From Natronoarchaeum philippinense (lineage in GTDB: Archaea; Halobacteriota; Halobacteria; Halobacteriales; Natronoarchaeaceae), in assembly GCF_900215575.1 (NCBI RefSeq), contig NZ_OBEJ01000002.1, forward strand, positions 310,001-374,000: a stretch of 64,000 nt of DNA, read 5' to 3'. The position numbers and the translations under genes were made by a program. Positions within the stretch are counted from its first letter, which is position 1. Each line of letters begins with the position of its first letter. The notes beneath the pieces are model-generated. The model had not been told where the DNA came from. It searched no databases and saw only the letters and a program-made list of their open reading frames with translations. Positions 1 to 64,000 of this stretch are shown in pieces.

Positions 1-1993
1 CGCCGCTCGTTCGTACCGCGTGGCGCCGGTCCCGGCAGAACAGCGTCGCCTCGATCGTCCCGTCGATGCCGTCGGCCGGATCGACCGTCGGCGAGTCCGC
101 CTCGACGCCGACGCCGAGGGCGGCCCGCGCGAAGCCGAAGGCGCTTCCGGCGCTCCACGCCGCGGGTTCGCAGGAATCGGGGTGGGGCGCCCGTCCGGCG
201 TCGGCCTCGGTGCCGTCGAGGCCGATCAGTAGTTCGGGGAAGCCCCAGCGACCGGGATCGCCGGTCGCGGCGGTCGACAGCGTCATCAGTCCGCGTTCTG
301 CCAGCGCCTCGACGGCGTCCTCGCGGCCGTAGCGCGCACAGCCCATCGCGGCGAGGCTAGTGTCGTGGGGCCAGACGCTCCCGCGGTGGTACGACAGCGG
401 ATCGAACGCGTCGTGGGAGGCCGCGTACGTCCGGAGTCCGGCGTCGGTCAGCACGTCCGACCGAAGCAGGCGGTCGATGACGCTGTCGGCCCGCTCCTCG
501 GGGACGATGCCACACCACAGCGCGTGGCCCTGATTCGAGGCGACCGCGTCGACCGCGCCGTCGGCGTCCAGTGCGAGGGCATAACAGCCCTCCTCGGGGA
601 GCCAGAACGACTCGTCGAACGCCGTCTGGATCTCTCCGGCGCGCTCGGCGAGGCGTTCGGCGAGATCGTCGTCGCCCCGCGCACTCGCCAAATCGGCCAC
701 GCCGTCGAGCGCGCGGTAGGCGTACGCTTGGACCTCCGCCAGCGCGACCGGCGGCGTCGCGGCGTCGCCGTCGGGCCGGGCGATGGCGTCGGCGCTGTCT
801 TTCCAGCCCTGATGGGTCAGTCCGTGCTCGTGGTCGTGGGGCTCGTACCACAGGAAGCCGTCCTCGTCGCCGGTCGACAGCGTCCACTCGGCGGCGTCGA
901 CGGCGGCGTCGTACAGCTCGTCGGGGATCGACGCCTCGCCCGCCCACTCACCGTAGGCGGCGACCAGCGCGGCAAACAGCGGCGTCGCGTCGACGGTGCC
1001 GTAGTACGGCGACCGGATCGACTCGCCCAGCGCCGGCAGGTCGCCCCGGCGTCCCTCGTGGGGGATCTTGCCCGGCTCGGCGAGCGTGTCCGGGTCGGTC
1101 GAGGTCGCCTGTCGTCCCGCGAAGTACGTCAGCACGCTTCGGGTCAGCTCCGGCGCGAACGGGAGCGTCTGGAAGCCGACCAGCAGCGCGTCCCGGCCGA
1201 AGGGTGCGACGAAGCGCGGCGCGCCGGCCGCGGGGACGCCCTCGGGAAGCATCAGCGCCCGCAGCGTCTCCGCGGCGGCGTCGAACAGGTTCGGGTAGTC
1301 GTCCATCGAAACCGTCGGATCGACATCGACGTCGACCCGGCCGCGGGTCGGCTGGAGCCGAACGGTCGCCACGATCGTCTCGCTCTCGCCCGCGGGGATC
1401 GACAGCGTCCGCGACGCCGTCGCCCGGACGGCGTCGTCGGCGTCCGTCGTCTCGGCGTCGGCGCCGTCGAGTTGCACCGTTGCGGTCCGGGTCGTTCCGT
1501 CCGGCGACGTTCCCGACAGCCCGGCGCCCGACTCGCGCTCGGTCTCGTCGAGGTCGCGCTCGACGGGGTCCCGCGGCGAGAAGAAGCCGGGGCACTCGAA
1601 GACGTGTCGGAACGCGGATTCGGCGGTCAGATCGACCTCGACCGTCCGCTCCGCGGCCGTGTAGTTCGTGAGCGTCGTTTCCAGCGACACCACGTCGCCG
1701 TCGACCGTCAGTGACCGGTTCAGCACGAACCGGCGGGCGTCGCCGCGGCCCTCGCCGGGTGCGCCGCCGATCAGGACGGTCTCGACGCCGTCGGGACCGG
1801 CTTGCCGTTCGAGGCGATCCCAACCGCTGTCGGGCGCCTCGGGATCGGTCACGCGGACCGCGAACTCGCGGAGGTACTGCGTGTCGTTGCCGTACACGCC
1901 GGTCTCGTCGCGGCCGTCCCGAACGTCGCCGGCCTCGCCGACGACGCAGACGACGCCGTCTTGCACCGCGAGCGCGCAGTCCTCGGGAATCAT
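1..1993 (-). CDS. Glycogen-debranching-type glycosidase (amylo-alpha-1,6-glucosidase family), partial
   Basis: About 664 residues lie in the window and the reading frame is still open at base 1, so the C-terminus is missing. The protein begins MIPEDCALAVQDG. Its N-terminal region carries the GVYGNDTQYLREF segment typical of the GDE_N_bis beta-domain. At residues 535-544 it has YHRGSVWPHD, a signature of the (alpha/alpha)6-barrel of bacterial and archaeal amylo-alpha-1,6-glucosidase-like proteins. No signal peptide is visible, so it probably acts in the cytoplasm on imported oligosaccharides or glycogen-like glucan. The ATG overlaps the stop of the upstream ABC ATPase gene (ATGA), so it is the last visible gene of the importer operon. 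Family assignment is firm; substrate is inferred from context. Confidence 0.82.
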   Translation of the reverse strand, partial: MIPEDCALAVQDGVVCVVGEAGDVRDGRDETGVYGNDTQYLREFAVRVTDPEAPDSGWDRLERQAGPDGVETVLIGGAPGEGRGDARRFVLNRSLTVDGDVVSLETTLTNYTAAERTVEVDLTAESAFRHVFECPGFFSPRDPVERDLDETERESGAGLSGTSPDGTTRTATVQLDGADAETTDADDAVRATASRTLSIPAGESETIVATVRLQPTRGRVDVDVDPTVSMDDYPNLFDAAAETLRALMLPEGVPAAGAPRFVAPFGRDALLVGFQTLPFAPELTRSVLTYFAGRQATSTDPDTLAEPGKIPHEGRRGDLPALGESIRSPYYGTVDATPLFAALVAAYGEWAGEASIPDELYDAAVDAAEWTLSTGDEDGFLWYEPHDHEHGLTHQGWKDSADAIARPDGDAATPPVALAEVQAYAYRALDGVADLASARGDDDLAERLAERAGEIQTAFDESFWLPEEGCYALALDADGAVDAVASNQGHALWCGIVPEERADSVIDRLLRSDVLTDAGLRTYAASHDAFDPLSYHRGSVWPHDTSLAAMGCARYGREDAVEALAERGLMTLSTAATGDPGRWGFPELLIGLDGTEADAGRAPHPDSCEPAAWSAGSAFGFARAALGVGVEADSPTVDPADGIDGTIEATLFCRDRRHAVRTSG

Positions 1994-3090
1994 TCCCCGA
2001 TCACCTCGCCGTCCTCGCCGAATCGGTGGACGGCCTCGGCGGGCAGGCGGAGCGTCGCCGACGTGCCCGATTCGACGGTCTCGGGGCGTTCGCGTAGTCG
2101 TGCGGTGACCTGCTCGCCGCCGCAGTCGAACTCAATCTCGTAGGCGTTGCCCAGCGGCTCGACCACGAGCGCTTCGCCGTCGAGTTCGTAGTAGTGGCCG
2201 CCGTCCGCGGCGGCGCTCGACTCTTCTGCGACTTCGACATCTTCGGGCCGGACGCCGACGGTTTCGGCGGCATCGAACTGCCCAGGTGCGTCGAACTGGT
2301 CCGGTTCGAGGAAGTTCATCGCGGGCTCGCCGAGGAAGCCGGCGACGAACTCGTTGACGGGGTTCTCGTAGACTTCCTTCGGCGTCCCGACCTGCTGGAG
2401 CTTACCGTCGTTCATCACCGCGATCCGATCGGCGAGGCTCATCGCCTCCTCCTGATCGTGGGTGACGTAGACGGTCGTCGTGCCGAGCTGTTGTTGCAGG
2501 CTGCGAAGCTCCGAACGGGTCTGGACCCGGAGCTTGGCGTCGAGATTCGAAAGTGGCTCGTCCATCAGGAACGCCTTGGGCTCGCGGACGATGGTCCGCC
2601 CCAGCGCGACGCGCTGGCGCTGCCCGCCGCTGAGTTGGCCCGGCTTGTTGTCGAGCAGGTCGTCGATCTCCAGCAGTTCGGCGGTGCGCTGGATGCGACG
2701 CTCCTCCTCGTCGTCGTCGAGGTCGAGCTTGCCCAGCGGGAACGCGAGGTTCCCCTCGACGGTCTTGTGGGGGTACAGCGCGTAGCTCTGGAACACCATC
2801 GAGAGATCGCGCTTCTGGGGTAGGGTCTCGGTGACCTCGCGGTCGCCGATCTCGATGCTCCCTTCCGAGGGCACTTCGAGGCCGGCGATCATCCGCAGGG
2901 TCGTCGACTTCCCACAGCCCGAGGGGCCGAGTAGGACGAGGAACTCGCCCGGTCGGATCGTCAAGTCGAGATCGTCGACCGCGACCAGATCGTCGAAGCG
3001 CTTGGTGATGTCGTTCAGATGGATCGCCGCGCTCTCGTCGGAGCCAAGCGCGTCCGCGGCGTCGGCGGTAGTGGTGTGCTCGCTCGACAT
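1990..3090 (-). CDS. Sugar ABC transporter ATP-binding protein (MalK/UgpC type)
   Basis: 366 residues. This is the ATPase that powers the importer encoded just upstream. Walker A GPSGCGKST lies at residues 55-63, Q-loop VFQSYALYPHKTV follows, the LSGGQ signature is near 151-155, Walker B FLMDEP near 172 and the switch histidine VTHD near 210. The roughly 120 residues after that correspond to the regulatory TOBE domain of the CUT1 sugar-importer family. The N-terminus has an extra acidic stretch of about 20 residues. The gene starts one base after the permease stop and overlaps the glycosidase gene by four bases, so the operon is translationally tight. The sugar is not known from sequence. Confidence 0.93.
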   Translation of the reverse strand: MSSEHTTTADAADALGSDESAAIHLNDITKRFDDLVAVDDLDLTIRPGEFLVLLGPSGCGKSTTLRMIAGLEVPSEGSIEIGDREVTETLPQKRDLSMVFQSYALYPHKTVEGNLAFPLGKLDLDDDEEERRIQRTAELLEIDDLLDNKPGQLSGGQRQRVALGRTIVREPKAFLMDEPLSNLDAKLRVQTRSELRSLQQQLGTTTVYVTHDQEEAMSLADRIAVMNDGKLQQVGTPKEVYENPVNEFVAGFLGEPAMNFLEPDQFDAPGQFDAAETVGVRPEDVEVAEESSAAADGGHYYELDGEALVVEPLGNAYEIEFDCGGEQVTARLRERPETVESGTSATLRLPAEAVHRFGEDGEVIGE

Positions 3091-3091
3091 G

Positions 3092-4003
3092 TTATCCCTC
3101 CACCGCCCCGAAGGTCAGGCCTTCGACCATGTACTTTTCGAGGTAGGTGAACATCACGATCAGGGGGACGCTGGTCAGCAGCGACGCCGCCATGATCTGG
3201 CCCCAGACCTGCCGGAAGCTCGAGGACAGCGCCTCGATGCCGATCGGCAGGGTGAACACGCTCTGGGACTGCAGGAAGATGCTGGCGAACAGGTACTCGT
3301 TCCACGCGATCATGAACGTGAAGAAGAACACGGCCACGATCGCGGGCGCCGACAGCGGCAGCGTGATTTTGAAGATCACTTCCAGCCGCGAGTAGCCGTC
3401 CATGATCGCCGCCTCCTCGATCTCCTCGGGGATCGACCGGAAGTAGTTACCCAGCATGTACAGCGACACCGGCAGCGTCTGGACCAGGTACGTGATGAAC
3501 AGGCTCGCCAGCGAGTCGACGAAGCCCAGCCAGACGACGACTTGGAACATCGGGACGACCAGCAGGATGCCCGAGAACATGTACACCATCAGGACGCCCC
3601 GAGAGATGATGCCGCGCCCGCGGTAGTCGAGTCGGGCGAAGCTGTAGGCGCCGAACGTGGCGACGATCACGGACGCCCCGGCGGTCGTCGTGGCGATGAC
3701 GAAGCTGTTCTTGAAGTACGTCAGGAACGGGAACGTCTCCGGTCCGAAGACGGTCTTGTAGTGCGTGAACGTGATGTCGTTCGGGATCAGCGTCGGCGGC
3801 AGCGAGTACAGGCTCGACTCGGGCAGCAGGCTCGCCACGGCCATGTAGTAGAACGGGAACAGGGTGAGAAACAGCGTCAGCCCCATCGCCACGTAGAACA
3901 CGACCCGTTCTGCCAGCGACGTTTCGAGCTTATTCTCGCCCAGACCGAGCGCGGTCTTGAACGAATCGACGACGTGTCGGAATGTGGATTGTTTCGTGCT
4001 CAT
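3092..4003 (-). CDS. Sugar ABC transporter permease (MalG type)
   Basis: 303 residues with about six membrane segments, the first near residues 33-55. The cytoplasmic loop EEAAIMDGYSRLEVIFKITL is the EAA motif that docks onto the ATPase. Together with the preceding MalF-type subunit it forms the membrane channel of a CUT1-family carbohydrate importer. The ATG lies four bases downstream of the MalF-type stop, and the stop is one base before the ATPase start. Length and the C-terminal GLTFGAVEG ending are normal for the family. Confidence 0.92.
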   Translation of the reverse strand: MSTKQSTFRHVVDSFKTALGLGENKLETSLAERVVFYVAMGLTLFLTLFPFYYMAVASLLPESSLYSLPPTLIPNDITFTHYKTVFGPETFPFLTYFKNSFVIATTTAGASVIVATFGAYSFARLDYRGRGIISRGVLMVYMFSGILLVVPMFQVVVWLGFVDSLASLFITYLVQTLPVSLYMLGNYFRSIPEEIEEAAIMDGYSRLEVIFKITLPLSAPAIVAVFFFTFMIAWNEYLFASIFLQSQSVFTLPIGIEALSSSFRQVWGQIMAASLLTSVPLIVMFTYLEKYMVEGLTFGAVEG

Positions 4004-4007
4004 CGTA

Positions 4008-4898
4008 TCACCAGTCCAGCGCCCAGGCGACGTACACGAGGACGAACACGATGAGTGCCAGGAACAGCACCATCGAGATCGCGGCCGCCTGCCCGTGCTG
4101 GTAGTTTGCGAACGCTACTTGGTACGCGTAGATCGGCAGCGTCTCGACCCGTCTGGTCAACAGCCAGATGTCGGCGAACTTGTTGAAGTTCCAGATCCAG
4201 CGCAGCAGGAACACCGTCGCCAGAATGTACTTGAGTTCCGAGAGGGTGATGTCCTTGAACTGCGCGAACTTCGAGGCGCCGTCGATCTTGGCTGCCTCGT
4301 ACATGTCGTTGGGGATCGCCTGCACACGCGCGATCAACATCAGGAACGCGAACGGGAAGTACCGCCACGCGTCGATGAAGACGACCGTCCAGATCGCCGT
4401 GTCGCCGTTGCTCAACAGGTCGATGCTGCCGGCGTACAGTCCAAGCACGTCACTTGCGACGAACGGGACGACGCCGTACAGCGGGTCGAGCATGAATCGC
4501 CAGACGAACGCGACCGAGATTAGGGGGGCGACGTAGGGCAACAGCACCATCCCGCGGAGGTAGCGCCGACCGCGGAACGAGCGGTTGAACAGCAATGCCG
4601 TCCCCAGCCCACCAAGCGTCGCCAAGGTCGTGCTAAAGAACGTGAACACGATCGTCGTCCGGAGGGCAGACCAGAACGCGCTGTTGTTCAACAGCTCGGT
4701 GTAGTGGCCCAGTCCGATCCACTCGGGCGACTCGGTCGGGCTGAGCGGCACGACCGTGAAGCTAAGGTAGACGTTGTACAGCACCGGGTAGAGGATCACG
4801 GCACCGATCAGCAACAGCGCGGGAGCGATCAGCGCGTAGCCCAGCAGCGCCTCCTTCTCTTCGATCGTTCGCTCGCCGCTACGATTGAGTGTGACCAT
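4008..4898 (-). CDS. Sugar ABC transporter permease (MalF type)
   Basis: 296 residues with six predicted membrane helices. The first helix is GYALIAPALLLIGAVILYPV. The EAA loop reads YEAAKIDGASKFAQFKDITL. It lacks the long periplasmic loop of enterobacterial MalF, as is usual for the family outside enterobacteria. It is the first permease gene after the binding-protein gene, 23 bases downstream of its stop. It pairs with the MalG-type protein to form the translocation pore. Confidence 0.92.
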   Translation of the reverse strand: MVTLNRSGERTIEEKEALLGYALIAPALLLIGAVILYPVLYNVYLSFTVVPLSPTESPEWIGLGHYTELLNNSAFWSALRTTIVFTFFSTTLATLGGLGTALLFNRSFRGRRYLRGMVLLPYVAPLISVAFVWRFMLDPLYGVVPFVASDVLGLYAGSIDLLSNGDTAIWTVVFIDAWRYFPFAFLMLIARVQAIPNDMYEAAKIDGASKFAQFKDITLSELKYILATVFLLRWIWNFNKFADIWLLTRRVETLPIYAYQVAFANYQHGQAAAISMVLFLALIVFVLVYVAWALDW

Positions 4899-4921
4899 TG
4901 TGCGAAATAACTACGAAAGTG

Positions 4922-6238
4922 TTAGTTGATGACGTTGCGCATCTGGTCGGCAACGTCGGTGGCGACCGTCTCGGCGTCCTCGCCCTCCGAGACGCGCCGG
5001 ACGGCCTGTGCGACGAGGCTGCGGTTCGTGATCTCGCCGAACGCGGGGATCATCTGGCCGTCGACGTAGCCGAAGCGCTCGATGTTGTCGAACGCGCCCG
5101 AGATGTCTTCGAGGGTGTCTTGGCCCCACGCCTGCAGCGTCTCGTTGTCGCGGTAGGCCTCGCTCTGGGCGGTCGAGCTGAGGACGGGGTTCATCCCGCC
5201 GGGCGCCATGTGCAGGAAGTCGACGTACTGCTCGCCGGTGAGAACGTGCTCGATGAACGCCTCGGCCGTCTCGCGATCGGCGTCGGACGCCGAGTCGAGG
5301 ATGTTGAACAGGACGAGCTGACCGAACGAGCTGCGGCGCTCGCGCTCGATGTAGGGTGCGAAGGAGGTGTTGGCGGCCATCCCGTCGGTGTTGCTGGCGA
5401 TGTCGCCCATGATGTACGAGGAGTACATGATCATGTGGCACTGCTCGTTGAGGTAGGTGTTGTTGGCCGTCTCGAACGTGTCGGCGCCCGGCGGGCTGTA
5501 CTGGGCCAGCGAGCCGTAGAAGTCGAGCGCCTCGATCATCTCTTGGCTGTCGAAGACGATTTCCCCGTCGGCGTTGAGCACTCGCGCGCCGTTCGACCGG
5601 GCGTACGGCGTGAAACACTGGCGCGCGAACGGCGTCTCGTCGGAGCCGACGACGATGCCGTACTGGTCGTTGTCCGGGTCGTGCAGCGTTTCGGCCGCTT
5701 CGAGAATGGAGTCCCACGTCGTCGGCGCGGACAGGCCGGCGTCGTCGAACGCGCTCTGGCGATACCAAAAGCCTTGCACCCAACCGTGGGCGGGCACCGC
5801 GAGCAGGTTCCCGTCCGAGGAGGTCGCCAGCGATATCGCCCCGTCAGCGAAGTCGTCCCGGCCGATGCTCTCGACGACCGCCTGCGCGGACTCGGTCGAC
5901 AGCAGCCCCTCGCTTCCGAGGTTCTGCATCGGGTCGAGACCCCACTCGCCGAAGGCGGGAAGCGTCCCGGACGCTCGCGCCGAGGAGATCTGGGTCGGCA
6001 GGTCGCCCTCTTCGACGGCGATCATGTCGATCGAGTCCTCCGAATCCGATTCGAAGCTGTCGATCAGGCTCGATAGCACGTCCTGTCGGTCCTGCTCGAC
6101 CTGCGTCGTCCAGTACGTCGCCCCCTCACTGTCGCTGCCGCCGCCGCCGAGACATCCTGCGAGGCTGCCAGCAGCCATCGCCGCACCGATTCCTTGCAGC
6201 ACAGTCCGCCGGTTGCGCCCCGTGTTCGGGTCTGTCAT
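4922..6238 (-). CDS. Sugar ABC transporter substrate-binding lipoprotein, Tat-exported
   Basis: 438 residues. The N-terminus NRRTVLQGIGAAMAAG is a twin-arginine signal followed by a lipobox LAGC, which places the lipidated cysteine at residue 29; this combination is standard for haloarchaeal binding proteins. A glycine/serine-rich linker follows. The rest resembles family 1 extracellular solute-binding proteins (maltose/multiple-sugar type), with the GMNPVLSS and GEQYVDFL segments in the second lobe. It is the first gene of the leftward importer operon, facing the TrmB-type regulator gene. It should be anchored outside the cell and deliver an oligosaccharide to the permeases. Confidence 0.9.
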   Translation of the reverse strand: MTDPNTGRNRRTVLQGIGAAMAAGSLAGCLGGGGSDSEGATYWTTQVEQDRQDVLSSLIDSFESDSEDSIDMIAVEEGDLPTQISSARASGTLPAFGEWGLDPMQNLGSEGLLSTESAQAVVESIGRDDFADGAISLATSSDGNLLAVPAHGWVQGFWYRQSAFDDAGLSAPTTWDSILEAAETLHDPDNDQYGIVVGSDETPFARQCFTPYARSNGARVLNADGEIVFDSQEMIEALDFYGSLAQYSPPGADTFETANNTYLNEQCHMIMYSSYIMGDIASNTDGMAANTSFAPYIERERRSSFGQLVLFNILDSASDADRETAEAFIEHVLTGEQYVDFLHMAPGGMNPVLSSTAQSEAYRDNETLQAWGQDTLEDISGAFDNIERFGYVDGQMIPAFGEITNRSLVAQAVRRVSEGEDAETVATDVADQMRNVIN

Positions 6239-6544
6239 GGTAGTCCATCCTAGTATGGGTGGAACATACCACTTAAGTTTTTCCCATGCTCTGTTAACTC
6301 CAGTTACTACTCAATAGACGGGCGTTAGAGCCGCTATAAGCCACGATATGCGCCGTTTCGATGTTTCGGCGCCGCCGGATAACGTGTTACTCCGGCACCA
6401 ATCTGCTGTATACCGGGGAGGATGGTGCCTGCAAAATATATAAGTATTTGCTTTGGAGTATCTACCATAGTGAAGACCACTACCCTCCCGCACAGGACGG
6501 CGCCCGACACAGAAACCAACTCGCTCGACGGTCATCCCTAACCC
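6239..6544. promoter_or_regulatory. Divergent promoter region between the sugar importer operon and trmB
   Basis: This 306-base stretch has no credible gene. A strong TATA element, AAAATATATAAG, is at 6433-6444 and can serve the rightward TrmB transcript with a leader of about 75 bases. An inverted repeat TAGTG-N5-CACTA (6468-6472 and 6478-6482) lies where transcription would begin. On the importer side, AAACTTAAGTG read leftward (about 6271-6281) is a plausible TATA about 35 bases from the binding-protein ATG, and GTATG-N7-CATAC (6253-6257 and 6265-6269) sits between it and the ATG. These are candidate TrmB operators by position; the known Halobacterium TrmB motif was not found as an exact match. 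Confidence 0.5.
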
Positions 6545-7639
6545 ATGGACGAGCAGGAACTACGCGCGGGCCTGCAGGAAGCCGGGCTCTCCCAGTACGA
6601 GGCCGACGCCTACCTCGCCGTGCTGGAGCGAGGCACCGCTCCTGCGGTCAAGATCGCCGAGCAGACCGGCATCCCCAAGTCACGGATCTACGACGTGCTC
6701 GAAGATCTCGAACGCGAGGACTACGTCGAGACGTTCGAACAGGATTCAGCGCTGTCGGCCCGTCCACGCGATCCCTCCGAAGTGATGGCCGACCTGCAAC
6801 AGCGCGCCAATCGACTCGCCACGACCGCCGAGGCGATCGAAGACCGGTGGGAGCGCCCGGAGATCAGCGGTCACAAGATCACCATCGTCAAGCGCTTCGA
6901 TTCGGTGATCGAGCAGTTCCGGGCCGCCGCCGAGGAGGCGACCAACCGCATCCAGATCGCGGTCTCACCCTCGCAGTTCGAGGCCGTCCGGCCGGCGCTT
7001 GCCGACGCGGTCGACCGCGGCGTCTTCGTGAAACTCACACTCGCAACGGGGCTGGAAGACCCCCACGCCGTCGAAGACATCGCTTTCGCCGATGTCGCAA
7101 CCGAGGCCCGCCACCGAACGCTGCCGGCGCCGTTTACCGCGCTCGTCGACCGGACACACACCTTCTTCTCCTCGGAATCGCATCCAAGCGACCAGTACGG
7201 GATCATCATCGACGATCAGACGCTGACCTACGTGTTCCATTGGTACTTCCAGAGCGCGCTCTGGGGGACGTGGCAGCCGGTGTACGACGCGGTCGACGAC
7301 GGCATCAAGCGCGAGTACGTCGACATCCGCGAGTGCGTCCAAGACATCGCGCCGATCGTCAACGACGGGACGACGATCCCGGCCACCGTCAACGGCTTCG
7401 ACATCCGAACCGGCGAAGAGGTGACGCTGTCGGGTGAAATCACCGAGATCATCTCGGCAGGGATGCCCGACACCGACGGCTCGCTGACGCTGACCCAGTT
7501 GGCCGGACAAGCAACGCTCGTGCTCGAATCCGACGGCCGCGAGTACGGCATCGGCGGGCGCGGCGCGACGCTCGAAGACGTCGAGGCGAGGCGGATCGTG
7601 CTCGACCCGCCGGAATCGCTCTCCGATGGGGGGACCTGA
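6545..7639 (+). CDS. TrmB-family sugar-sensing transcription regulator
   Basis: 364 residues. The N-terminal winged helix-turn-helix (about residues 10-75) contains LSQYEADAYLAVLERG and GIPKSRIYDVLEDLE, the classic TrmB pattern. The remaining 270 residues match the TrmB C-terminal effector domain, including DQYGIIIDDQTLTYVFHWYF. Proteins of this family bind a sugar and repress or activate importer and catabolic genes. It is divergent from the importer operon and is followed directly by the isomerase gene (stop TGA, next base begins ATG). It probably controls both directions, but the effector sugar cannot be read from the sequence. Confidence 0.9.
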   Translation: MDEQELRAGLQEAGLSQYEADAYLAVLERGTAPAVKIAEQTGIPKSRIYDVLEDLEREDYVETFEQDSALSARPRDPSEVMADLQQRANRLATTAEAIEDRWERPEISGHKITIVKRFDSVIEQFRAAAEEATNRIQIAVSPSQFEAVRPALADAVDRGVFVKLTLATGLEDPHAVEDIAFADVATEARHRTLPAPFTALVDRTHTFFSSESHPSDQYGIIIDDQTLTYVFHWYFQSALWGTWQPVYDAVDDGIKREYVDIRECVQDIAPIVNDGTTIPATVNGFDIRTGEEVTLSGEITEIISAGMPDTDGSLTLTQLAGQATLVLESDGREYGIGGRGATLEDVEARRIVLDPPESLSDGGT

Positions 7640-8452
7640 ATGCGCTACGGCCTCAACCAGAGCGGCTTCCCGGCCGACGATCTGGCCGAGACGTGTTCGA
7701 TCCTCGCCGCTGCGGGCTACGACGGCATCGAACCGAACGTCGAGCGCGACGGTCAGCTGACGACCGAATCGGGGCGACAGGAGGTCGCCGGCATCGTCGA
7801 CGCCCACGACCTGACCGTCCCCGCGATCTCGACGATCAGCCACTGGGAGTACCCCTTATCGAGCGCCGACGAGGTGCGACGCCGGATCGGCGTGGAGATC
7901 GCACGCGACATGATCGACGCCGCGGCGGCGCTCGACGCCGAGGACGTGCTGATCGTTCCGGCGGTGGTCGACGACGGCGCGAGCTACGACGCCGACTACG
8001 AGCGCGCCGTCCAGTCGGTCCGGGAACTCGCCGGCTACGCCGCCGACCGCGGCGTCGCGGTCGCCGTCGAAAACGTCCAGAACAACTTCCTGCCCTCGCC
8101 CGACGAGTTCGCGGCGTTTCTGGACGACGTTGAAGACGCCGGACCGATCGGGGCGTACGTCGATGTCGGCAACGCCCTGCGTTCGGGGCTGCCGAGCCGG
8201 TGGTTGAGAACGCTCGACGACCGAATCTCGAAAATTCACGTCAAAGACTGGCTCGTCGACCACCACCGCGTGACCTACCCTCCACAGGGCGACGTTGATT
8301 GGGCGCGCGTGCTCGACGCCGTCGACGCAATCGAGTACGACGGCTGGATCACCGCCGAGGTGCCGCCGTATCCCTCCTTCCCCGAGCGCATGCCCGCGGA
8401 CGTGCTCGATACCATGCGGTTCCTCTTCGAGGACGGCGGTGATCGCCGATGA
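7640..8452 (+). CDS. Sugar phosphate isomerase/epimerase family protein (TIM barrel)
   Basis: 270 residues, AP-endonuclease-2/xylose-isomerase-like fold. The probable divalent metal ligands are E144 (in VAVENV), D175 (YVDVGN), H200 (KIHVKD) and E240 (TAEVP), all at the expected strand ends. It therefore looks catalytically intact as a sugar, sugar-acid or inositol-type isomerase or epimerase. It is co-transcribed with trmB (zero-base gap) and overlaps the dehydrogenase gene by four bases. The exact reaction is not deducible. The link to imported oligosaccharide is only by position. Confidence 0.82.
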   Translation: MRYGLNQSGFPADDLAETCSILAAAGYDGIEPNVERDGQLTTESGRQEVAGIVDAHDLTVPAISTISHWEYPLSSADEVRRRIGVEIARDMIDAAAALDAEDVLIVPAVVDDGASYDADYERAVQSVRELAGYAADRGVAVAVENVQNNFLPSPDEFAAFLDDVEDAGPIGAYVDVGNALRSGLPSRWLRTLDDRISKIHVKDWLVDHHRVTYPPQGDVDWARVLDAVDAIEYDGWITAEVPPYPSFPERMPADVLDTMRFLFEDGGDRR

Positions 8453-9465
8453 CGAAAGCGATCGTCGTCGGCCCGCTGTTCGAGGACGTCTGGCCGCTGG
8501 CGGCCGATCACCTCCGAGAACTATGGGCCGAGCGCGGCCCCGTCGAGTTCCGGCGGCTCGACGAGACGCCCGACCGGCTTCTCGACGCCGTCGACGAGCC
8601 GGGCGACGTGACCGAACTCGCCGCACTGGGCGTCCCCGTCACCGAAGACGACGCCGATGCCCTGACCGCGCTGGAGTCGGCGTTCGTGATGACCGACTCG
8701 ATGTACGGCGTCGACGCCGACGCCCACGAACTCCTCGCCGAGCGCGGCGTCGCCGTCCACGACCACACCGACGAGGGCTTTTGGGCGCAGTCGGTCGCCG
8801 AGTTCGGGCTGGGGCTGACGATCGACGCGCTCCGACAGATTCCCCAGAAGCACGCCGAGATGGTCGAGAGCCACGAGCCGTGGGACCTCGACAAACTCGA
8901 CAACGAGGTGCCCGGCGCCAACGGCCACCAGTTCGCCGACGATCCGGCGTTTACGAACGGCACCGTCGCCGGCACCCGTGTTCGGGTGGCCGGCGTCGGC
9001 AACATCGGGAGCACGTACGCCGACGCCGTCGGCTCGCTCGGCGCGGACGTGGCGGCTTACGACCCCTACGCCGACGAGCCCTGCTTCCACCGGACGGGGG
9101 CCGACCGAGTCTGGTCGCTAGAGGAACTCGTCGCGGACGCCGAAGTGTTCGCGCCGACGGTGCCCCTGACCGACGCCACGGAGGGGCTGATCACCGCCGA
9201 CCACGTCCACGCGCTGCCGGAGGGCTGCGTCGTCGTCCTGATAACGCGCGCCGGTGTAATCGACATGGACGCCGTCCGCGAGCGCGTGCTCGCCGACGAG
9301 ATCGCGCTGGCCGCCGACGTGTGGGACGAAGAACCATTATCGCTCGACGACCCGCTGCTCGATCGGCACAACGTCGTCCACACGCCCCACATCGCGGGCC
9401 GGACGCGCGACGCCAACGAGTCGTGGGCCGAGCGCCTCGACGCCCACTTCCGGGCGGCCGAGTGA
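8449..9465 (+). CDS. D-isomer-specific 2-hydroxyacid dehydrogenase family protein
   Basis: 338 residues. The Rossmann dinucleotide loop GVGNIG is at residues 182-187. The catalytic Arg-Glu-His triad is present as R267 (ITRAG), E295 (WDEEP) and H314 (HTPHIAG). The family includes phosphoglycerate, glyoxylate/hydroxypyruvate and other 2-hydroxyacid dehydrogenases. It is longer at the N-terminal substrate domain than minimal members and carries an insert around GANGHQFADD (about residues 155-165). Four-base overlap with the isomerase gene makes a trmB-isomerase-dehydrogenase operon, so the substrate is likely a sugar-derived hydroxy or keto acid. Confidence 0.85.
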   Translation: MTKAIVVGPLFEDVWPLAADHLRELWAERGPVEFRRLDETPDRLLDAVDEPGDVTELAALGVPVTEDDADALTALESAFVMTDSMYGVDADAHELLAERGVAVHDHTDEGFWAQSVAEFGLGLTIDALRQIPQKHAEMVESHEPWDLDKLDNEVPGANGHQFADDPAFTNGTVAGTRVRVAGVGNIGSTYADAVGSLGADVAAYDPYADEPCFHRTGADRVWSLEELVADAEVFAPTVPLTDATEGLITADHVHALPEGCVVVLITRAGVIDMDAVRERVLADEIALAADVWDEEPLSLDDPLLDRHNVVHTPHIAGRTRDANESWAERLDAHFRAAE

Positions 9466-9474
9466 GCGGGCGGC

Positions 9475-10068
9475 TTACGCCCGACCGAGCATCATCTGTC
9501 GATCGACGTACGTTGCGACTGGGTCTGGTTCGAGATGGACCGGATCGCCGCGGCTCTTCTCGGAGAGCGTCGTCAGCTCGCGCGTCTCGGGAATCACCGC
9601 CACGGCGAACCGATCGCCCGCCAGCTCCGAGACGGTCAGGCTCGCACCGTCGACGGCCACGGCGCCTTTCTCCGCGAGGTACGGCGCGAAGCCGTCGGGA
9701 ATCGAAAATTCGTAGCGCCACCCCGTACCGATGTCCTCGGTGGCGGCGACCTCGCTCGTCGCGGTGACCGTCCCGCCGACGAGGTGGCCGTCGATCGATT
9801 CGCCGAGCGCGAGCGGGGACTCCAGATTGACTTGGGCACCGATCGGAAGCTCCGCGAGATACGTCCGTTCGACCGTCTCGGTCGAGAGGAACGCCTCGAA
9901 CCAACCGTCGCCGGCGCGGTCGGCGGTGAGACAGACACCGCTGACGCTCACGCTGTCCCCTAGCTCCGGATCGACCAGTCCGTTCGTGTCGATTCGCAAC
10001 CGATGTCCCTCGCCGTCGGCCGTCGATGCTTCGATTCGTCCCGTTCCGGAAACCAGTCCTGCGTACAT
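9475..10068 (-). CDS. ribE: Riboflavin synthase, bacterial-type (two lumazine-binding domains)
   Basis: 197 residues from the ATG at 10068, giving MYAGLVSGTGRIEAST. An in-frame upstream extension to 10257 exists but is low-quality and crosses an AT-rich promoter, so it was rejected. The two tandem lumazine-binding beta-barrels span about residues 1-97 and 98-197; the second opens with HLVGGTVTATSEV. It catalyses dismutation of two 6,7-dimethyl-8-ribityllumazine molecules to riboflavin. Its 3' end faces the dehydrogenase gene with a nine-base gap. Upstream palindromes are described separately. Confidence 0.92.
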   Translation of the reverse strand: MYAGLVSGTGRIEASTADGEGHRLRIDTNGLVDPELGDSVSVSGVCLTADRAGDGWFEAFLSTETVERTYLAELPIGAQVNLESPLALGESIDGHLVGGTVTATSEVAATEDIGTGWRYEFSIPDGFAPYLAEKGAVAVDGASLTVSELAGDRFAVAVIPETRELTTLSEKSRGDPVHLEPDPVATYVDRQMMLGRA

Positions 10069-10084
10069 TGCGGCTCGACCGTGC

Positions 10085-10130
10085 CTCCGTTTTAACATTA
10101 CTGTTATGATTCTCATATTTGTTATAGAAT
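10085..10130 (-). promoter_or_regulatory. Palindrome-rich promoter of riboflavin synthase
   Basis: An AT-rich island in GC-rich surroundings lies 20-60 bases upstream of the riboflavin synthase ATG. It contains a perfect inverted repeat TAACA-TTAC-TGTTA (10093-10106), overlapping a second one ATGA-TTC-TCAT (10106-10116), then a further GTTATA half-site (10120-10125). The arrangement suggests a dimeric repressor site at the core promoter. The archaeal riboflavin regulator RbkR is a reasonable candidate from family knowledge, but this is inference. Confidence 0.4.
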
Positions 10131-10294
10131 GGAGTGAGACGGCGGCGATGCTGTCAGAGAGTGCCGCGAGCGAGAAACAGCGACGATGAACGGACGCAAA
10201 CGAAGCTAAACGAAGCTCCACTGGCGTTAATCCGAGACGACCGACTCGACCATTCACGGTCGTCCTCGCCGTACCGTCGGCCGGTGATTTCGAA

Positions 10295-10663
10295 ATGAGA
10301 CCGCCACTCGTCGCATCGGAACCGCTCGCGTGGCTGTTGAGCCTGCTCGTCGGCGGCGTCGCGATGTACGCCGCCGCGCGTTACGTCTATCGAGACTACG
10401 ACGGCGGCGATAGCTTCGAGCGGGCGCTCGTCACGGCACTGGTCTGTGCGCTCGTCTGGGCCGTCCTCGGCGTCGTGCCGCTGTTGGGGACGCTGCTGGC
10501 CTTCGTGGGGTGGCTCGCCGTCGTCCGCTGGCGCTACCCCGGCGGCTGGCTCGACGCGGCCATGACCGCGGTCGTCGCTTGGGCCGCCGCGGTCGTCTTA
10601 CTGGCCGCGCTGGAGCTGATCGGTATTCGGACGCTCTCGGCGCTCGGCATCCCGGCGGTCTAA
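10295..10663 (+). CDS. Conserved haloarchaeal membrane protein of unknown function
   Basis: 122 residues with three or four membrane helices: about residues 11-27, 44-62, 64-76 and 87-107. A charged loop YRDYDGGDSFERA separates the first two. The start is ATG at 10295, with no upstream gene in the same direction closer than the divergent riboflavin synthase. No motif points to a function. Composition (many Val, Ala and Leu plus acidic loops) is typical of real haloarchaeal membrane proteins. Confidence 0.7.
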   Translation: MRPPLVASEPLAWLLSLLVGGVAMYAAARYVYRDYDGGDSFERALVTALVCALVWAVLGVVPLLGTLLAFVGWLAVVRWRYPGGWLDAAMTAVVAWAAAVVLLAALELIGIRTLSALGIPAV

Positions 10664-10696
10664 CGACAAAGGCCGCCGTCGTGCCGGTTGCGTTGT

Positions 10697-10936
10697 TCAA
10701 GGCTCGTCCCGCGAGATGACCTTCGCGCTCTGGTACGTGATCAGCACCAGCACGAGCGCCGTAAACAGCAGGTGGCCGTACATGATCAGCGTCGGAATGG
10801 TGTTGTCGGGGCCGAATCGCGGTCCCCACGGCGTCACGACGGTAAACAGCAGGATGAACACCACGAGCATCACGAGGGGAATGACGTTGACCGTCACGTC
10901 GAGGATCGTCTCCCGGTCCAGCGGTTGCTCGACCAT
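10697..10936 (-). CDS. Small two- or three-helix membrane protein (DUF6684-like)
   Basis: 79 residues from the ATG at 10936 (MVEQPLDRETILDVTVNVIP); a TTG nine codons upstream is less likely. Two clear membrane helices follow, roughly residues 20-38 and 50-70. The opening LDRETILDVTVNVIP resembles the haloarchaeal DUF6684 family, often found near respiratory-chain or cytochrome genes. Here the upstream gene on the same strand is a CopD-like membrane protein, 57 bases away. Function is unknown. Confidence 0.65.
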   Translation of the reverse strand: MVEQPLDRETILDVTVNVIPLVMLVVFILLFTVVTPWGPRFGPDNTIPTLIMYGHLLFTALVLVLITYQSAKVISRDEP

Positions 10937-10993
10937 ACCGGAGACTACGACGGACGCGACCAAAACCGACGGGGGAGCGAAAAGGAGCGCGAG

Positions 10994-11449
10994 TTAGATC
11001 AGGCCCGAAGACAGGATGCCGGCGATCGTCAGCAGCGCAAAGCCGACGACCGACGCCGCGCGGAACCACGTCTCGGTCTCGTCGGCCGGCGCGCGGACGC
11101 GCTGGGCCTGCAGACCGTCTTCGAGGCGCCGCGTCGTCATCTCCAGCAGCCCGGTCAGCACCAGCCACAGGGCGACCATCGTCAGCACGAGGTGGCCACG
11201 ACCGGTACTGAACAACCCACTGGCCGTGTAGAAACTCGACGCCATCAGACTGCCCGAGAGCAACAGCAACAGCGAACTCACGCGCGTGATCGTCGTCAGC
11301 GTTCCCGAGGCCCGCTCGACGGCTTCGGGTTCGAGGAGTCCGTCTTTCGCCATCGGGATGACGGATGCTGTCATAAATACGACGCTACCCACCCAGACGG
11401 CGGCGAATATCGTGTGAATAGTGACCGCCGCCGCGTCGACCAGAGTCAT
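10994..11449 (-). CDS. CopD-like integral membrane protein
   Basis: 151 residues with four membrane helices. The opening AAAVTIHTIFAAVWVGSVVF has the conserved histidine and the AxWVG pattern seen in CopD/DUF2269-type membrane proteins, which in other organisms take part in copper or heme-linked processes. A cytoplasmic loop MTTRRLEDGLQAQRVRAPADE precedes the last helix. It lies upstream of, and on the same strand as, the small DUF6684-like gene, suggesting a two-gene unit. Substrate and role are not established. Confidence 0.68.
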   Translation of the reverse strand: MTLVDAAAVTIHTIFAAVWVGSVVFMTASVIPMAKDGLLEPEAVERASGTLTTITRVSSLLLLLSGSLMASSFYTASGLFSTGRGHLVLTMVALWLVLTGLLEMTTRRLEDGLQAQRVRAPADETETWFRAASVVGFALLTIAGILSSGLI

Positions 11450-11498
11450 GCGGGTGATGTGGGTGCTGGGGGGTTTTCAGGTTTGCTTTTGGCACCCG

Positions 11499-12560
11499 TT
11501 AGAGACAGTCGGGACAGACCAGATCGACTCGGCGGTCGTCGCTGGCCTCGGTCGTCGTCTCCAAGGCTTGCACCGAGTGGGAACTGCCACAGACCGCACA
11601 GTCCGCGCGAGCCCCGGCGACCATCGAGTCTAACCCGATCTCGGTCAGCCCGTTGGGGCCGGTAAAGAGGTTATCGACGCGCTCGTCGACGCTTTGGACC
11701 GCGCCGCCGTCGCTGGCCATCTCGTCAGCGAGTTCGGCCGGTAAGTCGGCGCTACCGGGGCCGAGATCGAGTCCGATCGACTCGTCGGCGTCGGTCGGGT
11801 TGTCGTCTGGTTGCCGACTGCCGGCTGTCGCCGACCGGCTGTCGGCGTCGTCGGCCGCGTCGGCATCCGATGCTGTGCCGACCAGTTCGCTCGGCGAGAG
11901 CATCTCTCGCTCGGCGGCGTCGACCCGCCGCTCGACTTTCTCTAGTGCCTCGCTGAAAAACTCCGTGGCGAGGTCGCCCGGCAGCGCCGACCCGCCGTAC
12001 ACATCGTCGACCAATTGTTGGCGGAGCTGTTCGGGCGTCGTTCCCTCGCGGGCCGCCAGCGCCGAGAGGGCGGCGTTCTCGCGCTCGGCGCGCGTTTCGG
12101 CGTCGGTCTCGGCCACGTACCGACGAACGACCAGCGGGAGCAAGCGCTGGGTCGCCTCGGTCGAGGACCAGTCGGTCGGGAACACGCTGTCGATCACGTC
12201 GACGAGTTCGGCCGACGGCTCGGTGACACCGCTGTCGGCCGCCTGCGTTTCGGCGTCGCCGGCGGCAGTCCGAGCTTCGGCGTCGCTGTCGGCCTGTTCG
12301 ACCTCGGTAGATGAGGGCTGTCGTTCGACGCCACCGGACGGTGCTGCCTGAGTCGGAGCGACCCCGGCGTCGGCGCTTGCTGTCGACTGCCCGCGCTGGC
12401 GCTGCTCGGCGAGGTCACAGACGACGCTCAGACACTCTTGGACCGATGTGGGCTCGTAGCCGCGGTGCTCGCGGAAGATCGCCTCGACGCGGTCGTACAG
12501 CGCTCCCGGGAGCCGGGCCTCCACGTACTCGTCCCCTCCCGATGGCTCGTCCCGCTCCAT
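11499..12560 (-). CDS. Acidic haloarchaeal protein with a CopG-like N-terminus and C-terminal CxxC pair
   Basis: 353 residues, strongly acidic. The first 55 residues, including YVEARLPGALYDRVEAIF, look like a ribbon-helix-helix or related small fold. A low-complexity Ser/Ala/Asp-rich linker follows, then a helical middle (about 140-235). The C-terminus has two cysteine pairs, CAVC and a terminal CPDC, which could bind zinc. It is not a family I can name. Candidate roles include DNA binding, but no partner gene is adjacent. The ATG at 12560 fits the start of the conserved-looking N-terminal block. Confidence 0.6.
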   Translation of the reverse strand: MERDEPSGGDEYVEARLPGALYDRVEAIFREHRGYEPTSVQECLSVVCDLAEQRQRGQSTASADAGVAPTQAAPSGGVERQPSSTEVEQADSDAEARTAAGDAETQAADSGVTEPSAELVDVIDSVFPTDWSSTEATQRLLPLVVRRYVAETDAETRAERENAALSALAAREGTTPEQLRQQLVDDVYGGSALPGDLATEFFSEALEKVERRVDAAEREMLSPSELVGTASDADAADDADSRSATAGSRQPDDNPTDADESIGLDLGPGSADLPAELADEMASDGGAVQSVDERVDNLFTGPNGLTEIGLDSMVAGARADCAVCGSSHSVQALETTTEASDDRRVDLVCPDCL

Positions 12561-12761
12561 GCTTTCCCGTTCTATATTCCACGCACAAATAAATTCCTGT
12601 CCTAATCAATTTACATTCCTAATTTCTGAAGACGTATAGAAAGTGCCGTTGTCTCTCTATTTTGTCATAAAATCGTATAATTGAAATGTCCGGTCGTCGA
12701 ACACACCTCGTGGAAATCCATTCGTGATGTTACACGTTCGCCGTGCGGGCGGTGATTCACC
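12561..12761. promoter_or_regulatory. AT-rich divergent intergenic region
   Basis: About 200 bases rich in A and T between the acidic CxxC protein (leftward) and the membrane permease (rightward). Several TATA-like stretches are visible, for example ATAAATT near 12590 and TAAAATCGTATAATT near 12668-12682. The latter is about 80 bases upstream of the permease GTG. No gene or clear palindrome was found. Confidence 0.35.
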
Positions 12762-14417
12762 GTGATCGACTCGTCCGCCCTCCGACGGTATCGCTTGATC
12801 GCCCTGACGGAGGTCCGACGGGGAACTCGCGCGATGCTGGAACGAAAGACCCAGCTCGTGTTGCTCGGCTTCGCCGGGCTCATGATGCTGCTTCCGCTGG
12901 GACTGTTCACGTTCTTCTCGTTCCAGCTCGGCGTTGACCTCCGGACGGGCGCGGACATTCCGGAGTTTATCGGAGCGCCGCAAGTACGCAGCGCCGTCGC
13001 GCTGGCGTGGCTCGCCGTCTCCGCGTTCGTCACCATGCGGACGGTCAACTATCGCGGCGACCCTGACGCCCCCGCCGGCTTGCTCACCACCGTGCCGGTG
13101 TTCGACGCCGTCGTCGGCTTCCTGCTCGCTGAGGCTGTCGTCGTCGGTGCGTGGGCCGCGCTGCCGATGCTCGTCTTCGCGGGAAGTCTCGCCGTCGGCG
13201 CCCACGCCGCCGCTCCCGTGCTCGCGCTTCCGGTCGTCGGTGCGGTCGTGCTCGCGTGGGCCGTTCCGGTCGGATTTCTCGTCGGCATCGTCGTCCGCCA
13301 CGCGCTGTTGACGGTCGACCCGATCGCCAGCAACAGGACCGCACTCATCATCGTCGCCATGGTGGCGTACTTCGGGTTGCTGATGACCGACGCCTTCGGC
13401 GTGATCGTGTCGGCGATCTTCCCGTTTCTGGCGGCGCTCCCAGTCGGCTGGATCGGGGACCTGCTAGTGCTCGACCTCCCGAGGATCACCGCTGCGCCGG
13501 TCCGGATACTCGGCTCGGTTGCGATCACCGCAGTCGTCGTCCCCGTGCTGGTCACCGCGAGCGCACGCGTCGCCGAGGCCCACTGGCTCGCAGACGGCGT
13601 GATCGAGGGCGACGACGACTCGGATGCCGACACCGTGGTCGGTGACTCGGCCATCGATCGCATCGCCGACCTGCTACCGGACGGCGTCGGCCGTCCCACC
13701 CGGTCGGTCGTTCGGGCGGTCGTCGTCCGGGCTCGCCGGTCGCCAGTCCAGTTGCTGTATCTCATCTATCCGCTGTTCGCCGCGTTCCCGGTTGCACAGG
13801 ACATCTACACGGCGGGATCGATTCCGGGATACTTGCCTTGGCTGCTGCCCGTCTTCGTGATCTGGGCGGCCGGCGCGGCGTTCACGCTGAACGTGCTCGG
13901 CGAGCAAGGCTCGACGATGCCGGTCGTCTTGAGTGCGCCCTCGGGCCCGCGACACGTCCTACTGGGCAACGTCGGCGCCGGCGTCCTCCTCGGGCTGGTT
14001 CCTGGGGCCGCCATCGCCGTTATCGTCGGGCTCCTCGGACCGACCGGCGTCCCGCAGGCGGTCGCGCTCGGCGTCCTGACCGCGGTCGGCGTCGTGGGCG
14101 CGAACATGATGGCGACGGGAATCGGCGTCGCATTCCCCCGCTTTGGCACGGTGCAGGTGATGAACAACCGCGAGGCGATCGCACCGAGCAAGTCCGCCTT
14201 CGCCATCTTCACGCTGCTGGTCCTCCCCTTCGGCCCGATCTGCTGGCTGCTCGTCTCGGCCGGCGGCCCGGGAGCGCTCGTCGACGCGCTCGGCCTCACG
14301 ACGCCGGCGGTCGCCGTCCGCGCGGTCGCCGCCGCCGTCTTGCTCGCTTGGCTCGCCGTCGCGGCAGGGTCGATGCGGTACGCGCTCGACCGGATCGGAA
14401 CGTACACTCTCGAATAG
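12762..14417 (+). CDS. ABC-2-type polytopic membrane protein, orphan permease
   Basis: 551 residues starting at GTG 12762 (MIDSSALRRYRLIALTEVRR). About 12 hydrophobic helices fall in two halves, separated by an acidic loop EGDDDSDADTVVGDSAIDR (about residues 285-305). The amphipathic N-terminus followed by a membrane helix, and the repeated layout, resemble permease subunits of ABC-2-type exporters found in haloarchaea. No ATPase gene is adjacent on either side, so it must use a distant ATPase or have another role. Cargo is unknown. Confidence 0.7.
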   Translation: MIDSSALRRYRLIALTEVRRGTRAMLERKTQLVLLGFAGLMMLLPLGLFTFFSFQLGVDLRTGADIPEFIGAPQVRSAVALAWLAVSAFVTMRTVNYRGDPDAPAGLLTTVPVFDAVVGFLLAEAVVVGAWAALPMLVFAGSLAVGAHAAAPVLALPVVGAVVLAWAVPVGFLVGIVVRHALLTVDPIASNRTALIIVAMVAYFGLLMTDAFGVIVSAIFPFLAALPVGWIGDLLVLDLPRITAAPVRILGSVAITAVVVPVLVTASARVAEAHWLADGVIEGDDDSDADTVVGDSAIDRIADLLPDGVGRPTRSVVRAVVVRARRSPVQLLYLIYPLFAAFPVAQDIYTAGSIPGYLPWLLPVFVIWAAGAAFTLNVLGEQGSTMPVVLSAPSGPRHVLLGNVGAGVLLGLVPGAAIAVIVGLLGPTGVPQAVALGVLTAVGVVGANMMATGIGVAFPRFGTVQVMNNREAIAPSKSAFAIFTLLVLPFGPICWLLVSAGGPGALVDALGLTTPAVAVRAVAAAVLLAWLAVAAGSMRYALDRIGTYTLE

Positions 14418-14502
14418 GGCCTGCGCGCCGGCGCCCCCGCTCGGTAGGGCGCCGTTCTCCGCCGTCGTGAACGATTAGTAGCTCACGGCCCAACCCAACG
14501 CT

Positions 14503-14748
14503 ATGAGCGTCACGCTGTACCAGCTCGATGGCTGTCCGTTCTGCGAGAAAGTCGCCGACCGTCTCGACGAGGTCGGTGCGGAGTACGACACGATCTGGGT
14601 CGACGCGATGCACTCCGACCGCAACGAGGTAAAGCGCGTCTCTGGCCAGCGCGGCGTCCCGGTGCTGGTCGACGAGGACCGCGGCGTCACGATGCCCGAA
14701 TCCGAGAACATCCTCTCGTTCGTCGATCGGACCTACGCCGAGTCGTAG
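14503..14748 (+). CDS. Glutaredoxin-like protein
   Basis: 81 residues, a minimal glutaredoxin/NrdH-type thioredoxin fold. The redox motif CPFC is at residues 11-14 (YQLDGCPFCEKVADRL), with the cis-proline segment GVPVLVDED and a final helix ESENILSFVDRTY. It should act as a small cytoplasmic thiol-disulfide oxidoreductase. Haloarchaea lack glutathione and use gamma-glutamylcysteine instead, so the partner thiol may differ from that of classical glutaredoxins. It lies 66 bases upstream of the MutS5-like gene on the same strand. Confidence 0.9.
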   Translation: MSVTLYQLDGCPFCEKVADRLDEVGAEYDTIWVDAMHSDRNEVKRVSGQRGVPVLVDEDRGVTMPESENILSFVDRTYAES

Positions 14749-14814
14749 GCCGGGACGCTCGCTGGCCGTTCCGGGACCACAGCACTCATAGCCCGCGGGT
14801 GGGACCCACACGCT

Positions 14815-16629
14815 ATGCGACTGGAGGAGTACTGGGGTGTCGGCCCGAAGACGCGGGAGCGACTGACCGACGCGCTCGGCGTCGAAGCCGCCGTCGAGGC
14901 GATCGAGGGCGGCGATATCCGCGCTTTGGCGGATGCGGGCCTCTCCCGCGGCCGCGCCACGCGCATCCTGCGGCGAGCCAACGGCGGCGAGGGCATGGAC
15001 GTGCTGGCGACCGGCGACGCCCGCGACGTGTACCGCGAACTGCTCGATCTGATTCAATCGCACGCCGTCACCCGGCAGGCCGCCGACCGGATTCGCGTGC
15101 TGACGCCGCTGCTCGACACCGCGGCGATGAACGAGCGCCTCGACGAGGTCGCGGCGGTCAGAGCCGTCTGGACCGCGCTCGGCGATGGCGACCGCGAGCG
15201 CGTGCTCGACGCGTTCGAGCGCTACGACGAGGCCGGCGGCGGCGAACGCCCGGCCGTCGGCGCCGCGCTCGCCCTGCTCGACGCCGGCGTCGTCGCCGAA
15301 AACGAACGTCCCGACTCGCCGTTCGCTCCCCTCGCCGAACTGGACCGGGACGCCGTCGCCGAGGCCGCCGACGCGCTGGGCGGACTGGACGACGGCCGCG
15401 TCGTCGAGGGCGTCGACGACGAACTCGACGACCTGCGCGAATCGCTCGCCGCGGCCGACCGGCTGGAGGCGAACGCGCTCGACGTCATCGAGCAACTGCG
15501 CGACGACGGCGTCCACGACAGCGACGAGTTCCGCGACGCCTTCCTCGAACACGTTCGCTCGGAAGCCGGCGTCACCGTCGACCGCGTCCGGGACGCCATG
15601 CCGGGCGACGCCGTCGACGCGACCGACTTCGCCGGGACGACGCTGCGCGCGCTCTCGAACGATCTCCGGGAGTCCGTCTCGACCCGCGAGGAACTGGTCG
15701 CCAGCGACCTCCGAGGCACGATCGCCGACGCCCGCGAAGATGTCGACGCCGCCGTCGCCGCGGTCGACGACATCGCGTTCTATCTCTCGCTGGCTCGTTT
15801 CGCCGAGGCCAACGACCTCGTCCGACCGAGCTACGTCGAGGGCGACCGGGACGCCGTCGCGGCCGTCGCGGCGCGCAACCTCTCCTTGCTCGCCGGCGAG
15901 GAGGATCGCGTCCAGCCCGTCACCTACGCCGTCGGCGAACACGACCTCGGCGAGGTCGATCCGGCCGCGGGGATGGACGGCCGCGAGACGCCGACGCCGC
16001 CCGACGAAGATCGTGTGGCGGTCGTCACCGGCGCGAACAGCGGCGGGAAGACGACGCTGTTGGAGACGCTCTGTCAGATCGTCCTGCTGGCCCAGATGGG
16101 ACTCCCCGTCCCGGCCGAGCGCGCCGAGGTGTCGGTGTTCGACGCCGTCGTCTTCCATCGCCGGCACGCCAGCTTCAACGCCGGCGTCCTCGAATCGACG
16201 CTGCGCTCGATCGTGCCACCCGTCTCGGCGGGCGAGCGCACCCTGATGCTCGTCGACGAGTTCGAGGCGATCACCGAGCCGGGCAGCGCTGCAGACCTGC
16301 TTCACGGCCTCGTCACGCTGACGGTCGAGCGCGCCGCGCTGGGCGCGTTCGTCACCCACCTCGCCGACGACCTCGAACCCTTGCCCGACACCGCCCGCGT
16401 CGACGGCATCTTCGCCGAGGGGCTCTCGCCGGACCTCGATCTACTGGTGGACTACCAGCCCCGCTTTGGCACGGTCGGACGGTCGACGCCGGAGTTCATC
16501 GTCTCGCGGCTCGTGGCCGGCGCCGACGACCGTTCGGAGCGGGCCGCCTTCGAGACGCTCGCGGAAGCCGTCGGACAAGACGTAGTCCAGCGGACGCTGG
16601 CGGACGCGCGCTGGAGTCCCTCGGACTGA
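14815..16629 (+). CDS. MutS5/MutS2-like ATPase with N-terminal helix-hairpin-helix
   Basis: 604 residues. The first 50 residues (YWGVGPKTRERLTDAL, then LSRGRATRILRRA) form helix-hairpin-helix-like DNA-binding repeats. A long helical lever region follows. The C-terminal MutS domain V carries Walker A GANSGGKTT at 406-414 and Walker B LVDEFE with D481-E482. It lacks the N-terminal mismatch-recognition domain with the FxE motif, so it is not a canonical mismatch-repair MutS. Such proteins in haloarchaea are usually labelled MutS5 or MutS-related. A role in recombination or branched-DNA processing is plausible but unproven. A true mutS-mutL operon lies 6 kb away. Confidence 0.82.
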   Translation: MRLEEYWGVGPKTRERLTDALGVEAAVEAIEGGDIRALADAGLSRGRATRILRRANGGEGMDVLATGDARDVYRELLDLIQSHAVTRQAADRIRVLTPLLDTAAMNERLDEVAAVRAVWTALGDGDRERVLDAFERYDEAGGGERPAVGAALALLDAGVVAENERPDSPFAPLAELDRDAVAEAADALGGLDDGRVVEGVDDELDDLRESLAAADRLEANALDVIEQLRDDGVHDSDEFRDAFLEHVRSEAGVTVDRVRDAMPGDAVDATDFAGTTLRALSNDLRESVSTREELVASDLRGTIADAREDVDAAVAAVDDIAFYLSLARFAEANDLVRPSYVEGDRDAVAAVAARNLSLLAGEEDRVQPVTYAVGEHDLGEVDPAAGMDGRETPTPPDEDRVAVVTGANSGGKTTLLETLCQIVLLAQMGLPVPAERAEVSVFDAVVFHRRHASFNAGVLESTLRSIVPPVSAGERTLMLVDEFEAITEPGSAADLLHGLVTLTVERAALGAFVTHLADDLEPLPDTARVDGIFAEGLSPDLDLLVDYQPRFGTVGRSTPEFIVSRLVAGADDRSERAAFETLAEAVGQDVVQRTLADARWSPSD

Positions 16630-16735
16630 GCAGCGGCGTCTGTCCGAGCGCAACTTCGAGCGCCGTGTCACCGTCTCTCCCGGCAAAATCTGTTACGAAG
16701 GCCTTATCCCTGTGGTGTCCGTTCGATAGGTTGCA

Positions 16736-16930
16736 ATGGCGAAAGGCGAAGTTGACTTCTTCAACGACACTGGCGGCTACGGTTTCATCTCGACGGACGA
16801 CGCGGACGACGACGTGTTCTTCCACATGGAAGACGTTGGCGGCCCGGACCTCGAGGAAGGTACCGAGATCGAATTCGACATCGAACAGGCCCCCAAGGGC
16901 CCCCGGGCGACCAACGTCGAGCGCCTCTAA
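16736..16930 (+). CDS. cspA: Cold shock protein, CspA family
   Basis: 64 residues, a single cold-shock (OB-fold) domain. RNP1 appears as GGYGFIS and RNP2 as VFFHM. It binds single-stranded RNA or DNA and probably works as an RNA chaperone. Lysines of the bacterial RNP1 are partly replaced by acidic residues (DDADDD), as expected for a halophilic version. It is monocistronic; CTTATCC about 35 bases upstream is a possible weak TATA. Confidence 0.95.
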   Translation: MAKGEVDFFNDTGGYGFISTDDADDDVFFHMEDVGGPDLEEGTEIEFDIEQAPKGPRATNVERL

Positions 16931-17129
16931 GGCGGTCTGACGCGGTTTACCCTACTACTATTCCAATTTTCGCGGACTGCTACCGACGATTAGCGACGCC
17001 GACTGCTGACCAGCGATGCCAATCGACGCGCAGTGTCGGCGCTGTTCGGCACGACGATCACAGTGTTGACAGACGCGTCGCTACGAAACGAACTGTCAGT
17101 AGAAACGGGACGGCGTCGAGTCGCGGAGG

Positions 17130-17396
17130 TTAGATCGCCGCCGCTTCGGCGTCGACCTCGGCCTCGGCGTCGGCGTTCTGCAGCGAGTAGATTTTCTGGC
17201 GAGCGTCGGCGAGATAGACGCGCTGGTCGATCAGCCCCTCCTCGTCGAGATCAGATAGCGCGTGCCGGACGGTGCGAGGCGACAGCATCGTCTCCTCTGC
17301 CAGCTCTTGTTGTGTCAGTTCTCCGTCGTGTTCCAGCACCTTGTACACGAGTTTGGCGCTCGGCGGACACTCCGACAGAACCTCTCGATCAGTCAT
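17130..17396 (-). CDS. Small winged helix-turn-helix regulator (MarR-like)
   Basis: 88 residues. A winged helix spans nearly the whole protein: PPSAKLVYKVLEHDGELTQQ, then ELAEETMLSPRTVRHALSDL as helix-turn-helix and a wing at GLIDQRVYL. The acidic tail DAEAEVDAEAAAI is short. Close relatives are common in haloarchaea as stand-alone regulators without a ligand domain. No adjacent gene on the same strand indicates its target; the PGF-CTERM protein gene lies 120 bases upstream. Confidence 0.8.
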   Translation of the reverse strand: MTDREVLSECPPSAKLVYKVLEHDGELTQQELAEETMLSPRTVRHALSDLDEEGLIDQRVYLADARQKIYSLQNADAEAEVDAEAAAI

Positions 17397-17516
17397 GCGC
17401 TCTTTTTTATGCGGTGATCCATCAAAAGCCCCCTGCGGTCGTGTTCGGGTTACGCACGAGCGTCGTGGGACGCTGAGAAAGAAATCCGCTATCGTGGTGT
17501 CACCGACTCGCTACGT

Positions 17517-18632
17517 TTACGTCCGGCGCGCGAGGCCGACGGCTCCGAGCAGCGCGACCAGTGCCGGCAGGACGCCGAAGCCGGGCAGGCCGTCCGAACT
17601 ATCGCTTCCGTCGCCGCCGCTCATCGTCACTTCGCGCTCCGAGAAGTGGTCGATGCCGACCAGCACCGTCGCGGACGCGCTGGTCTCGCTGACGACCATG
17701 TAGCGCGGCTCGTTACCGATCGCACCTTCGAGTTCCGAGTAGCTCTCGGCTTTGACGGCCGCGTTGCCGTCGACAGCGACATCCAGATCGTCGACGCTAC
17801 CGATAGCCTCCTTCGAAACGGTCATCGCCACGATCTTGCCTTGGCTCTGGGCGCGGTCGACCGTCATCGTCACTTCGTTGGAGGCGCTCTGGCTGGCCTC
17901 GACGGTGGCCGCCTGATAGGCGACCGCGGAACTGGTGATTTCGCCGCCGCGCTCGGTCACGTACGCCTCGGCGGCCATCGTGCCGTTGGCAACGTACTCC
18001 TCGATCTGCTGGTCAGCGTCGCTCTGGGAGTCCGAATGGGTCCGCAAGACGAGCTTGGCGTCCCCGGACAGCGACGCCGCGACGTTGCCCGCGTCGTTGG
18101 TCGTCACTTCGCCGTCACCCGCGACGATGACGGACCCCGTGCTCCCGTTTTCGGTTTCGATCACCAGTTGGGAGTCGCTTTGCTGCTCGACGGTCGCGCC
18201 GTCGGGCACGTCTATCTGGACGTACTGGGATCCGTCACCCGCGTCGACGACGAGATGGCCGTGCTCGTTGTCGTGGGCGCGGACCGTGGACGATCCGCTG
18301 GTTTCGACGGTCACGGTCGCCGACGACTGCGCACCCAGCGATGTCGACGTGCCCTGTAAGCTCGTCACCGCCGAGAGACGAACGTCGGCGTCGACTCCGA
18401 GCCGACTCTCGTAGGCGCTCTGGGATTCGACGGAGACGTTCTCGGCGAACAGCTCGCCGTCGACCGCGTAGTCAGTGATCGCAGACCCGTTAGTTTGGAA
18501 CGATACGTGGGCGCCGGTGTACGCCTCGGCACTCTGCGTGCTCGCGGCGGCGTTCGTCGACGCCGCTGCAGCCGGAAGCGCCGTGGCTGTCACCAACAAC
18601 AGTGCCATCGTCACTGCGACGGCTCGTTTCAT
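17517..18632 (-). CDS. Secreted PGF-CTERM-anchored surface protein of unknown function
   Basis: 371 residues. A Sec signal peptide (MKRAVAVTMALLLVTATALP, cleavage near residues 22-25) opens the protein. The C-terminus has a Gly/Ser/Asp spacer, then LPGFGVLPALVALLGAVGLA and a final arginine pair. That is the PGF-CTERM signal that archaeosortase A exchanges for a lipid anchor. The ectodomain of about 310 residues is Ser/Thr/Val-rich, probably beta-sheet, with no motif I recognise. It should be displayed on the cell surface. A TATA box lies 29 bases upstream of the ATG. Confidence 0.8.
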   Translation of the reverse strand: MKRAVAVTMALLLVTATALPAAAASTNAAASTQSAEAYTGAHVSFQTNGSAITDYAVDGELFAENVSVESQSAYESRLGVDADVRLSAVTSLQGTSTSLGAQSSATVTVETSGSSTVRAHDNEHGHLVVDAGDGSQYVQIDVPDGATVEQQSDSQLVIETENGSTGSVIVAGDGEVTTNDAGNVAASLSGDAKLVLRTHSDSQSDADQQIEEYVANGTMAAEAYVTERGGEITSSAVAYQAATVEASQSASNEVTMTVDRAQSQGKIVAMTVSKEAIGSVDDLDVAVDGNAAVKAESYSELEGAIGNEPRYMVVSETSASATVLVGIDHFSEREVTMSGGDGSDSSDGLPGFGVLPALVALLGAVGLARRT

Positions 18633-18660
18633 GCCGTCCGGTCCGTGCCCGTGTGTTCCG

Positions 18661-18670
18661 GATATATTTT
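18661..18670 (-). promoter_or_regulatory. TATA box of the PGF-CTERM protein gene
   Basis: Read leftward this is AAAATATATC, 29-38 bases upstream of the ATG at 18632. That spacing fits a leaderless or nearly leaderless transcript, the common haloarchaeal arrangement. Confidence 0.6.
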
Positions 18671-18849
18671 CTGGCTTCGTGTGGACTCAGCTAGACGTTC
18701 GGGCGGATGTAGCGCTCATAGTTGCTCATCGGTGGCCATCTCTATACAGTGTGAATGACTCTCGACCCCGTCGTACTGGGGGTATCTGAGCGGTCGTGTA
18801 GCCAGCGCGACAAACACCAAAATAAACCGTGAGAGACTGTGCGTGGCGC

Positions 18850-19803
18850 TCAGCGCGACACGTCGTCGAACTCCTCGCCCATCACCGACTCGACCTCGCG
18901 CTTGGTGACCGTGGCAACGTCGCCCGAAATCGTGCGCTTGAGCGACGCCGTCGCCGCCGCGTAGTCCATCGCGCGCGGAACGTCGTCGCCCGCCAGTCGT
19001 CGGGCGAGGAAGGCGCCGACGAACGCGTCGCCGGTGCCGATCGGATCGAACGTGTCGGCCTCGTAGACGCCCTGCTCGTGGACCGTGTTGTCGTGGCAGG
19101 CCAGCGCGCCGTGCTCGCCGTGGGTGACGACCGCGGTCTGGAGATCGAACTTCGAGACGAGGTGGTGGGCCAACTGGCGCGCTTCGCCGTCCCAGTCGAG
19201 GATGCGCTCGGCGTCCTTGTGGGCGAAGATCAGCACGTCGACCGCCGGGAACAGCCGCATGAGGGTGTTCCGAGCTTCCGAAGGCGACCAGAGCTTCGAT
19301 CGGTAGTTCACGTCGAAGGAAGTCGTCGTATCGGCGTCCTTGGCGACTTTCAGTAGCTTCGCCGTCGTCTCGGCGAGCTGGTTCGACAGCGCCGGGGTGA
19401 TGCCCGTGGTGTGGAACGCGCGGGCGTCCCGGATCTCTTGGACGTTCAACTCCTCGGCGCGGGCCGACTGGACGGCGGCGTCGTCGCGGTCGTAAATGAC
19501 GTTCGTTCCGCGGGGTTTGCCGCCGTACTCCAGATAGTAGGTGCCCTGCCGCCCCTCGTTCGACCACGACACGTCGACGCCGATGCCGTGCTGGCGCAAG
19601 TCGGCGACGACCTTCCGACCGAGCGGCGAGTCCGGGAGCTTCGAGAGCCACGTCGAACTCGCGCCGAGTCGATCGGCGGCGACGGCGACGTTGCTCTCGG
19701 CACCCGCCGCGCGAAACTCCACGTCGGTGGCCGTCTCGATGCGCTCGCCTTTCGGCGGCGAGAGCCGCAGCATCGTCTCGCCGAACGTGACCAGATCGCT
19801 CAT
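18850..19803 (-). CDS. kdgK: 2-keto-3-deoxygluconate kinase (PfkB/ribokinase family)
   Basis: 317 residues from the ATG at 19803 (MSDLVTFGETMLRLSPPKGE). An arginine-rich upstream extension to 19878 was rejected because the family consensus begins at this ATG. Features are the substrate-side AAGAESNVAVAADRLG motif and the catalytic GTGD loop at 256-259 with D259 as base. It phosphorylates 2-keto-3-deoxygluconate in the semi-phosphorylative Entner-Doudoroff pathway of haloarchaea. In Haloferax volcanii the equivalent gene is repressed by GlpR; this window also carries glpR. A perfect inverted repeat upstream is listed separately. Confidence 0.85.
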   Translation of the reverse strand: MSDLVTFGETMLRLSPPKGERIETATDVEFRAAGAESNVAVAADRLGASSTWLSKLPDSPLGRKVVADLRQHGIGVDVSWSNEGRQGTYYLEYGGKPRGTNVIYDRDDAAVQSARAEELNVQEIRDARAFHTTGITPALSNQLAETTAKLLKVAKDADTTTSFDVNYRSKLWSPSEARNTLMRLFPAVDVLIFAHKDAERILDWDGEARQLAHHLVSKFDLQTAVVTHGEHGALACHDNTVHEQGVYEADTFDPIGTGDAFVGAFLARRLAGDDVPRAMDYAAATASLKRTISGDVATVTKREVESVMGEEFDDVSR

Positions 19804-19869
19804 CGAACCCCTCCGTCGGCGTCGCCGAGCGCCCCGCAGACGCCCGAACGCGCGCTGCTCGAAATCATA

Positions 19870-19884
19870 GTTCGCCAATCGAAC
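19870..19884 (-). promoter_or_regulatory. Inverted repeat upstream of kdgK
   Basis: GTTCG-CCAAT-CGAAC is a perfect 5-base inverted repeat with a 5-base spacer, 67-81 bases upstream of the kdgK ATG in an otherwise gene-free stretch. Its symmetry and position suit a dimeric regulator. GlpR, encoded in this window, is a candidate because its orthologue controls kdgK in Haloferax; the match of site to regulator is not demonstrated. Confidence 0.35.
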
Positions 19885-19954
19885 GGCGGCGACATAAGTT
19901 CCCTCATTTCACGAACTTCGCGCCGAGAGCGCCGCCGTCCTCACCGAGCGCTTG

Positions 19955-22246
19955 CTATCCCCGCCGACCGCCGTGGCCGGGGTAGTCGCGTTCGAATCGG
20001 TCCTCGATCTCCTCGCCGTCGACCTCGATGACGACCGGGCGGCCGTGCGGGCAGGCCCACGGGTTCTCGCAGTCGTCGAGCGCGTCGAGCAGGTCGACGA
20101 CCGACCCCTCCCGCAGCGACGTGTTACCGGTGATCGAGGGGTAACACGCCAGATCTGCGATGAACTCGTCGGCCAGCGATTCGACGGCGGCTTCGCCCCC
20201 GCCGTCGGCGTCGCCCTCGATGAAGGATGTCAGCACGTCTCGCAGGCGCTCGGGCGCCAGCGTCTCGTCGAGGACGGCCGGCACCGTCGAGACGGAGGCT
20301 CGCCGGCCGTCGCGCTCGGCGTAAAAGCCCAGTTTCGCCAGCGCTTCGCGGTACTCGTCGAACAGCGCGGCCTCCCCCGCGGTGAGTTCCAACTCGACCG
20401 GACTCGCCAGTGCTTGGGCGGTGGTGTCGCCCTCGAACTCGGCTTTCAGGCGCTCGTAGTTGACCCGCTCGTCGGCGGCGTGCTGGTCGATCAGCGCCAG
20501 CCCCTCGTCGGTCTCGGCGACGACGTAGGTGTCCTGTAACTGTCCCAGCACGCGGAGCCGCGGGAGGCTGTCGTACCGGCGTTCGTCGTCGACGACATCG
20601 CCGCCGAGCGTGCGCTGGTCGTGGGGGCCGGTGAACTTCCCGTCGTCGACGGCGACCGCACCGGAGCCGTTCGATGCCGAGTCGGCACTCGCTGTCTCAG
20701 CGTCGCTGCCCGACGATCGGGACTCGGCGTCGAGCGTCGAGTCGTCTGCGTCTGTCCCGTCGAACGCAGACCTCTCCCTTCCGAACGTCGACCGTTCGCT
20801 GCTCGATGCCGACACCGAGGCGTCGTCAGAACCGGCGGCCGCTGCGTCGGTTGTCGTGTCGGCGCCCGCTGACGACGGTCCGGTACTCGCCGTCTCGCCG
20901 GTCTCGCTGTTCGACGCCGCCGTCGCCGATGCGTCACTGCTGTCCTCGCTTCCGGCGTCGTCGCCCGCTCTAGCATCCGGCGTCGCTGCGGGCGAGTCGG
21001 CGGGCTCGGATGTGGGCGTGGCGTCGGTCTGGCTGGTCGCTCCGTCGTCGGTGCTCGCTACGTCGCTCTCATCGTGGCTGTCGCCAGTCGCCGCGTCGGC
21101 GTCTGCCTCGGGCGCGATCGAGGTTTCCTCCGGCGCCGAGCGGCCCCGCGGCGCCGACGAGCGCACGAGGCCGTGGTCGAGCAGCGCGTCCTCGACGGCG
21201 GCCCGGACCTGCCGTCGCACCCCGGCCTCATCGCCCCATCTGATCTCCATTTTGCGCGGGTGGACGTTCACGTCGACCGTCTCGGCTGGTACCTCCAAAA
21301 AGAGCACGACGAAGGGGTACCGGTCGCTGGCGAGCTGGCCGCCGTAGGATTCGAGGACGGCCTCGCGCACCGCGGGCGAGCGGACGTACCGGCCGTTGAC
21401 GAACGTCGAGACGTACTCGCGGCTCGACCGGGTCGTTTCGGGGTGGCTGACGTAGCCAGAGACCTCGTCGAGGGGGCCCTCGGGGAACTCGCTGCCGACC
21501 TCGGGCGCGGCGTCGACGCCGATCATCGACGCGGCGACGTCCTTGCCGTACACCGCGAGCAGCGTCGATTGTAAGTCGCCTTGGCCGGTGGTGGCGAACA
21601 CCTCGCGGCCGTCGTGTTCTAGGGAGACGGCGACGCCGGGATTGGCCAGCGCGTACTGGGTCACGACCCGGTTGACGTGGGCGAACTCGGTGGCCTCGGT
21701 CTTGAGGTACTTCTTCCGCGCGGGCGTGTTGAAAAACAGCTCCTCGACTTCGACCGTCGTGCCCTCGGGACAGCCTGCGGGTTCGACCGATTCGACCTCG
21801 CCCCCGACGTAGGTCAGCCGGGTTCCGGCGTCGTCGGCGCCGCGGGGCTTCGTGGTGATCGTCGTGCGAGAGACGGCGCCGATGGTGTTCAACGCCTCGC
21901 CCCGGAACCCGAGCGTTCCGACGCCGGCGTCGAGGTCATCGACGTCGTCGATCTTGCTCGTCGTGTGTTCCCGTACCGCCGCCCGAACGTCGGCTTCGCT
22001 CATTCCGACGCCGTCGTCGCGCACGCGGATGGACTCGACGCCGCCGCGCTCGACGGCAACCTCGATGCGCTCGGCGTCGGCGTCGAGACTGTTCTCGACC
22101 AGTTCTTTCACCGCGGAGGCGGGCCGCTCGACGACCTCGCCGGCCGCGATGCGCTGGACCGTCTGCTCGTCCAGTTTGCTGATCTCCGATGCGGCCTCGA
22201 CGGGCGCGTCCGCGTCGGCGCCGTCGGCGTCTGACGCGTCGGTCAC
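19955..22246 (-). CDS. mutL: DNA mismatch repair protein MutL
   Basis: 763 residues from GTG 22246, chosen because AGGTGA sits seven bases upstream; a GTG 24 codons earlier has no such support. The GHKL ATPase comes first (IAAGEVVERPASAVKELVEN, then DDGVGM and GFRGEAL). A long Ser/Asp/Ala-rich linker of about 150 residues follows, then the C-terminal dimerisation domain. The C-domain carries the endonuclease motif DQHA-(x)2-E-(x)4-E (D587 to E598), CPHGRP (C732 on) and FER near the end. It should therefore be a nicking MutL, working with MutS encoded 120 bases upstream in the same operon. Confidence 0.94.
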   Translation of the reverse strand: MTDASDADGADADAPVEAASEISKLDEQTVQRIAAGEVVERPASAVKELVENSLDADAERIEVAVERGGVESIRVRDDGVGMSEADVRAAVREHTTSKIDDVDDLDAGVGTLGFRGEALNTIGAVSRTTITTKPRGADDAGTRLTYVGGEVESVEPAGCPEGTTVEVEELFFNTPARKKYLKTEATEFAHVNRVVTQYALANPGVAVSLEHDGREVFATTGQGDLQSTLLAVYGKDVAASMIGVDAAPEVGSEFPEGPLDEVSGYVSHPETTRSSREYVSTFVNGRYVRSPAVREAVLESYGGQLASDRYPFVVLFLEVPAETVDVNVHPRKMEIRWGDEAGVRRQVRAAVEDALLDHGLVRSSAPRGRSAPEETSIAPEADADAATGDSHDESDVASTDDGATSQTDATPTSEPADSPAATPDARAGDDAGSEDSSDASATAASNSETGETASTGPSSAGADTTTDAAAAGSDDASVSASSSERSTFGRERSAFDGTDADDSTLDAESRSSGSDAETASADSASNGSGAVAVDDGKFTGPHDQRTLGGDVVDDERRYDSLPRLRVLGQLQDTYVVAETDEGLALIDQHAADERVNYERLKAEFEGDTTAQALASPVELELTAGEAALFDEYREALAKLGFYAERDGRRASVSTVPAVLDETLAPERLRDVLTSFIEGDADGGGEAAVESLADEFIADLACYPSITGNTSLREGSVVDLLDALDDCENPWACPHGRPVVIEVDGEEIEDRFERDYPGHGGRRG

Positions 22247-22366
22247 GGCGCACTCACCTCTCCTGTCGGGCCGGACGACGGCGTTCGATTCATGCTCCAC
22301 TGTGGGCGGTCGTCCCACTAAAACGCGCGGTTCGGAGCGGATGTGGTCAGGCCGGTCCGCAGTCGG

Positions 22367-25153
22367 TCACGCCCCGTCGAGTTCGTCCTGCCACTCTTGG
22401 ACCTTGGCCATCAACTCGACCGGCGGGGTGTCGTTGATGCTGAGGTCGGCCAGCTCGTCGAGCACTTCGGCGGCGCTCTCGTCGAGTTCGGCGTCGCCGT
22501 CGTCCGATCCGTCCTTGGACGCCGTTCTCTTGTTTTCGCCGCCGGACGCCGTCCTCCCGCCCTCGACGCCGGATACCGCGTCGTTGGACGCCGATCCGCG
22601 GGCTGCCGATTCCGCCCCGCCGTCGGCGCTCGCCGTCGTCATCTGACCGCTTTGCACGTCGAAGACGACCTGTTTCGTCTCGCCGCCGCTCCCGCCGCTA
22701 CCTCGGATGTCGATCGCCTCGTCGTCGCGCAGCCGGGCGAGCACGTCCTGCGAGCGGTCGACGACCGGATCGGGAACGCCAGCAAGATCCGCCACGTGGA
22801 TGCCGTACGAGCGGTCGGTCGGCCCGTCGCGCACAGTCCGGAGAAAGGTGACTTCGCCGTCGGTTTCGTCGGCGGCGACGTGGACGTTCGCAACCGTGTC
22901 GAAGTGGTCGCCCAGCGCGGTGAGTTCGTGGTAGTGAGTCGCAAACAGCGTCCGGGCGCCGATCTCGTTGACCAGATACTCGGTGGCGGCCCACGCGATC
23001 GAGATGCCGTCGTACGTCGCCGTTCCGCGGCCCACCTCGTCCAAGATGACCAGCGACTCGTCGGTCGCCGAGTGGAGGATGTTCGAGAGCTCTTGCATCT
23101 CGACCATGAACGTCGAGCGCCCCTGTGCCAACTCGTCGAGCGCGCCCACGCGAGTGTAGATGCCGTCGACTACCCCGACCTGCGCCGACCGGGCCGGCAC
23201 GAAACTGCCGATCTGGGCGAGCAACACGATCAGCGCGGTCTGGCGCATGTACGTCGATTTCCCGGACATGTTGGGGCCGGTGACGATCAGGAACCGGCGG
23301 TCGTCGGTCAGGCTCGCGCCGTTGGGGACGAAGTCGGTCGTCTGCTCGACGACGGGATGGCGTCCCTGCTCGATTTCGACGGGCTCGCCCGGCTCGGCGA
23401 GTTCGGGGCGCGTCCAGTCGTTGCCGACGGCGTGGACGGCCAGACTCGCCAGCGCGTCGATCTCGGCGATCGCTCGTCCCACGTCCTGTAAGGTCTCGGC
23501 TGCCGCGGCGACGGCGTCGCGCAGTTCGCAGAACAGTTCGTACTCCAAGTCGCCGCGGCGCTCCTCTAGGCGCATGATTTCGCGTTCCTTCTCCTCCAGT
23601 TCGTCGGTGACAAACCGCTCGGAGTTTTTGAGCGTCTTGACGTTCTCGTAGTGCTCGGGCACCCCGTCGGCGGCGGACTTGCCGACCTGAATGTAGTAGC
23701 CGTCAGTCTTGTTCCGACCGACGCTGACGTGAGCGAGTCCGTACTCCTCGCGCTCGCGTTCGGCGAGCGTGTCGAACCACTCCTCTACCTGTTCGTGGCG
23801 CTCGATGATCTCGTCGAGTTCCTCGTCGAACCCCTGCGTGAGCATTCCGCCTTCGCGGACGGTCGAGGGCGGGTCCTCGGCCAGCGCGGCGTCGAGTCGC
23901 TCGCGCAGTTCCGCGGCGGCCTCGCGGTCAGGTTGGTCGACAATATCGGTCAGCGGCGAGTCGGCAAGCTGTGGCGCGGCGTCGATCGCGGCTTCCAGTT
24001 CGGGCAGCAGGCCGAGCGTATCCCGCGCCGCGAGCAGATCTCTGGCGTCGGCGCTGCCGTGGGTCGACTTGCTCGCCAGCCGTTCGAGATCGTAGGCCTC
24101 GCCCAGCGTCTCGCGGAGCTCCTCGCGCGCGAGTGCGGCGGCCGCCAGCGCCTCGACGCTCTCTTGACGCCGTCGGAGTACGTCGCGGGACCGCCGTGGG
24201 CGCTGGAGCCACTCCTTGAGCAGGCGCCCGCCCGGACTGGTGACGGTGTGGTCGATCGTGTCGTACAGCGACCCCGAGCGGTCGCCCTGCATCGTCTCGG
24301 TCAGTTCGAGGTTGCGCTGGGTCGTCGCGTCGAGTTCGACGTGGTCGGCGTCCCGGTAGCGCTGCAGCCGCGTCATCGACGCCAGCACGCCAGTTCCCGT
24401 CTCTTCGACGTAGGCGACGATGGCGCCGGCCGCCCGGATCGCGGCGTCGGCGTCGATCCCGACGCTGTCGACGGTTTCGGCGCCGAACTGCTCGCGGAGT
24501 GCGCGGTCGGCCCCGCCGGGCGCGAACGCGTCGGCGTCGAACAGCGTCGGCGTCGCGCCGGTCCGGTCGCGGACGGTGCCGAGTAGATCGTCGTCCTCAC
24601 GGACCGCCGGCCCGGGAAGCACTTCGACTGGATCGAATCGGTACAGCTCGGTCAGTGTCTTCCCCCGCGGATCGTCGCCGTCGATTTCGGTGACGTAGAA
24701 CCGTCCCGTCGTCACGTCGGCGAAGGCCAGCCCGTAGGCGTCGGCGCCGCCCCCCGAACGGGAGTCGGCGGTGCTCCCGCTCTCGACGACGGCGGCGACG
24801 TACCGGGCGTCGGCGTCGCTCGTCTCCAGCAGCGTCCCCGGCGTGGCGACGCGCTCGATCTCCCGGACGTGCCCGGAGTCGGTCTCGCGCTGATTGGCGA
24901 CGGCGACGCGATACCCTCGCTCGACCAGCGCCTTGAGATACGGCGTCAGTTCGGCGACCGGAACGCCGGCCATCGGGTACTTGGTTCCCCCGGAGGACTT
25001 CTTGGAGGTCTTCAGATCCAACTCCTCCCCGACGAGTTCGGCGTCCTCGTCGAAAAATTCGTAGAAGTCACCGACCTGCATCGCCAGCACGTCCGCGTCG
25101 CTCGACCGCTTGAGCGACTTGAACTCCCCCACGATTCCCTCGGCCTCAGTCAT
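22367..25153 (-). CDS. mutS: DNA mismatch repair protein MutS
   Basis: 928 residues. The N-terminal mismatch-binding domain has GDFYEFFDEDA, containing the Phe-x-Glu that stacks on the mispair. The connector, lever and clamp domains follow. Walker A GPNMSGKST lies near residues 625-633, with DEVGRGT downstream, as in MutS1. After the ATPase there is a haloarchaeal acidic insert of about 80 residues (SAARGSASNDAVSGVEGGRT and on), then a helical C-terminal dimer motif. It recognises mismatches and recruits MutL. It is the first gene of the mutS-mutL operon. Confidence 0.96.
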   Translation of the reverse strand: MTEAEGIVGEFKSLKRSSDADVLAMQVGDFYEFFDEDAELVGEELDLKTSKKSSGGTKYPMAGVPVAELTPYLKALVERGYRVAVANQRETDSGHVREIERVATPGTLLETSDADARYVAAVVESGSTADSRSGGGADAYGLAFADVTTGRFYVTEIDGDDPRGKTLTELYRFDPVEVLPGPAVREDDDLLGTVRDRTGATPTLFDADAFAPGGADRALREQFGAETVDSVGIDADAAIRAAGAIVAYVEETGTGVLASMTRLQRYRDADHVELDATTQRNLELTETMQGDRSGSLYDTIDHTVTSPGGRLLKEWLQRPRRSRDVLRRRQESVEALAAAALAREELRETLGEAYDLERLASKSTHGSADARDLLAARDTLGLLPELEAAIDAAPQLADSPLTDIVDQPDREAAAELRERLDAALAEDPPSTVREGGMLTQGFDEELDEIIERHEQVEEWFDTLAEREREEYGLAHVSVGRNKTDGYYIQVGKSAADGVPEHYENVKTLKNSERFVTDELEEKEREIMRLEERRGDLEYELFCELRDAVAAAAETLQDVGRAIAEIDALASLAVHAVGNDWTRPELAEPGEPVEIEQGRHPVVEQTTDFVPNGASLTDDRRFLIVTGPNMSGKSTYMRQTALIVLLAQIGSFVPARSAQVGVVDGIYTRVGALDELAQGRSTFMVEMQELSNILHSATDESLVILDEVGRGTATYDGISIAWAATEYLVNEIGARTLFATHYHELTALGDHFDTVANVHVAADETDGEVTFLRTVRDGPTDRSYGIHVADLAGVPDPVVDRSQDVLARLRDDEAIDIRGSGGSGGETKQVVFDVQSGQMTTASADGGAESAARGSASNDAVSGVEGGRTASGGENKRTASKDGSDDGDAELDESAAEVLDELADLSINDTPPVELMAKVQEWQDELDGA

Positions 25154-25356
25154 ACTGGTGCCACGTCGCCGTCCGGATAAAATCCTGCTGGTCGCGGATG
25201 AGGGCCGGTAGCCGGCTGCGTCCGATCGCCTTCGTGGTCACCGACGCTCCCGCCGGACCGTGTGGCGCCTTTCCAGCAGCATGGCCCCTGACTGCGTCGT
25301 TTCGTATATATGCTATCTTTGTACGATCTACTGTCCAATCATTTACCAATGCATGA

Positions 25357-25364
25357 ATTTATAT
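25357..25364 (+). promoter_or_regulatory. TATA box of the transducer gene
   Basis: TTTATATT lies 25-32 bases upstream of the ATG at 25389 in an AT-rich stretch, giving a leaderless transcript. This supports the ATG at 25389 over the longer in-frame start at 25260, whose extra 43 residues are cysteine-rich and unlike any transducer. Confidence 0.55.
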
Positions 25365-25388
25365 TGCTTCAGGGATTGCTCACGCGGT

Positions 25389-28300
25389 ATGCTCGATTCT
25401 CTCAAACGGCTGGTTCCTAACAGGATCCGCCGGAGCTATGCGGCAAAATTCGCTATCGTTGTGATCGTAATCGGGCTCTCGATCGGTCTCATCGGCGGGG
25501 CTGCAACCGCCGTCATTTCGGACGAGATCGAGCAGAGCGTCAGCAGCGATCACGCCACCATCGCCTCGAACGACGCCGACAGCGTCGAGCGGTGGCAAAC
25601 GGCCAAAGCTAACAACATCAAGATCCTCTCCCGGCAGGATCAGCTTCGCGCCGACACCGGTAACGAAACCGAGATCAGCAATCTCATCGACTATTTAGAA
25701 CGGTACAGCAGCGAGAACGACGAGACATCGACACACCTCGAAGCGATTCACGTGGTGAATCGGAACTCGGGTGACGTCGTCACCTCGACGAACGTGTCGC
25801 TCCGCGGTGAGACGGTCTCCAACGAGAACCACCCGTGGGTTGACGCGACCGCGTTCGACACGCAGGGCGTCCACGTCACGACCGCGTACCCGGGCGGTGA
25901 CACCTACTTCATCACGCTTGCGACGCCGGTCGACGGCAACGACGACCGCCTCGTCGCGATGTCGTTCAACGCACAGGAAGTCGGGGAGTCGATCCTCTCT
26001 GGGGCGTCCCGCCAGCTGAACAACCCGAACGTCGACAGTAGCTTCAGTACGGTCGTCGACAGCGACGGAAACGTCGTCATGCACGACCGCGACGGCGGTT
26101 CGCTCGTCGGCGAGCAGTACCCGACCTCGAGCCGGTCCTTCGAGATGGCACAGGACGCGGTCAGTCCCCAGACGATGGTGACCGGCTCGACGGCCGGCAT
26201 CATCGACGAGCGCCACGTCGTCGGCGCCCAGAAGATCGGCGGCCAAACGTCGAGCATCGGCACCGATTGGTACGTGATGGTGCACACGCCGTCCGACGAG
26301 GCGTTCGGCTTCGTCTCGACGGTTCGCCAGTACGGTATCGGTGCGACGCTCGGCGGCGTTCTCCTGATCGGTCTGATCGGGGCCATCCTCGGACGCAACA
26401 CCGCGGTTGCGATCGATCGGCTCACCTCCAAGACCGAGGAGATGGAGTCGGGCAACCTCGATGTCGACTTCGAGACCAGCCGTATCGACAACATCGGCCG
26501 GCTCTACGACGGCTTCGCCAACATGCGCGACGCGCTTCGTGAACAGATACGCGAAGCCCAGCAGGCCCGCGAGGAGGCCGAGCAGGCACGGGCCGAGACC
26601 GAACAGATGAACGAGCATCTCGAAACCAAGGCCGACGACTACCAGCAGGTCATGGAAGCGGCCGCCGAGGGCGATATGACCGCTCGGATGGATCCGGAAA
26701 GCGACAACGAGTCGATGACCCAGATCGGCCGGACGTTCAACGAGATGCTCGGCGAGATCGAGGCCACCACCGAGCAGCTCAAGAACTTCGCCGCGGAGGT
26801 CGCCACCGCAAGCGAGCAGGTGACCGCCTCCAGCGAGGAGGTTCGCTCCGCCAGCGAGCAGGTGACCGAGTCGATCCAAGAGATTTCCGACGGCGCCGAG
26901 CGCCAGAACGACTCCCTGCAGTCGGTCAGCCAGGAGATGTCCGGCCTCTCGACGACGATCGAGGAGATCGCCTCCTCGTCGAACGAGGTCGCCGACATCG
27001 CCGAACGGACCGCCAACACGGGCCGGGAAGGCCGCGAAGCCGCCCAGCAGGCGATCGAGGGGATGAACTCGATCGAGGCCGAGAGCGAGGAAGCGGTCGA
27101 AGAGATCGAGCAACTGCAGGAGGAAGTCGCCCAGATCGACGACCTACTGGAGTTCATTACCGAGGTCGCCGAGCAGACCAACATGCTGGCGCTCAACGCC
27201 AACATCGAGGCCTCCCGCTCGGGCGAGTCCGGCGAAGGCTTCGCCGTCGTCGCAGAGGAGGTCAAGGAACTGGCCGCAGACACCAAGGAAGCGGCCGAGG
27301 ACATCGAAGACCGCCTCGAACAGATCAAGGCCCAGACCGACACCACGGCCGAGGAGGTCCGCAAAACCTCCAACGAGGTCTCCCAGCACACCGACTCGGT
27401 GCGCGAGGCCGCCGACGCGCTCGAGGAGATCGCCGGCTACGCACAGGAGACCAACACGGGCGTCCAAGAGATCAGTGCGGCCACCCAGCAACAGGCCGCT
27501 TCCACCCAGCAGGTCGTCGCCATGGTCGACGAGGCCGCGACGATCAGCGAGGAGACCACCGCCGAAGCCGAAAACGTCGCCGCCGCCGCCGAGGAGCAGA
27601 CCACCGCGCTGACGGAGGTCTCGCGCTCGGCATCTGATCTGGCCAATCAGGCGTCCCAGCTCTCCGAGGCGCTCGATCGCTTCGACACCGACGCCGACCG
27701 CGAGCCGGGCCAGTCCGAGCTTCCCGACGGGCAGGACAACGCGTTGCCGTCTGCCGAGGAACTGGCCGCCGACTTGGGCGGCGAGCCTGACGACGCCGAT
27801 ACGTCCGAAGAGGGCGCTGAGCCCGATGCCACGCCCGAGGAGGAGGCCAACGAGGCCACGTTCGACGATCCGCTCGGCAACGCCGACTCGCAGACACAGC
27901 CGGAGACCGATTCCGTGCAGTCCCGCGAGTCCGACACCGCCCCCGCGAGCGACGACGCCGATCCGGCGACGCTCAACCGCACCGAACCAGTGGACGATAG
28001 CAACGAGTCGGTGGCGTCCGACGACGTGGTCGACGCCGGCGCTTCGGTCAGCGATTCCGGAGGCGACCAACCGACCGATACGACTGCACAGGATCACACT
28101 GACACGACTGCACAGGAGACAGAAGCGACCGCTCTCGGTGGCTCGACCGACGACGCGGCCGAACCGGACGACGCCGAGGACGCGGCTGACGCCGACAGCG
28201 CGGCTGCTCCGATGGGCGCTGCAGACGAGCCAGCCGACGCTGGCGACGACCAGTCCACGAGCCCGTTCGACAGTGATCCGCTCGGTGGCACTGACGCCGC

Positions 28301-28607
28301 CGAGGACCAAGGCGCACCCGTTGCCGGCGACGACGGCGAACAGGCCGGGAACGACGAGTCGGCCGCCGACGCCGAGGCGCCGGATCCGCTCGGCGATATC
28401 GAGTCCGACGACAGCACGGAGTCGATCACGCTCGGTAGCGAGGCTGACGCGGCTGACGACGACGATTCCGTCGACGCGGAAGCCGACGCTGATGCGGCTG
28501 AAGCAGACGAGCAGTCCGAGGACAGCGAGGCAGACGACGAGACGAACGATGACGACATGTTCTCGTTCGTCCAGTCGGAGCCCGAGAACCGCGACGACGA
28601 GAACTGA
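25389..28607 (+). CDS. Membrane-bound methyl-accepting transducer (Htr type) with a long acidic C-terminal tail
   Basis: 1,072 residues. TM1 is at about 21-44, an extracellular sensor of about 270 residues follows (Cache-like in length and layout), TM2 is near 314-336, then HAMP. The cytoplasmic coiled-coil signalling domain contains the hairpin [18 protein letters not shown] near 596, which binds CheA/CheW. Methylation-helix sequences such as [17 protein letters not shown] are present. After about residue 767 comes a tail of roughly 305 residues, dominated by Asp, Glu, Ala and Ser, with three DPLG copies. The ligand is unknown. No che genes are adjacent. The sensing and signalling call is firm; the tail is unusual. 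Confidence 0.93.
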
Positions 28608-28637
28608 GGCGGCCTTCTTTTCCTAGCGGCCGTTTGA
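28608..28637. terminator. Convergent transducer/thiDN intergenic, possible terminator
   Basis: The 30 bases between the two convergent stop codons contain CGGCC, a T-rich TTCTTTTCC, and GGCCG, so a short stem with a T-rich loop can form and each strand would read into the other gene. It is a weak candidate bidirectional terminator. Confidence 0.3.
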
Positions 28638-29984
28638 TCAATCCGTTCGATCGAGTTCGTCCGCGAGCGCCAGCGTGCGCTCGGCCAGTTCGGACGAGCG
28701 CTCGGCCAGCACCGTGACCGAGCGCGTCCGTTCTTCGAGAAGCGCCGTCGGCGTCCCGTCGGCGTCGTCGACAGCCGTTTCGACGGCATCGCTCGCGGAG
28801 CGGGCGGCCGAGCCGTCGGGCGCGCGGTAGATCGCTCGCTCCCAGTCGAGGTCGTCGACCGCGGCGACCGCACGGGGCGACCTGACAGTGGCGGCGAAGC
28901 GAGTCGCGGGGTCGATTTCCCTGACGCCCAGCAGAACCGTCGCCTCGTCGTCAGCGACGCCAAAACGGACGCCTCGGTTCGCTCGGAGTCCTCGCCGCGT
29001 CCCGCCGACTCCTCCTTCGACCCCCGCGACCTCGGACGGGCGCTCGGCGTACGGCGTCGCGCCGACGATCTGGAGGCCGCCCTCCTCGGCCAGCGCGTGG
29101 GCGCCGGAATCCACGAGTCGGTCGAGCACCTCCTCGATCGCTTCGGCAGTCGCGGCGCGGTCGGCGCGCTCGCTCCGTGCGACGCCGTGATTGACTGCGC
29201 CGGGCCCCTCGCCGACATCGTAGTGATAGCGTACCGCTCGTTCCATGAACGAGACGCCCTCGGCGACCGCATCGCGCAGCGACTCGCCGCGTGCCAGACG
29301 GGCGGCGACGGCGCTCGACAGCGTACAGCCCGAGCCGTGGGTGGCGTCGGTGTCGATGCGGGGGTGCTCGAAGCGCTCGGCGCTCTCCTCGGTAACGAGG
29401 AGGTCGACGACGGCGTCTTCACGAGCGTCGGCGTCGAGATGGCCGCCCTTGACGAGCGCGGCGTCGGCGCCCAGTTCGACGAGCGCCTCGCCGGCAGCGC
29501 GGGCGTCAGCGACGGTTTCGAGCGGGCGGCCGGTCAGCACCTCGGCCTCGTCGGCGTTCGGCGTCACGAGCCGGGATCGGGCGATTAGGTCCTCGTAGGC
29601 GTCTTCGGCGTCGGCGTCGAGCAGCCGGTCGCCCGAACTGGCGACCATCACCGGATCGACTACGGCGGGTGCGTCGCTGGCGGCGACCTGTTCTGCGACG
29701 AGGTCGATCACGGGCGCGGTCGCCAGCATCCCCGTCTTGATCGCGCCCACGTCGAAGTCCTCGACGACGGCGTCGATCTGCGCGTCGATCTGTTCGACCG
29801 GCAGGACGTGCGTTCCCTGCACGCCGGTCGTGTTCTGAGCGGTCGCAGCCGTGATCGCGCTCGTGCCGAACACGCCGTGGGCGTCCATCGTCTTCAGATC
29901 GGCCTGAATCCCCGCGCCGCCGCCCGAATCGCTCCCGGCGACGGTCAGCGCGACCGGCCGCTCGTCGGGTGCTGGTCGTCTCAT
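28638..29984 (-). CDS. thiD: Bifunctional hydroxymethylpyrimidine(phosphate) kinase / thiamine-phosphate synthase (ThiD-ThiN fusion)
   Basis: 448 residues from the ATG at 29984; an earlier TTG is less likely. The N-terminal about 265 residues are ThiD (ALTVAGSDSGGGAGIQADLK, KTGML, DTDATHGSGCTLSSAVAARL), which phosphorylates HMP and HMP-P. The C-terminal about 170 residues match ThiN, the archaeal thiamine-phosphate synthase that couples HMP-PP with thiazole phosphate; the GVRFGVADD segment is visible. The fusion is standard in many archaea that lack ThiE. It is preceded by an AIR-synthase-family gene 60 bases upstream on the same strand. No thiamine riboswitch was recognised in that short gap. 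Confidence 0.9.
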   Translation of the reverse strand: MRRPAPDERPVALTVAGSDSGGGAGIQADLKTMDAHGVFGTSAITAATAQNTTGVQGTHVLPVEQIDAQIDAVVEDFDVGAIKTGMLATAPVIDLVAEQVAASDAPAVVDPVMVASSGDRLLDADAEDAYEDLIARSRLVTPNADEAEVLTGRPLETVADARAAGEALVELGADAALVKGGHLDADAREDAVVDLLVTEESAERFEHPRIDTDATHGSGCTLSSAVAARLARGESLRDAVAEGVSFMERAVRYHYDVGEGPGAVNHGVARSERADRAATAEAIEEVLDRLVDSGAHALAEEGGLQIVGATPYAERPSEVAGVEGGVGGTRRGLRANRGVRFGVADDEATVLLGVREIDPATRFAATVRSPRAVAAVDDLDWERAIYRAPDGSAARSASDAVETAVDDADGTPTALLEERTRSVTVLAERSSELAERTLALADELDRTD

Positions 29985-30044
29985 ACTCGCCAGTATAAGC
30001 GGCACGTACAAATCGGTGATGGAGGCCGACGGCGTCGCGGCGAG

Positions 30045-31073
30045 TCAGGCGTCGTCTTGCAGTTTGCCCATGTGCTCCTCGAAGGCGGCCCAGAACGGGT
30101 CGTGACCGGGATGGTCGACGTGCTCGCCGTCGACGGTCAGGCCCGAGCCGTCCGTGACCGTCCCGATTTCGGCGGCGGGGATGCCCTCGTCGTCGAGCGC
30201 GGCCAGCACGTCGTCGACGCCGTCCGGCGCCACGGCGGCCAGCAGCGTCCCCTCACTGATCGAGATCCACGGATCGATGCCGAAAAACTCGCAGGCCTCC
30301 AGCACCCCGGGCTGGACCGGAACAGCGTCGCGCTCGATCTCGACGCCGACGCCGGCCGCGCGGGCCATCTCGTAGAGGCCGCCGTGGACGCCGCCCTCGG
30401 TCGCATCGTGCATCGCGCTGACAGGACCGGCGCGAGCGGCCGTCAGCGCGTCCGTCACGGGACTCATGTCGTAGAACCGGTCTTTGGCGTCCTCGATGAC
30501 GCCGTCGTCGAGGTCGTCCTGCATCAGCGACTCGAACTGGATCGACAGGAGGCCGGTCGCCTCGATCGCCGGCCCTTTCGTGATGACGATTTTGTCGCCG
30601 GGGCGCGCGCCGTCGGGTCGGACAAGATCCGCGGCGTCGCCGACCGCGATCGACGTGCCGCCGCCGATCATCGGGTAGTTACAGCCGGCGTACCGGCCGG
30701 TGTGACCCGTGACGATGCTGACGCCCAGCTCGGTCGCCTCGCGGTCGAACGTTTCCCAGAGCGTGGCGAACTGCTCGTCGGTGATCTCGCCGGGCATGTT
30801 CAGATCGACGCTGAGATGCGTCGGCGCCAGCCCGGAGACGGCCACGTCGCTCAGCAGGATGTGGACGGCGAACCACGCGGCCCGCTCGAAGCCAAGCGAC
30901 GGCATCACGAACACCGGATCGGTCGCCATCGCGGCGACCTGCTCGCCCATGTCGACTACCCCGAAGTCCACGCCGTGTTGGGGTCCGAGCGTCACGTCCT
31001 CGCGCTCGGCGCCGAGGTTCGGGTAGACGTACTCGTCGAAGAACTCGCGGTCGATTTTTCCGAGGTCGCTCAT
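30045..31073 (-). CDS. AIR synthase (PurM/ThiL/HypE) family protein
   Basis: 342 residues. The two-domain ATP-binding fold of the PurM/ThiL/HypE/SelD superfamily is indicated by VDFGVVDMGEQVAAMATDPV, then VSGLAPTHLSVDLNMPGEI and DATEGGVHGGLYEMARAAGV. It lacks the C-terminal PRC-type tail of HypE and no other hydrogenase-maturation genes are present, so HypE labels are probably misleading. Its place directly upstream of thiD-thiN suggests a role in thiamine metabolism, such as a ThiL-like kinase, but this is inference. A leftward TATA (TAAATAC, about 31095-31101) gives a near-leaderless start. Confidence 0.8.
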   Translation of the reverse strand: MSDLGKIDREFFDEYVYPNLGAEREDVTLGPQHGVDFGVVDMGEQVAAMATDPVFVMPSLGFERAAWFAVHILLSDVAVSGLAPTHLSVDLNMPGEITDEQFATLWETFDREATELGVSIVTGHTGRYAGCNYPMIGGGTSIAVGDAADLVRPDGARPGDKIVITKGPAIEATGLLSIQFESLMQDDLDDGVIEDAKDRFYDMSPVTDALTAARAGPVSAMHDATEGGVHGGLYEMARAAGVGVEIERDAVPVQPGVLEACEFFGIDPWISISEGTLLAAVAPDGVDDVLAALDDEGIPAAEIGTVTDGSGLTVDGEHVDHPGHDPFWAAFEEHMGKLQDDA

Positions 31074-31186
31074 GCCAAGCGGTATTCCCGCGATGTATTT
31101 AGTGATAATGAATCACACACCAGATACAGCGCCGTCGGCCACACAGACGCTATTCGAAAATGATTACATCCACTGAGGAGCGGCGC

Positions 31187-31194
31187 TTTTTTTA
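31187..31194 (+). promoter_or_regulatory. TATA-like element of the TauE-type exporter gene
   Basis: A run TTTTTTTA stands out from GC-rich surroundings, 32-39 bases upstream of the GTG start at 31226. It fits an archaeal TATA position. The same run could be misread as a terminator, but no gene ends just upstream on the plus strand. Confidence 0.45.
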
Positions 31195-31225
31195 GTGTGC
31201 CCCAACTCACGGTCGGTCACTGTCC

Positions 31226-32323
31226 GTGAACGTCCCATCGACGCCCTCGTTCGACCGGTTCATCGCCGCATTCCTGCGGTATCAGCACGTGTTCGTTTTC
31301 GCCGCTCCGGTGCTTTTCGTCGGACTCGTCTACGCCGCGGCTCCGACGCCCGCCGGTGCTGGCGCCGACTACTGGCTAGAGTTCTGGTGGCTGTTCCCGT
31401 TTTTCCTGCTGGGAGCGACCATCGTGAACACCGTGGGGATCAGCGGTGCGGCGCTTTTCGTCCCGTTCCTGATCTTCATCTTCCCGCTGTTCGCCGATCC
31501 GCTGTCCTCCCAGACGCTGGTGAAAGTCGGCCTGATCAGCGAGTCCTTTGGACTCTCTAGCTCCGCGCTTGCTTTCATCTCCTACGGGCTGGTCGACCGT
31601 CGGCTGTCGATCGCGCTCGTCGCCGGGGCGCTGCCGCTGGTCGTCGGCGGCGCGTTCCTGTCGTTTTTCCTTCCCGAACCCGTGTTCCAGCTGCTGCTGG
31701 GGCTCGTGCTGGTCATCTCGGCGGTGCTTCTCTTCCGGCTCGATCTGGGCCACGAGGCGCCCGGCGAGGACGCCGACGATAGCCCGGCCGCCGCGGCAGA
31801 CGGTGGTACCGAGGGCGTGCTCCCGGACGACGCCGACAAGCTCGGCGTCGCGGGCGTCGCCGTCGACGACGGCCAAGTGACACGCGTCGACAAGGACGGC
31901 AACGAGTACCGGTACGACCGGTCCGGCTACCTGCGTCGCTTCGGAACCTACGGCTTCGGCGGAATCTTCCAAGGCGTCGCCGGCTTCGGTATCGGCGAGA
32001 TCGGCATCGTCTCGATGCTTACGTCGTCGATCCCGGTTCGCGTCGCCATCGGCACGAACCACATCGTCGTCGCCACGACGGCGATCATCGCGTCGCTGAC
32101 CCACGTGTTCGGCGGCGGACTGGTCGGCCACGGCACGATGAACCTCGCGTCGACGCCGTGGAACATGGTCGTGTTCACCGTGCCGGCGACGGTCATCGGC
32201 GGCCAGATCGCCCCCTACGTCGCCGCGGCGCTCGACACCAGCACGCTCAAACTGTTCGTGGCGAGCCTGTTCGCGCTCATCTCGACGGCCCTGTTCGTCA
32301 TCGCCGGGCAGGCGCTGCTCTGA
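31226..32323 (+). CDS. TauE/SafE-family sulfite/anion exporter
   Basis: 365 residues starting at GTG 31226. There are eight or nine membrane helices in two halves, each with the family glycine-rich repeat: NTVGISGAALFVPFL in the first and GGIFQGVAGFGIGEIGIVSM in the second. A cytoplasmic acidic loop of about 70 residues, including DADDSPAAAADGG, separates the halves and is longer than usual. Family members export sulfite, sulfoacetate or other organic anions. No linked enzyme reveals the substrate; the sulfatase cluster is more than 20 kb away. Confidence 0.85.
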   Translation: MNVPSTPSFDRFIAAFLRYQHVFVFAAPVLFVGLVYAAAPTPAGAGADYWLEFWWLFPFFLLGATIVNTVGISGAALFVPFLIFIFPLFADPLSSQTLVKVGLISESFGLSSSALAFISYGLVDRRLSIALVAGALPLVVGGAFLSFFLPEPVFQLLLGLVLVISAVLLFRLDLGHEAPGEDADDSPAAAADGGTEGVLPDDADKLGVAGVAVDDGQVTRVDKDGNEYRYDRSGYLRRFGTYGFGGIFQGVAGFGIGEIGIVSMLTSSIPVRVAIGTNHIVVATTAIIASLTHVFGGGLVGHGTMNLASTPWNMVVFTVPATVIGGQIAPYVAAALDTSTLKLFVASLFALISTALFVIAGQALL

Positions 32324-32338
32324 CGCCGCGCTCGATTC

Positions 32339-32971
32339 TCACTCGCCTTCGACCAGACGCCGCAGTTGCTCTGGCGGCACCGCTCCTCTGGCGGCGTGGC
32401 CCTCGTAGGCGAACGTCGGGACGCCCGTCACGCCTTGGCGCTGGGCCGTAGTGAACTGTTCTGTGAGCTCCTCGCGCAGTCGATCGTCGTCGAGAGCGTC
32501 CTCGATCTCCTCGGGATCGAGATCGGCGTCGGCGGCGATGTCTGTCAGCACGTCGGCGTCGCCGATATCACGGCCCTCCTGCCACAGCGCGGCGTAGATC
32601 GCCTCGTCGAACGCCAGCCACCGCTCGTAGGGGTAGTGTTCCTTGACGTAGTAGGATGCTACTTGCGCGTCCAGCGAGTCGATCTCGCGGGATAGCTCGA
32701 GTTCCATCTCGGCGTCGTAGCGTTCCTGTAGCCGCCGGACGTTCTCTTTTGCCTGCTCGAAATATTCTTCGTCTTTGCCGTCGTCGACCGAGTGGTCGAT
32801 TTCGCCGTCGGGCCCGCGCTTGCCCGACCGCAGGTCGAAGGGGCGCCAGTCGATCTCTAACTCCTCCTCACGCTCGTCTTGGTACTGGTCGAGCGACTGC
32901 CGCCCGAGATAGCAAAACGGGCAGACGTAGTCGGCGAACACGGTGATCCGTTCGGCTCCTGTCTGGCTCAT
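32339..32971 (-). CDS. DsbA-family (FrnE-like) thiol oxidoreductase
   Basis: 210 residues from the ATG at 32971; another ATG seven codons upstream is possible. Thioredoxin-fold strand ITVFADYVCPFC places the redox CPFC at residues 17-20. An inserted helical domain follows, and the cis-proline loop VTGVPTFAYEG returns to the thioredoxin core. There is no signal peptide, so it acts in the cytoplasm, as FrnE-type proteins do. It converges on the exporter gene with only 15 bases between. Confidence 0.88.
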   Translation of the reverse strand: MSQTGAERITVFADYVCPFCYLGRQSLDQYQDEREEELEIDWRPFDLRSGKRGPDGEIDHSVDDGKDEEYFEQAKENVRRLQERYDAEMELELSREIDSLDAQVASYYVKEHYPYERWLAFDEAIYAALWQEGRDIGDADVLTDIAADADLDPEEIEDALDDDRLREELTEQFTTAQRQGVTGVPTFAYEGHAARGAVPPEQLRRLVEGE

Positions 32972-33094
32972 GTGACGACGTAGCGCTGCCATCCCGAAAA
33001 GTGCCCCGCGGTCGTGAGCCGTCGGCGTCCACGCGCGCCGGACGTGATCTCACCGTGCGCTGGGCGTGGTCCCGGCGCGCGCTGGACGTGACCG

Positions 33095-33937
33095 CTACTC
33101 CTCGGCGCGCACACGGACGGTGATCCCGTCGGGTGCTTCGACCCGCACCGCGCCATCGTCTCGTTCGACATCGACGCCGCGCGTTTCGAAGCGCTCTCCG
33201 ACCGCCGCCAGCGCATCGGCGTCGGGGACGACGACCTCGAACGCCGTCAGTCCACGGTGGTCGCCGACCGGCGTGGACCGCCCGTTCCACGTGTTGATCG
33301 CCAGATGGTGGTGGTATCCACCGGCCGACAGGAACGCGGCGCCGTCGTCGAACGCGCCCGACACCTCGAAGCCGAGGTCGTCGACGTAGAACGCCCGCGA
33401 AGGCGCCAGCGCCGACGTTTCGAGGTGTACGTGCCCGAGGTCGGTTTCGGCGGGAAGCGCGGTGTCGGCGTCGCCGTCGTCGAGCGCGTCGAACGCCAGC
33501 GGTTCGGTGGTCATCACGACCCGTCCGTCCTCGTCGTAGGTCCACTCCTCGCGCGGTCGGTCGCGGTAGATCTCGATGCCGTTGCCCTCCGGGTCGCTCA
33601 GGTACAGCGCCTCGCTGGCGTCGTGGTCGGAGGCCCCCGCGAGGCGCCACTCTGATCGAACGCGTGCCAGCGCGTCCGCGAGGGCGCCGCGGTCGGGCAC
33701 TCGGATCGCTAGATGAAACAGTCCCGCCGCGGTCCGGGGTCGTTCTGTCGCCTCCGGAGCCTCGACCAACTCGACGAGCGCGGTCTCGCCCGCCCGAAGT
33801 GTCGCCCGATCCCCCTCTCGATCGACCGTCGGGACGCCGACGACGCGCCGATAGAACTCGACCTGCTCGTCGAGATCGTTCACTCGAAGCGTAACCATCC
33901 CCATCCGCGTCTCCGGTGGTAATCCGTCCGCTCCCAT
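33095..33937 (-). CDS. VOC-family ring-cleaving dioxygenase/glyoxalase (CatE-like)
   Basis: 280 residues with two tandem vicinal-oxygen-chelate domains: about 12-125 (VTLRVNDLDEQVEFYRRVVG to GNGIEIYRDRPREEW) and about 168-278 (LGHVHLETSALAPSRAFYVD on). Candidate metal ligands are the His in GLFHLAIRV or GHVHLET, the HHLAINTW histidine and an EIYR glutamate. The layout matches CatE-like catechol-2,3-dioxygenase homologues common in haloarchaea. No aromatic-degradation genes are adjacent, so the substrate is open. Confidence 0.82.
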   Translation of the reverse strand: MGADGLPPETRMGMVTLRVNDLDEQVEFYRRVVGVPTVDREGDRATLRAGETALVELVEAPEATERPRTAAGLFHLAIRVPDRGALADALARVRSEWRLAGASDHDASEALYLSDPEGNGIEIYRDRPREEWTYDEDGRVVMTTEPLAFDALDDGDADTALPAETDLGHVHLETSALAPSRAFYVDDLGFEVSGAFDDGAAFLSAGGYHHHLAINTWNGRSTPVGDHRGLTAFEVVVPDADALAAVGERFETRGVDVERDDGAVRVEAPDGITVRVRAEE

Positions 33938-34030
33938 AGGTGGCGTTGGTCGTTATCACGCTTGAGCCTGTTCGCCGACCAACCGCTTTCCGGTTCCCAC
34001 GCTTATGACCTGCGCCGTGGTACGCGGCGT

Positions 34031-34750
34031 ATGTCCGCACCGATCGAGTGCGTACTCGTCGCGGGCGCGAGCGGCGGCACCGGCCGGGAGATTCTCACGC
34101 AACTGCGCAACGCGGGGGTCGTCGTGCGCGCGATGACGCGCTCGGCCGACCGAGAACTCGAACTGAAGCGCCGCGGCGCCGACGAGGTGGTCGTCGGCGA
34201 CCTGCTCGACCCTGCCGACGCGGTTCGAGCGGCCGAAGGCTGTGACGCCGTGCTCTGTGCGGTCGGCACCGGGCCGAGCCCGCGCCACCTGCTGGGGGGC
34301 GACCTCGTCGACCGCACCGGGGTGGCGAACCTGCTGACGGCCGCCATCTCCGAGGGCGTCGACCGGTTCGTCTACGAGAGCGCGATCGGCGTCGGGAACT
34401 CGGCGCCAGGGATGCCCTTGCCGTTCCGGCTGGGGATCCGCGCGACGCTCCGTGCGAAAGCGGCGTCCGAGAGCGCCCTCCGGGCGTCGGGGCTGGAGTA
34501 CACGATCCTCAGGCCGGGTCGTTTGACGAACGACCCCGCGACTGGCGACGTGCTCGTCGGGCGGGGCGGCGACACCGTCTCCGGAGCGATCCCGCGGGCC
34601 GACGTTGCGCGCCTGATGGTGGCGGCGCTGTTCACGCCCGAGGCCAGCGGCGAGACGTTCGAGGTGGTGAGTCGGGAGGGACTGCGCGGCGACGCCGACG
34701 GACTAGTCGACGTGGACTGGCGCGTCCCCGAGGCGGTGACCGAGCCCTGA
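34031..34750 (+). CDS. NAD(P)-binding SDR-like protein (atypical short-chain family)
   Basis: 239 residues from the ATG at 34031; an earlier in-frame start at 33962 runs through the promoter. The Rossmann motif GASGGTG is at residues 12-18. The fold continues with VVVGDLLDPADAVRAAEGCD, the YESAIGVGN segment and RPGRLTNDPATG, typical of the atypical SDRs related to NmrA and complex-I assembly factors. The YxxxK catalytic pair is not clear, so it may be a sensor or structural protein rather than an enzyme. It is monocistronic. Confidence 0.82.
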   Translation: MSAPIECVLVAGASGGTGREILTQLRNAGVVVRAMTRSADRELELKRRGADEVVVGDLLDPADAVRAAEGCDAVLCAVGTGPSPRHLLGGDLVDRTGVANLLTAAISEGVDRFVYESAIGVGNSAPGMPLPFRLGIRATLRAKAASESALRASGLEYTILRPGRLTNDPATGDVLVGRGGDTVSGAIPRADVARLMVAALFTPEASGETFEVVSREGLRGDADGLVDVDWRVPEAVTEP

Positions 34751-34936
34751 TCGGTCGTCGGTACGACGCCGTGGACGAGTGCCGTATCGGAGTTATAGAC
34801 GAGCAGCGTGCCGACGCAACGGGCGACATTGGGCTGCTCCCGCAGGCGAGCGTCGTTTCGGCGTCCAGACACACAAGTGCGGCCGAGAGCGCAGCCGCTG
34901 GCGGGCTGAAAAATACGGGAGAAGTTGGAGCGGCGT

Positions 34937-35527
34937 CTACTTGCCGCGGCCGCTGTCGCCGTTGATCGAGGGCTTGGTGTGCTCGGTACCCTTGCCGCGG
35001 TTCTGCTGGCCGCGACCGCGCTGACCGGCGCTGGTCTTGCCGCGGAACGCGCGACCCTGATGGGTGTCGTCGCAGATCCAGTTGAGCTCGTCGTCGTTCT
35101 CGATCGCGGGGTGGTTCGGGTCCAGAAGGATGACTTCGTGCCACTTCTGGCTGCCGTCCTCGCCAACCCAGTAGCTGTTCAGCACGCGCAGGTTGCGGAA
35201 CTTCCGGCTGGCGCGCTCCTCGGCGATGCGCTGGAGGTTCTTGCGCCGCGTGATGCGGTTGACGCCTTGGCGCTTGGTGCGTCGGCCGGCCTTGTGTCGG
35301 ACCTTGCGGGCCGAGCCCTTGCGGACGCTGACGCGTGCGACGACGACGCCCTGCTTTGCCTTGTAGCCCAGTTCGCGGGCCTTGTCCAGACGGGTGGGGC
35401 GCTCGACGCGTTCGATGGCGCCTTGGTCGCGCCATTCCTGCTTGCGCTGCCACTGCAGTTCGGCGAGCTTTCCGTCGCCCGGGTTCTTCCAGGCGTCCTT
35501 GATGTGCGAGTAGAAGCTTCGTGCCAT
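34937..35527 (-). CDS. rpl15e: 50S ribosomal protein L15e
   Basis: 196 residues, ATG at 35527 (MARSFYSHIKDAWKNPGDGK). The family signatures KQEWRDQGAIERVERPTRLD, NLRVLNSYWVGEDG and the C-terminal GLY/ARG-rich tail are all present. This is an archaeal and eukaryotic large-subunit protein with no bacterial counterpart. GGTGAT sits just upstream of the ATG as a Shine-Dalgarno-like element. Confidence 0.97.
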   Translation of the reverse strand: MARSFYSHIKDAWKNPGDGKLAELQWQRKQEWRDQGAIERVERPTRLDKARELGYKAKQGVVVARVSVRKGSARKVRHKAGRRTKRQGVNRITRRKNLQRIAEERASRKFRNLRVLNSYWVGEDGSQKWHEVILLDPNHPAIENDDELNWICDDTHQGRAFRGKTSAGQRGRGQQNRGKGTEHTKPSINGDSGRGK

Positions 35528-35846
35528 GGTTGTATCACCACGGGCGTTGCGTGGTTCAGCCGGCAGCCCGGCCACATTCCGTCCTGTCGAAGAGTCGGCA
35601 GGTGCCCGCTGGTGCCCGTGTCGTCCAGCGAGTTATCCGATTTTGGCCAGTTCGTCGCTTAAGGGCTTCGAAAGGGCTGCCGATGTCGACGTGCGATCGC
35701 AGGTATGCCGAGGCTGTAGCGGATAATCGGACCGTTACAAAGACGACCTTCGAGTGATCTGCCGGTATGTCACTGGCACGTAGCGCCGCCCGGCGGCGGC
35801 ACGTCGCGTCGAAACTGCGGTGCCAACCGCGAGCGAGTGATCGTCG
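35528..35846. promoter_or_regulatory. Intergenic region with a candidate L15e promoter
   Basis: No gene was seen in these 319 bases. Read leftward, CGAAGCCCTTAAGCGACGAA (35652-35671) looks like the BRE plus TATA arrangement of strongly expressed haloarchaeal genes and would give L15e a leader of about 100 bases. That leader is long for a haloarchaeon and could hold autoregulatory structure. Nothing tRNA-like was found. Confidence 0.4.
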
Positions 35847-36038
35847 ATGAGCGCGTTCCGCCTGACGCTCGTGCTCCAGCTCACCGGCGAGTTTCTCCAG
35901 TGGGCGATCCTGTTTGCCGCGCTGGCGATCGTGGCGGCCGCGCTCGGCGCTCGCGGCGTCGCCGGCGTATCGATGAACCTCGCGCGTGTCTTCGTGTTGC
36001 TCTTTGTGGTGCTGGCGATCATCTCGTTGTTGCTCTAA
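35847..36038 (+). CDS. DUF1328-type small membrane protein
   Basis: 63 residues, two membrane helices (about 18-37 and 46-62) joined by a short loop GARGVAGVSMNLAR. The pattern ALAIVAAALGARGVAG is characteristic of the DUF1328/YtjA family, whose function is unknown. It starts at ATG 35847 and ends about 115 bases before the fructose-1,6-bisphosphatase gene on the same strand. Confidence 0.8.
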   Translation: MSAFRLTLVLQLTGEFLQWAILFAALAIVAAALGARGVAGVSMNLARVFVLLFVVLAIISLLL

Positions 36039-36154
36039 TCGCTGCTCGAACGCGCGGAAACGTGCACGTCCACAAACTGTTAGTGATCGCGCGGAGTGGC
36101 TTCGGATATGAACGTACGACACCACCGAGCGGGGCGCTCCAGCGCGGAGGGCCG

Positions 36155-36994
36155 ATGAGCACCGTCGACGCCGTTGTCGACGCCGTGGTCGAGATCGCGC
36201 CCGATCTGCGGGCCGCGCTGGCGGAGACGCGCGGCACGAAAAGCGGTCGGAACCCCAGCGGCGACCAGCAGTCGGGCGCCGATCGCGCACTCGACGACCT
36301 GTTCTACGAGGCGCTGGCGGCGCTCGACGGCGTCGGCGAGTTCGCCAGCGAGGAACGCGACGGCGTCGAGGACGTGGGCGAGGGGTTCAGCGTGGCGATC
36401 GATCCGCTGGACGGCTCTTCGAACCTGCGCTCGAACACGACCGTCGGGGCGATTCTGGCCGTCTACGACGCCGACCTGCCCGCGTCGGGCGAGGACTTGC
36501 TCGCCGGGATGGTGCTGGTCTTTGGTCCGGCGACGACGCTGACCGTCGCCGCCGACGGCGAGGCGACCGAGCACGTGCTCGACGACGGCGAGATCGTCGA
36601 CTCGTCGCCGGTGTCGCTCACAGACGCCGAGGACGTTTGGGGGCTCGCGGGCGGCCCCGACGAGTGGTCAGACTCCGTCACCGCCTTTGCCGACGACCTC
36701 TACCACCGCGCGAAGCTCCGGTACACCGGCGCGATGGTCGCCGACGTTCAGCACCTGCTCGCTATCGGCGGCATCGTCGGCTATCCCGCCCAGCGCTCCC
36801 GTCCCGATGGCGTGCTCCGGCTGCAGTACGAATCGAACCCGGTCGCCTACCTCGTCGAGTGTGCCGGCGGCGCGGCCTCGACCGGCGATCAGCGTATCCT
36901 CGATGTCGAGCCGAGCGAGCTCCACGAACGAATCCCGACGTTCTTCGGGACCCAGTCGCTGATCGACGAGTTAGAGGAGCGAATCGGCGAGTGA
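36155..36994 (+). CDS. fbp: Fructose-1,6-bisphosphatase, class I
   Basis: 279 residues, start fixed by GGAGG (36146-36150) five bases before the ATG at 36155. The metal and phosphate site DPLDGSSN is at residues 83-90, with upstream acidic EFASEERDGVE and downstream RYTGAMVADVQHLLAIGGI and LQYESNPVAYLVECAGG. It removes the 1-phosphate of fructose-1,6-bisphosphate in gluconeogenesis. It converges with pfkB, the opposite-direction fructose gene, about 50 bases away. The length is slightly short for class I but all core motifs are present. Confidence 0.93.
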   Translation: MSTVDAVVDAVVEIAPDLRAALAETRGTKSGRNPSGDQQSGADRALDDLFYEALAALDGVGEFASEERDGVEDVGEGFSVAIDPLDGSSNLRSNTTVGAILAVYDADLPASGEDLLAGMVLVFGPATTLTVAADGEATEHVLDDGEIVDSSPVSLTDAEDVWGLAGGPDEWSDSVTAFADDLYHRAKLRYTGAMVADVQHLLAIGGIVGYPAQRSRPDGVLRLQYESNPVAYLVECAGGAASTGDQRILDVEPSELHERIPTFFGTQSLIDELEERIGE

Positions 36995-37046
36995 TACTGT
37001 CGGATCGGGCAGGCGAGGGACGGCTTCCACGCACAAACCGCACGTG

Positions 37047-37958
37047 CTAGCTGCCGTATTCGGTTAGCTCGACGCGGTCGGACGCCGCCGCCAACGCGTC
37101 GAACGACGGCACGTTCGTCCCCGGCTTGGCGACGACCCGCGAGGCGACGGCGACGCCGCGTCGTAGCGCCGCCCGCTCGTCGTTTCCGTCAACCAGTTCC
37201 GAGAGAATGCCGGCCAGCATCGCGTCGCCGGCGCCGACCGTGTCTGCGACCTCGACATCAAGCGCGTCCGCGTGAAGCCGAGCGTCACCCGCGAGCAACG
37301 CCCCGTCGGCGCCCAGCGAGGCGACGACGCGTTCGAACCCCTGTTCGTGCAGTTCGTCGGCGGCGGCGAGACAATCCTCGACCGACTCGACCGGTCGGTC
37401 CGTGGCGGCGGCGAGTTCCGCACGGTTTGGCTTGCACAGCGCGTACTCGGCGTCGAGTTGCTGGAGCGTCGCGCCGCCCACATCGACGACGGCATCCCAC
37501 TCGCCCGCCCCGGCCACCCGGTCGATGGCCTCGGGCCCGAGCCCCGGCGGGAGGCTCCCAGCGATCAGGACGATCTCGGGGTCGTGACGCGCGATGGTGT
37601 CGATCGAGTCCTCGACGACGGCGCCGTCGACAGCCGGGCCGTCGTGATTGATCTTGAACTCGCCGTCCTCAGAGAGAATGGTCGTGTTCAGTCGGGTGTG
37701 GCCCTCGATCTCGACGAGATCGTTCGGAATTCCTTCCGCGTCGAGCTCCGTCCGGATGTACTCACCGAGGAAGTCACCGACCAGACCGGTGGCGACCGTC
37801 TCGGTGCCCAGTCCGACGAGATACTGAGAGACGTTGATTCCCTTGCCACCGGCGTCGAACTGCGCCTCGTCGGTGCGCGCGACGGCGCCGGGCGCCGGCA
37901 TCGCGTCGACCTGAATCGTGTGATCGACCGCCGGGTTGAACGTCACCGTAACGATCAT
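37047..37958 (-). CDS. pfkB: 1-phosphofructokinase (PfkB family)
   Basis: 303 residues, beginning MIVTVTFNPAVDHTIQVD, the characteristic start of 1-phosphofructokinases. The substrate motif FDAGGKGINVSQYL and the catalytic TVGAGDAMLAG loop are intact. It phosphorylates the fructose-1-phosphate produced by the PTS encoded to the right. Its ATG directly follows the glpR stop (TGAATG), so the two genes are translationally coupled, as in Haloferax volcanii. Confidence 0.95.
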   Translation of the reverse strand: MIVTVTFNPAVDHTIQVDAMPAPGAVARTDEAQFDAGGKGINVSQYLVGLGTETVATGLVGDFLGEYIRTELDAEGIPNDLVEIEGHTRLNTTILSEDGEFKINHDGPAVDGAVVEDSIDTIARHDPEIVLIAGSLPPGLGPEAIDRVAGAGEWDAVVDVGGATLQQLDAEYALCKPNRAELAAATDRPVESVEDCLAAADELHEQGFERVVASLGADGALLAGDARLHADALDVEVADTVGAGDAMLAGILSELVDGNDERAALRRGVAVASRVVAKPGTNVPSFDALAAASDRVELTEYGS

Positions 37959-38720
37959 TCACTGCACCTCGACGACGGTGACATCGCTACTCTCGAACTG
38001 TTCTTCGAGGTCCGGCGGTACCGCCGTGTCGGTGACGAACACGTCGATGTCGTCGAGCGCGGCGAACCTGATGAAGCTCTGCTCGCCGAACTTCGACCCG
38101 TCGGCGACCAGTACGACGCGGTGGGAGTTCTCGATCATCAACTCTTTGACCCGCGCCTCGTCCTCGTTGGGCGTCATCAGCCCGCCGTCGGCGTCGATCG
38201 CGTTCGTCCCCAGAAAGAGCACGTCGAACGTCGTCCGCTCCATAAACCGCTCCGCGCTCGGGCCGACTAGCGCCCGCGTCGGACGGCGCAGCGACCCGCC
38301 CGTGAGCTTCACCTCGGTGCCGTCGTCGTCCAGCTCCATCGCCTGCAACGGCGAGTTGGTGACGGCCAGCACCGAGTCGTTGGCCGGGAGCTGTTTGGCG
38401 ACCTGCATGGTCGTCGATCCGGCGTCGAAAAACACCACCTGATTATCGTGGACCTCCTCGACGGCGCGCTCGGCGATGGCGACTTTGCCCTCCAGATTCT
38501 GGACTTCCTTCTGCCGGTAGGTCTGTTCTTGCCCGACGGAGGTCGCCGGCACCGCGCCCCCGTGCGAGCGCTCGATCAACTGCTTGTCGGCGAGTTCGTT
38601 CAGATCCCGGCGAATCGTCGCCTTCGAGCAGTCCATCTCGTCGGCGAGTTCCTCGACCGAGCAGCCGTCCCGGTCCGAAACCAACTCGACTATCTTTCGC
38701 TGGCGTGCTTCCGGTAGCAT
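37959..38720 (-). CDS. glpR: DeoR-family repressor GlpR
   Basis: 253 residues from the ATG at 38720 (MLPEARQRKIVELVSDRDGC). A longer in-frame extension to 38879 runs through the promoter and is not credible. The DeoR helix-turn-helix is CSVEELADEMDCSKATIRRD, and the C-terminal sugar-phosphate sensor has FFDAGSTTMQVAKQL and LFLGTNAIDADGG. In Haloferax volcanii the orthologue represses pfkB and kdgK on glycerol. A TATA (AGTTATACTG leftward, 38756-38765) precedes it. It is divergent from ptfC, so it may also see that promoter. Confidence 0.93.
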   Translation of the reverse strand: MLPEARQRKIVELVSDRDGCSVEELADEMDCSKATIRRDLNELADKQLIERSHGGAVPATSVGQEQTYRQKEVQNLEGKVAIAERAVEEVHDNQVVFFDAGSTTMQVAKQLPANDSVLAVTNSPLQAMELDDDGTEVKLTGGSLRRPTRALVGPSAERFMERTTFDVLFLGTNAIDADGGLMTPNEDEARVKELMIENSHRVVLVADGSKFGEQSFIRFAALDDIDVFVTDTAVPPDLEEQFESSDVTVVEVQ

Positions 38721-39083
38721 GAATCGTCCGTTCGTTCGACCGATTGTACGCCAGCAGTATAACTGTTTGTCACTTGTTGCGATTGAATCTGATTGAATAT
38801 AATTTGTAGTGGCGAAAATCCCCGGAGAATCCGGCGTATAGCTGACTGAGAACGTTGGAAACCGTGATAGAATGCACAATGTTGATCTACATGAGTCTCA
38901 GTACCGCGTGAACAGTTCACAAATTTTGCCAGTAGGCCGCGATATACAGCTGCAAACCCCGATGTGATTGACTCGCTCACCAGTTCGTGCACACAGATCC
39001 GTTCCGAGACGACAAAACAGTAGAAAACAATCACATCCGAAAATACTTTTGCATATGTAGCAGTACTATGGCACAGAGCGACA
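38721..39083. promoter_or_regulatory. Divergent glpR-pfkB / ptf operon control region
   Basis: A 363-base AT-rich region without a gene. Leftward, AGTTATACTG (38756-38765) is the probable glpR TATA. Rightward, ACAATCACATCCG (39027-39039) is followed after three bases by a TACTTTTGC TATA-like stretch, about 35 bases from the ptfC ATG; the same element and register occur at fba. An inverted copy, TCAATCACATCGG read leftward (38959-38971), lies further upstream. A CCGTTCGTTCGACC stretch (38728-38741) lies between the glpR TATA and its ATG and may be an operator. Confidence 0.6.
39027..39039 (+). promoter_or_regulatory. Shared fructose-regulon element, ptfC copy
   Basis: ACAATCACATCCG sits just upstream of the TATA-like stretch of the ptf operon, the usual position of a haloarchaeal activator site. 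It matches the fba copy at 43313 in 10 of 13 positions, including an unbroken ACAATCAC. GfcR, the known activator of fructose and glucose genes in Haloferax, is a candidate binder by function only. Confidence 0.55.
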
Positions 39084-40232
39084 ATGGCAACCAAAGATGA
39101 GGCAGAAAGCAGGCTTCGCTCGCACGTAACGTCGGTCAAAGAGGACCTCATGACGGGGGTCTCGTTCATGATCCCGTTCGTCACGATCGGCGGGATCTTC
39201 CTCGCCGTCGGGTTCATGGTGACCGAGATCCCCGGCTTCGCAGGAACGACTGAGACGGTGTTCGACACGCCCGGTTCGGCGGGCTGGTTCCTCGCACAGA
39301 TCGGCCTGCTCGGGCTCGATATAATGATCCCGATCCTCGGGGCGTACATCGCATACGCGATCGCAGACAAGCCCGGGCTCGCGCCGGGGTTCATTCTCGC
39401 GTACACAGTTCAACAGGTACCGATCATCGTCGAAGCAGGCGAGTTGGTCGGCATCGCCTCGGAGGGGGCCAGCGCGGGCTTCCTCGGCGCCATCGTCGCC
39501 GGTCTGCTCGCCGGCTACGTCGCCAAGTGGATCAAGGGCTGGAACGTTCCCTCCGCGATCCGCCCGATGATGCCCATTCTCGTGATTCCCGTGTTCACGA
39601 CTGCGCTGCTCGCGCCGATCATGATCTTCGTGCTCGGCGTGCCGATCGCGCTGGCCGACGCCGCACTGACCGAGACGCTGCAGGGGATGCAGGGATCGAA
39701 CGCGGTACTACTCGGTCTCGTTCTCGGAGCCATGATGGCCTTCGACATGGGTGGCCCCGTCAACAAGGTCGCGTACGTCTTCGGTACCGTGCTGGTCGCT
39801 GACGGCATCTACGGTCCGATGGCCGCCGTGATGATCGCCGGCATGACGCCGCCGCTGGGGCTGGCGCTGGCGAACTTCGTCGCCCCGCACAAGTTCGCGC
39901 CCGAGATGAAAGAAAACGCCGTCGCCGCCGTGCCGATGGGGCTCTCCTTTATTACCGAAGGGGCGATTCCCTACGCGGCTGCTGACCCCCTGCGCGTGAT
40001 TCCGAGCATCATGATCGGTAGCGCCGTCGCCGCCGGCACTGCGATGGGTCTGGGCGTCGGAATGCCCGCACCTCACGGTGGCATCTTCGTCATCTTCGTC
40101 GCCGAGAACGTCATCGGCTTCCTCGCGAGCATCGCACTGGGGACGCTGCTGACCGCGGGCATCGTCGCGCTACTCAAACCCGACCACGAGGACGCCGTCG
40201 CCGACGAACCGGAAGCAGGCGCCGCGGCCTGA
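39084..40232 (+). CDS. ptfC: PTS fructose transporter subunit IIC
   Basis: 382 residues with about nine or ten membrane helices. The fructose-family IIC motifs GVSFMIPFVTIGGIFLAVGF near the start, FDMGGPVNKVAYVFG in the middle and ITEGAIPYAAADPLRVIPS after it are all present. It is the membrane channel that brings fructose in while it is phosphorylated. IIA and IIB are separate genes downstream, as in Haloferax volcanii. An earlier ATG at 39069 is out of frame and ends at once. Confidence 0.95.
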   Translation: MATKDEAESRLRSHVTSVKEDLMTGVSFMIPFVTIGGIFLAVGFMVTEIPGFAGTTETVFDTPGSAGWFLAQIGLLGLDIMIPILGAYIAYAIADKPGLAPGFILAYTVQQVPIIVEAGELVGIASEGASAGFLGAIVAGLLAGYVAKWIKGWNVPSAIRPMMPILVIPVFTTALLAPIMIFVLGVPIALADAALTETLQGMQGSNAVLLGLVLGAMMAFDMGGPVNKVAYVFGTVLVADGIYGPMAAVMIAGMTPPLGLALANFVAPHKFAPEMKENAVAAVPMGLSFITEGAIPYAAADPLRVIPSIMIGSAVAAGTAMGLGVGMPAPHGGIFVIFVAENVIGFLASIALGTLLTAGIVALLKPDHEDAVADEPEAGAAA

Positions 40233-40255
40233 ACGGCACAGATCATCTAGCACAC

Positions 40256-40263
40256 CATATTTA
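40256..40263 (+). promoter_or_regulatory. Possible internal TATA before ptfA
   Basis: ATATTTAC lies 25-32 bases upstream of the ptfA ATG, in the 55-base gap that is the only sizeable break in the operon. It could allow separate expression of the soluble PTS proteins. Confidence 0.35.
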
Positions 40264-40287
40264 CCCCACCAATCCCACTATACGCCT

Positions 40288-40755
40288 ATGAGCTCTGACG
40301 CAGAACACACACCACTTACGACGGATTTGATCGCCCTAGAGGGCGCACCGGCCGATAAGCGCGGCGTGATCGAGTTCCTGCTCGGTCTGGCGGTCGATGC
40401 CGACCGCGTCACCGACCGCGAGCAGGCGCTCGACGACTTGCTCGCCCGCGAAGAGGAAGCGACCACCGGCGTCGGCATGGGGATCGGCATCCCCCACGCG
40501 AAAAGCGCGGCGGTCACGGCCCCGACGATCGCGTTCACGCGCGTTCCCGAAGGCATCGACTTCGACGCCATGGACGACGAGCCGGCGACGCTGATCTTCA
40601 TGTTGCTGGTCCCCGAGGAAGGCGGCGAAGAGCACCTCCAGATGCTCAGTTCGCTGTCGCGGTCGCTGATGCACGAGGAGACCCGCGAGGAACTCCACGA
40701 CGCCGAGTCGAAAGATCACGTCGAGTCGATCGTACTGGAGGCGGTCGAAGAATGA
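40288..40755 (+). CDS. ptfA: PTS fructose subunit IIA
   Basis: 155 residues, fructose/mannitol-type EIIA. The phosphorylated histidine is H70 in GIGIPHAKS, in the correct position after the ALDDLLAREE helix. It accepts phosphate from HPr and passes it to IIB. The last four bases overlap the start of ptsH (ATGA). Confidence 0.95.
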   Translation: MSSDAEHTPLTTDLIALEGAPADKRGVIEFLLGLAVDADRVTDREQALDDLLAREEEATTGVGMGIGIPHAKSAAVTAPTIAFTRVPEGIDFDAMDDEPATLIFMLLVPEEGGEEHLQMLSSLSRSLMHEETREELHDAESKDHVESIVLEAVEE

Positions 40756-41015
40756 TCGAGCGCACCGTCACGGTCGTCCCCGAGGACGGCCTCCACGCCC
40801 GACCCGCCTCGCAGTTCGTCGAGACCGCAAACGAGTACGACAGCGAGATCACCGCCGCCCCCGCCGGCGGCGACCCGGTCAACGCCGCGAGTATGCTCGC
40901 GGTGACCGGGCTGGGCGTGGCATCCGGCGAGGACGTCGTTCTCACCGCCGAGGGCCCCGACGAGGAGGAGGCCATCGCGGCGCTCGAAGATGTCCTGACG
41001 ACCCCGGAGGAGTGA
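40752..41015 (+). CDS. ptsH: PTS phosphocarrier protein HPr
   Basis: 87 residues. The active histidine is H15 in DGLHARPAS. The region around S47 (NAASMLAVTGL) corresponds to the regulatory serine region of bacterial HPr, but no HPr kinase gene is visible here, so its phosphorylation is uncertain. It carries phosphate from enzyme I to IIA. One base separates its stop from ptsI. Confidence 0.96.
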   Translation: MIERTVTVVPEDGLHARPASQFVETANEYDSEITAAPAGGDPVNAASMLAVTGLGVASGEDVVLTAEGPDEEEAIAALEDVLTTPEE

Positions 41016-41016
41016 G

Positions 41017-42705
41017 ATGAGCCAGACACTCGACGGCGTCGGCGCGACGCCGCTGTCGGGGCTCGGGACCGCGCTGTGGTACCGACCGGACGAGTTCCCG
41101 GATCCCGAAGACGTAGAGGCCGCCGATCCGGAGACCGAACACGAGCGCTTCGAGGAGGCCCGCGCGACCGCACGCGAAGAACTCGGAGCCGAGCGCGAGC
41201 GCACCGCCGAGCGCGTCGGCGAAGAGGAAGCCGCCGTGTTCGACGCGCACCTGCAGTTCCTCGACGACCCGCAGATCGTAGAGGGCGTCGAGGACGCGAT
41301 CGACGACGGCGCGGCCGCAGAGGCCGGCGTCGCCCGCGCCTTCGGCGACGCCATCGAGCAGTTCGAGGGGATGGAGGGGATGATGGCCGAGCGCGCCGAC
41401 GACATGCGCGACATCCGCGATCGGCTGCTCCGGATTCTCTCGGGCGGCGAGCGCGTCGACCTCGCGGAACTCCCCGAGGGAACCGTGTTGCTCGCCGAGC
41501 GACTGACCCCGAGCGACACGGCCCAGCTCGACCCCGAGCGCGTCGCCGGCTTCGCCACGATGACCGGCGGGCGCACCTCCCACGCCGCCATCTTCGCGCG
41601 CTCGCTCGGCATCCCGGCGGTCGTCGGCGCCGGCGACGCCCTTGCAGATATCGAGGAGGACGCCGACGTGGCTGTCGACGCTGAAAACGACGCCGTGATC
41701 CTCGACCCCGACGAGGCGACCCGCGAGCGCGTCAGTGCCGAGCGCGAGGTCGACGTGAAAGAGGAGCGCGTCGAGACGATCGACGGCCGCGAGATCGAGG
41801 TCGCCGCGAACCTCGGTACCACCGCCGAGATCGACGGCGCGAGCGCGCAGGGGGCTGACGGCGTCGGCCTCTATCGCACCGAGTTCCTCTTTCTCGATCG
41901 GGAGTCCCCGCCGGACGAGGACGAACAGGTCGACGCCTACGTCGAGGCACTGGACGCCTTCCCGGAAGGGCGGGTCGTCGTCCGTACCTTAGACGTTGGC
42001 GGCGACAAGCCCGTTCCCTACCTCGATCTTCCCGAGGAGGAGAACCCATTCTTGGGCAATCGCGGCATCCGACGGTCGCTGGCCGACGACGGGGACCTGT
42101 TCGAGACGCAACTGCGCGCGCTGCTTCGGGCCGCCGCCGAGGGCGCGGGCGAGCTGTCGGTGATGTTCCCGCTCGTGGCGACCGTCGAGGAACTCGACGA
42201 GGCGCTCGAACTGGTCGAGTCGGTCGCTGCCGATCTCGACGAGGACGGCATCGACCACGCGACGCCGGAACTCGGCGTGATGGTCGAGACCCCTGCCGCG
42301 GCGCTGATGGCCGACGAGTTCGCCGCGCGCGTGGACTTCCTCAGCATCGGGACGAACGACCTCGCCCAGTACGTCATGGCGTCTTCCCGCGAGAACGACG
42401 CCGTCTCTCATCTGCACGACCCGCGCCATCCGCCCGTGCTGCGCGCGATCGACCGATCCGTCGAGGCGGCCCACGACAACGACGCGTGGATCGGGATGTG
42501 CGGCGAGATGGCCGGTAACCCCGAACTCACGAAACTGCTCGTCGGCCTCGGCCTCGACGAGTTGAGCATGAGCGCCGTGACGATCCCGGACGTGAAAGCC
42601 GGCGTCGAAGCGATCGACACTGCCGACGCCCGCGACCTCGCCGACCGGGCGCTCGCGGCAAGCACTAAAGAGGACGTGGTCCGAATACTTAGCCAAGAAT
42701 CATGA
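41017..42705 (+). CDS. ptsI: PTS enzyme I (phosphoenolpyruvate-protein phosphotransferase)
   Basis: 562 residues. The N-terminal HPr-binding helices are followed by the swivelling phosphohistidine domain with H189 in GGRTSHAAIFARS. The PEP-binding barrel has GLYRTEFLFLDRE, GNRGIRRSL, SIGTNDLAQYVMASSREND and the catalytic C495 in GMCGEMAGN. It starts phosphate flow from PEP to HPr. The final four bases overlap ptfB. Confidence 0.96.
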   Translation: MSQTLDGVGATPLSGLGTALWYRPDEFPDPEDVEAADPETEHERFEEARATAREELGAERERTAERVGEEEAAVFDAHLQFLDDPQIVEGVEDAIDDGAAAEAGVARAFGDAIEQFEGMEGMMAERADDMRDIRDRLLRILSGGERVDLAELPEGTVLLAERLTPSDTAQLDPERVAGFATMTGGRTSHAAIFARSLGIPAVVGAGDALADIEEDADVAVDAENDAVILDPDEATRERVSAEREVDVKEERVETIDGREIEVAANLGTTAEIDGASAQGADGVGLYRTEFLFLDRESPPDEDEQVDAYVEALDAFPEGRVVVRTLDVGGDKPVPYLDLPEEENPFLGNRGIRRSLADDGDLFETQLRALLRAAAEGAGELSVMFPLVATVEELDEALELVESVAADLDEDGIDHATPELGVMVETPAAALMADEFAARVDFLSIGTNDLAQYVMASSRENDAVSHLHDPRHPPVLRAIDRSVEAAHDNDAWIGMCGEMAGNPELTKLLVGLGLDELSMSAVTIPDVKAGVEAIDTADARDLADRALAASTKEDVVRILSQES

Positions 42706-43202
42706 AATTCGTCGCAGTCACAGCCTGTCCGACCGGCATCGCACACAGCCAGATGGCCGCAGAGAATCTGGAAACCACCGCCGAAGAGCGCGGCCACGAC
42801 ATCCACGTCGAGGTACAGGGCGCGATGGGCACCGAAAACGAAATCCCCGACGACACACTCGCGGCGGCTGACGCCGTGATCATCGCCGCCGACACCTCGG
42901 TTCCGACCGATCGGTTCGACGGAAAGATCGTCGTCGACGGTCCCGTCAAGGACGCCGTCAACGACGCCGGCGGGATGATCGACGAGGCCGTCGAGCGCGC
43001 AGGTGGCGACGCCGACGCCTCCTCGGCGGACGAGGCGGCACAAGAGGCAGAAGCGCAAAGCGCTTCGAGCCCTCCTTCGCAAGCTCACGATGCCGCCGAT
43101 GCTGACGAGGCCGCCGACGCTTCGGCCACCGACTCCAGTAGCCAATCGTCGACGAGTTCCGACGGCGGCCTCCTCGCGCGACTCAAGAAACTGTTCTCCT
43201 GA
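42702..43202 (+). CDS. ptfB: PTS fructose subunit IIB with C-terminal extension
   Basis: 166 residues. The IIB core (residues 1-105) has the phosphorylated C9 in VTACPTGIAHSQMAAENLE and the VIIAADTSV strand. After it comes a low-complexity Ala/Asp/Ser-rich linker of about 45 residues and a terminal basic-amphipathic segment GGLLARLKKLFS. Single-domain IIB proteins usually end near 105, so the tail is extra. It could tether IIB to the membrane or to IIC. It is the last PTS gene of the operon. Confidence 0.94.
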   Translation: MKFVAVTACPTGIAHSQMAAENLETTAEERGHDIHVEVQGAMGTENEIPDDTLAAADAVIIAADTSVPTDRFDGKIVVDGPVKDAVNDAGGMIDEAVERAGGDADASSADEAAQEAEAQSASSPPSQAHDAADADEAADASATDSSSQSSTSSDGGLLARLKKLFS

Positions 43203-43249
43203 CCGTCGCTGCACCATTTCGCCGCTGTCGCACCGTACTTGCCGCTCAC

Positions 43250-43262
43250 GCACGTTTTTGAC
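43250..43262 (+). terminator. Possible ptf operon terminator
   Basis: A T5 run (43255-43259) occurs 50 bases past the ptfB stop, before the AT-rich fba promoter. No strong stem precedes it; archaeal termination often needs only a T-run. Confidence 0.3.
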
Positions 43263-43312
43263 CGCCGTCGCGGCCGAACGATATCGTAAATATTGTCCTA
43301 TATCGGTACAAA

Positions 43313-43325
43313 ACAATCACGTTCG
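43313..43325 (+). promoter_or_regulatory. Shared fructose-regulon element, fba copy
   Basis: ACAATCACGTTCG, followed after three bases by TATTTAGG as the probable TATA, 30 bases from the fba ATG. The spacing from motif to TATA matches the ptfC promoter. A reverse copy, GTGATTGT (43356-43363), lies immediately before the start codon and makes a wide inverted pair. Confidence 0.55.
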
Positions 43326-43365
43326 GTAGTATTTAGGAATCAGCAATCATTAGTTGTGATTGTCC

Positions 43366-44154
43366 ATGACCGAACATCGCAACGCTTCGATCGCCCGCGA
43401 CGGTAAGTCGATCATCCTCGCCCACGACCACGGCCTCGAACACGGCCCCGCCGCGTTCGAGGGCGTCGAGGACCGCCTCGATCCCGAGACCGTCTTCGAG
43501 ATGGCGACCCACGATGCCGTCACCGCGCTGGCCGTCCAGAAGGGGCTGGCCGAGCAGTACTACCCCTCTTACGACGATCAGGTGAACCTGCTGGCCAAGT
43601 GCAACGGCTCCAGCAGCCTCTGGATGGGCGAGCCGTACTCGCCCCAGACGTGGTCGGTCGAGTACGCCGCCGAGTTGGGCGCTGACGCCATCGGCTACAC
43701 CGTCTACCCCGGCACCAACACGGAACCTCAGATGTTCGAGGACTTCCAAGAAGTACAGGAGGCGGCCCGTGAGGAAGGACTACCCGTGGCGATGTGGTCG
43801 TACCCCCGCGGACAGGCGATCAAGGAACACCGCAAGCCCGAGACGATCGCTTACGCCACGCGGATCGGCCTCGAACTCGGCGCCGATCTGGTCAAGGTGA
43901 AATACCCCCGCAGCGGCGATGCGATGGCCCACGCCGTCGATGCCGCCGGCGCGGCCGACGTGGTTCTCAGCGGCGGCTCGAAGACCAGCGACTACGAGTT
44001 CCTTTCCACTGTGGAGACGGCGATGGACGCCGGCGCGAGCGGCCTCGCCGTCGGCCGCAACGTCTGGCAGCGCGACGACCCCGAAGGCATTCTCGACGCG
44101 CTCGAGCAGGTCGTCTTCGAAGAACGGTCGGCCGAAGACGCTCTCGATCAGTAG
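43366..44154 (+). CDS. fba: Fructose-bisphosphate aldolase, class I (DhnA family)
   Basis: 262 residues from the ATG at 43366; a TTG two codons earlier is less likely. The archaeal class I aldolase pattern is clear: ILAHDHGLEHGPAAFEG, then GADLVKVKYPRSGDAMAHAV, whose lysine is the Schiff-base candidate, and VVLSGGSKTSDYEFL. It cleaves fructose-1,6-bisphosphate after PfkB. It has its own promoter, 160 bases after ptfB, sharing the ptfC element, so it belongs to the same regulon but is separately transcribed. Confidence 0.93.
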   Translation: MTEHRNASIARDGKSIILAHDHGLEHGPAAFEGVEDRLDPETVFEMATHDAVTALAVQKGLAEQYYPSYDDQVNLLAKCNGSSSLWMGEPYSPQTWSVEYAAELGADAIGYTVYPGTNTEPQMFEDFQEVQEAAREEGLPVAMWSYPRGQAIKEHRKPETIAYATRIGLELGADLVKVKYPRSGDAMAHAVDAAGAADVVLSGGSKTSDYEFLSTVETAMDAGASGLAVGRNVWQRDDPEGILDALEQVVFEERSAEDALDQ

Positions 44155-44163
44155 CGCCTGTTC

Positions 44164-44529
44164 TCAATCGAGATGAACGGGCTCGCCGCCCGTGGCATCC
44201 ACGTCGGGGGATAGCAAACTGCACTGTTCGACGCTCTGGGCGACGACATCGGCCGCTCTGGTTCGCTCTGTCGCTTCGACGACGCCCCCCTCGGCATCGT
44301 ACTCGACGAGCCCGGCGTCCGCTAGCTTCGGGAGGTGCCTGTGGTGAAGCTCTGGCACGAGTCGATCGGCTGGCCCTCCACGTGTGTCACCCTGTTCGGC
44401 GACGGCGTCCGCGAGCTCGTCAAGTGTCGCGGTCGTCCGGTCACAGAGCACCTCGATGACGGCCCGACGGGCCGATTCGGCGAGACACTCGAAGACGGCG
44501 TCGGTGGCGTAGTTCTCACGCGAGCGCAT
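44164..44529 (-). CDS. Haloarchaeal winged-helix protein (DUF7344-like)
   Basis: 121 residues. The pattern ESARRAVIEVLCDRTTATLD, then LVPELHHRHLPKLADAGLVE followed by YD, is typical of a large family of haloarchaeal ArsR-like HTH proteins. A strong Shine-Dalgarno GGAGGTGA (44533-44540) lies just before the ATG. It converges on fba with nine bases between. The target is unknown. Confidence 0.8.
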   Translation of the reverse strand: MRSRENYATDAVFECLAESARRAVIEVLCDRTTATLDELADAVAEQGDTRGGPADRLVPELHHRHLPKLADAGLVEYDAEGGVVEATERTRAADVVAQSVEQCSLLSPDVDATGGEPVHLD

Positions 44530-44784
44530 AGCTCACCTCCCTCTCGATCGACACTCGACCGGGGACCGGACTGACGCTGGCGGCTGAACGGGCTCTCGAC
44601 TGGTTGATCGAGCAGAACATATTCGGATGCTCTTGTGCCGCTGTCATATGCTTTCCGGACAGTACAACTAGACGTTTCGTGGGTCGCTCCTGATCCAATT
44701 TCATATAGCAATAACTAGTTTACAATCACGTAGCAGCACCTCCGCTTCGGCAGCGTAGAGCAGAAAAATACGTCTTCCAGCGGG

Positions 44785-45696
44785 CTACCGCTCGATGAAC
44801 TTCTCGACGGTCTCGTAGCTCCCCTCGGCGATGGCACTGGCCAACGCCTCGATATCGGCGTCGCCCACGTGCTGGGGGTACTTGCGGCGGAAGTACCCGA
44901 CGACGTTCTCGATGTCGCGTTCGAGAAATTCGTCGGCGTTCTCGTGGTCGGTCGGCACGGATTGGGGCCAATCGAAGATCGTGATCCCCGACTCGGCGAC
45001 GAACACGTTGTACTCGCTCATGTCCGCGTGGACCCGACCCTCCGCGTAGGCGTCGCGCAGTTCTCGGAGGATCAGTCCCAGAACGGGGCGGACCTGCTCG
45101 TCTTCTAATTTCGTCTGGGATAGTTCGACGCCGTCGATCTTCTCCATGACGATGGCGTGACGGTTCTGGTCGACCGGTCGCGGCACCGACACCTGTGGAT
45201 ACAGCGCTTCGAGCGCCTCGTACTCACGTTCGGCGGCCTTGCGCGCGGTGTAGAGCCACGAGACGTGCTCGCGATCGGAGGTGTAATCGCGCTCTTTCAT
45301 CACTTCCCGGAAATTGGTGTACCCCTCGCGGTGGTACTTCAGCGCCATCGGCTCGTAAGACTGGACCTCGTACACGTCGCTTTCCTTGCCCACGCCCAGC
45401 GACGCCCCGAAGCCGGAGATCGTGTCTCGCTCGGCGAAACTGTGCAGCGCCAGCGCGTCGTACCCCTCGAATTTGAGAGTGTAGCCCTCGTACTGGATCG
45501 TCTTGCGTTCGATCAACTCCCGGTCGAGACAGCGATCGATCCGGTACTCGACGTCCTCGGTCGTCAGCCGGGAGAACTTGGGAATCTTCTCCTTTGCGAC
45601 CCACTCCGAGAAGCGCATCCCCTGCTCGATGCCCGAAAGGAGGTGATAATCCTCGGGTTCGAGCTCGGGCAACACCCCGGCGACGTTCTGTACCAT
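44785..45696 (-). CDS. rio2: RIO-type serine/threonine kinase Rio2
   Basis: 303 residues. The N-terminal winged helix (about 1-90, ELEPEDYHLLSGIEQGMRFS) is diagnostic of Rio2. The kinase has the P-loop GASLGVGKESDVYEV, catalytic VHADMSEYNVFV and metal-binding IFDWPQ. In archaea and eukaryotes it acts in small-subunit ribosome maturation. All catalytic residues are present. Confidence 0.95.
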   Translation of the reverse strand: MVQNVAGVLPELEPEDYHLLSGIEQGMRFSEWVAKEKIPKFSRLTTEDVEYRIDRCLDRELIERKTIQYEGYTLKFEGYDALALHSFAERDTISGFGASLGVGKESDVYEVQSYEPMALKYHREGYTNFREVMKERDYTSDREHVSWLYTARKAAEREYEALEALYPQVSVPRPVDQNRHAIVMEKIDGVELSQTKLEDEQVRPVLGLILRELRDAYAEGRVHADMSEYNVFVAESGITIFDWPQSVPTDHENADEFLERDIENVVGYFRRKYPQHVGDADIEALASAIAEGSYETVEKFIER

Positions 45697-45799
45697 GTCC
45701 GTGACGTAGCGCTCCCGTGGTAAAAGCCCCGCGCGTGCGGACGACTACGTGCTACTGGCCGGTGCCCGATCCGGCGGGAGTGCTGCTAGTAGGGGGTAG

Positions 45800-45990
45800 A
45801 GTAAGCTACCACGGCCTGAAGTCCGTGGTATTCAGCGTGGACTCCCGTTCTAACCCGACAAAGGGGTAGGCGAATACTCGCCGTTCACATTCAATGTCCC
45901 GCTGTTCAAGCGCACGCCTACGGGTGCGCCTCCACGCCCAGACTTTTGCTGGTCGCGGAGATACTTCAAGCCGATATTCTTCGAGGCGTT
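45800..45990 (-). ncRNA. Predicted TnpB guide RNA (omegaRNA) region
   Basis: In this family a guide RNA overlaps the 3' end of tnpB and runs to the right end of the element, with the guide taken from the flanking DNA. Here that region includes the last codons of tnpB and the 8-base-pair hairpin at 45807-45830. The predicted guide would begin just past the right end, at or below about 45800 reading leftward. The location is inferred from family knowledge; no promoter was identified. Confidence 0.4.
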
Positions 45991-47088
45991 GTAATCCGCG
46001 TGAACATCGTACCCGCACTTCAGACAACCGAACTCGTCCTGTCCGTTGTTGTGTGGCCGATTATTCTCGTGTGTGAACCCACACTTCGAGCAACGCTGAC
46101 TCGTGTACTCCGGATTAATCTGCTTCACCACAAGCCCCACGGATTCAGCTTTGTACGTGACGTACTCGTACAGACGGTGGAACGCCCACTTGTGAACTGA
46201 TTTCGCGCTCGGTAGGCGTTCGCGGATGCCTTTGAGTTGCTCGAACACGATGTGCGTACAGTCGTTTTCGAGGGCTTCCTCTACGAGTTCGTTCGAGATT
46301 GTGTGAAGCATCTGTTCAAAGCGTTCAGTCTGTTTACGACCGACTCGCTGAACGTCCTCGTGTGCCCACCGTGTTCCAGTCTGTTGGAGGTCGCCCCGGC
46401 GGTTCTCGTATTCTCGGTGCCAGTGGTTGAGTTCGCCACCGCTCCAGAACCGTCCGGTTGAGGTGGTTGCGATATTTGTGATGCCGAGGTCAACACCAAG
46501 GACGGAGACGTGCTTGGCATCGCCTTGTTCGGCATCATCGTTCTCCACGGCGGGCTTTGTCCGCACATGAAGGTAAAAACAACCCTCAACTGTATCATAG
46601 TGGAGTGTCGCTCCCTTAACCGCATAGTCGTCGTTGAGTAGGTACGCCGAGTGCGGCGTGTCACGCTGTTCGTTAGGGAGGACGAACTCTGCGGTCACTC
46701 GCCCGTCGATGGTGGCGAGTGTGGCGTGATCATCGTTGACCGTGATGGTTCTTGCGTCGTAGCTGGCGAACCGTGACGTGAAGTGAGGCTTCGAGGCTTT
46801 TTTACCTTCCTTCCAGCGTTCGACAACACCCTTTACGGCTTCTGCGGCTCTGTTTCGTGCGGCTTGCACGAGGTTGGCCGGGAGTGGTGAGTGGTCTCGA
46901 ACGTCATAGTACGTTTGGTCGTGGAGTTTCTGTTTGCTGGTGATTTTCCAGTCTGGACCCCACGCTACGTCTACGACGTAGTTGGCGGCATCAAGGAAGT
47001 GGTCGGTTGTCTGGTGGAGGAGGTCAGCGGCACTCTTGTCCACATTGAGCTTGATGGGGACAGTTCGAGTGCTTGAGTCTTCCACCAT
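45850..47088 (-). CDS. tnpB: RNA-guided endonuclease TnpB (IS605 OrfB)
   Basis: 412 residues, full length for TnpB. The RuvC-type triad is complete: D200 in GVDLGITNI, E283 in VFEQLKGI and D365 in DYNASKNIG. The zinc ribbon has CSKCGFTH and CLKCGYD. TnpB proteins are guide-RNA-directed DNA nucleases, ancestors of Cas12, that help keep the element at its donor site. There is no frameshift or stop, so it is probably active. Codon use looks less GC-biased than in neighbours, consistent with a mobile gene. Confidence 0.93.
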   Translation of the reverse strand: MVEDSSTRTVPIKLNVDKSAADLLHQTTDHFLDAANYVVDVAWGPDWKITSKQKLHDQTYYDVRDHSPLPANLVQAARNRAAEAVKGVVERWKEGKKASKPHFTSRFASYDARTITVNDDHATLATIDGRVTAEFVLPNEQRDTPHSAYLLNDDYAVKGATLHYDTVEGCFYLHVRTKPAVENDDAEQGDAKHVSVLGVDLGITNIATTSTGRFWSGGELNHWHREYENRRGDLQQTGTRWAHEDVQRVGRKQTERFEQMLHTISNELVEEALENDCTHIVFEQLKGIRERLPSAKSVHKWAFHRLYEYVTYKAESVGLVVKQINPEYTSQRCSKCGFTHENNRPHNNGQDEFGCLKCGYDVHADYNASKNIGLKYLRDQQKSGRGGAPVGVRLNSGTLNVNGEYSPTPLSG

Positions 47089-47437
47089 CTGTACTTCATA
47101 TGTAGATGCCTGTATTTATAATAGTGTGGATTGACGTGGGGGAGTCAACCTGCTATCGAACGCGGTTTGTGTCAGCGTTGTCAGCTTCCTCCCGCGCCTG
47201 AAGACGCGGGTTTCCGCCTTGCATTCATTATGAAGTCTATATAGTGCATTTCGATATATCGAATCGGGGCTGGCGTTGCGACCGGTTCTCCCGATGCAGA
47301 GGATCGATGCCATTGGAGTTTTCGCCACGCGTTGGGCTTGTGAGTGAGATTTACTACCTATGCAGAACAAACGGGAATTCAGCGGAATACCCGGGTAACG
47401 TACAAAAGTAAAGTGGCTTTGTCGCAGACACACTGGT
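47089..47437. other. Left end of the TnpB element and upstream region of the Lrp-type gene
   Basis: No gene in this 349-base stretch. It holds the tnpB leader with a leftward TATA-like TATTATAAATAC (about 47112-47123), the left-end hairpin (47191-47210), then AT-rich host DNA. The Lrp-type gene probably starts from TATA-like sequence between 47340 and 47420, but no single element stands out. Confidence 0.45.
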
Positions 47438-47911
47438 ATGACTGACAAAGAGCTCGACGACGTGGACAAGGCGATCCTGTATGCGCTGCAGGAAGACGCT
47501 CGGAATATGTCGTCCGGAGATATCGCGGAGCGGACCGGCACCTCAGACAGTACCGTCCGCAAGCGCATCCAGCGTCTCGAATCCGACAGCGTCGTCAAAG
47601 GATACAGCGCGCACGTAGATTATCAGAAGTCGGGCTATCCGCTCCGGATGTTGCTCTACTGTACCGCCACGATACCCGAGCGTGGCGACCACATCCCCGA
47701 GATTCTGGAGATCGACGGCGTCGTCTCGGTCCAAGAGTTGGTTACCGGCGAGCAGAACCTCCTCGTTACTGCTGTCGGCGAGTCGGACAACGACATCACA
47801 TCCGTCGCACAGGAACTTCTCGATATGGGACTGACAGTCGCCGACGAAGTGCTCGTTCGGACCCACGAGACGACGCCGTTCGGCAAGTTCAACGGCGAGA
47901 ACAGTAGCTGA
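47438..47911 (+). CDS. Lrp/AsnC-family transcription regulator
   Basis: 157 residues. The AsnC-type helix-turn-helix is clear (LDDVDKAILYALQEDARNMS, DIAERTGTSDSTVRKRIQRL). The C-terminal RAM domain (about 70-150) begins with YPLRMLLYCTATIPERGDHI and forms the ligand-binding and oligomerisation unit. It lies 262 bases upstream of dabB on the same strand and may control it. Related haloarchaeal proteins respond to amino acids or metabolites; the effector here is unknown. Confidence 0.88.
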   Translation: MTDKELDDVDKAILYALQEDARNMSSGDIAERTGTSDSTVRKRIQRLESDSVVKGYSAHVDYQKSGYPLRMLLYCTATIPERGDHIPEILEIDGVVSVQELVTGEQNLLVTAVGESDNDITSVAQELLDMGLTVADEVLVRTHETTPFGKFNGENSS

Positions 47912-48172
47912 TCGACGACGCACACCGATATCGGACGCAGTCGCGCGGCGGACGGTCACACGCGCAATCGAATAATTATAGTGGAGTGCATCTGTCGAGT
48001 CACTCCGTTCACCCAGTGTACGAAACATAATGTTCTATCAGGCACCAGTCTGTGAACGGTTCGGTAAAATAGGAGGATTTAATACTGGTTCTGTTCTTGC
48101 AATGACGTAGCGACGACCAGAAGCGGCTCGCGATGGAGATACCGATTGCCGTGATGGGTCACAAACCGAACG

Positions 48173-49669
48173 ATGTCAGGACAGAACTCAGCAACGACGA
48201 TTGGATCGCTCCCGGATACGGCGGCGGACTCACCACTTGCGCCCGTCGCACTCACGTGGCTCGTGTGGTCGCTGTTCGCCGCGAGTATTGCCGCGCTTAC
48301 CGTCCGAGTCCAGACCGGGGGCGAATGGGAGATCTCCGGCGTGATCGCTATCGATGGACTAACCGTTCTGATGTGGTTTGTCGTCACCTTCTTCAGCGGC
48401 ATCGTCCACAGTTACTCGCGCCGCTATATGGCAGGAAGCACGCATAAAACGGCGTTTTTCGTCACTGTATTCAGTTTCACGGTGGTCGTGATGGGACTGG
48501 TTGCGGCCGATCATATCGCTCTGTTCGGGTTCCTGTGGCTGGCGATGGGGCTGCTGATGGCGAAGCTCATCGGCATCATCAGCGGCTGGGACCAAGCGCA
48601 GGCGGCCGCGTCGGTCGCCCGCAGGTACTTCCTCGCCAGCAGCGCGCTCCTCGGGGTTGCGTTGACGGCACTGTGGTGGACGACCGGCGCGTCGACGGTC
48701 TCCGGAATTGCCGCAGCAGCCGATACACTCGGCGGCCCCGCGTGGCTGGTCGCCGCCAGCGCGCTCGTGCTCGCAGCGATGATTCAGTCCGCACTCGTCC
48801 CGTTCCATAACTGGCTGCTGTCCTCGATGACGGCACCGACGCCGGCGTCGGCGCTGATGCACGCCGGATTCGTCAATGCGGGGGGAATTCTCCTGACCCG
48901 CTTTGCCCCGGTCATCACCGTCGATTCCGCGCTCATGCTCGCGGTGGTCGCCGTCGGAGGGGCCAGCGCCGTCGGCGGGAAGCTCCTGAAGTCGGTCCAG
49001 ACAGACATCAAGGGCAAGCTCGGCTGTTCGACGGTCGGCCAGATGGGCTTTATGATCATGCAGGCCGGGCTCGGATTCTTCGGGGCCGCGATCACCCACC
49101 TCGTTCTGCACGGCTTCTACAAGGCCTACCAGTTCCTGAGTTCGGGCGGACAGGTCGAACACACCAGTCCGAGTGCGACGACTGAGCACACAGTCGGGCG
49201 GATGGCGAGCGTCGGCGGCGCAGTAGTGACGCTGTTGACCGGGCTGGTTGGTGGCGGGCTGTTCGCGGTGCTGACCGGGAAGGGGGCGCACGTGGACGCC
49301 GGCCTCTTGCTGACGTTCTTCGTGGTGTTTACTACGCTCCACGCAGCCCGCAGCGCGGTCCAGCACAGCTCGCTTCCGATGATGGCTCGCTACGGGGCAG
49401 TCCCGTTGGTCTTCTTCCCGGCCATCACCGTCTACGCGGTGGTTTACGAGGCGATCTCCGGTGTGCTATCCGGACTCCCGATGGTCACGACGCCGACCGA
49501 GCTGACGCTGCTCCACGGCATCATCGCCGTCATCTTCGTCGGCATCTACATCGGTATCGAGACCGGCATCCACGAACACAGCCAGCGTCTCTACGTGGCA
49601 CTGCTGAACGCAAGCCAACCGTCGTCCGACACCGTCCTGACTTCCACGGAGGACTACAATGAGTACTGA
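48173..49669 (+). CDS. dabB: DabB-like proton-conducting membrane subunit (NuoL/MrpA family)
   Basis: 498 residues, about 13 membrane helices. It belongs to the complex I antiporter-like family: the PFHNWLLSSMTAPTPASALM segment with the invariant discontinuous helix, HAGFVNAGGILLTRFAPV and the lysine of GKLLKSVQTDIKGKLGCSTV. Paired with a DUF2309 gene it is the DabB half of a DAB inorganic carbon pump, in which cation flow drives bicarbonate formation by DabA. Its last 11 bases overlap dabA. A long in-frame start exists in another frame upstream but does not encode this protein. Confidence 0.88.
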   Translation: MSGQNSATTIGSLPDTAADSPLAPVALTWLVWSLFAASIAALTVRVQTGGEWEISGVIAIDGLTVLMWFVVTFFSGIVHSYSRRYMAGSTHKTAFFVTVFSFTVVVMGLVAADHIALFGFLWLAMGLLMAKLIGIISGWDQAQAAASVARRYFLASSALLGVALTALWWTTGASTVSGIAAAADTLGGPAWLVAASALVLAAMIQSALVPFHNWLLSSMTAPTPASALMHAGFVNAGGILLTRFAPVITVDSALMLAVVAVGGASAVGGKLLKSVQTDIKGKLGCSTVGQMGFMIMQAGLGFFGAAITHLVLHGFYKAYQFLSSGGQVEHTSPSATTEHTVGRMASVGGAVVTLLTGLVGGGLFAVLTGKGAHVDAGLLLTFFVVFTTLHAARSAVQHSSLPMMARYGAVPLVFFPAITVYAVVYEAISGVLSGLPMVTTPTELTLLHGIIAVIFVGIYIGIETGIHEHSQRLYVALLNASQPSSDTVLTSTEDYNEY

Positions 49670-52061
49670 ACCCGCCATCGACGACAGCATCGAAGACGCA
49701 GCGACGAGCGTCGGTTCCCTCTGGCCCATCCACTCGTTCGTGACGTCCAATCCCCTCTCGGGGTTCGAGGACCAGCCGTTCGACGAAGCGGTCGAGCAGG
49801 CGACCGACCTACTGGGTGGCCGTGGCTACCCGAGCCCCGAAACGTTCCGCAAAGCACTGAACCGCGGCCAGATAGACCCGGAAATTCTCGAAGCGGAGCT
49901 CGCTACGGCTGGCTACGAGGACGATACCGAGGTGTTGCTCGACCGCATGTCCGACGCGGTCGACACCGAGGAGGATGCCGACACCGTCGAAGACCACGTC
50001 GACCAAGTGCTGACGAAGTGGTTGTCGGCCTTCCTCGAGGAGGGAAGTGCCCACTGGTCGATGCCGAACCGCGAAGCCGGGTTCTACACCGCCTTCCGTG
50101 GGGTCGTCGACTACGACAGTGAAATCCCCGACGAGGGGGCCGTCGCTGACCTGCCCGAGACGCCGGCCGCAGCCATCGAGACGGTGCTGGAGCCGTACCC
50201 GAGGAGCCAGTGGGAGTCAATTTTCGAGGAGCAACTCGCTGCCCTCCCGGGCTGGACGGGTTTCATCAAGCAACGCGTCGACGACGGAGGGGAGTGGCAG
50301 TCGACGTACCCGATCTCGCTCGAAGGCTATCTCGCAGCGCGTCTGGCGCTGCTGGATGCCGTCGGCGCCGACATCGAGCCCGCGAACGACGACGCCAGCG
50401 CGAACCCGGCCGACGAGCTCGCCCAAGCGTTCCTGCGTGCGTGGGAGGCGACCTACCGCGATGAACTCGCCGGAACCGTCGCCGAAGAGAGCCAGTCGAT
50501 GGCCGGCGACGATACGTCCGGCCGCGCGGACGCTCAATTAGTCTTCTGTATCGACACCCGTTCGGAGATCATCCGCCGTCACATCGAGGCGACGGGCGAC
50601 TACGAGACCCACGGGTACGCTGGCTTCTTCGGCATCCCGATGGAGTACCAAGGCTACGAAGCCGACGTGTCGGTCGATGCCTGCCCACCGATCGTCGAAC
50701 CGCAGCACCACGTCACCGACTTTCCGACCGACGACGATACGCAGGCGAGCCACGATCGCTGGTCGGGCATCCGCGAAGCCGCCGACGAGATCATCGAGAC
50801 GCTAGAGGCCAACGCCGCCACGGCCTACGGCTTCGTCGAGACCACCGGGAGCGCCTACGGCCTCACACTTGCGGCCCGCACGCTCGTCCCCGGGCGCGTT
50901 CACGATCTGTTCGACGCCGCCGACGAGTCGGTGCCCGACGACCACGAGTTCTGCGAGCCGCTCGTCGACCACCAGCACACGTACGCTGGCGACCTGCCGG
51001 TGGGGATGACCACCGAGGAGAAAGTCGAGTACGCCGCCACCGCCTTCGAGCTGATGGGGTGGGAGGAGTTCAGTCGCCTCGTCGTCTTCACGGGCCACGC
51101 CAGCGAGACGACCAACAATCCATACGACGCGAGTCTGGACTGCGGTGCCTGTGCCGGCAACCCCGGTGGCCCGAGTGCCCGCGTCCTCGCGAAGATCTGT
51201 AACGACGACGCTGTGACGGCCGAACTCCGCGAACGCGGCCACGACATCCCCGAAGACACCGTCTTCCTCGCTGGACAACACAACACGACGACCGACGAGA
51301 TCGAACTGTACGACGGCGACGTTCCCGAGAGCCACGCCGACGATCTCGACCAGTTACGCGCGGACCTCGCCACGGCACGCGAGAACGCTGCCGCCGAGCG
51401 CGCCGAGGCGATGGGTGCCGACAGTTCGGCCGCAGTCAGCGAGACGGAGCGCCGCGCCTCCGACTGGGCAGAGACGCGTCCCGAGTGGGGACTGGCCGGC
51501 AACGCCGGCTTCGTCATCGGTCCTCGCGAGCTGACGAGCGGCGTCGACCTCGATGGCCGCGCGTTCTTGCACTCGTACGACTGGTCGACCGATCCCGACG
51601 CCGACGCGCTCGAAGCGATCTTCACGGGGCCGATGGTCGTCACCCAGTGGATCAATATGCAGTACTACTTTTCGACGGTCGACAACGGCGTCTACGGTAG
51701 CGGGTCGAAGGTGACCCACAATCCCGTCGGTAACGTCGGCGTCTACCAAGGCAACGGCGGCGACTTGATGACCGGTCTCCCGCTGCAGTCGCTGATGGCT
51801 GCCGACGACGAACCACATCACCAGCCGCTCCGCCTCTCGACGGTCGTCCACGCGCCGGTCGAGCGCGTCACCGAGGTTTTGGCCGACCACGAGGAACTGA
51901 CCGAACTGCTGGACAACGGCTGGCTCTCGCTGACGGTCGTCGACCCGACGCAGGACCACCGCGCGTTCCACTACGAGGAAGAACTGGAGTGGATACCGAT
52001 GTCTGAGCGGGACGAAGCCCCCCAAGAGAAACCGGTCGCCCCCGCTGTCGCGGACGAGTGA
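49659..52061 (+). CDS. dabA: DabA-like zinc subunit of inorganic carbon transporter (DUF2309)
   Basis: 800 residues, the usual length. The carbonic-anhydrase-like zinc site is recognisable: C297 and D299 in VFCIDTRSE, H480 in FTGHASETTNNP, and C495 in DCGACAGN. The H-to-C distance of 15 matches the characterised bacterial DabA. The protein is soluble and docks on DabB. Together they are expected to turn CO2 into trapped bicarbonate. In this organism no RuBisCO or carboxysome gene is in the window, so the use of the carbon is open; anaplerotic carboxylation is one possibility. Confidence 0.9.
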   Translation: MSTEPAIDDSIEDAATSVGSLWPIHSFVTSNPLSGFEDQPFDEAVEQATDLLGGRGYPSPETFRKALNRGQIDPEILEAELATAGYEDDTEVLLDRMSDAVDTEEDADTVEDHVDQVLTKWLSAFLEEGSAHWSMPNREAGFYTAFRGVVDYDSEIPDEGAVADLPETPAAAIETVLEPYPRSQWESIFEEQLAALPGWTGFIKQRVDDGGEWQSTYPISLEGYLAARLALLDAVGADIEPANDDASANPADELAQAFLRAWEATYRDELAGTVAEESQSMAGDDTSGRADAQLVFCIDTRSEIIRRHIEATGDYETHGYAGFFGIPMEYQGYEADVSVDACPPIVEPQHHVTDFPTDDDTQASHDRWSGIREAADEIIETLEANAATAYGFVETTGSAYGLTLAARTLVPGRVHDLFDAADESVPDDHEFCEPLVDHQHTYAGDLPVGMTTEEKVEYAATAFELMGWEEFSRLVVFTGHASETTNNPYDASLDCGACAGNPGGPSARVLAKICNDDAVTAELRERGHDIPEDTVFLAGQHNTTTDEIELYDGDVPESHADDLDQLRADLATARENAAAERAEAMGADSSAAVSETERRASDWAETRPEWGLAGNAGFVIGPRELTSGVDLDGRAFLHSYDWSTDPDADALEAIFTGPMVVTQWINMQYYFSTVDNGVYGSGSKVTHNPVGNVGVYQGNGGDLMTGLPLQSLMAADDEPHHQPLRLSTVVHAPVERVTEVLADHEELTELLDNGWLSLTVVDPTQDHRAFHYEEELEWIPMSERDEAPQEKPVAPAVADE

Positions 52062-52297
52062 ACTCGGTGTAGTCGCGACGATCCCACAACTGTCGTTTCG
52101 ATCCGACCCGGTGGAACAGGTGTTTTGGCGTGCCCGACGTAGGTGGGTTCCGACAGTGCAACTGGTTCGGTATCGTTCGGAAAGTAAGACTGTCTAACTG
52201 AACCTTGGATTGTATATCTGCGAAGGACCCCGACGACAGTGCAATCTGCCCCGTACTATGCCAAACATACTTGCCGTGGGACGCCCGAGAACCGTTC

Positions 52298-53113
52298 ATG
52301 TCCGGAGAGCAGTCTGACGCCAGCGGCTCGGGCGTCCTCGAAAGCAAGCGCAACGCGACCAGATACCAGATTCTGGTCCAGATCGCCGAGCGCCAACCGG
52401 CCGTCAGCCAGCGCGAGATCGCAGATGCCATCGGCATCACCTCGCAGGCAGTGAGCGACTACCTCCAGAATCTGATCGAGCAAGGTCACGTCGACAAGGG
52501 CGGCCGCGGTCGGTACGAGGTGACCAAGGAGGGCGTCGACTGGCTCATCTCCCAGACCGACGACCTGCGCGAGTTCGTCCAGCACGTCTCCGAAGAGGTC
52601 ATCGGGGAAGTCGAGGTCGAGACGGCCATCGCAACCACCGATATCAGCGAGGGAGAAACCGTCTCGCTGACGATGCGCGACGGCGTCCTCCGCGCGATGT
52701 CCGGCGGCGCAGGCAGTGCAACTGCAGTTGCGGTGACGGGCGCGGCGGCCGGCCGCGATGTCGGCGTGACGAACTTCGAGGGCGTCGTCGACTACGACCT
52801 TGGTATGGTCACCGCGGTCTCGATTCCGCGGGTGCGCGACGGGGGAAGCACGGCGGTCGACGCCGAGCGAATCGCGGAACTGGCGACGTCCCACGACCTG
52901 ATCGCGGCGGCGGGGACGGAGGCGCTCGCGGCCGCCGATGCCGCCGGCGTCGACCCCGACATCCGCTTTGGCACCGCTCCCGCCGTCCAGGAGGCGGCGA
53001 CCAAGGGGCTGGACGTCCTGTTGCTCGCCGCGACCGCGGTTCTGTCGGCTCACACTGACAAGCTTCGCGACCAGAAAATCGGGTACGAAGTCGTCGACGC
53101 CAACCGGACGTGA
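52298..53113 (+). CDS. Haloarchaeal MarR-like regulator with large C-terminal domain
   Basis: 271 residues from the ATG at 52298. Residues 17-75 form a winged helix (NATRYQILVQIAERQPAVSQ, IADAIGITSQAVSDYLQNLI). The remaining 180 residues contain GGAGSATAVAVTGAAAGRDV and a final segment rich in Ala and Asp resembling a Rossmann-like ligand or phosphosugar domain. The family is conserved in haloarchaea as a predicted regulator, but the effector is not known. It lies 236 bases downstream of dabA on the same strand. Confidence 0.75.
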   Translation: MSGEQSDASGSGVLESKRNATRYQILVQIAERQPAVSQREIADAIGITSQAVSDYLQNLIEQGHVDKGGRGRYEVTKEGVDWLISQTDDLREFVQHVSEEVIGEVEVETAIATTDISEGETVSLTMRDGVLRAMSGGAGSATAVAVTGAAAGRDVGVTNFEGVVDYDLGMVTAVSIPRVRDGGSTAVDAERIAELATSHDLIAAAGTEALAAADAAGVDPDIRFGTAPAVQEAATKGLDVLLLAATAVLSAHTDKLRDQKIGYEVVDANRT

Positions 53114-53170
53114 TCGGCGGGTCGATCCGTCAGATCGTCGGCATCTCACCCGAAACGGCAGCGAAGGCGG

Positions 53171-54142
53171 TTACGGGTCGAGTGCGAGGCGGAAGCCGGT
53201 GTGTCCCGTCGAACTGTCCGGCGTGTTCTTACTACGGGCGGCCACGCGGTAGCGATTGCAGTACGAACGGTGACAGAGGTAGGAACCGCCTCGAATAACG
53301 CGTTCGCCACCCTCCGCCGGTCCCGTCGGGTTCGATCGCGAATTCTGGCAGGGATCGGAACGGAACCGGTCGCTACACCACTCCCAGACGTTCCCGACCG
53401 CGTTGTAGAGTCCGAAGCCGTTGGGCGGATATTCGTCGACGGGCGCGGTGCCGTAGTACCCGTCCTCCTCCGAGTTGTGGCGGGGGAAGTCGCCCTGCCA
53501 TATGTTACTCCGGTGTTCGCCGTCGGGGCGCAGATCGTCTCCCCACGGATACGTCGCACCCCGTAGCCCGCCACGGGCCGCTTTCTCCCACTCTGCCTCG
53601 GTCGGAAGCCGTTTGCCGGCCCAGTTGGCGTAGGCCTGTGCGTCGTTCCACGAAACGTGCGTCACCGGATGTTCAAGGCGCTCTATCACGGTCGAGCCGG
53701 GACCTTCCGGCCGGAACCAGTTTGCGCCCCGCACGGCGAACCACCACGGCGCCGCCTCGACGGAGTCGACGACGTGCTGCCGGTCGTCCGAACCGACGAA
53801 CTCCTCGAAGACGAACGACCACCCGTAGCGTTCCGCGTCGGTCGTGTAGTCGGTCTCGCGGACGAACTCGAGAAATTCGGCGTTCGTGACGGCGTGGCTG
53901 CTGACGTAGAACTCGTCGACGTCGACCGTTCGGGCCGGGCCTTCGCCGTCCGCCTCGTAACCGACGTCGCTGTCGGTTCCCATTCGGAACTCGCCGCCCG
54001 GAATCTTCACCATCCGGGCCGTATCGCCTGTCTCAGAGTTCTCGGAGTCCCCAGCCGAGTTCTCCGATCCCCGGTCGATCCCCCGTCCAGCACCGGAACG
54101 CGACGCGGCACAGCACTCGTGGTCGTTCTCGTCCACGGTCAC
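53171..54142 (-). CDS. Formylglycine-generating enzyme (sulfatase-modifying factor)
   Basis: 323 residues, GTG start at 54142 (a second GTG two codons later is equally possible). Almost the complete FGE/SUMF1 domain is present: MVKIPGGEFRMGTDSD, RLPTEAEWEKAARGG, NVWEWCSDRF. The active-site block GGSYLCHRSYCNRYRVAARS has the two copper-binding catalytic cysteines C290 and C295. This block is strikingly close to the human enzyme, rather than a generic C-type-lectin-like family member. The N-terminal ECCAASR resembles the CC-x-P/A-xR start of bacterial FGEs. It oxidises a sulfatase cysteine to formylglycine; its client is encoded 133 bases upstream. Confidence 0.92.
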   Translation of the reverse strand: MTVDENDHECCAASRSGAGRGIDRGSENSAGDSENSETGDTARMVKIPGGEFRMGTDSDVGYEADGEGPARTVDVDEFYVSSHAVTNAEFLEFVRETDYTTDAERYGWSFVFEEFVGSDDRQHVVDSVEAAPWWFAVRGANWFRPEGPGSTVIERLEHPVTHVSWNDAQAYANWAGKRLPTEAEWEKAARGGLRGATYPWGDDLRPDGEHRSNIWQGDFPRHNSEEDGYYGTAPVDEYPPNGFGLYNAVGNVWEWCSDRFRSDPCQNSRSNPTGPAEGGERVIRGGSYLCHRSYCNRYRVAARSKNTPDSSTGHTGFRLALDP

Positions 54143-54275
54143 ACCACCCCTTCGAGGTGTTCTCTTGCCGGCATTCCGACCGTCTCTACCGCGCGTCCGT
54201 ACGCGTTTACCGAATACATAGTGATCATATAATATATTTTATATCCGCAGCTCGAATCACGCTCGTGGGATCTCG
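54143..54275 (-). promoter_or_regulatory. Promoter between sulfatase and FGE genes
   Basis: This gap holds a markedly AT-rich block (about 54215-54245) with TATAATATATTTTATA, the strongest TATA-like stretch in this part of the window. It suggests that the FGE gene has its own transcript instead of relying on read-through from the sulfatase. The leader would be about 70 bases. Confidence 0.4.
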
Positions 54276-55631
54276 TCACTCTGACCTCACGCGATCGATC
54301 GCGTCCGGCGGATTGAACCCCGGAATCTGTGGAACCATCGGATACTGTGGATTCGCGCCGAACGCGTCGTCGTGTTCGACGCACCACTCGAACAGGCGTT
54401 CGCGGTGTTCCGCGAGCACGTCGCCGTACTCGGCGTTCTCCGAGAGGTCAACCATCTCTCCCGGATCGTTCCGGAGATCGAACAGTTGTTCGCGCTGACG
54501 CCCGCGTTCGTAGACGATGTACTTGTACCGATCCGTTCGGACCACCCGGCCGCCGAGTTGAATGTTCGTCTGTACGACTACCTGGTCTCTCCATTCGGTA
54601 TCCTGACCGGCGGCGAGCGGCCTGACGCTCTTCCCGTCGAGATCGTCCGGCGGCGTGATATCCGCGTAGTCACACAGCGTCGGCAGGACGTCTAGCCCGT
54701 TCGAGACGAGGTGGTCGTCGGTCTCTCCTTCGAGCGTCTCGCCGGGGTAGCTGACGATGAACGGAACCCGGACGCTCTCTTCGTACCCCCAACACTTCTG
54801 CTCGAGTTGGTGGGCGCCGTTCAGTTCCCCGTGGTCCGAGGTGAACACGATCACCGTGTTCTCGGTGAGTCCCCGTTCGTCGAGCGCGTCCAGAAGTTCC
54901 CCGATTTCGGCGTCGACCTTCTCGACCAGTCGGAAGTAGGCGTGGCGATAGTGGCGCCACTCCTCCGCCGTCGCGTCGACCATGTTTCCGGAGAGTCCGC
55001 TGGGGCGCGAGGCCTCCATCAACGTTCTGATCTCCGACGGTTCGAACGGCGGGATGCCGTAGTTCTTCGGGAGATCCGGACACTCCTCGGTCGGGACCGA
55101 TTCGACGTTGCCCCACGGAAGGTTCTCGTTGCGAGCGACTTCGCAGATGTTGTGCGGGTTGTCGAACGACGCGACGAGGAAGAACGGGTCGTCCCGGTCG
55201 CGATCGAGGAAGTCGATGCAGTTGTCCGCGAGCGTGAGGTCGTTCATCCCCTGAAGGGTCTCGAAGCCGTGCTCGTCCGGGAGCGTCATCTCCGGAACGT
55301 GCCACTTTCCGCCGTAGGCGCAGTCGTAGCCGGCGTCGTCGAACAGGCGTCCCAGTTCCTCGTCTCGATACCGCTCGTCGATCTCGGAATTGTTGTCGGA
55401 CGCGCCGACTTCGTGCGGCATGCGACCGGAGAACAGGCTCGCTCGCGACGGATTGCACAGCGGCTGCGTACAGTACGTGTCGGTGAAGCGCACGCCGCGA
55501 TCGGCCAGCCGGTCCATCGCCGGCGTCTCGACGTAGTCGCTGCCCGCGCAACTCATCGCGTCCGCTGATTGCTGGTCGGTGAGGACGAACAGTACGTTGG
55601 GTCCGGTGGTTTGATCGGTATTCGTAGTCAT
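54276..55631 (-). CDS. Cysteine-type sulfatase
   Basis: 451 residues from the ATG at 55631. The sulfatase signature is complete: C59 in LCNPSRASLFSGR is the residue converted to formylglycine (C-x-P-S-R). Metal ligands include D19-Q20 in VLTDQQSAD and the DHG of TSDHGELNG. The C-terminal subdomain has the DLRNDPGEMVDLSENAEY segment. There is no signal peptide, so it acts inside the cell. The substrate may be a sulfated sugar or choline sulfate; closest features suggest the type I arylsulfatase family. It lies one base after the stop of the damaged oxidoreductase. Confidence 0.9.
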   Translation of the reverse strand: MTTNTDQTTGPNVLFVLTDQQSADAMSCAGSDYVETPAMDRLADRGVRFTDTYCTQPLCNPSRASLFSGRMPHEVGASDNNSEIDERYRDEELGRLFDDAGYDCAYGGKWHVPEMTLPDEHGFETLQGMNDLTLADNCIDFLDRDRDDPFFLVASFDNPHNICEVARNENLPWGNVESVPTEECPDLPKNYGIPPFEPSEIRTLMEASRPSGLSGNMVDATAEEWRHYRHAYFRLVEKVDAEIGELLDALDERGLTENTVIVFTSDHGELNGAHQLEQKCWGYEESVRVPFIVSYPGETLEGETDDHLVSNGLDVLPTLCDYADITPPDDLDGKSVRPLAAGQDTEWRDQVVVQTNIQLGGRVVRTDRYKYIVYERGRQREQLFDLRNDPGEMVDLSENAEYGDVLAEHRERLFEWCVEHDDAFGANPQYPMVPQIPGFNPPDAIDRVRSE

Positions 55632-55632
55632 G

Positions 55633-56127
55633 TCAGTAGATAGTACTCGTCTTGTTTCGGGCCGCGGGGGTTTTGTCGCGTGTGTACGATCGAACCGCGG
55701 GTATTGAGCGCTCACGGCGTGCTCTCGGGGCCGTCAGCTCGTTCGGTTTACCGTCGATATCGACACGGACTCTCTTTCCGGACCGTTCCGATTCGTATGC
55801 GGCCTCGGTAAGTGCGGTCACGGCAAGGGCGTCCCGGGCGGTGGCTGGCGGAGGGTTTCCGTTCACGATCGAATCGACGATCGATGTCGTTCGATCGTCC
55901 CAGTCGGAGAGGACGGCGTCGAGTGGCTCGTCGGCCGACAATTCGTCGTGGGTCTCGTAGCGGCTTTCTTCGGGTACTTCGAGCGTCTCTCCGGCTTCGT
56001 CCATGTTCTGGGCACTGATGTCGGCGACTGCTTCGACGGACTCCGATTCGATGTCGCGCAGTTGGTGACCGAACAGAGTGCCGAAGTCTCCGGTTCCGAT
56101 GATGCCTGTGCTGATCTGCTGCGACAT
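55633..56127 (-). pseudogene. Collapsed Gfo/Idh/MocA-family oxidoreductase (internal deletion)
   Basis: 164 residues, against about 350 for the family. The first 74 residues are a normal Rossmann start (GIIGTGDFGTLFGHQL). At about base 55905 the frame passes directly into a family C-terminal segment (NPPPATARDALAVTALTEAA, then YESERSGKRVRVDI), with the whole middle, including the catalytic EKP region, missing. The frame is kept and the protein ends in a basic stretch, so it may still be translated but cannot be a working dehydrogenase. It precedes the sulfatase gene, so it may once have handled the released sugar. Confidence 0.78.
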
Positions 56128-56384
56128 GGGTGTACGATTGAAGATGGAATAGGAAAATAAGTGTAATCAGAACGAATATTCTGTTATCGGATTGTTCGGT
56201 TATACCGGTCCAGAGGAGTCACCCTCCACTGTCGGTTGAGTCGACCAAGAACCGGCCTTTCAGCGCCCCTCTATCGGCCGAATTTAGCACGGTGGACAAC
56301 AACAACAAGAGCGCCGACGATCAAACGACTCAAGAAATCTTCGGCGGCGACAGATTCACCACGGGGACGTGCTATCGTAGGCGC
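56128..56384. promoter_or_regulatory. Divergent region between the sulfatase cluster and zinc-ribbon regulator
   Basis: A leftward CACTTATTTTCC (56150-56161) is a fair TATA for the pseudogene-sulfatase transcript. An inverted repeat CAGAA-CGAATA-TTCTG (56168-56183) lies directly upstream of it, so a regulator bound there could control the promoter. The divergent HTH gene is the natural candidate. Confidence 0.42.
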
Positions 56385-57251
56385 ATGGGCGAGCAGACCA
56401 TCGAGGTGGATCAGGAACGGGCCGCAAGCGCGTTCGGAGCGCTGGCCGACCCGAGTCGTATCGGAATCCTCCTCGCGCTCTGGCAGTCCGGTCCGCTCGC
56501 GTTCGCAGATCTCCACAGAGAGACGGCGATAGAAGATAGCGGTCGCTTCAACTACCATTTGGACAGACTCGTCGACCAGTTCGTCATCAAAACGGAGGAC
56601 ACCTATCGGCTCACGCCGGTCGGTGCGAAGGTAGCCGACATCCTGTTGGACGCCCGATTCGGTCCGACCCCACCGCCGATAGACGAACCCACGGACGCCG
56701 ACTGTCCTGACTGCGGCGAACGCATCCACGCCCGCTACGAGAACGGAGATATCAGGCTCCAGTGTTCGGCCTGTGACTTGCTCGTCCACTACGGTTACTT
56801 CCCGCCGCGCGGCCGAACAACCCGCGACGCCGACGGGTTCCTCGACGCGTACTCACAGCGTCTCTGGAGGGATTTCTCGCTCGCTCACCGCGGCGTCTGT
56901 CCGCACTGCAGCGGCCGGATGCGCAATCGAATCGACGAGGACCCCGACTGGTATCCCGACTACGCCGCCAAGAGCATCTGCCGAGACTGCGGTGTCTCCG
57001 TCGGTTCCACGCTGGGGCTCCGACTGCTTGGAGATCCTGACGTGGTCGCCTTTCTCGCCGATCACGACGTTCACGCCGACGACAACAGGTTCTGGACGCT
57101 GGAGTTCTGCCTCGATGACTCCGATGTACGTGTGGTTTCGGACCCGGTTCGCCGGTACGTGATACCGATCAGTACCGACTCGGAGACGCTCGAAGTCATC
57201 GTGGACGAAACCGCGTCGGTCGTCGAGACGGCGCGATGGTCGCACCGGTAA
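56385..57251 (+). CDS. ArsR-like regulator with zinc-ribbon domains (DUF7351-like)
   Basis: 288 residues from the ATG at 56385; a GTG 31 codons upstream has no support. The winged helix covers about residues 8-85 (AFGALADPSRIGILLALWQS, GRFNYHLDRLVDQFVI). Then come cysteine pairs CPDC/CSAC and CPHC/CRDC that look like two zinc ribbons. This architecture is common in haloarchaea as a regulator of unknown effector. It is divergent from the sulfatase cluster and may control it. Confidence 0.78.
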   Translation: MGEQTIEVDQERAASAFGALADPSRIGILLALWQSGPLAFADLHRETAIEDSGRFNYHLDRLVDQFVIKTEDTYRLTPVGAKVADILLDARFGPTPPPIDEPTDADCPDCGERIHARYENGDIRLQCSACDLLVHYGYFPPRGRTTRDADGFLDAYSQRLWRDFSLAHRGVCPHCSGRMRNRIDEDPDWYPDYAAKSICRDCGVSVGSTLGLRLLGDPDVVAFLADHDVHADDNRFWTLEFCLDDSDVRVVSDPVRRYVIPISTDSETLEVIVDETASVVETARWSHR

Positions 57252-57503
57252 CCGCCGCGGCCCCTAGGACAGGAATGGCGACGGAGGACGAAGACGAGTG
57301 AACAACCGATCGACGAAACGCGTGTATTGGCAACCGACGACAGCGTCGTGGTGGTAGGAGGAGAGTACTTTCTGCCCTCTCGACGCCAAGCGAACGGGAT
57401 CCGCTCGTCCTGTACGAGCGACTACTGATTTCCAACCACCTCTATTGATTAGTACGTCGACAAATTACTCACCCTCAATAGGTCGCCCCCCGGAGACTGC
57501 TCT
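57252..57503. other. Intergenic region without a recognised feature
   Basis: No gene, hairpin or promoter stands out clearly. There is a possible TATA-like TATTGATTAGTACG near 57442-57455, about 50 bases upstream of the next ATG. Confidence 0.3.
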
Positions 57504-57926
57504 ATGTCCCGCAGCGAGCGCTCGACCGGCGCCGAGTCGGAGACCGTCGTCGAACAGTACGTGCTGGATGTCCGGATCGTGGAGCGTCCTGACGCCGACG
57601 ACGCAGCGCGGTACGGGTTCGAGGCGCCCCGGCACACGGAGGTTACCTTCGAGAACCCCGACACCGCACGACTGTACGCGGACGTCTACTTCGACGTGAA
57701 CGGGTTCCGCGAGGAGGGGACCGGCGAGCACGGCGTCCCGCCCGCGATCTTCCAAGGCGGCAAGGACACGCTCGCGGCGTACCTGCTGACACGGCCCGGC
57801 ATCGACATCAACTGGGTCGCTTCGTTTTTCGGCGTCGACCGGGCCAAAGCAGAGCGCTACGTCTCTTGGGTCAGCGAGCGGGCGGCGTCGATCCGGGACC
57901 GGGCCCGAGAGCGTGATCTGGAGTAG
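57504..57926 (+). CDS. Uncharacterised haloarchaeal protein
   Basis: 140 residues, no signal peptide or membrane helix. It has a beta-rich first half (YVLDVRIVERPDADDAARYG, TEVTFENPDTARLYADVYFD) and a helical second half GKDTLAAYLLTRPGIDINWV followed by a helix-turn-helix-like ASFFGVDRAKAERYVSWVSE. I do not recognise the family. It may bind DNA or be an adaptor, but there is no support beyond the shape. Confidence 0.62.
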   Translation: MSRSERSTGAESETVVEQYVLDVRIVERPDADDAARYGFEAPRHTEVTFENPDTARLYADVYFDVNGFREEGTGEHGVPPAIFQGGKDTLAAYLLTRPGIDINWVASFFGVDRAKAERYVSWVSERAASIRDRARERDLE

Positions 57927-58112
57927 GCGGCGTCCTCGGAAGCTAGCTTTTGGCAAGCGCTGGCGCCATGCGCTGTTCTTGCGTCGGTTCAGGAACTCCT
58001 AGCCGCGCCGATCCCTCGCGGGGTCGAGCGGTACGAACAGATACAGTCCGCCACTGACCGCCACGGACCTGTTGCTCGCTAATGTATTCGTACTTATGAA
58101 TATTATAAAATG

Positions 58113-58120
58113 ATTTTATA
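58113..58120 (+). promoter_or_regulatory. TATA box of the PhoX-like gene
   Basis: ATTTTATA is 24-31 bases upstream of the ATG at 58144, in an AT-rich block, giving a leaderless transcript. Confidence 0.6.
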
Positions 58121-58143
58121 GGGTCAGTCGACGGCCAACGTGG

Positions 58144-60492
58144 ATGGTTAAACTCAACCGCCGTAACCTGATGGCCACCTCGGTCGCCGCAGCACTCGGT
58201 GCGTCCACCGCAGGACTCGCAAGCGCCAGCGAGGACGACGACACGCCCGATGCCCCTTGGAGCGACGGTGAACTCAAGCGGTTCGCCCACGTCGCGTTCG
58301 GTGCGGAGTTCACGGGCCCCTTCGTCACCGACACCAACGAGCTGTTCTTCTCGAATCAACACCCCAGCCGCGACAATCCCGAGCCCTTCGCCAAGGCCGG
58401 CGTCGGCGTCGTCGAGGGGTTCCAGTTCGAGATGGACGGCACCAGCGACGACTTCGACGAGCTGTCCAAGCCCCAGACCGACGCGGAGCAGGCGGCAGTC
58501 CGAGTCGCCGACGGGGAGTACAACCAACTCGCACAGGAGGGCGACCAGATCAACGGCGGTGCCGAGAAGTTCGGCCACCCCCAGACGCCCGACGGGACCG
58601 ATATCGCCGAGTTCGCAGGGAGCCGGTACGGAGACTTCGGTTACAACCCCGACATGAACCAGTTCGTCCCGACGAACGACGCCGGGACGGAGGGGTACCT
58701 GTTCACCAACATCGAAACCAGTCCCGGCAGCATCACGCGGATGCCGATCAGTCGATCGGACGACGGGACGTGGAGCGCCGACCTAGAGAACACGACCAAT
58801 CTGGTCAATCACGAGGCGTTCCGAGACATCGGCGGTACCCGGATCAACTGCTACGGCGACCTGAGTCCGTGGACGACGCCGATGTCCGCCGAGGAGAACT
58901 ACGCCCATCCGCGACTCGCTCCTTCGGCGACCACCAGTGAGGTCGTCGAGTCCGGCGGCGTCGGCCGGCGCGGCGGCGCCGAGTTCTGGAACCGGCCGAA
59001 CCCGTCGGCCGCCCAAGATGCCATCGACGAAATCTTCGGCGACGATTCGTGGTACCTGCAGGGCGTCTGGGCGCTCACCGGCGTCGAGCTGCTCGCGTAC
59101 TACCTCGGCGCCGATCCGGTCGATCAGAACGGCGATAGCAACGATATGACGCCGATCGGCGAGGGGTATCCCAACCCGTATCGCTACGGCTACATCGTCG
59201 AAATCCGCGACCCGGCCGACGATCCCGCGCCGGTCAAACACTGGTGTATGGGGCGGGCGGCGTTCGAGGCGCCCGACTTTCAGGAGGACGAACGGACCGT
59301 CTACCTCACCTCCGACGGCGAGAACAAGGGCCTCTACAAGTTCGTCGCCGACGAACAGTTCACGAGCTACGACGATCCGATGAACGTGGCCGGCACGCTG
59401 TACGTCGCCGAGGTCACAAATCAGGCAGCAGCGGACGGACGCCCCCCGGCGGCGGTCGATCTGGAGATCGAGTGGCTGGAACTGGGCCACGCCAGCAACG
59501 CCGAAGTCGAGTCGTGGATCGCCAGCTACGACGGGATCACGCAGATCGATTACCTCGAAACCCACGCCGAGACCGACTGGCAGTCGGACCTCGACGCCGC
59601 ACTGCGGGAAGCCGACGAGGCCGTCGCCCGCGACGGCAACCGCGACTACGTCACCGACGAGGAGATCACCGAGTGGGCCAGCCAGTACGAGCAGCACGGC
59701 CCCGGCGGCGTCGACGAGGAACTCCGGAAAGTGCCGTACCTCGAAACCCGCGCCGCGGCCAAGGAGATCGGCGCCACCGTCGAGTTTCGCAAGGCCGAGG
59801 GCGTCGACAGCGTCGAAGGCGCCCAGCCCGGCGATTACGTCTATCTCGGTATCTCGGAACTCAACGCCGGGATGAGCGACGACGCCGGCGACATCCGGCT
59901 CCAGCGAGTCGACGGCGGCGTCGTCTATCGCGCCGAACTCGATTCGGAGTACGACATCTCGACGCTGGAACCGGTCGTCGTCGGCGCCGACGCCTCCGAT
60001 CCGAAGCCGGTGATCGACGACGCGCCGATCAACATCGACAACGTGCTCGTGCTGGCCGACGGGCGCGTCCTGCTGTGCGAGGACGCCGCCCAGTACAACC
60101 GGACCTACCCGAACGACGGCGTCTGGGTGTTCGACCCCGCGACCGACGGCCTCTCGAACGGCGGCGACGACACCGGGACGGACGACGGATCGGACGACGA
60201 CAGTTCCGGCGGGGACAACTCCGGCGACGGCAGTGGAGACGACAGCTCCGATGGTAGTTCGGACGACGGCTCCGGCGACAGTTCGGACGGCGACGCCGAC
60301 AGCGGGTCCGGCGATAGTTCAGGTGATAATACCGACGACAGTTCCGGAGACGAGTCCGACGACGAATCGGACGACAGCGGCCTACCCGGCTTCGGTGTCG
60401 GCGTCGGACTCGCGGGCGCTGCCGGTGGTGCACTCGCGGCCCGGAACCGCGATGGCAACGACGCCGACGTTAGCGACGACGGCGACGACTGA
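58144..60492 (+). CDS. PhoX/DUF839-type secreted phosphatase-like protein, Tat-exported with PGF-CTERM tail
   Basis: 782 residues. The N-terminus NRRNLMATSVAAALGAS is a Tat signal. The DUF839 beta-propeller follows, with ETSPGSITRMPISR, GEGYPNPYRYGYIVEIRDP, MGRAAFEAPDF and NIDNVLVLADGRVLLCED; these match PhoX-like alkaline phosphatases that use calcium and iron. A tail of about 90 residues of Ser, Asp and Gly precedes LPGFGVGVGLAGAAGGALAA and a charged end, a PGF-CTERM anchor. It should sit on the cell surface. The phosphatase activity is presumed from the family; a pst/phoU context is missing. Confidence 0.87.
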   Translation: MVKLNRRNLMATSVAAALGASTAGLASASEDDDTPDAPWSDGELKRFAHVAFGAEFTGPFVTDTNELFFSNQHPSRDNPEPFAKAGVGVVEGFQFEMDGTSDDFDELSKPQTDAEQAAVRVADGEYNQLAQEGDQINGGAEKFGHPQTPDGTDIAEFAGSRYGDFGYNPDMNQFVPTNDAGTEGYLFTNIETSPGSITRMPISRSDDGTWSADLENTTNLVNHEAFRDIGGTRINCYGDLSPWTTPMSAEENYAHPRLAPSATTSEVVESGGVGRRGGAEFWNRPNPSAAQDAIDEIFGDDSWYLQGVWALTGVELLAYYLGADPVDQNGDSNDMTPIGEGYPNPYRYGYIVEIRDPADDPAPVKHWCMGRAAFEAPDFQEDERTVYLTSDGENKGLYKFVADEQFTSYDDPMNVAGTLYVAEVTNQAAADGRPPAAVDLEIEWLELGHASNAEVESWIASYDGITQIDYLETHAETDWQSDLDAALREADEAVARDGNRDYVTDEEITEWASQYEQHGPGGVDEELRKVPYLETRAAAKEIGATVEFRKAEGVDSVEGAQPGDYVYLGISELNAGMSDDAGDIRLQRVDGGVVYRAELDSEYDISTLEPVVVGADASDPKPVIDDAPINIDNVLVLADGRVLLCEDAAQYNRTYPNDGVWVFDPATDGLSNGGDDTGTDDGSDDDSSGGDNSGDGSGDDSSDGSSDDGSGDSSDGDADSGSGDSSGDNTDDSSGDESDDESDDSGLPGFGVGVGLAGAAGGALAARNRDGNDADVSDDGDD

Positions 60493-60559
60493 CCGATCGG
60501 CCGTCGCACACGCTCTTTTCGCCTTCGAGGCTTGCGTGAGGAGTCCAAGCCCCCATCAC

Positions 60560-61003
60560 TCAGAATACGCTGTCGGCGGTCGCGGCGCCGACGACCGAGA
60601 ACACCGAGCCGACGGCGACGGCCTTGAACGAGACCCAAATGGCCTCTGTCATGCTGCCGTTCGGATACGCAGCGACGAACGTGTCGGGCGCGTCGAGGAT
60701 CATCGCCAGCAGCGCGACCGAGCCAAAGGCGACCAGCATCAGCGAGACGAACCGGATGGGGACGCCCGCGACCTCGATCTCGCTGTCGGGATCGCGGCCG
60801 GTATCGGCCTGATACAGTGCGGCGTAGCCGATGCTGGCCGTCAGTGCGATGACCAGTAGCGTCTGGAGACCGTCCATGTTGCTCGCGAGACTCCAGACCT
60901 CCTCGGTGACGACGAAGGGGCCTGCCAGCAGGATGCCGCCGACGGACTGCTGGGCGGCGTCGGCGAGCCGAAACTCCGGATGACGGAGGCGACCGAGTTT
61001 CAT
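60560..61003 (-). CDS. DUF2391-type membrane protein
   Basis: 147 residues from the ATG at 61003. A leftward GTTTATC (61031-61037) gives a near-leaderless start, so longer in-frame starts at 61102 or 61135 were rejected. Four membrane helices are seen after RLADAAQQSVGGILLAGPFV; the opening is characteristic of DUF2391 (TIGR02587-like) proteins. Function unknown. It faces the lipoate ligase gene divergently. Confidence 0.78.
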   Translation of the reverse strand: MKLGRLRHPEFRLADAAQQSVGGILLAGPFVVTEEVWSLASNMDGLQTLLVIALTASIGYAALYQADTGRDPDSEIEVAGVPIRFVSLMLVAFGSVALLAMILDAPDTFVAAYPNGSMTEAIWVSFKAVAVGSVFSVVGAATADSVF

Positions 61004-61100
61004 TTGCACCGACGAACGGCCCGCCGTCTGATAAACTCGCCGGGCGCCGTGCCCGATCGACGCCGCAACCGACTTGGCACCCGCAAGCGTATCCCGAGCC

Positions 61101-61919
61101 ATGACCGCGCTGGCCGACCGCGAGTGGCGCCTCATCCCCGAGCGCGCCGACGACGGCCCGACGACGATGGCGCTAGAGGAGGTCGCCGCCGAGACGGCTG
61201 TCGAGGACGGCGTCCGGACGGTTCGGGTGTACTCGTGGGAGCCCTCGACGCTCTCGCTGGGCTACCGGCAGGATCCCGACACGGTCGACTGGGCGTACTG
61301 CGAGCGCCGGGACATCGGCGTCACGCGCCGCCAGACCGGCGGCGGCGGCATCTATCACGACCGACACGCGGACATCTCCTACAGCATCGTCGCGCCGGCT
61401 GACGAACTGCCGGGCGATCTGATGGATAGCTACGATCTGCTCTGCGAACCCGTTCTCGACGCCTTCGAGCGCTTGGGCGTCCCGGCAGCCTTCGCCGACG
61501 AGGAACTGCCCGCCGTCCACCAACCCTGTTGCTACCTACGTTCGATCCACCCCGCTCACGACATTCTGGCAGACGGCCGCAAGATCAGCGGGAACGCCCA
61601 GTATCGCCAGCGTGACGCCGTGATCCAGCACGGATCGCTCTCGTTCGACCTCGCCACCGAGGACCACCTCGGCGTCTTTTCTGATCCACAGACGACGCCC
61701 GCGGAGTTCCGCGAGCGCGTCACCGCGATCAGCGAGCACGCCGACGTGACGCGCGAGGACGCCGTCGACGCCCTCGAAACTGCGCTGGCGGAGTGGGCCG
61801 ACGCCGACGAGGGCGCGTGGCGCGAGGACGAACTCGATCGCGCAGGGGAACTCGCCGCCGAGAAGTACGGAACCGACGACTGGACGCGCCGACGGACCGT
61901 TCCAGACGCAGTCGAGTAG
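61101..61919 (+). CDS. Lipoate-protein ligase A family protein
   Basis: 272 residues from the ATG at 61101. The biotin/lipoate ligase fold is clear: [40 protein letters not shown] with the adenylate-binding lysine K in GRKISGNAQ, and QHGSLSFDL. It attaches lipoate or octanoate to a 2-oxoacid dehydrogenase or glycine-cleavage H protein. A C-terminal accessory domain of about 60 residues is included in the same chain. The first ATG at 61101 is preferred over a TTG nine codons earlier. Confidence 0.87.
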
Positions 61920-62025
61920 TCGAACGCGCCGTCCCGATGCCGCCCCGACGCGACGTACCACGCCTGTTGCCGTGGCAACGCGGCGTTCCGAAGTCTCTTT
62001 GCCGGTCGGATTCCTCGGCAGCGAC

Positions 62026-62862
62026 ATGAGCGATCTCCGAGTCGGTGCGCACGTATCGGTCGCCGGCGGCGTCGACAACGCCGTCGAGCGCGAACTCGAC
62101 GTCGGCGGGAACTGCGGGCAGATCTTCACGACCTCGCCGCAGGTCTGGCAACAGCCCGACATCGAGGACGACGAGGCCGAGCAGTTCCGCGAGGGCACGG
62201 TCGAAACGCTCGACGGCCCGTGGGTGATCCACTCGTCGTACCTCGTCAACCTCTGTACGCCCAAAGACGACCTGCGCGAGAAATCGATCGATAGCATGCA
62301 GGCCGAGGTCGACGCCGCCGATCGGCTCGGCATCGAGTACGTCAACGTCCATCTGGGCGCTCACACCGGTGCCGGCGTCGAGCAAGGGCTGGACAACGCC
62401 GCGAGCGCGCTCGACGAACTCGACGTGCCCGACGGCGTGACCGTGCTCGTCGAGAGCGACGCCGGCAGCGGCACCAAGCTCGGCGGCGACTTCGAGCACC
62501 TCGCGGCCGTGATCGACCGCGCCGACCTCGACATCGACGTTTGTGTCGACACGGCCCACGCGTTCGCGGCGGGCTACGACCTCTCGACGGCCGACGGCGT
62601 CGACGATGCCGTCGCCGAGTTCGACGAGGTCGTCGGTCTCGATCACCTGGAGTGCATCCACCTCAACGACTCCAAACACGAGTGTGGCACCAACAAAGAC
62701 GAGCACGCCCACATCGGCGAGGGCCTGATCGGCGAGGAGGGGATGGAGCGGATCATCAACCACGACGACCTTGCTGACGTTCCGCTTGTACTGGAGACGC
62801 CAAACGAGGACGGCAAGGGCTTCGAGTGGAACATCGACCGCGTCCGGGAACTTCGGAACTGA
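62026..62862 (+). CDS. nfo: Deoxyribonuclease IV (AP endonuclease, EndoIV)
   Basis: 278 residues from the ATG at 62026. The zinc-site motifs [66 protein letters not shown] and LETPNEDG are all present. It cuts 5' of abasic sites in base excision repair. A hairpin follows the stop by about 40 bases. Confidence 0.95.
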
Positions 62863-62900
62863 ACCGGTCGGAATCGCACCGCGATTCCCGCTAGGCCGCG

Positions 62901-62919
62901 CGGCGGCGTCGCGCCGCCG
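62901..62919 (+). repeat. Stem-loop downstream of nfo
   Basis: CGGCGGC-GTCGC-GCCGCCG forms a 7-base-pair all-GC stem with a 5-base loop, 39 bases past the nfo stop. There is no T-run after it, so it may slow or mark termination but is not a classical terminator. Confidence 0.4.
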
Positions 62920-63061
62920 AACGATCCGAACGCAGGCCGAGCCAACCGGCCGGCATCTGTGATAGAAGTGCAAGCATATCCGATTCACCGTCGGATAACG
63001 GCCACGTACCGCCCATTTTGGCCCTGCATATTGATAGGTCCCGGTTCGTAACCTCGACAGT

Positions 63062-63970
63062 ATGTCGGGCGACGACGGACGGTTCGTCGGACGGCGGGAA
63101 GTGCTCGCGGCGCTCGGCGCCGCGGCGCTGGCTCCGACCGCCGACGAGGTGCTGGGACTCTCCGGAGCGTCGGCGCCCAGCCCCGAGCACGCGCCGATGA
63201 CCACGGGCGAGGCCGACGCGACGCTTCGCGTGCGGACGTATCCGCGACTCGCCAGCGCCGCGGATCGTTGGAGCGGTTGGTCGCTGGCGACGCTCGCAGC
63301 CCACGGCGCCGTCGGCGACGCGCTCGACGCCGTTGCGACCTACGCGCAGTCCGAGCGCGACGGGCTCTCGGCCGTCGACTGGAAACTGGAGGCCGGCGCC
63401 GGCGTCTCGCTCCCGCCCGGTCTGGACGCCCCGACGTTGATCGAGCGGTTCGCCGAGACGGTCCGCGAGCGCGACCCCGACGCCGAGCACGCCTGCCATC
63501 TCTTGTTGTGGTCCGAGCCGCTCAACTTCCGGATCGGCTACGGGTACACCCGCTCGGACGTCGCCGCCGCCGCTGAGGGGGCGTACACGATCGCCAACGT
63601 CGGCGCGACCGAGCGCTGGGACGGCCGTGCGGTCACGAAGAACATGGCGATCCACGAGACGCTCCACGCGTTTCTCACCGGCGAGGACGCCGAAGCGGTG
63701 ATCGGTCACAGCTGTGAACACAACCTCGGCGCGGTCCGGCACGTCGGCGACGGGATCGCCGAAGTGACGCCGATGGCGACGGCCTACGCTGGCCGATCGA
63801 CGCCGATGGACGAGACCACGTGGTCCGGGCGGGGCTGTCGTGATCCGGACGCGTTCTACAGACACGACGGCGTCGACGGCGTCGACGAGTGGCGTCACAC
63901 CACCGAGCTCAGTGAGGGGACCCTCGATGCCGCCGCGCGGTACGTCGAACACCAACTTACTGGGGACTGA
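63062..63970 (+). CDS. Tat-exported HExxH metalloprotease-like protein
   Basis: 302 residues. The N-terminus GRREVLAALGAAALAPTADE is a short Tat-type signal with two arginines. The mature part carries HETLH (H198, E199, H202), the zinc-binding HExxH motif, followed by a GHSCEHNLG stretch that may supply a further ligand. The family is known in haloarchaea as hypothetical or zinc metallopeptidase-like; it shares no wider sequence I can place. An extracellular zinc protease is the natural reading, without proof of activity. A TATA-like GCATATTGA lies 25-35 bases upstream. Confidence 0.68.
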   Translation: MSGDDGRFVGRREVLAALGAAALAPTADEVLGLSGASAPSPEHAPMTTGEADATLRVRTYPRLASAADRWSGWSLATLAAHGAVGDALDAVATYAQSERDGLSAVDWKLEAGAGVSLPPGLDAPTLIERFAETVRERDPDAEHACHLLLWSEPLNFRIGYGYTRSDVAAAAEGAYTIANVGATERWDGRAVTKNMAIHETLHAFLTGEDAEAVIGHSCEHNLGAVRHVGDGIAEVTPMATAYAGRSTPMDETTWSGRGCRDPDAFYRHDGVDGVDEWRHTTELSEGTLDAAARYVEHQLTGD

Positions 63971-64000
63971 ACCGACCGGCGTCACAGCACACTACGTCAC

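Follow-up and report, generated by a model that had tools for sequence, protein, structure and literature searches.

A conserved dicysteine arm on a formylglycine-generating enzyme encoded beside a Cys-type sulfatase in the haloarchaeon Natronoarchaeum philippinense

Close to the N-terminus of a formylglycine-generating enzyme (FGE) of the haloarchaeon Natronoarchaeum philippinense are two directly adjacent cysteines, C10 and C11, on an arm that is under strong selection. The enzyme is encoded next to a Cys-type sulfatase in the 64-kb window, by which is meant the whole stretch of DNA that was analysed and to which the coordinates refer unless a contig or locus is named. It is the N-terminal arm that is the less expected result; the FGE-sulfatase pair itself is not exotic. 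The conserved cysteine pair, being just two residues to mutate, is a direct handle on how FGE gets its copper and electrons inside cells. The arm is seemingly missing from the constructs used for the Streptomyces coelicolor structure and is cut off by some gene annotations. Its presence in prokaryotes casts doubt on the idea that a cysteine-bearing extension such as that of human FGE is special to higher eukaryotes, and as a protein-tagging tool FGE may gain from it.

The enzyme and the adjoining sulfatase

The FGE gene (53171-54142, minus strand) encodes 323 amino acids from a GTG start at 54142, with a second GTG two codons downstream, and its core, approximately residues 41-320, matches PF03781 with 274.3 bits (cut-off 23.3), covering profile positions 3-254 of 255. 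On the same strand 54276-55631 encodes a type I (Cys-type) sulfatase of 451 amino acids from an ATG at 55631 (a GTG 84 bases upstream would give 479), in which no signal peptide is seen and which matches PF00884 over profile positions 1-301 of 301 (171 bits) and SGSH_C (89.5 bits); neither the PF03781 nor the PF00884 match is explicable by chance. The sequence-only reading of this DNA had placed an FGE beside its Cys-type sulfatase, and the arrangement holds, with the sulfatase first and a gap of 133 bp, as do the positions it gave for C290 and C295 of the FGE and C59 of the sulfatase. By homology to the copper FGE structures 6s07 and 6muj the two FGE cysteines form a putative copper-binding pair, C290-HRSY-C295 within GGSYLCHRSYC (53258-53275, minus strand), and C290, H291 and C295 do not vary in either of two alignments, one of 59 homologues and one of 65 (59/59 and 65/65 for both cysteines). 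The predicted formylglycine site of the sulfatase is C59-N-P-S-R (residues 59-63; 55443-55457, minus strand), preceded by leucine in the N-terminal part of the protein and evident both on reading the sequence and as a match to the DNA pattern (G000:C2:365426-365457).

Against the NCBIfam models for EgtB, SenA, PvdO and GldK the enzyme scores 119 with a cut-off of 360, 117 with 420, 78 with 500 and 124 with 350, respectively, and it is likewise far beneath the cut-off for OvoA. The nearest solved proteins by sequence are FGEs (E ~1e-112 to 1e-104 in the PDB), with the paralogue SUMF2 and CalU17 ranking well behind. An AlphaFold model based on 59 homologues (mean pLDDT 79, pTM 0.81) is mostly confident in the core and of low confidence in the active-site stretch, residues 286-304, and its best PDB match is 6s07, an FGE in complex with both copper and its substrate (TM 0.82/0.87). 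An EgtB-like or lectin-like identity is ruled out by the sub-cut-off family scores and the fold match; the grouping with lectin-like non-FGE proteins, which the sequence-only reading had set against its own assignment, is not seen in family scores, PDB ranks or fold. Sequence and model together support placing the protein with the copper FGEs rather than among relatives of the EgtB, PvdO or lectin-like kinds. A further FGE is encoded elsewhere in the genome (C4:136539-137531 on G000:C4, the same gene as L017:11537-12541), 62% identical to the first and convergent with a Cys-type sulfatase (CAPSR).

The N-terminal arm

The FGE starts VTVDENDHE-CC-AASR, and the conserved part of the arm is residues 9-15, E-C10-C11-A-A-S-R (54098-54118, minus strand), the whole arm extending from residue 1 to approximately residue 40 and including a disordered linker. 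This CC arm had escaped the sequence-only reading. The second FGE has a CC arm of its own, VTDEDRACCAGSR, with the start VTDEDRA-CC-AGSR. C10 and C11 are present in 59 of the 59 aligned homologues and R15 in 81%; the linker that follows is unalignable, its commonest residue accounting for 13-44% in most columns of the 59-sequence alignment, and pLDDT is below 50 for residues 1-36. When FGEs with an active site of the LCHxSYC type (LCH type) are considered as a whole, CC is near the start in 105 of the 107 that are assessable, a number that leaves out two more with contig-end cuts and includes a few tails with CxC instead of CC; L103 and L130 appear to be without the arm. One Agrobacterium FGE starts MSGCGCGASR. 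The first cysteine is anywhere from residue 4 to residue 33, with a median of 8, and lies within the first 15 (residues 4-15) in 99 of 104 tailed proteins. Arm-bearing FGEs span haloarchaea and Bacillota, Actinomycetota, Chloroflexota, Pseudomonadota, Verrucomicrobiota, Acidobacteriota and Deinococcota. CC occurs in the first 17 residues of just 2 of 706 control ORFs on the FGE-bearing contigs, and this control together with the invariance in the alignment rules out that the motif is due to chance or is an annotation artefact.

One reason for the motif having gone unnoticed may be that annotated starts are often downstream of it: the annotated coding sequence begins after CC in four of the plasmid records examined, from Halocatena, Microvirga, Sagittula and Agrobacterium (L168:5992-6996, L169, L170 and L173). 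The S. coelicolor crystal chain aligns only from 11 residues past the CC of a Streptomyces homologue onwards, and so solved constructs appear to be without the arm. Searches of the open full-text literature, a scope outside which the primary FGE structure papers and Mariappan 2008 fall, turned up no account of such an arm in prokaryotes, and priority is thus not established.

Distribution and origin

FGE is sporadic in haloarchaea. Nineteen of 292 sampled genomes have the N. philippinense (LCH) type, ~58-67% identical, and 11 have a second type, ~41-53% identical, with one more genome having a broken fragment only; FGE is thus present in ~10% of the sampled genomes, as two lineages. In the rest of the phylum outside the haloarchaea only distant FGE-like proteins were found, and the same is true of a viral scan. 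A maximum-likelihood tree was made from 123 FGE cores, the bacterial sample consisting of the best 80 of one contig scan, picked by similarity, plus plasmids; the scan used six search peptides, of which one (DENDHECC) includes CC and five do not. In this tree the 23 haloarchaeal FGEs of the N. philippinense type form one clade (SH-aLRT 99), and the second haloarchaeal type forms a separate clade near Gordonia. Because the former lies inside the bacterial radiation, beside Actinomycetota and Chloroflexota (support 87, which is not strong), acquisition from bacteria is supported, and we read the two clades as probably reflecting two acquisitions of FGE from bacteria by haloarchaea. The transfer that the sequence-only reading suspected, and for which it proposed a phylogeny against bacterial homologues, is borne out by the nesting of these 23 proteins among bacteria, the sporadic spread and the finding of only distant FGE-like proteins elsewhere in the phylum. 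Its argument that FGE belongs mainly to eukaryotes and aerobic bacteria, and so is remarkable in an archaeon, is weak given the two lineages and their frequency. RefSeq, in haloarchaeal plasmids, already names such proteins ‘formylglycine-generating enzyme family protein’, and because of that annotation the FGE-sulfatase pair as such is ordinary. Broken FGE copies, with stops or a frameshift, occur in haloarchaea and in Phyllobacterium (L052; G264:C2:319377-319892; G196:C3:63613-63768; L193), and so gain and loss of FGE genes is frequent.

A second position for the cysteine pair

The second haloarchaeal lineage (L043-L053 and L179) has the active site HLCAPNYC and a loop that reads CCTPTNPRG, and is often near one or two Cys-type sulfatases. 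It is of a PxYC type (LCAPNYC, LCSPNYC, LCAPEYC and similar) whose members have no tail CC, with the exception of one Azospirillum protein that has both; in this type CC, mostly as CC[TIV]PxNP, is in the loop that runs from WEW to the active-site GGS, a loop that is usually longer. All 20 intact PxYC-type enzymes without a signal sequence have the loop CC (that of L051, missed by the pattern and visible on reading, is counted by hand within the 20), the sources being haloarchaea, Rhizobiales, Methylobacterium, Sphingobium, Rhodococcus, Gordonia and Mycobacterium, and in no LCH-type enzyme is there CC in that loop. The tail form and the loop form are two clades in the tree. The AlphaFold model of the PxYC type is poor (pLDDT 59), and the position of the CC loop relative to the copper is not readable from it.

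Four FGEs with an N-terminal signal or membrane sequence, from Nostoc, Microscilla, Skermanella and Caballeronia, have neither tail nor loop CC. The exported FGEs comprise about two lineages in the tree, too few independent ones for significance on it; a correlation of arm loss with exported location was accordingly not accepted as proven, and the link between the two is suggestive only. Neither CC position is present, by pattern test, in 28 relatives that are without an intact Cys pair, a group made up of distant FGE-like proteins together with a few broken copies, though the broken Phyllobacterium copy keeps the loop CC on direct reading despite being negative in that test.

Sulfatases, their maturation and the surroundings of the locus

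The genome encodes at least six Cys-type sulfatases with CxP[SA]R: CNPSR (54276-55631), CLPSR, CVPSR and CAPSR on C4, CMPAR on C1 and CSPSR on C3; several further members of the sulfatase fold carry TLPSH instead and do not belong to the formylglycine type. The search of the genome for an anSME radical-SAM maturase gave a best TIGR03942 match of 29.6 bits against a cut-off of 349. The sulfatase at 54276-55631 is probably a substrate of the adjoining FGE. Among haloarchaea a strict DNA motif for Cys-sulfatases is matched in 26 of 30 FGE-positive genomes versus 60 of 262 FGE-negative ones (Fisher p 7e-12, uncorrected for phylogeny). anSME is over its cut-off in only one (G002) of the ~60 FGE-negative genomes that match the pattern, and either formylglycine is not needed by their Cys-pattern sulfatases or there is another, unknown maturation system. 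A conserved haloarchaeal sulfatase-like protein of ~450 amino acids with APQCSPSR[GS]S[LM]MTG (L020:4470-5816; L194, L195, L197, L198, L199, L201-L205 and L207) was also seen in FGE-negative genomes, 49-85% identical to the copy in the N. philippinense genome; a search for conserved neighbours gave none.

A role of the FGE-sulfatase pair in scavenging sulfate esters is plausible from the sulfatase and glycoside-hydrolase neighbours in relatives: FGE adjoins a sulfatase, GH78 and GH2 in Halomontanus rarus, and a sulfatase and GH88 in Halocatena marina, where a homologue of the 54276-55631 sulfatase (54.6% identical) is also beside GH88. In the N. philippinense genome two Cys-type sulfatases are among MocA oxidoreductases and ThuA, with GH3 farther along the same 16 kb stretch. 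The solved structure nearest to the sulfatase is 5g2t, a 2-O glycosaminoglycan sulfatase, and this similarity and the GH88-linked homologue are hints only to its substrate.

The island that holds the pair is accessory and partly eroded. The gene immediately upstream of the sulfatase is the remnant of a Gfo/Idh/MocA oxidoreductase gene (55633-56127, minus strand) with an in-frame internal deletion, which keeps just the N-terminal Rossmann piece (PF01408, residues 6-72); in intact homologues the two pieces are hundreds of bases apart inside a stretch of ~1 kb. The remnant, and the rarity of the sulfatase, for which there is no close match in 291 other haloarchaeal genomes, might be taken to mean that the pair too is a decaying relic and the locus vestigial, but both FGE and sulfatase have intact frames and active-site residues, and another intact FGE and further Cys-type sulfatases are encoded in the genome; we regard a relic as the least probable of the explanations considered. 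A divergent gene encodes an HTH protein of the DUF7347/DUF7351 kind (56292-57251, plus strand; PF24042 170 bits, PF24038 83.5 bits), a possible regulator judging by its position. Elsewhere in the window, 48173-52061 on the plus strand encodes DabA (898 bits) and a preceding membrane protein of NADH-dehydrogenase-subunit type that is probably DabB, the two probably making an inorganic carbon transporter pair near the locus. A gene for an IS605 OrfB/TnpB-like transposase (PF07282, PF01385; 45850-47088, minus strand) is a few kb from the locus, and an eL15-Euryarchaeota ribosomal protein leader (Rfam RF03144, 43.5 bits) is at 35548-35602 on the minus strand.

What the arm may do

With the identity of the enzyme, the motif, the pairing and the clade in hand, and with catalysis, location and substrate suggested by the family and the lack of signal peptides, the reading to which we lean, at a little above even confidence, is of a cytosolic FGE of bacterial origin that matures C59 of the sulfatase and whose dicysteine arm most likely serves the copper centre. 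The O2- and Cu(I)-dependent enzyme would oxidise C59 (CNPSR) of the adjoining cytosolic sulfatase to formylglycine, and probably also convert the cysteine of other sulfatases in the cell, the matured sulfatases then cleaving sulfate esters of imported sugars. The thiolates of C10 and C11 would capture Cu(I) from a tightly buffered cytosolic pool and hand it to C290 and C295 by ligand exchange, perhaps feeding electrons too, and enzymes without the tail would use the same kind of cysteine pair in the loop shortly before their copper cysteines. Capture and transfer of Cu(I) is favoured because adjacent thiolates suit Cu(I), the arm co-occurs with the copper cysteines, and from both positions it could reach them flexibly. 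Counting against this reading, the gene families most often seen around the bacterial FGE genes examined include neither a copper chaperone nor a thioredoxin, and the AlphaFold model has the tail disordered with no docking.

Human FGE, which is lost in multiple sulfatase deficiency, has the tail motif C50-G-C52-G-T-P-Q-R, and thiol reductant is added in assays of FGE in vitro. The N-terminal extension with C50 and C52 has been called unique to FGE of higher eukaryotes, and mutation of these cysteines abolishes both sulfatase activation in cells and ERp44 binding (2020 review, PMC7279497), the other role attributed to them being ERp44 retention (PMC4505483, PMC7279497). In vitro human FGE requires copper and can dispense with the extension, and the S. 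coelicolor and human core enzymes are active after simple Cu(II) treatment (2015 study, PMC4505483); the arm is therefore unneeded for catalysis or copper binding in excess copper. The review and the 2015 study, taken with the conservation of CC in prokaryotes, which have no ER, suggest an older function of the cysteine extension. A broader proposal, held tentatively and at somewhat under even confidence, is that non-exported FGEs carry a mobile dicysteine arm, as tail or loop, that is an ancestral element for Cu(I) acquisition or electron delivery, with human C50/C52 its descendant or counterpart to which ER retention was added later. If this is true, loss of human C50/C52 would starve FGE of copper or electrons besides mislocalising it.

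The main rival to transfer of Cu(I), though we think it unlikely, is an electron relay in which the arm cycles between dithiol and disulfide, passing electrons for each O2 turnover from cellular reductants to the active site without any loading of copper. Two conserved cysteines on a mobile arm would suit such a relay, as would the human extension being essential through its cysteines in cells and dispensable in vitro, where thiol reductant is present; however, directly adjacent cysteines make a strained and uncommon redox disulfide, and small cytosolic thiols could deliver the electrons directly. Less credence still is given to an intramolecular pseudosubstrate that could sit in the substrate groove, shielding the Cu(I) site or gating access to it: from the second cysteine, 55 of 104 tails, and 18 of the 23 haloarchaeal ones, fit C-x-[PA]-x-R (C-A-A-S-R here), a resemblance to the sulfatase substrate consensus CXPXR (PMC4505483) to which the frequent arginine of the aligned tails adds. 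Yet only about half of the tails fit, neither the R nor the A/P is constant, actinobacterial tails are often without the R (CCTPAG, CCAPTS), conservation of both cysteines is unexplained when a substrate needs one, and here too the lack of docking in the model is unfavourable. A shade more improbable is a role unrelated to catalysis, in partner docking, disulfide dimerisation or zinc binding. A short conserved motif within a disordered tail often serves for docking, and the human extension cysteines do bind ERp44, but the arm is found in unrelated phyla and in an archaeon with no ER, CC is in two different positions, and none of the 28 relatives without an intact Cys pair has it by pattern test (the exception on reading being the Phyllobacterium copy). 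To each of these we prefer delivery of Cu(I) by the arm to C290 and C295.

Comparison with known systems

EgtB, SenA, OvoA, PvdO and GldK have the FGE-sulfatase domain in common with the archaeal FGE, which is far from reaching the cut-offs of any of them. With the FGEs of Thermomonospora curvata and S. coelicolor (6s07, 2q17 and 6muj) it shares the fold and the active-site block with both copper cysteines, whereas solved constructs appear to be without the dicysteine arm that it has. The PxYC-type FGEs of the second haloarchaeal lineage, Mycobacterium, Rhizobiaceae and others are like it in having Cys-x4-Cys in the same place and neighbouring sulfatases, and differ in having a CAPNYC-type active site rather than CHxxYC and a loop CC instead of an N-terminal one. 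Human FGE (SUMF1) has the same core and also has a cysteine pair in its N-terminal extension, C50 and C52 in comparison with the archaeal C10 and C11, but it is an ER enzyme with a signal peptide and a tail that binds ERp44, whereas the prokaryotic arm-bearing FGEs are without a signal peptide.
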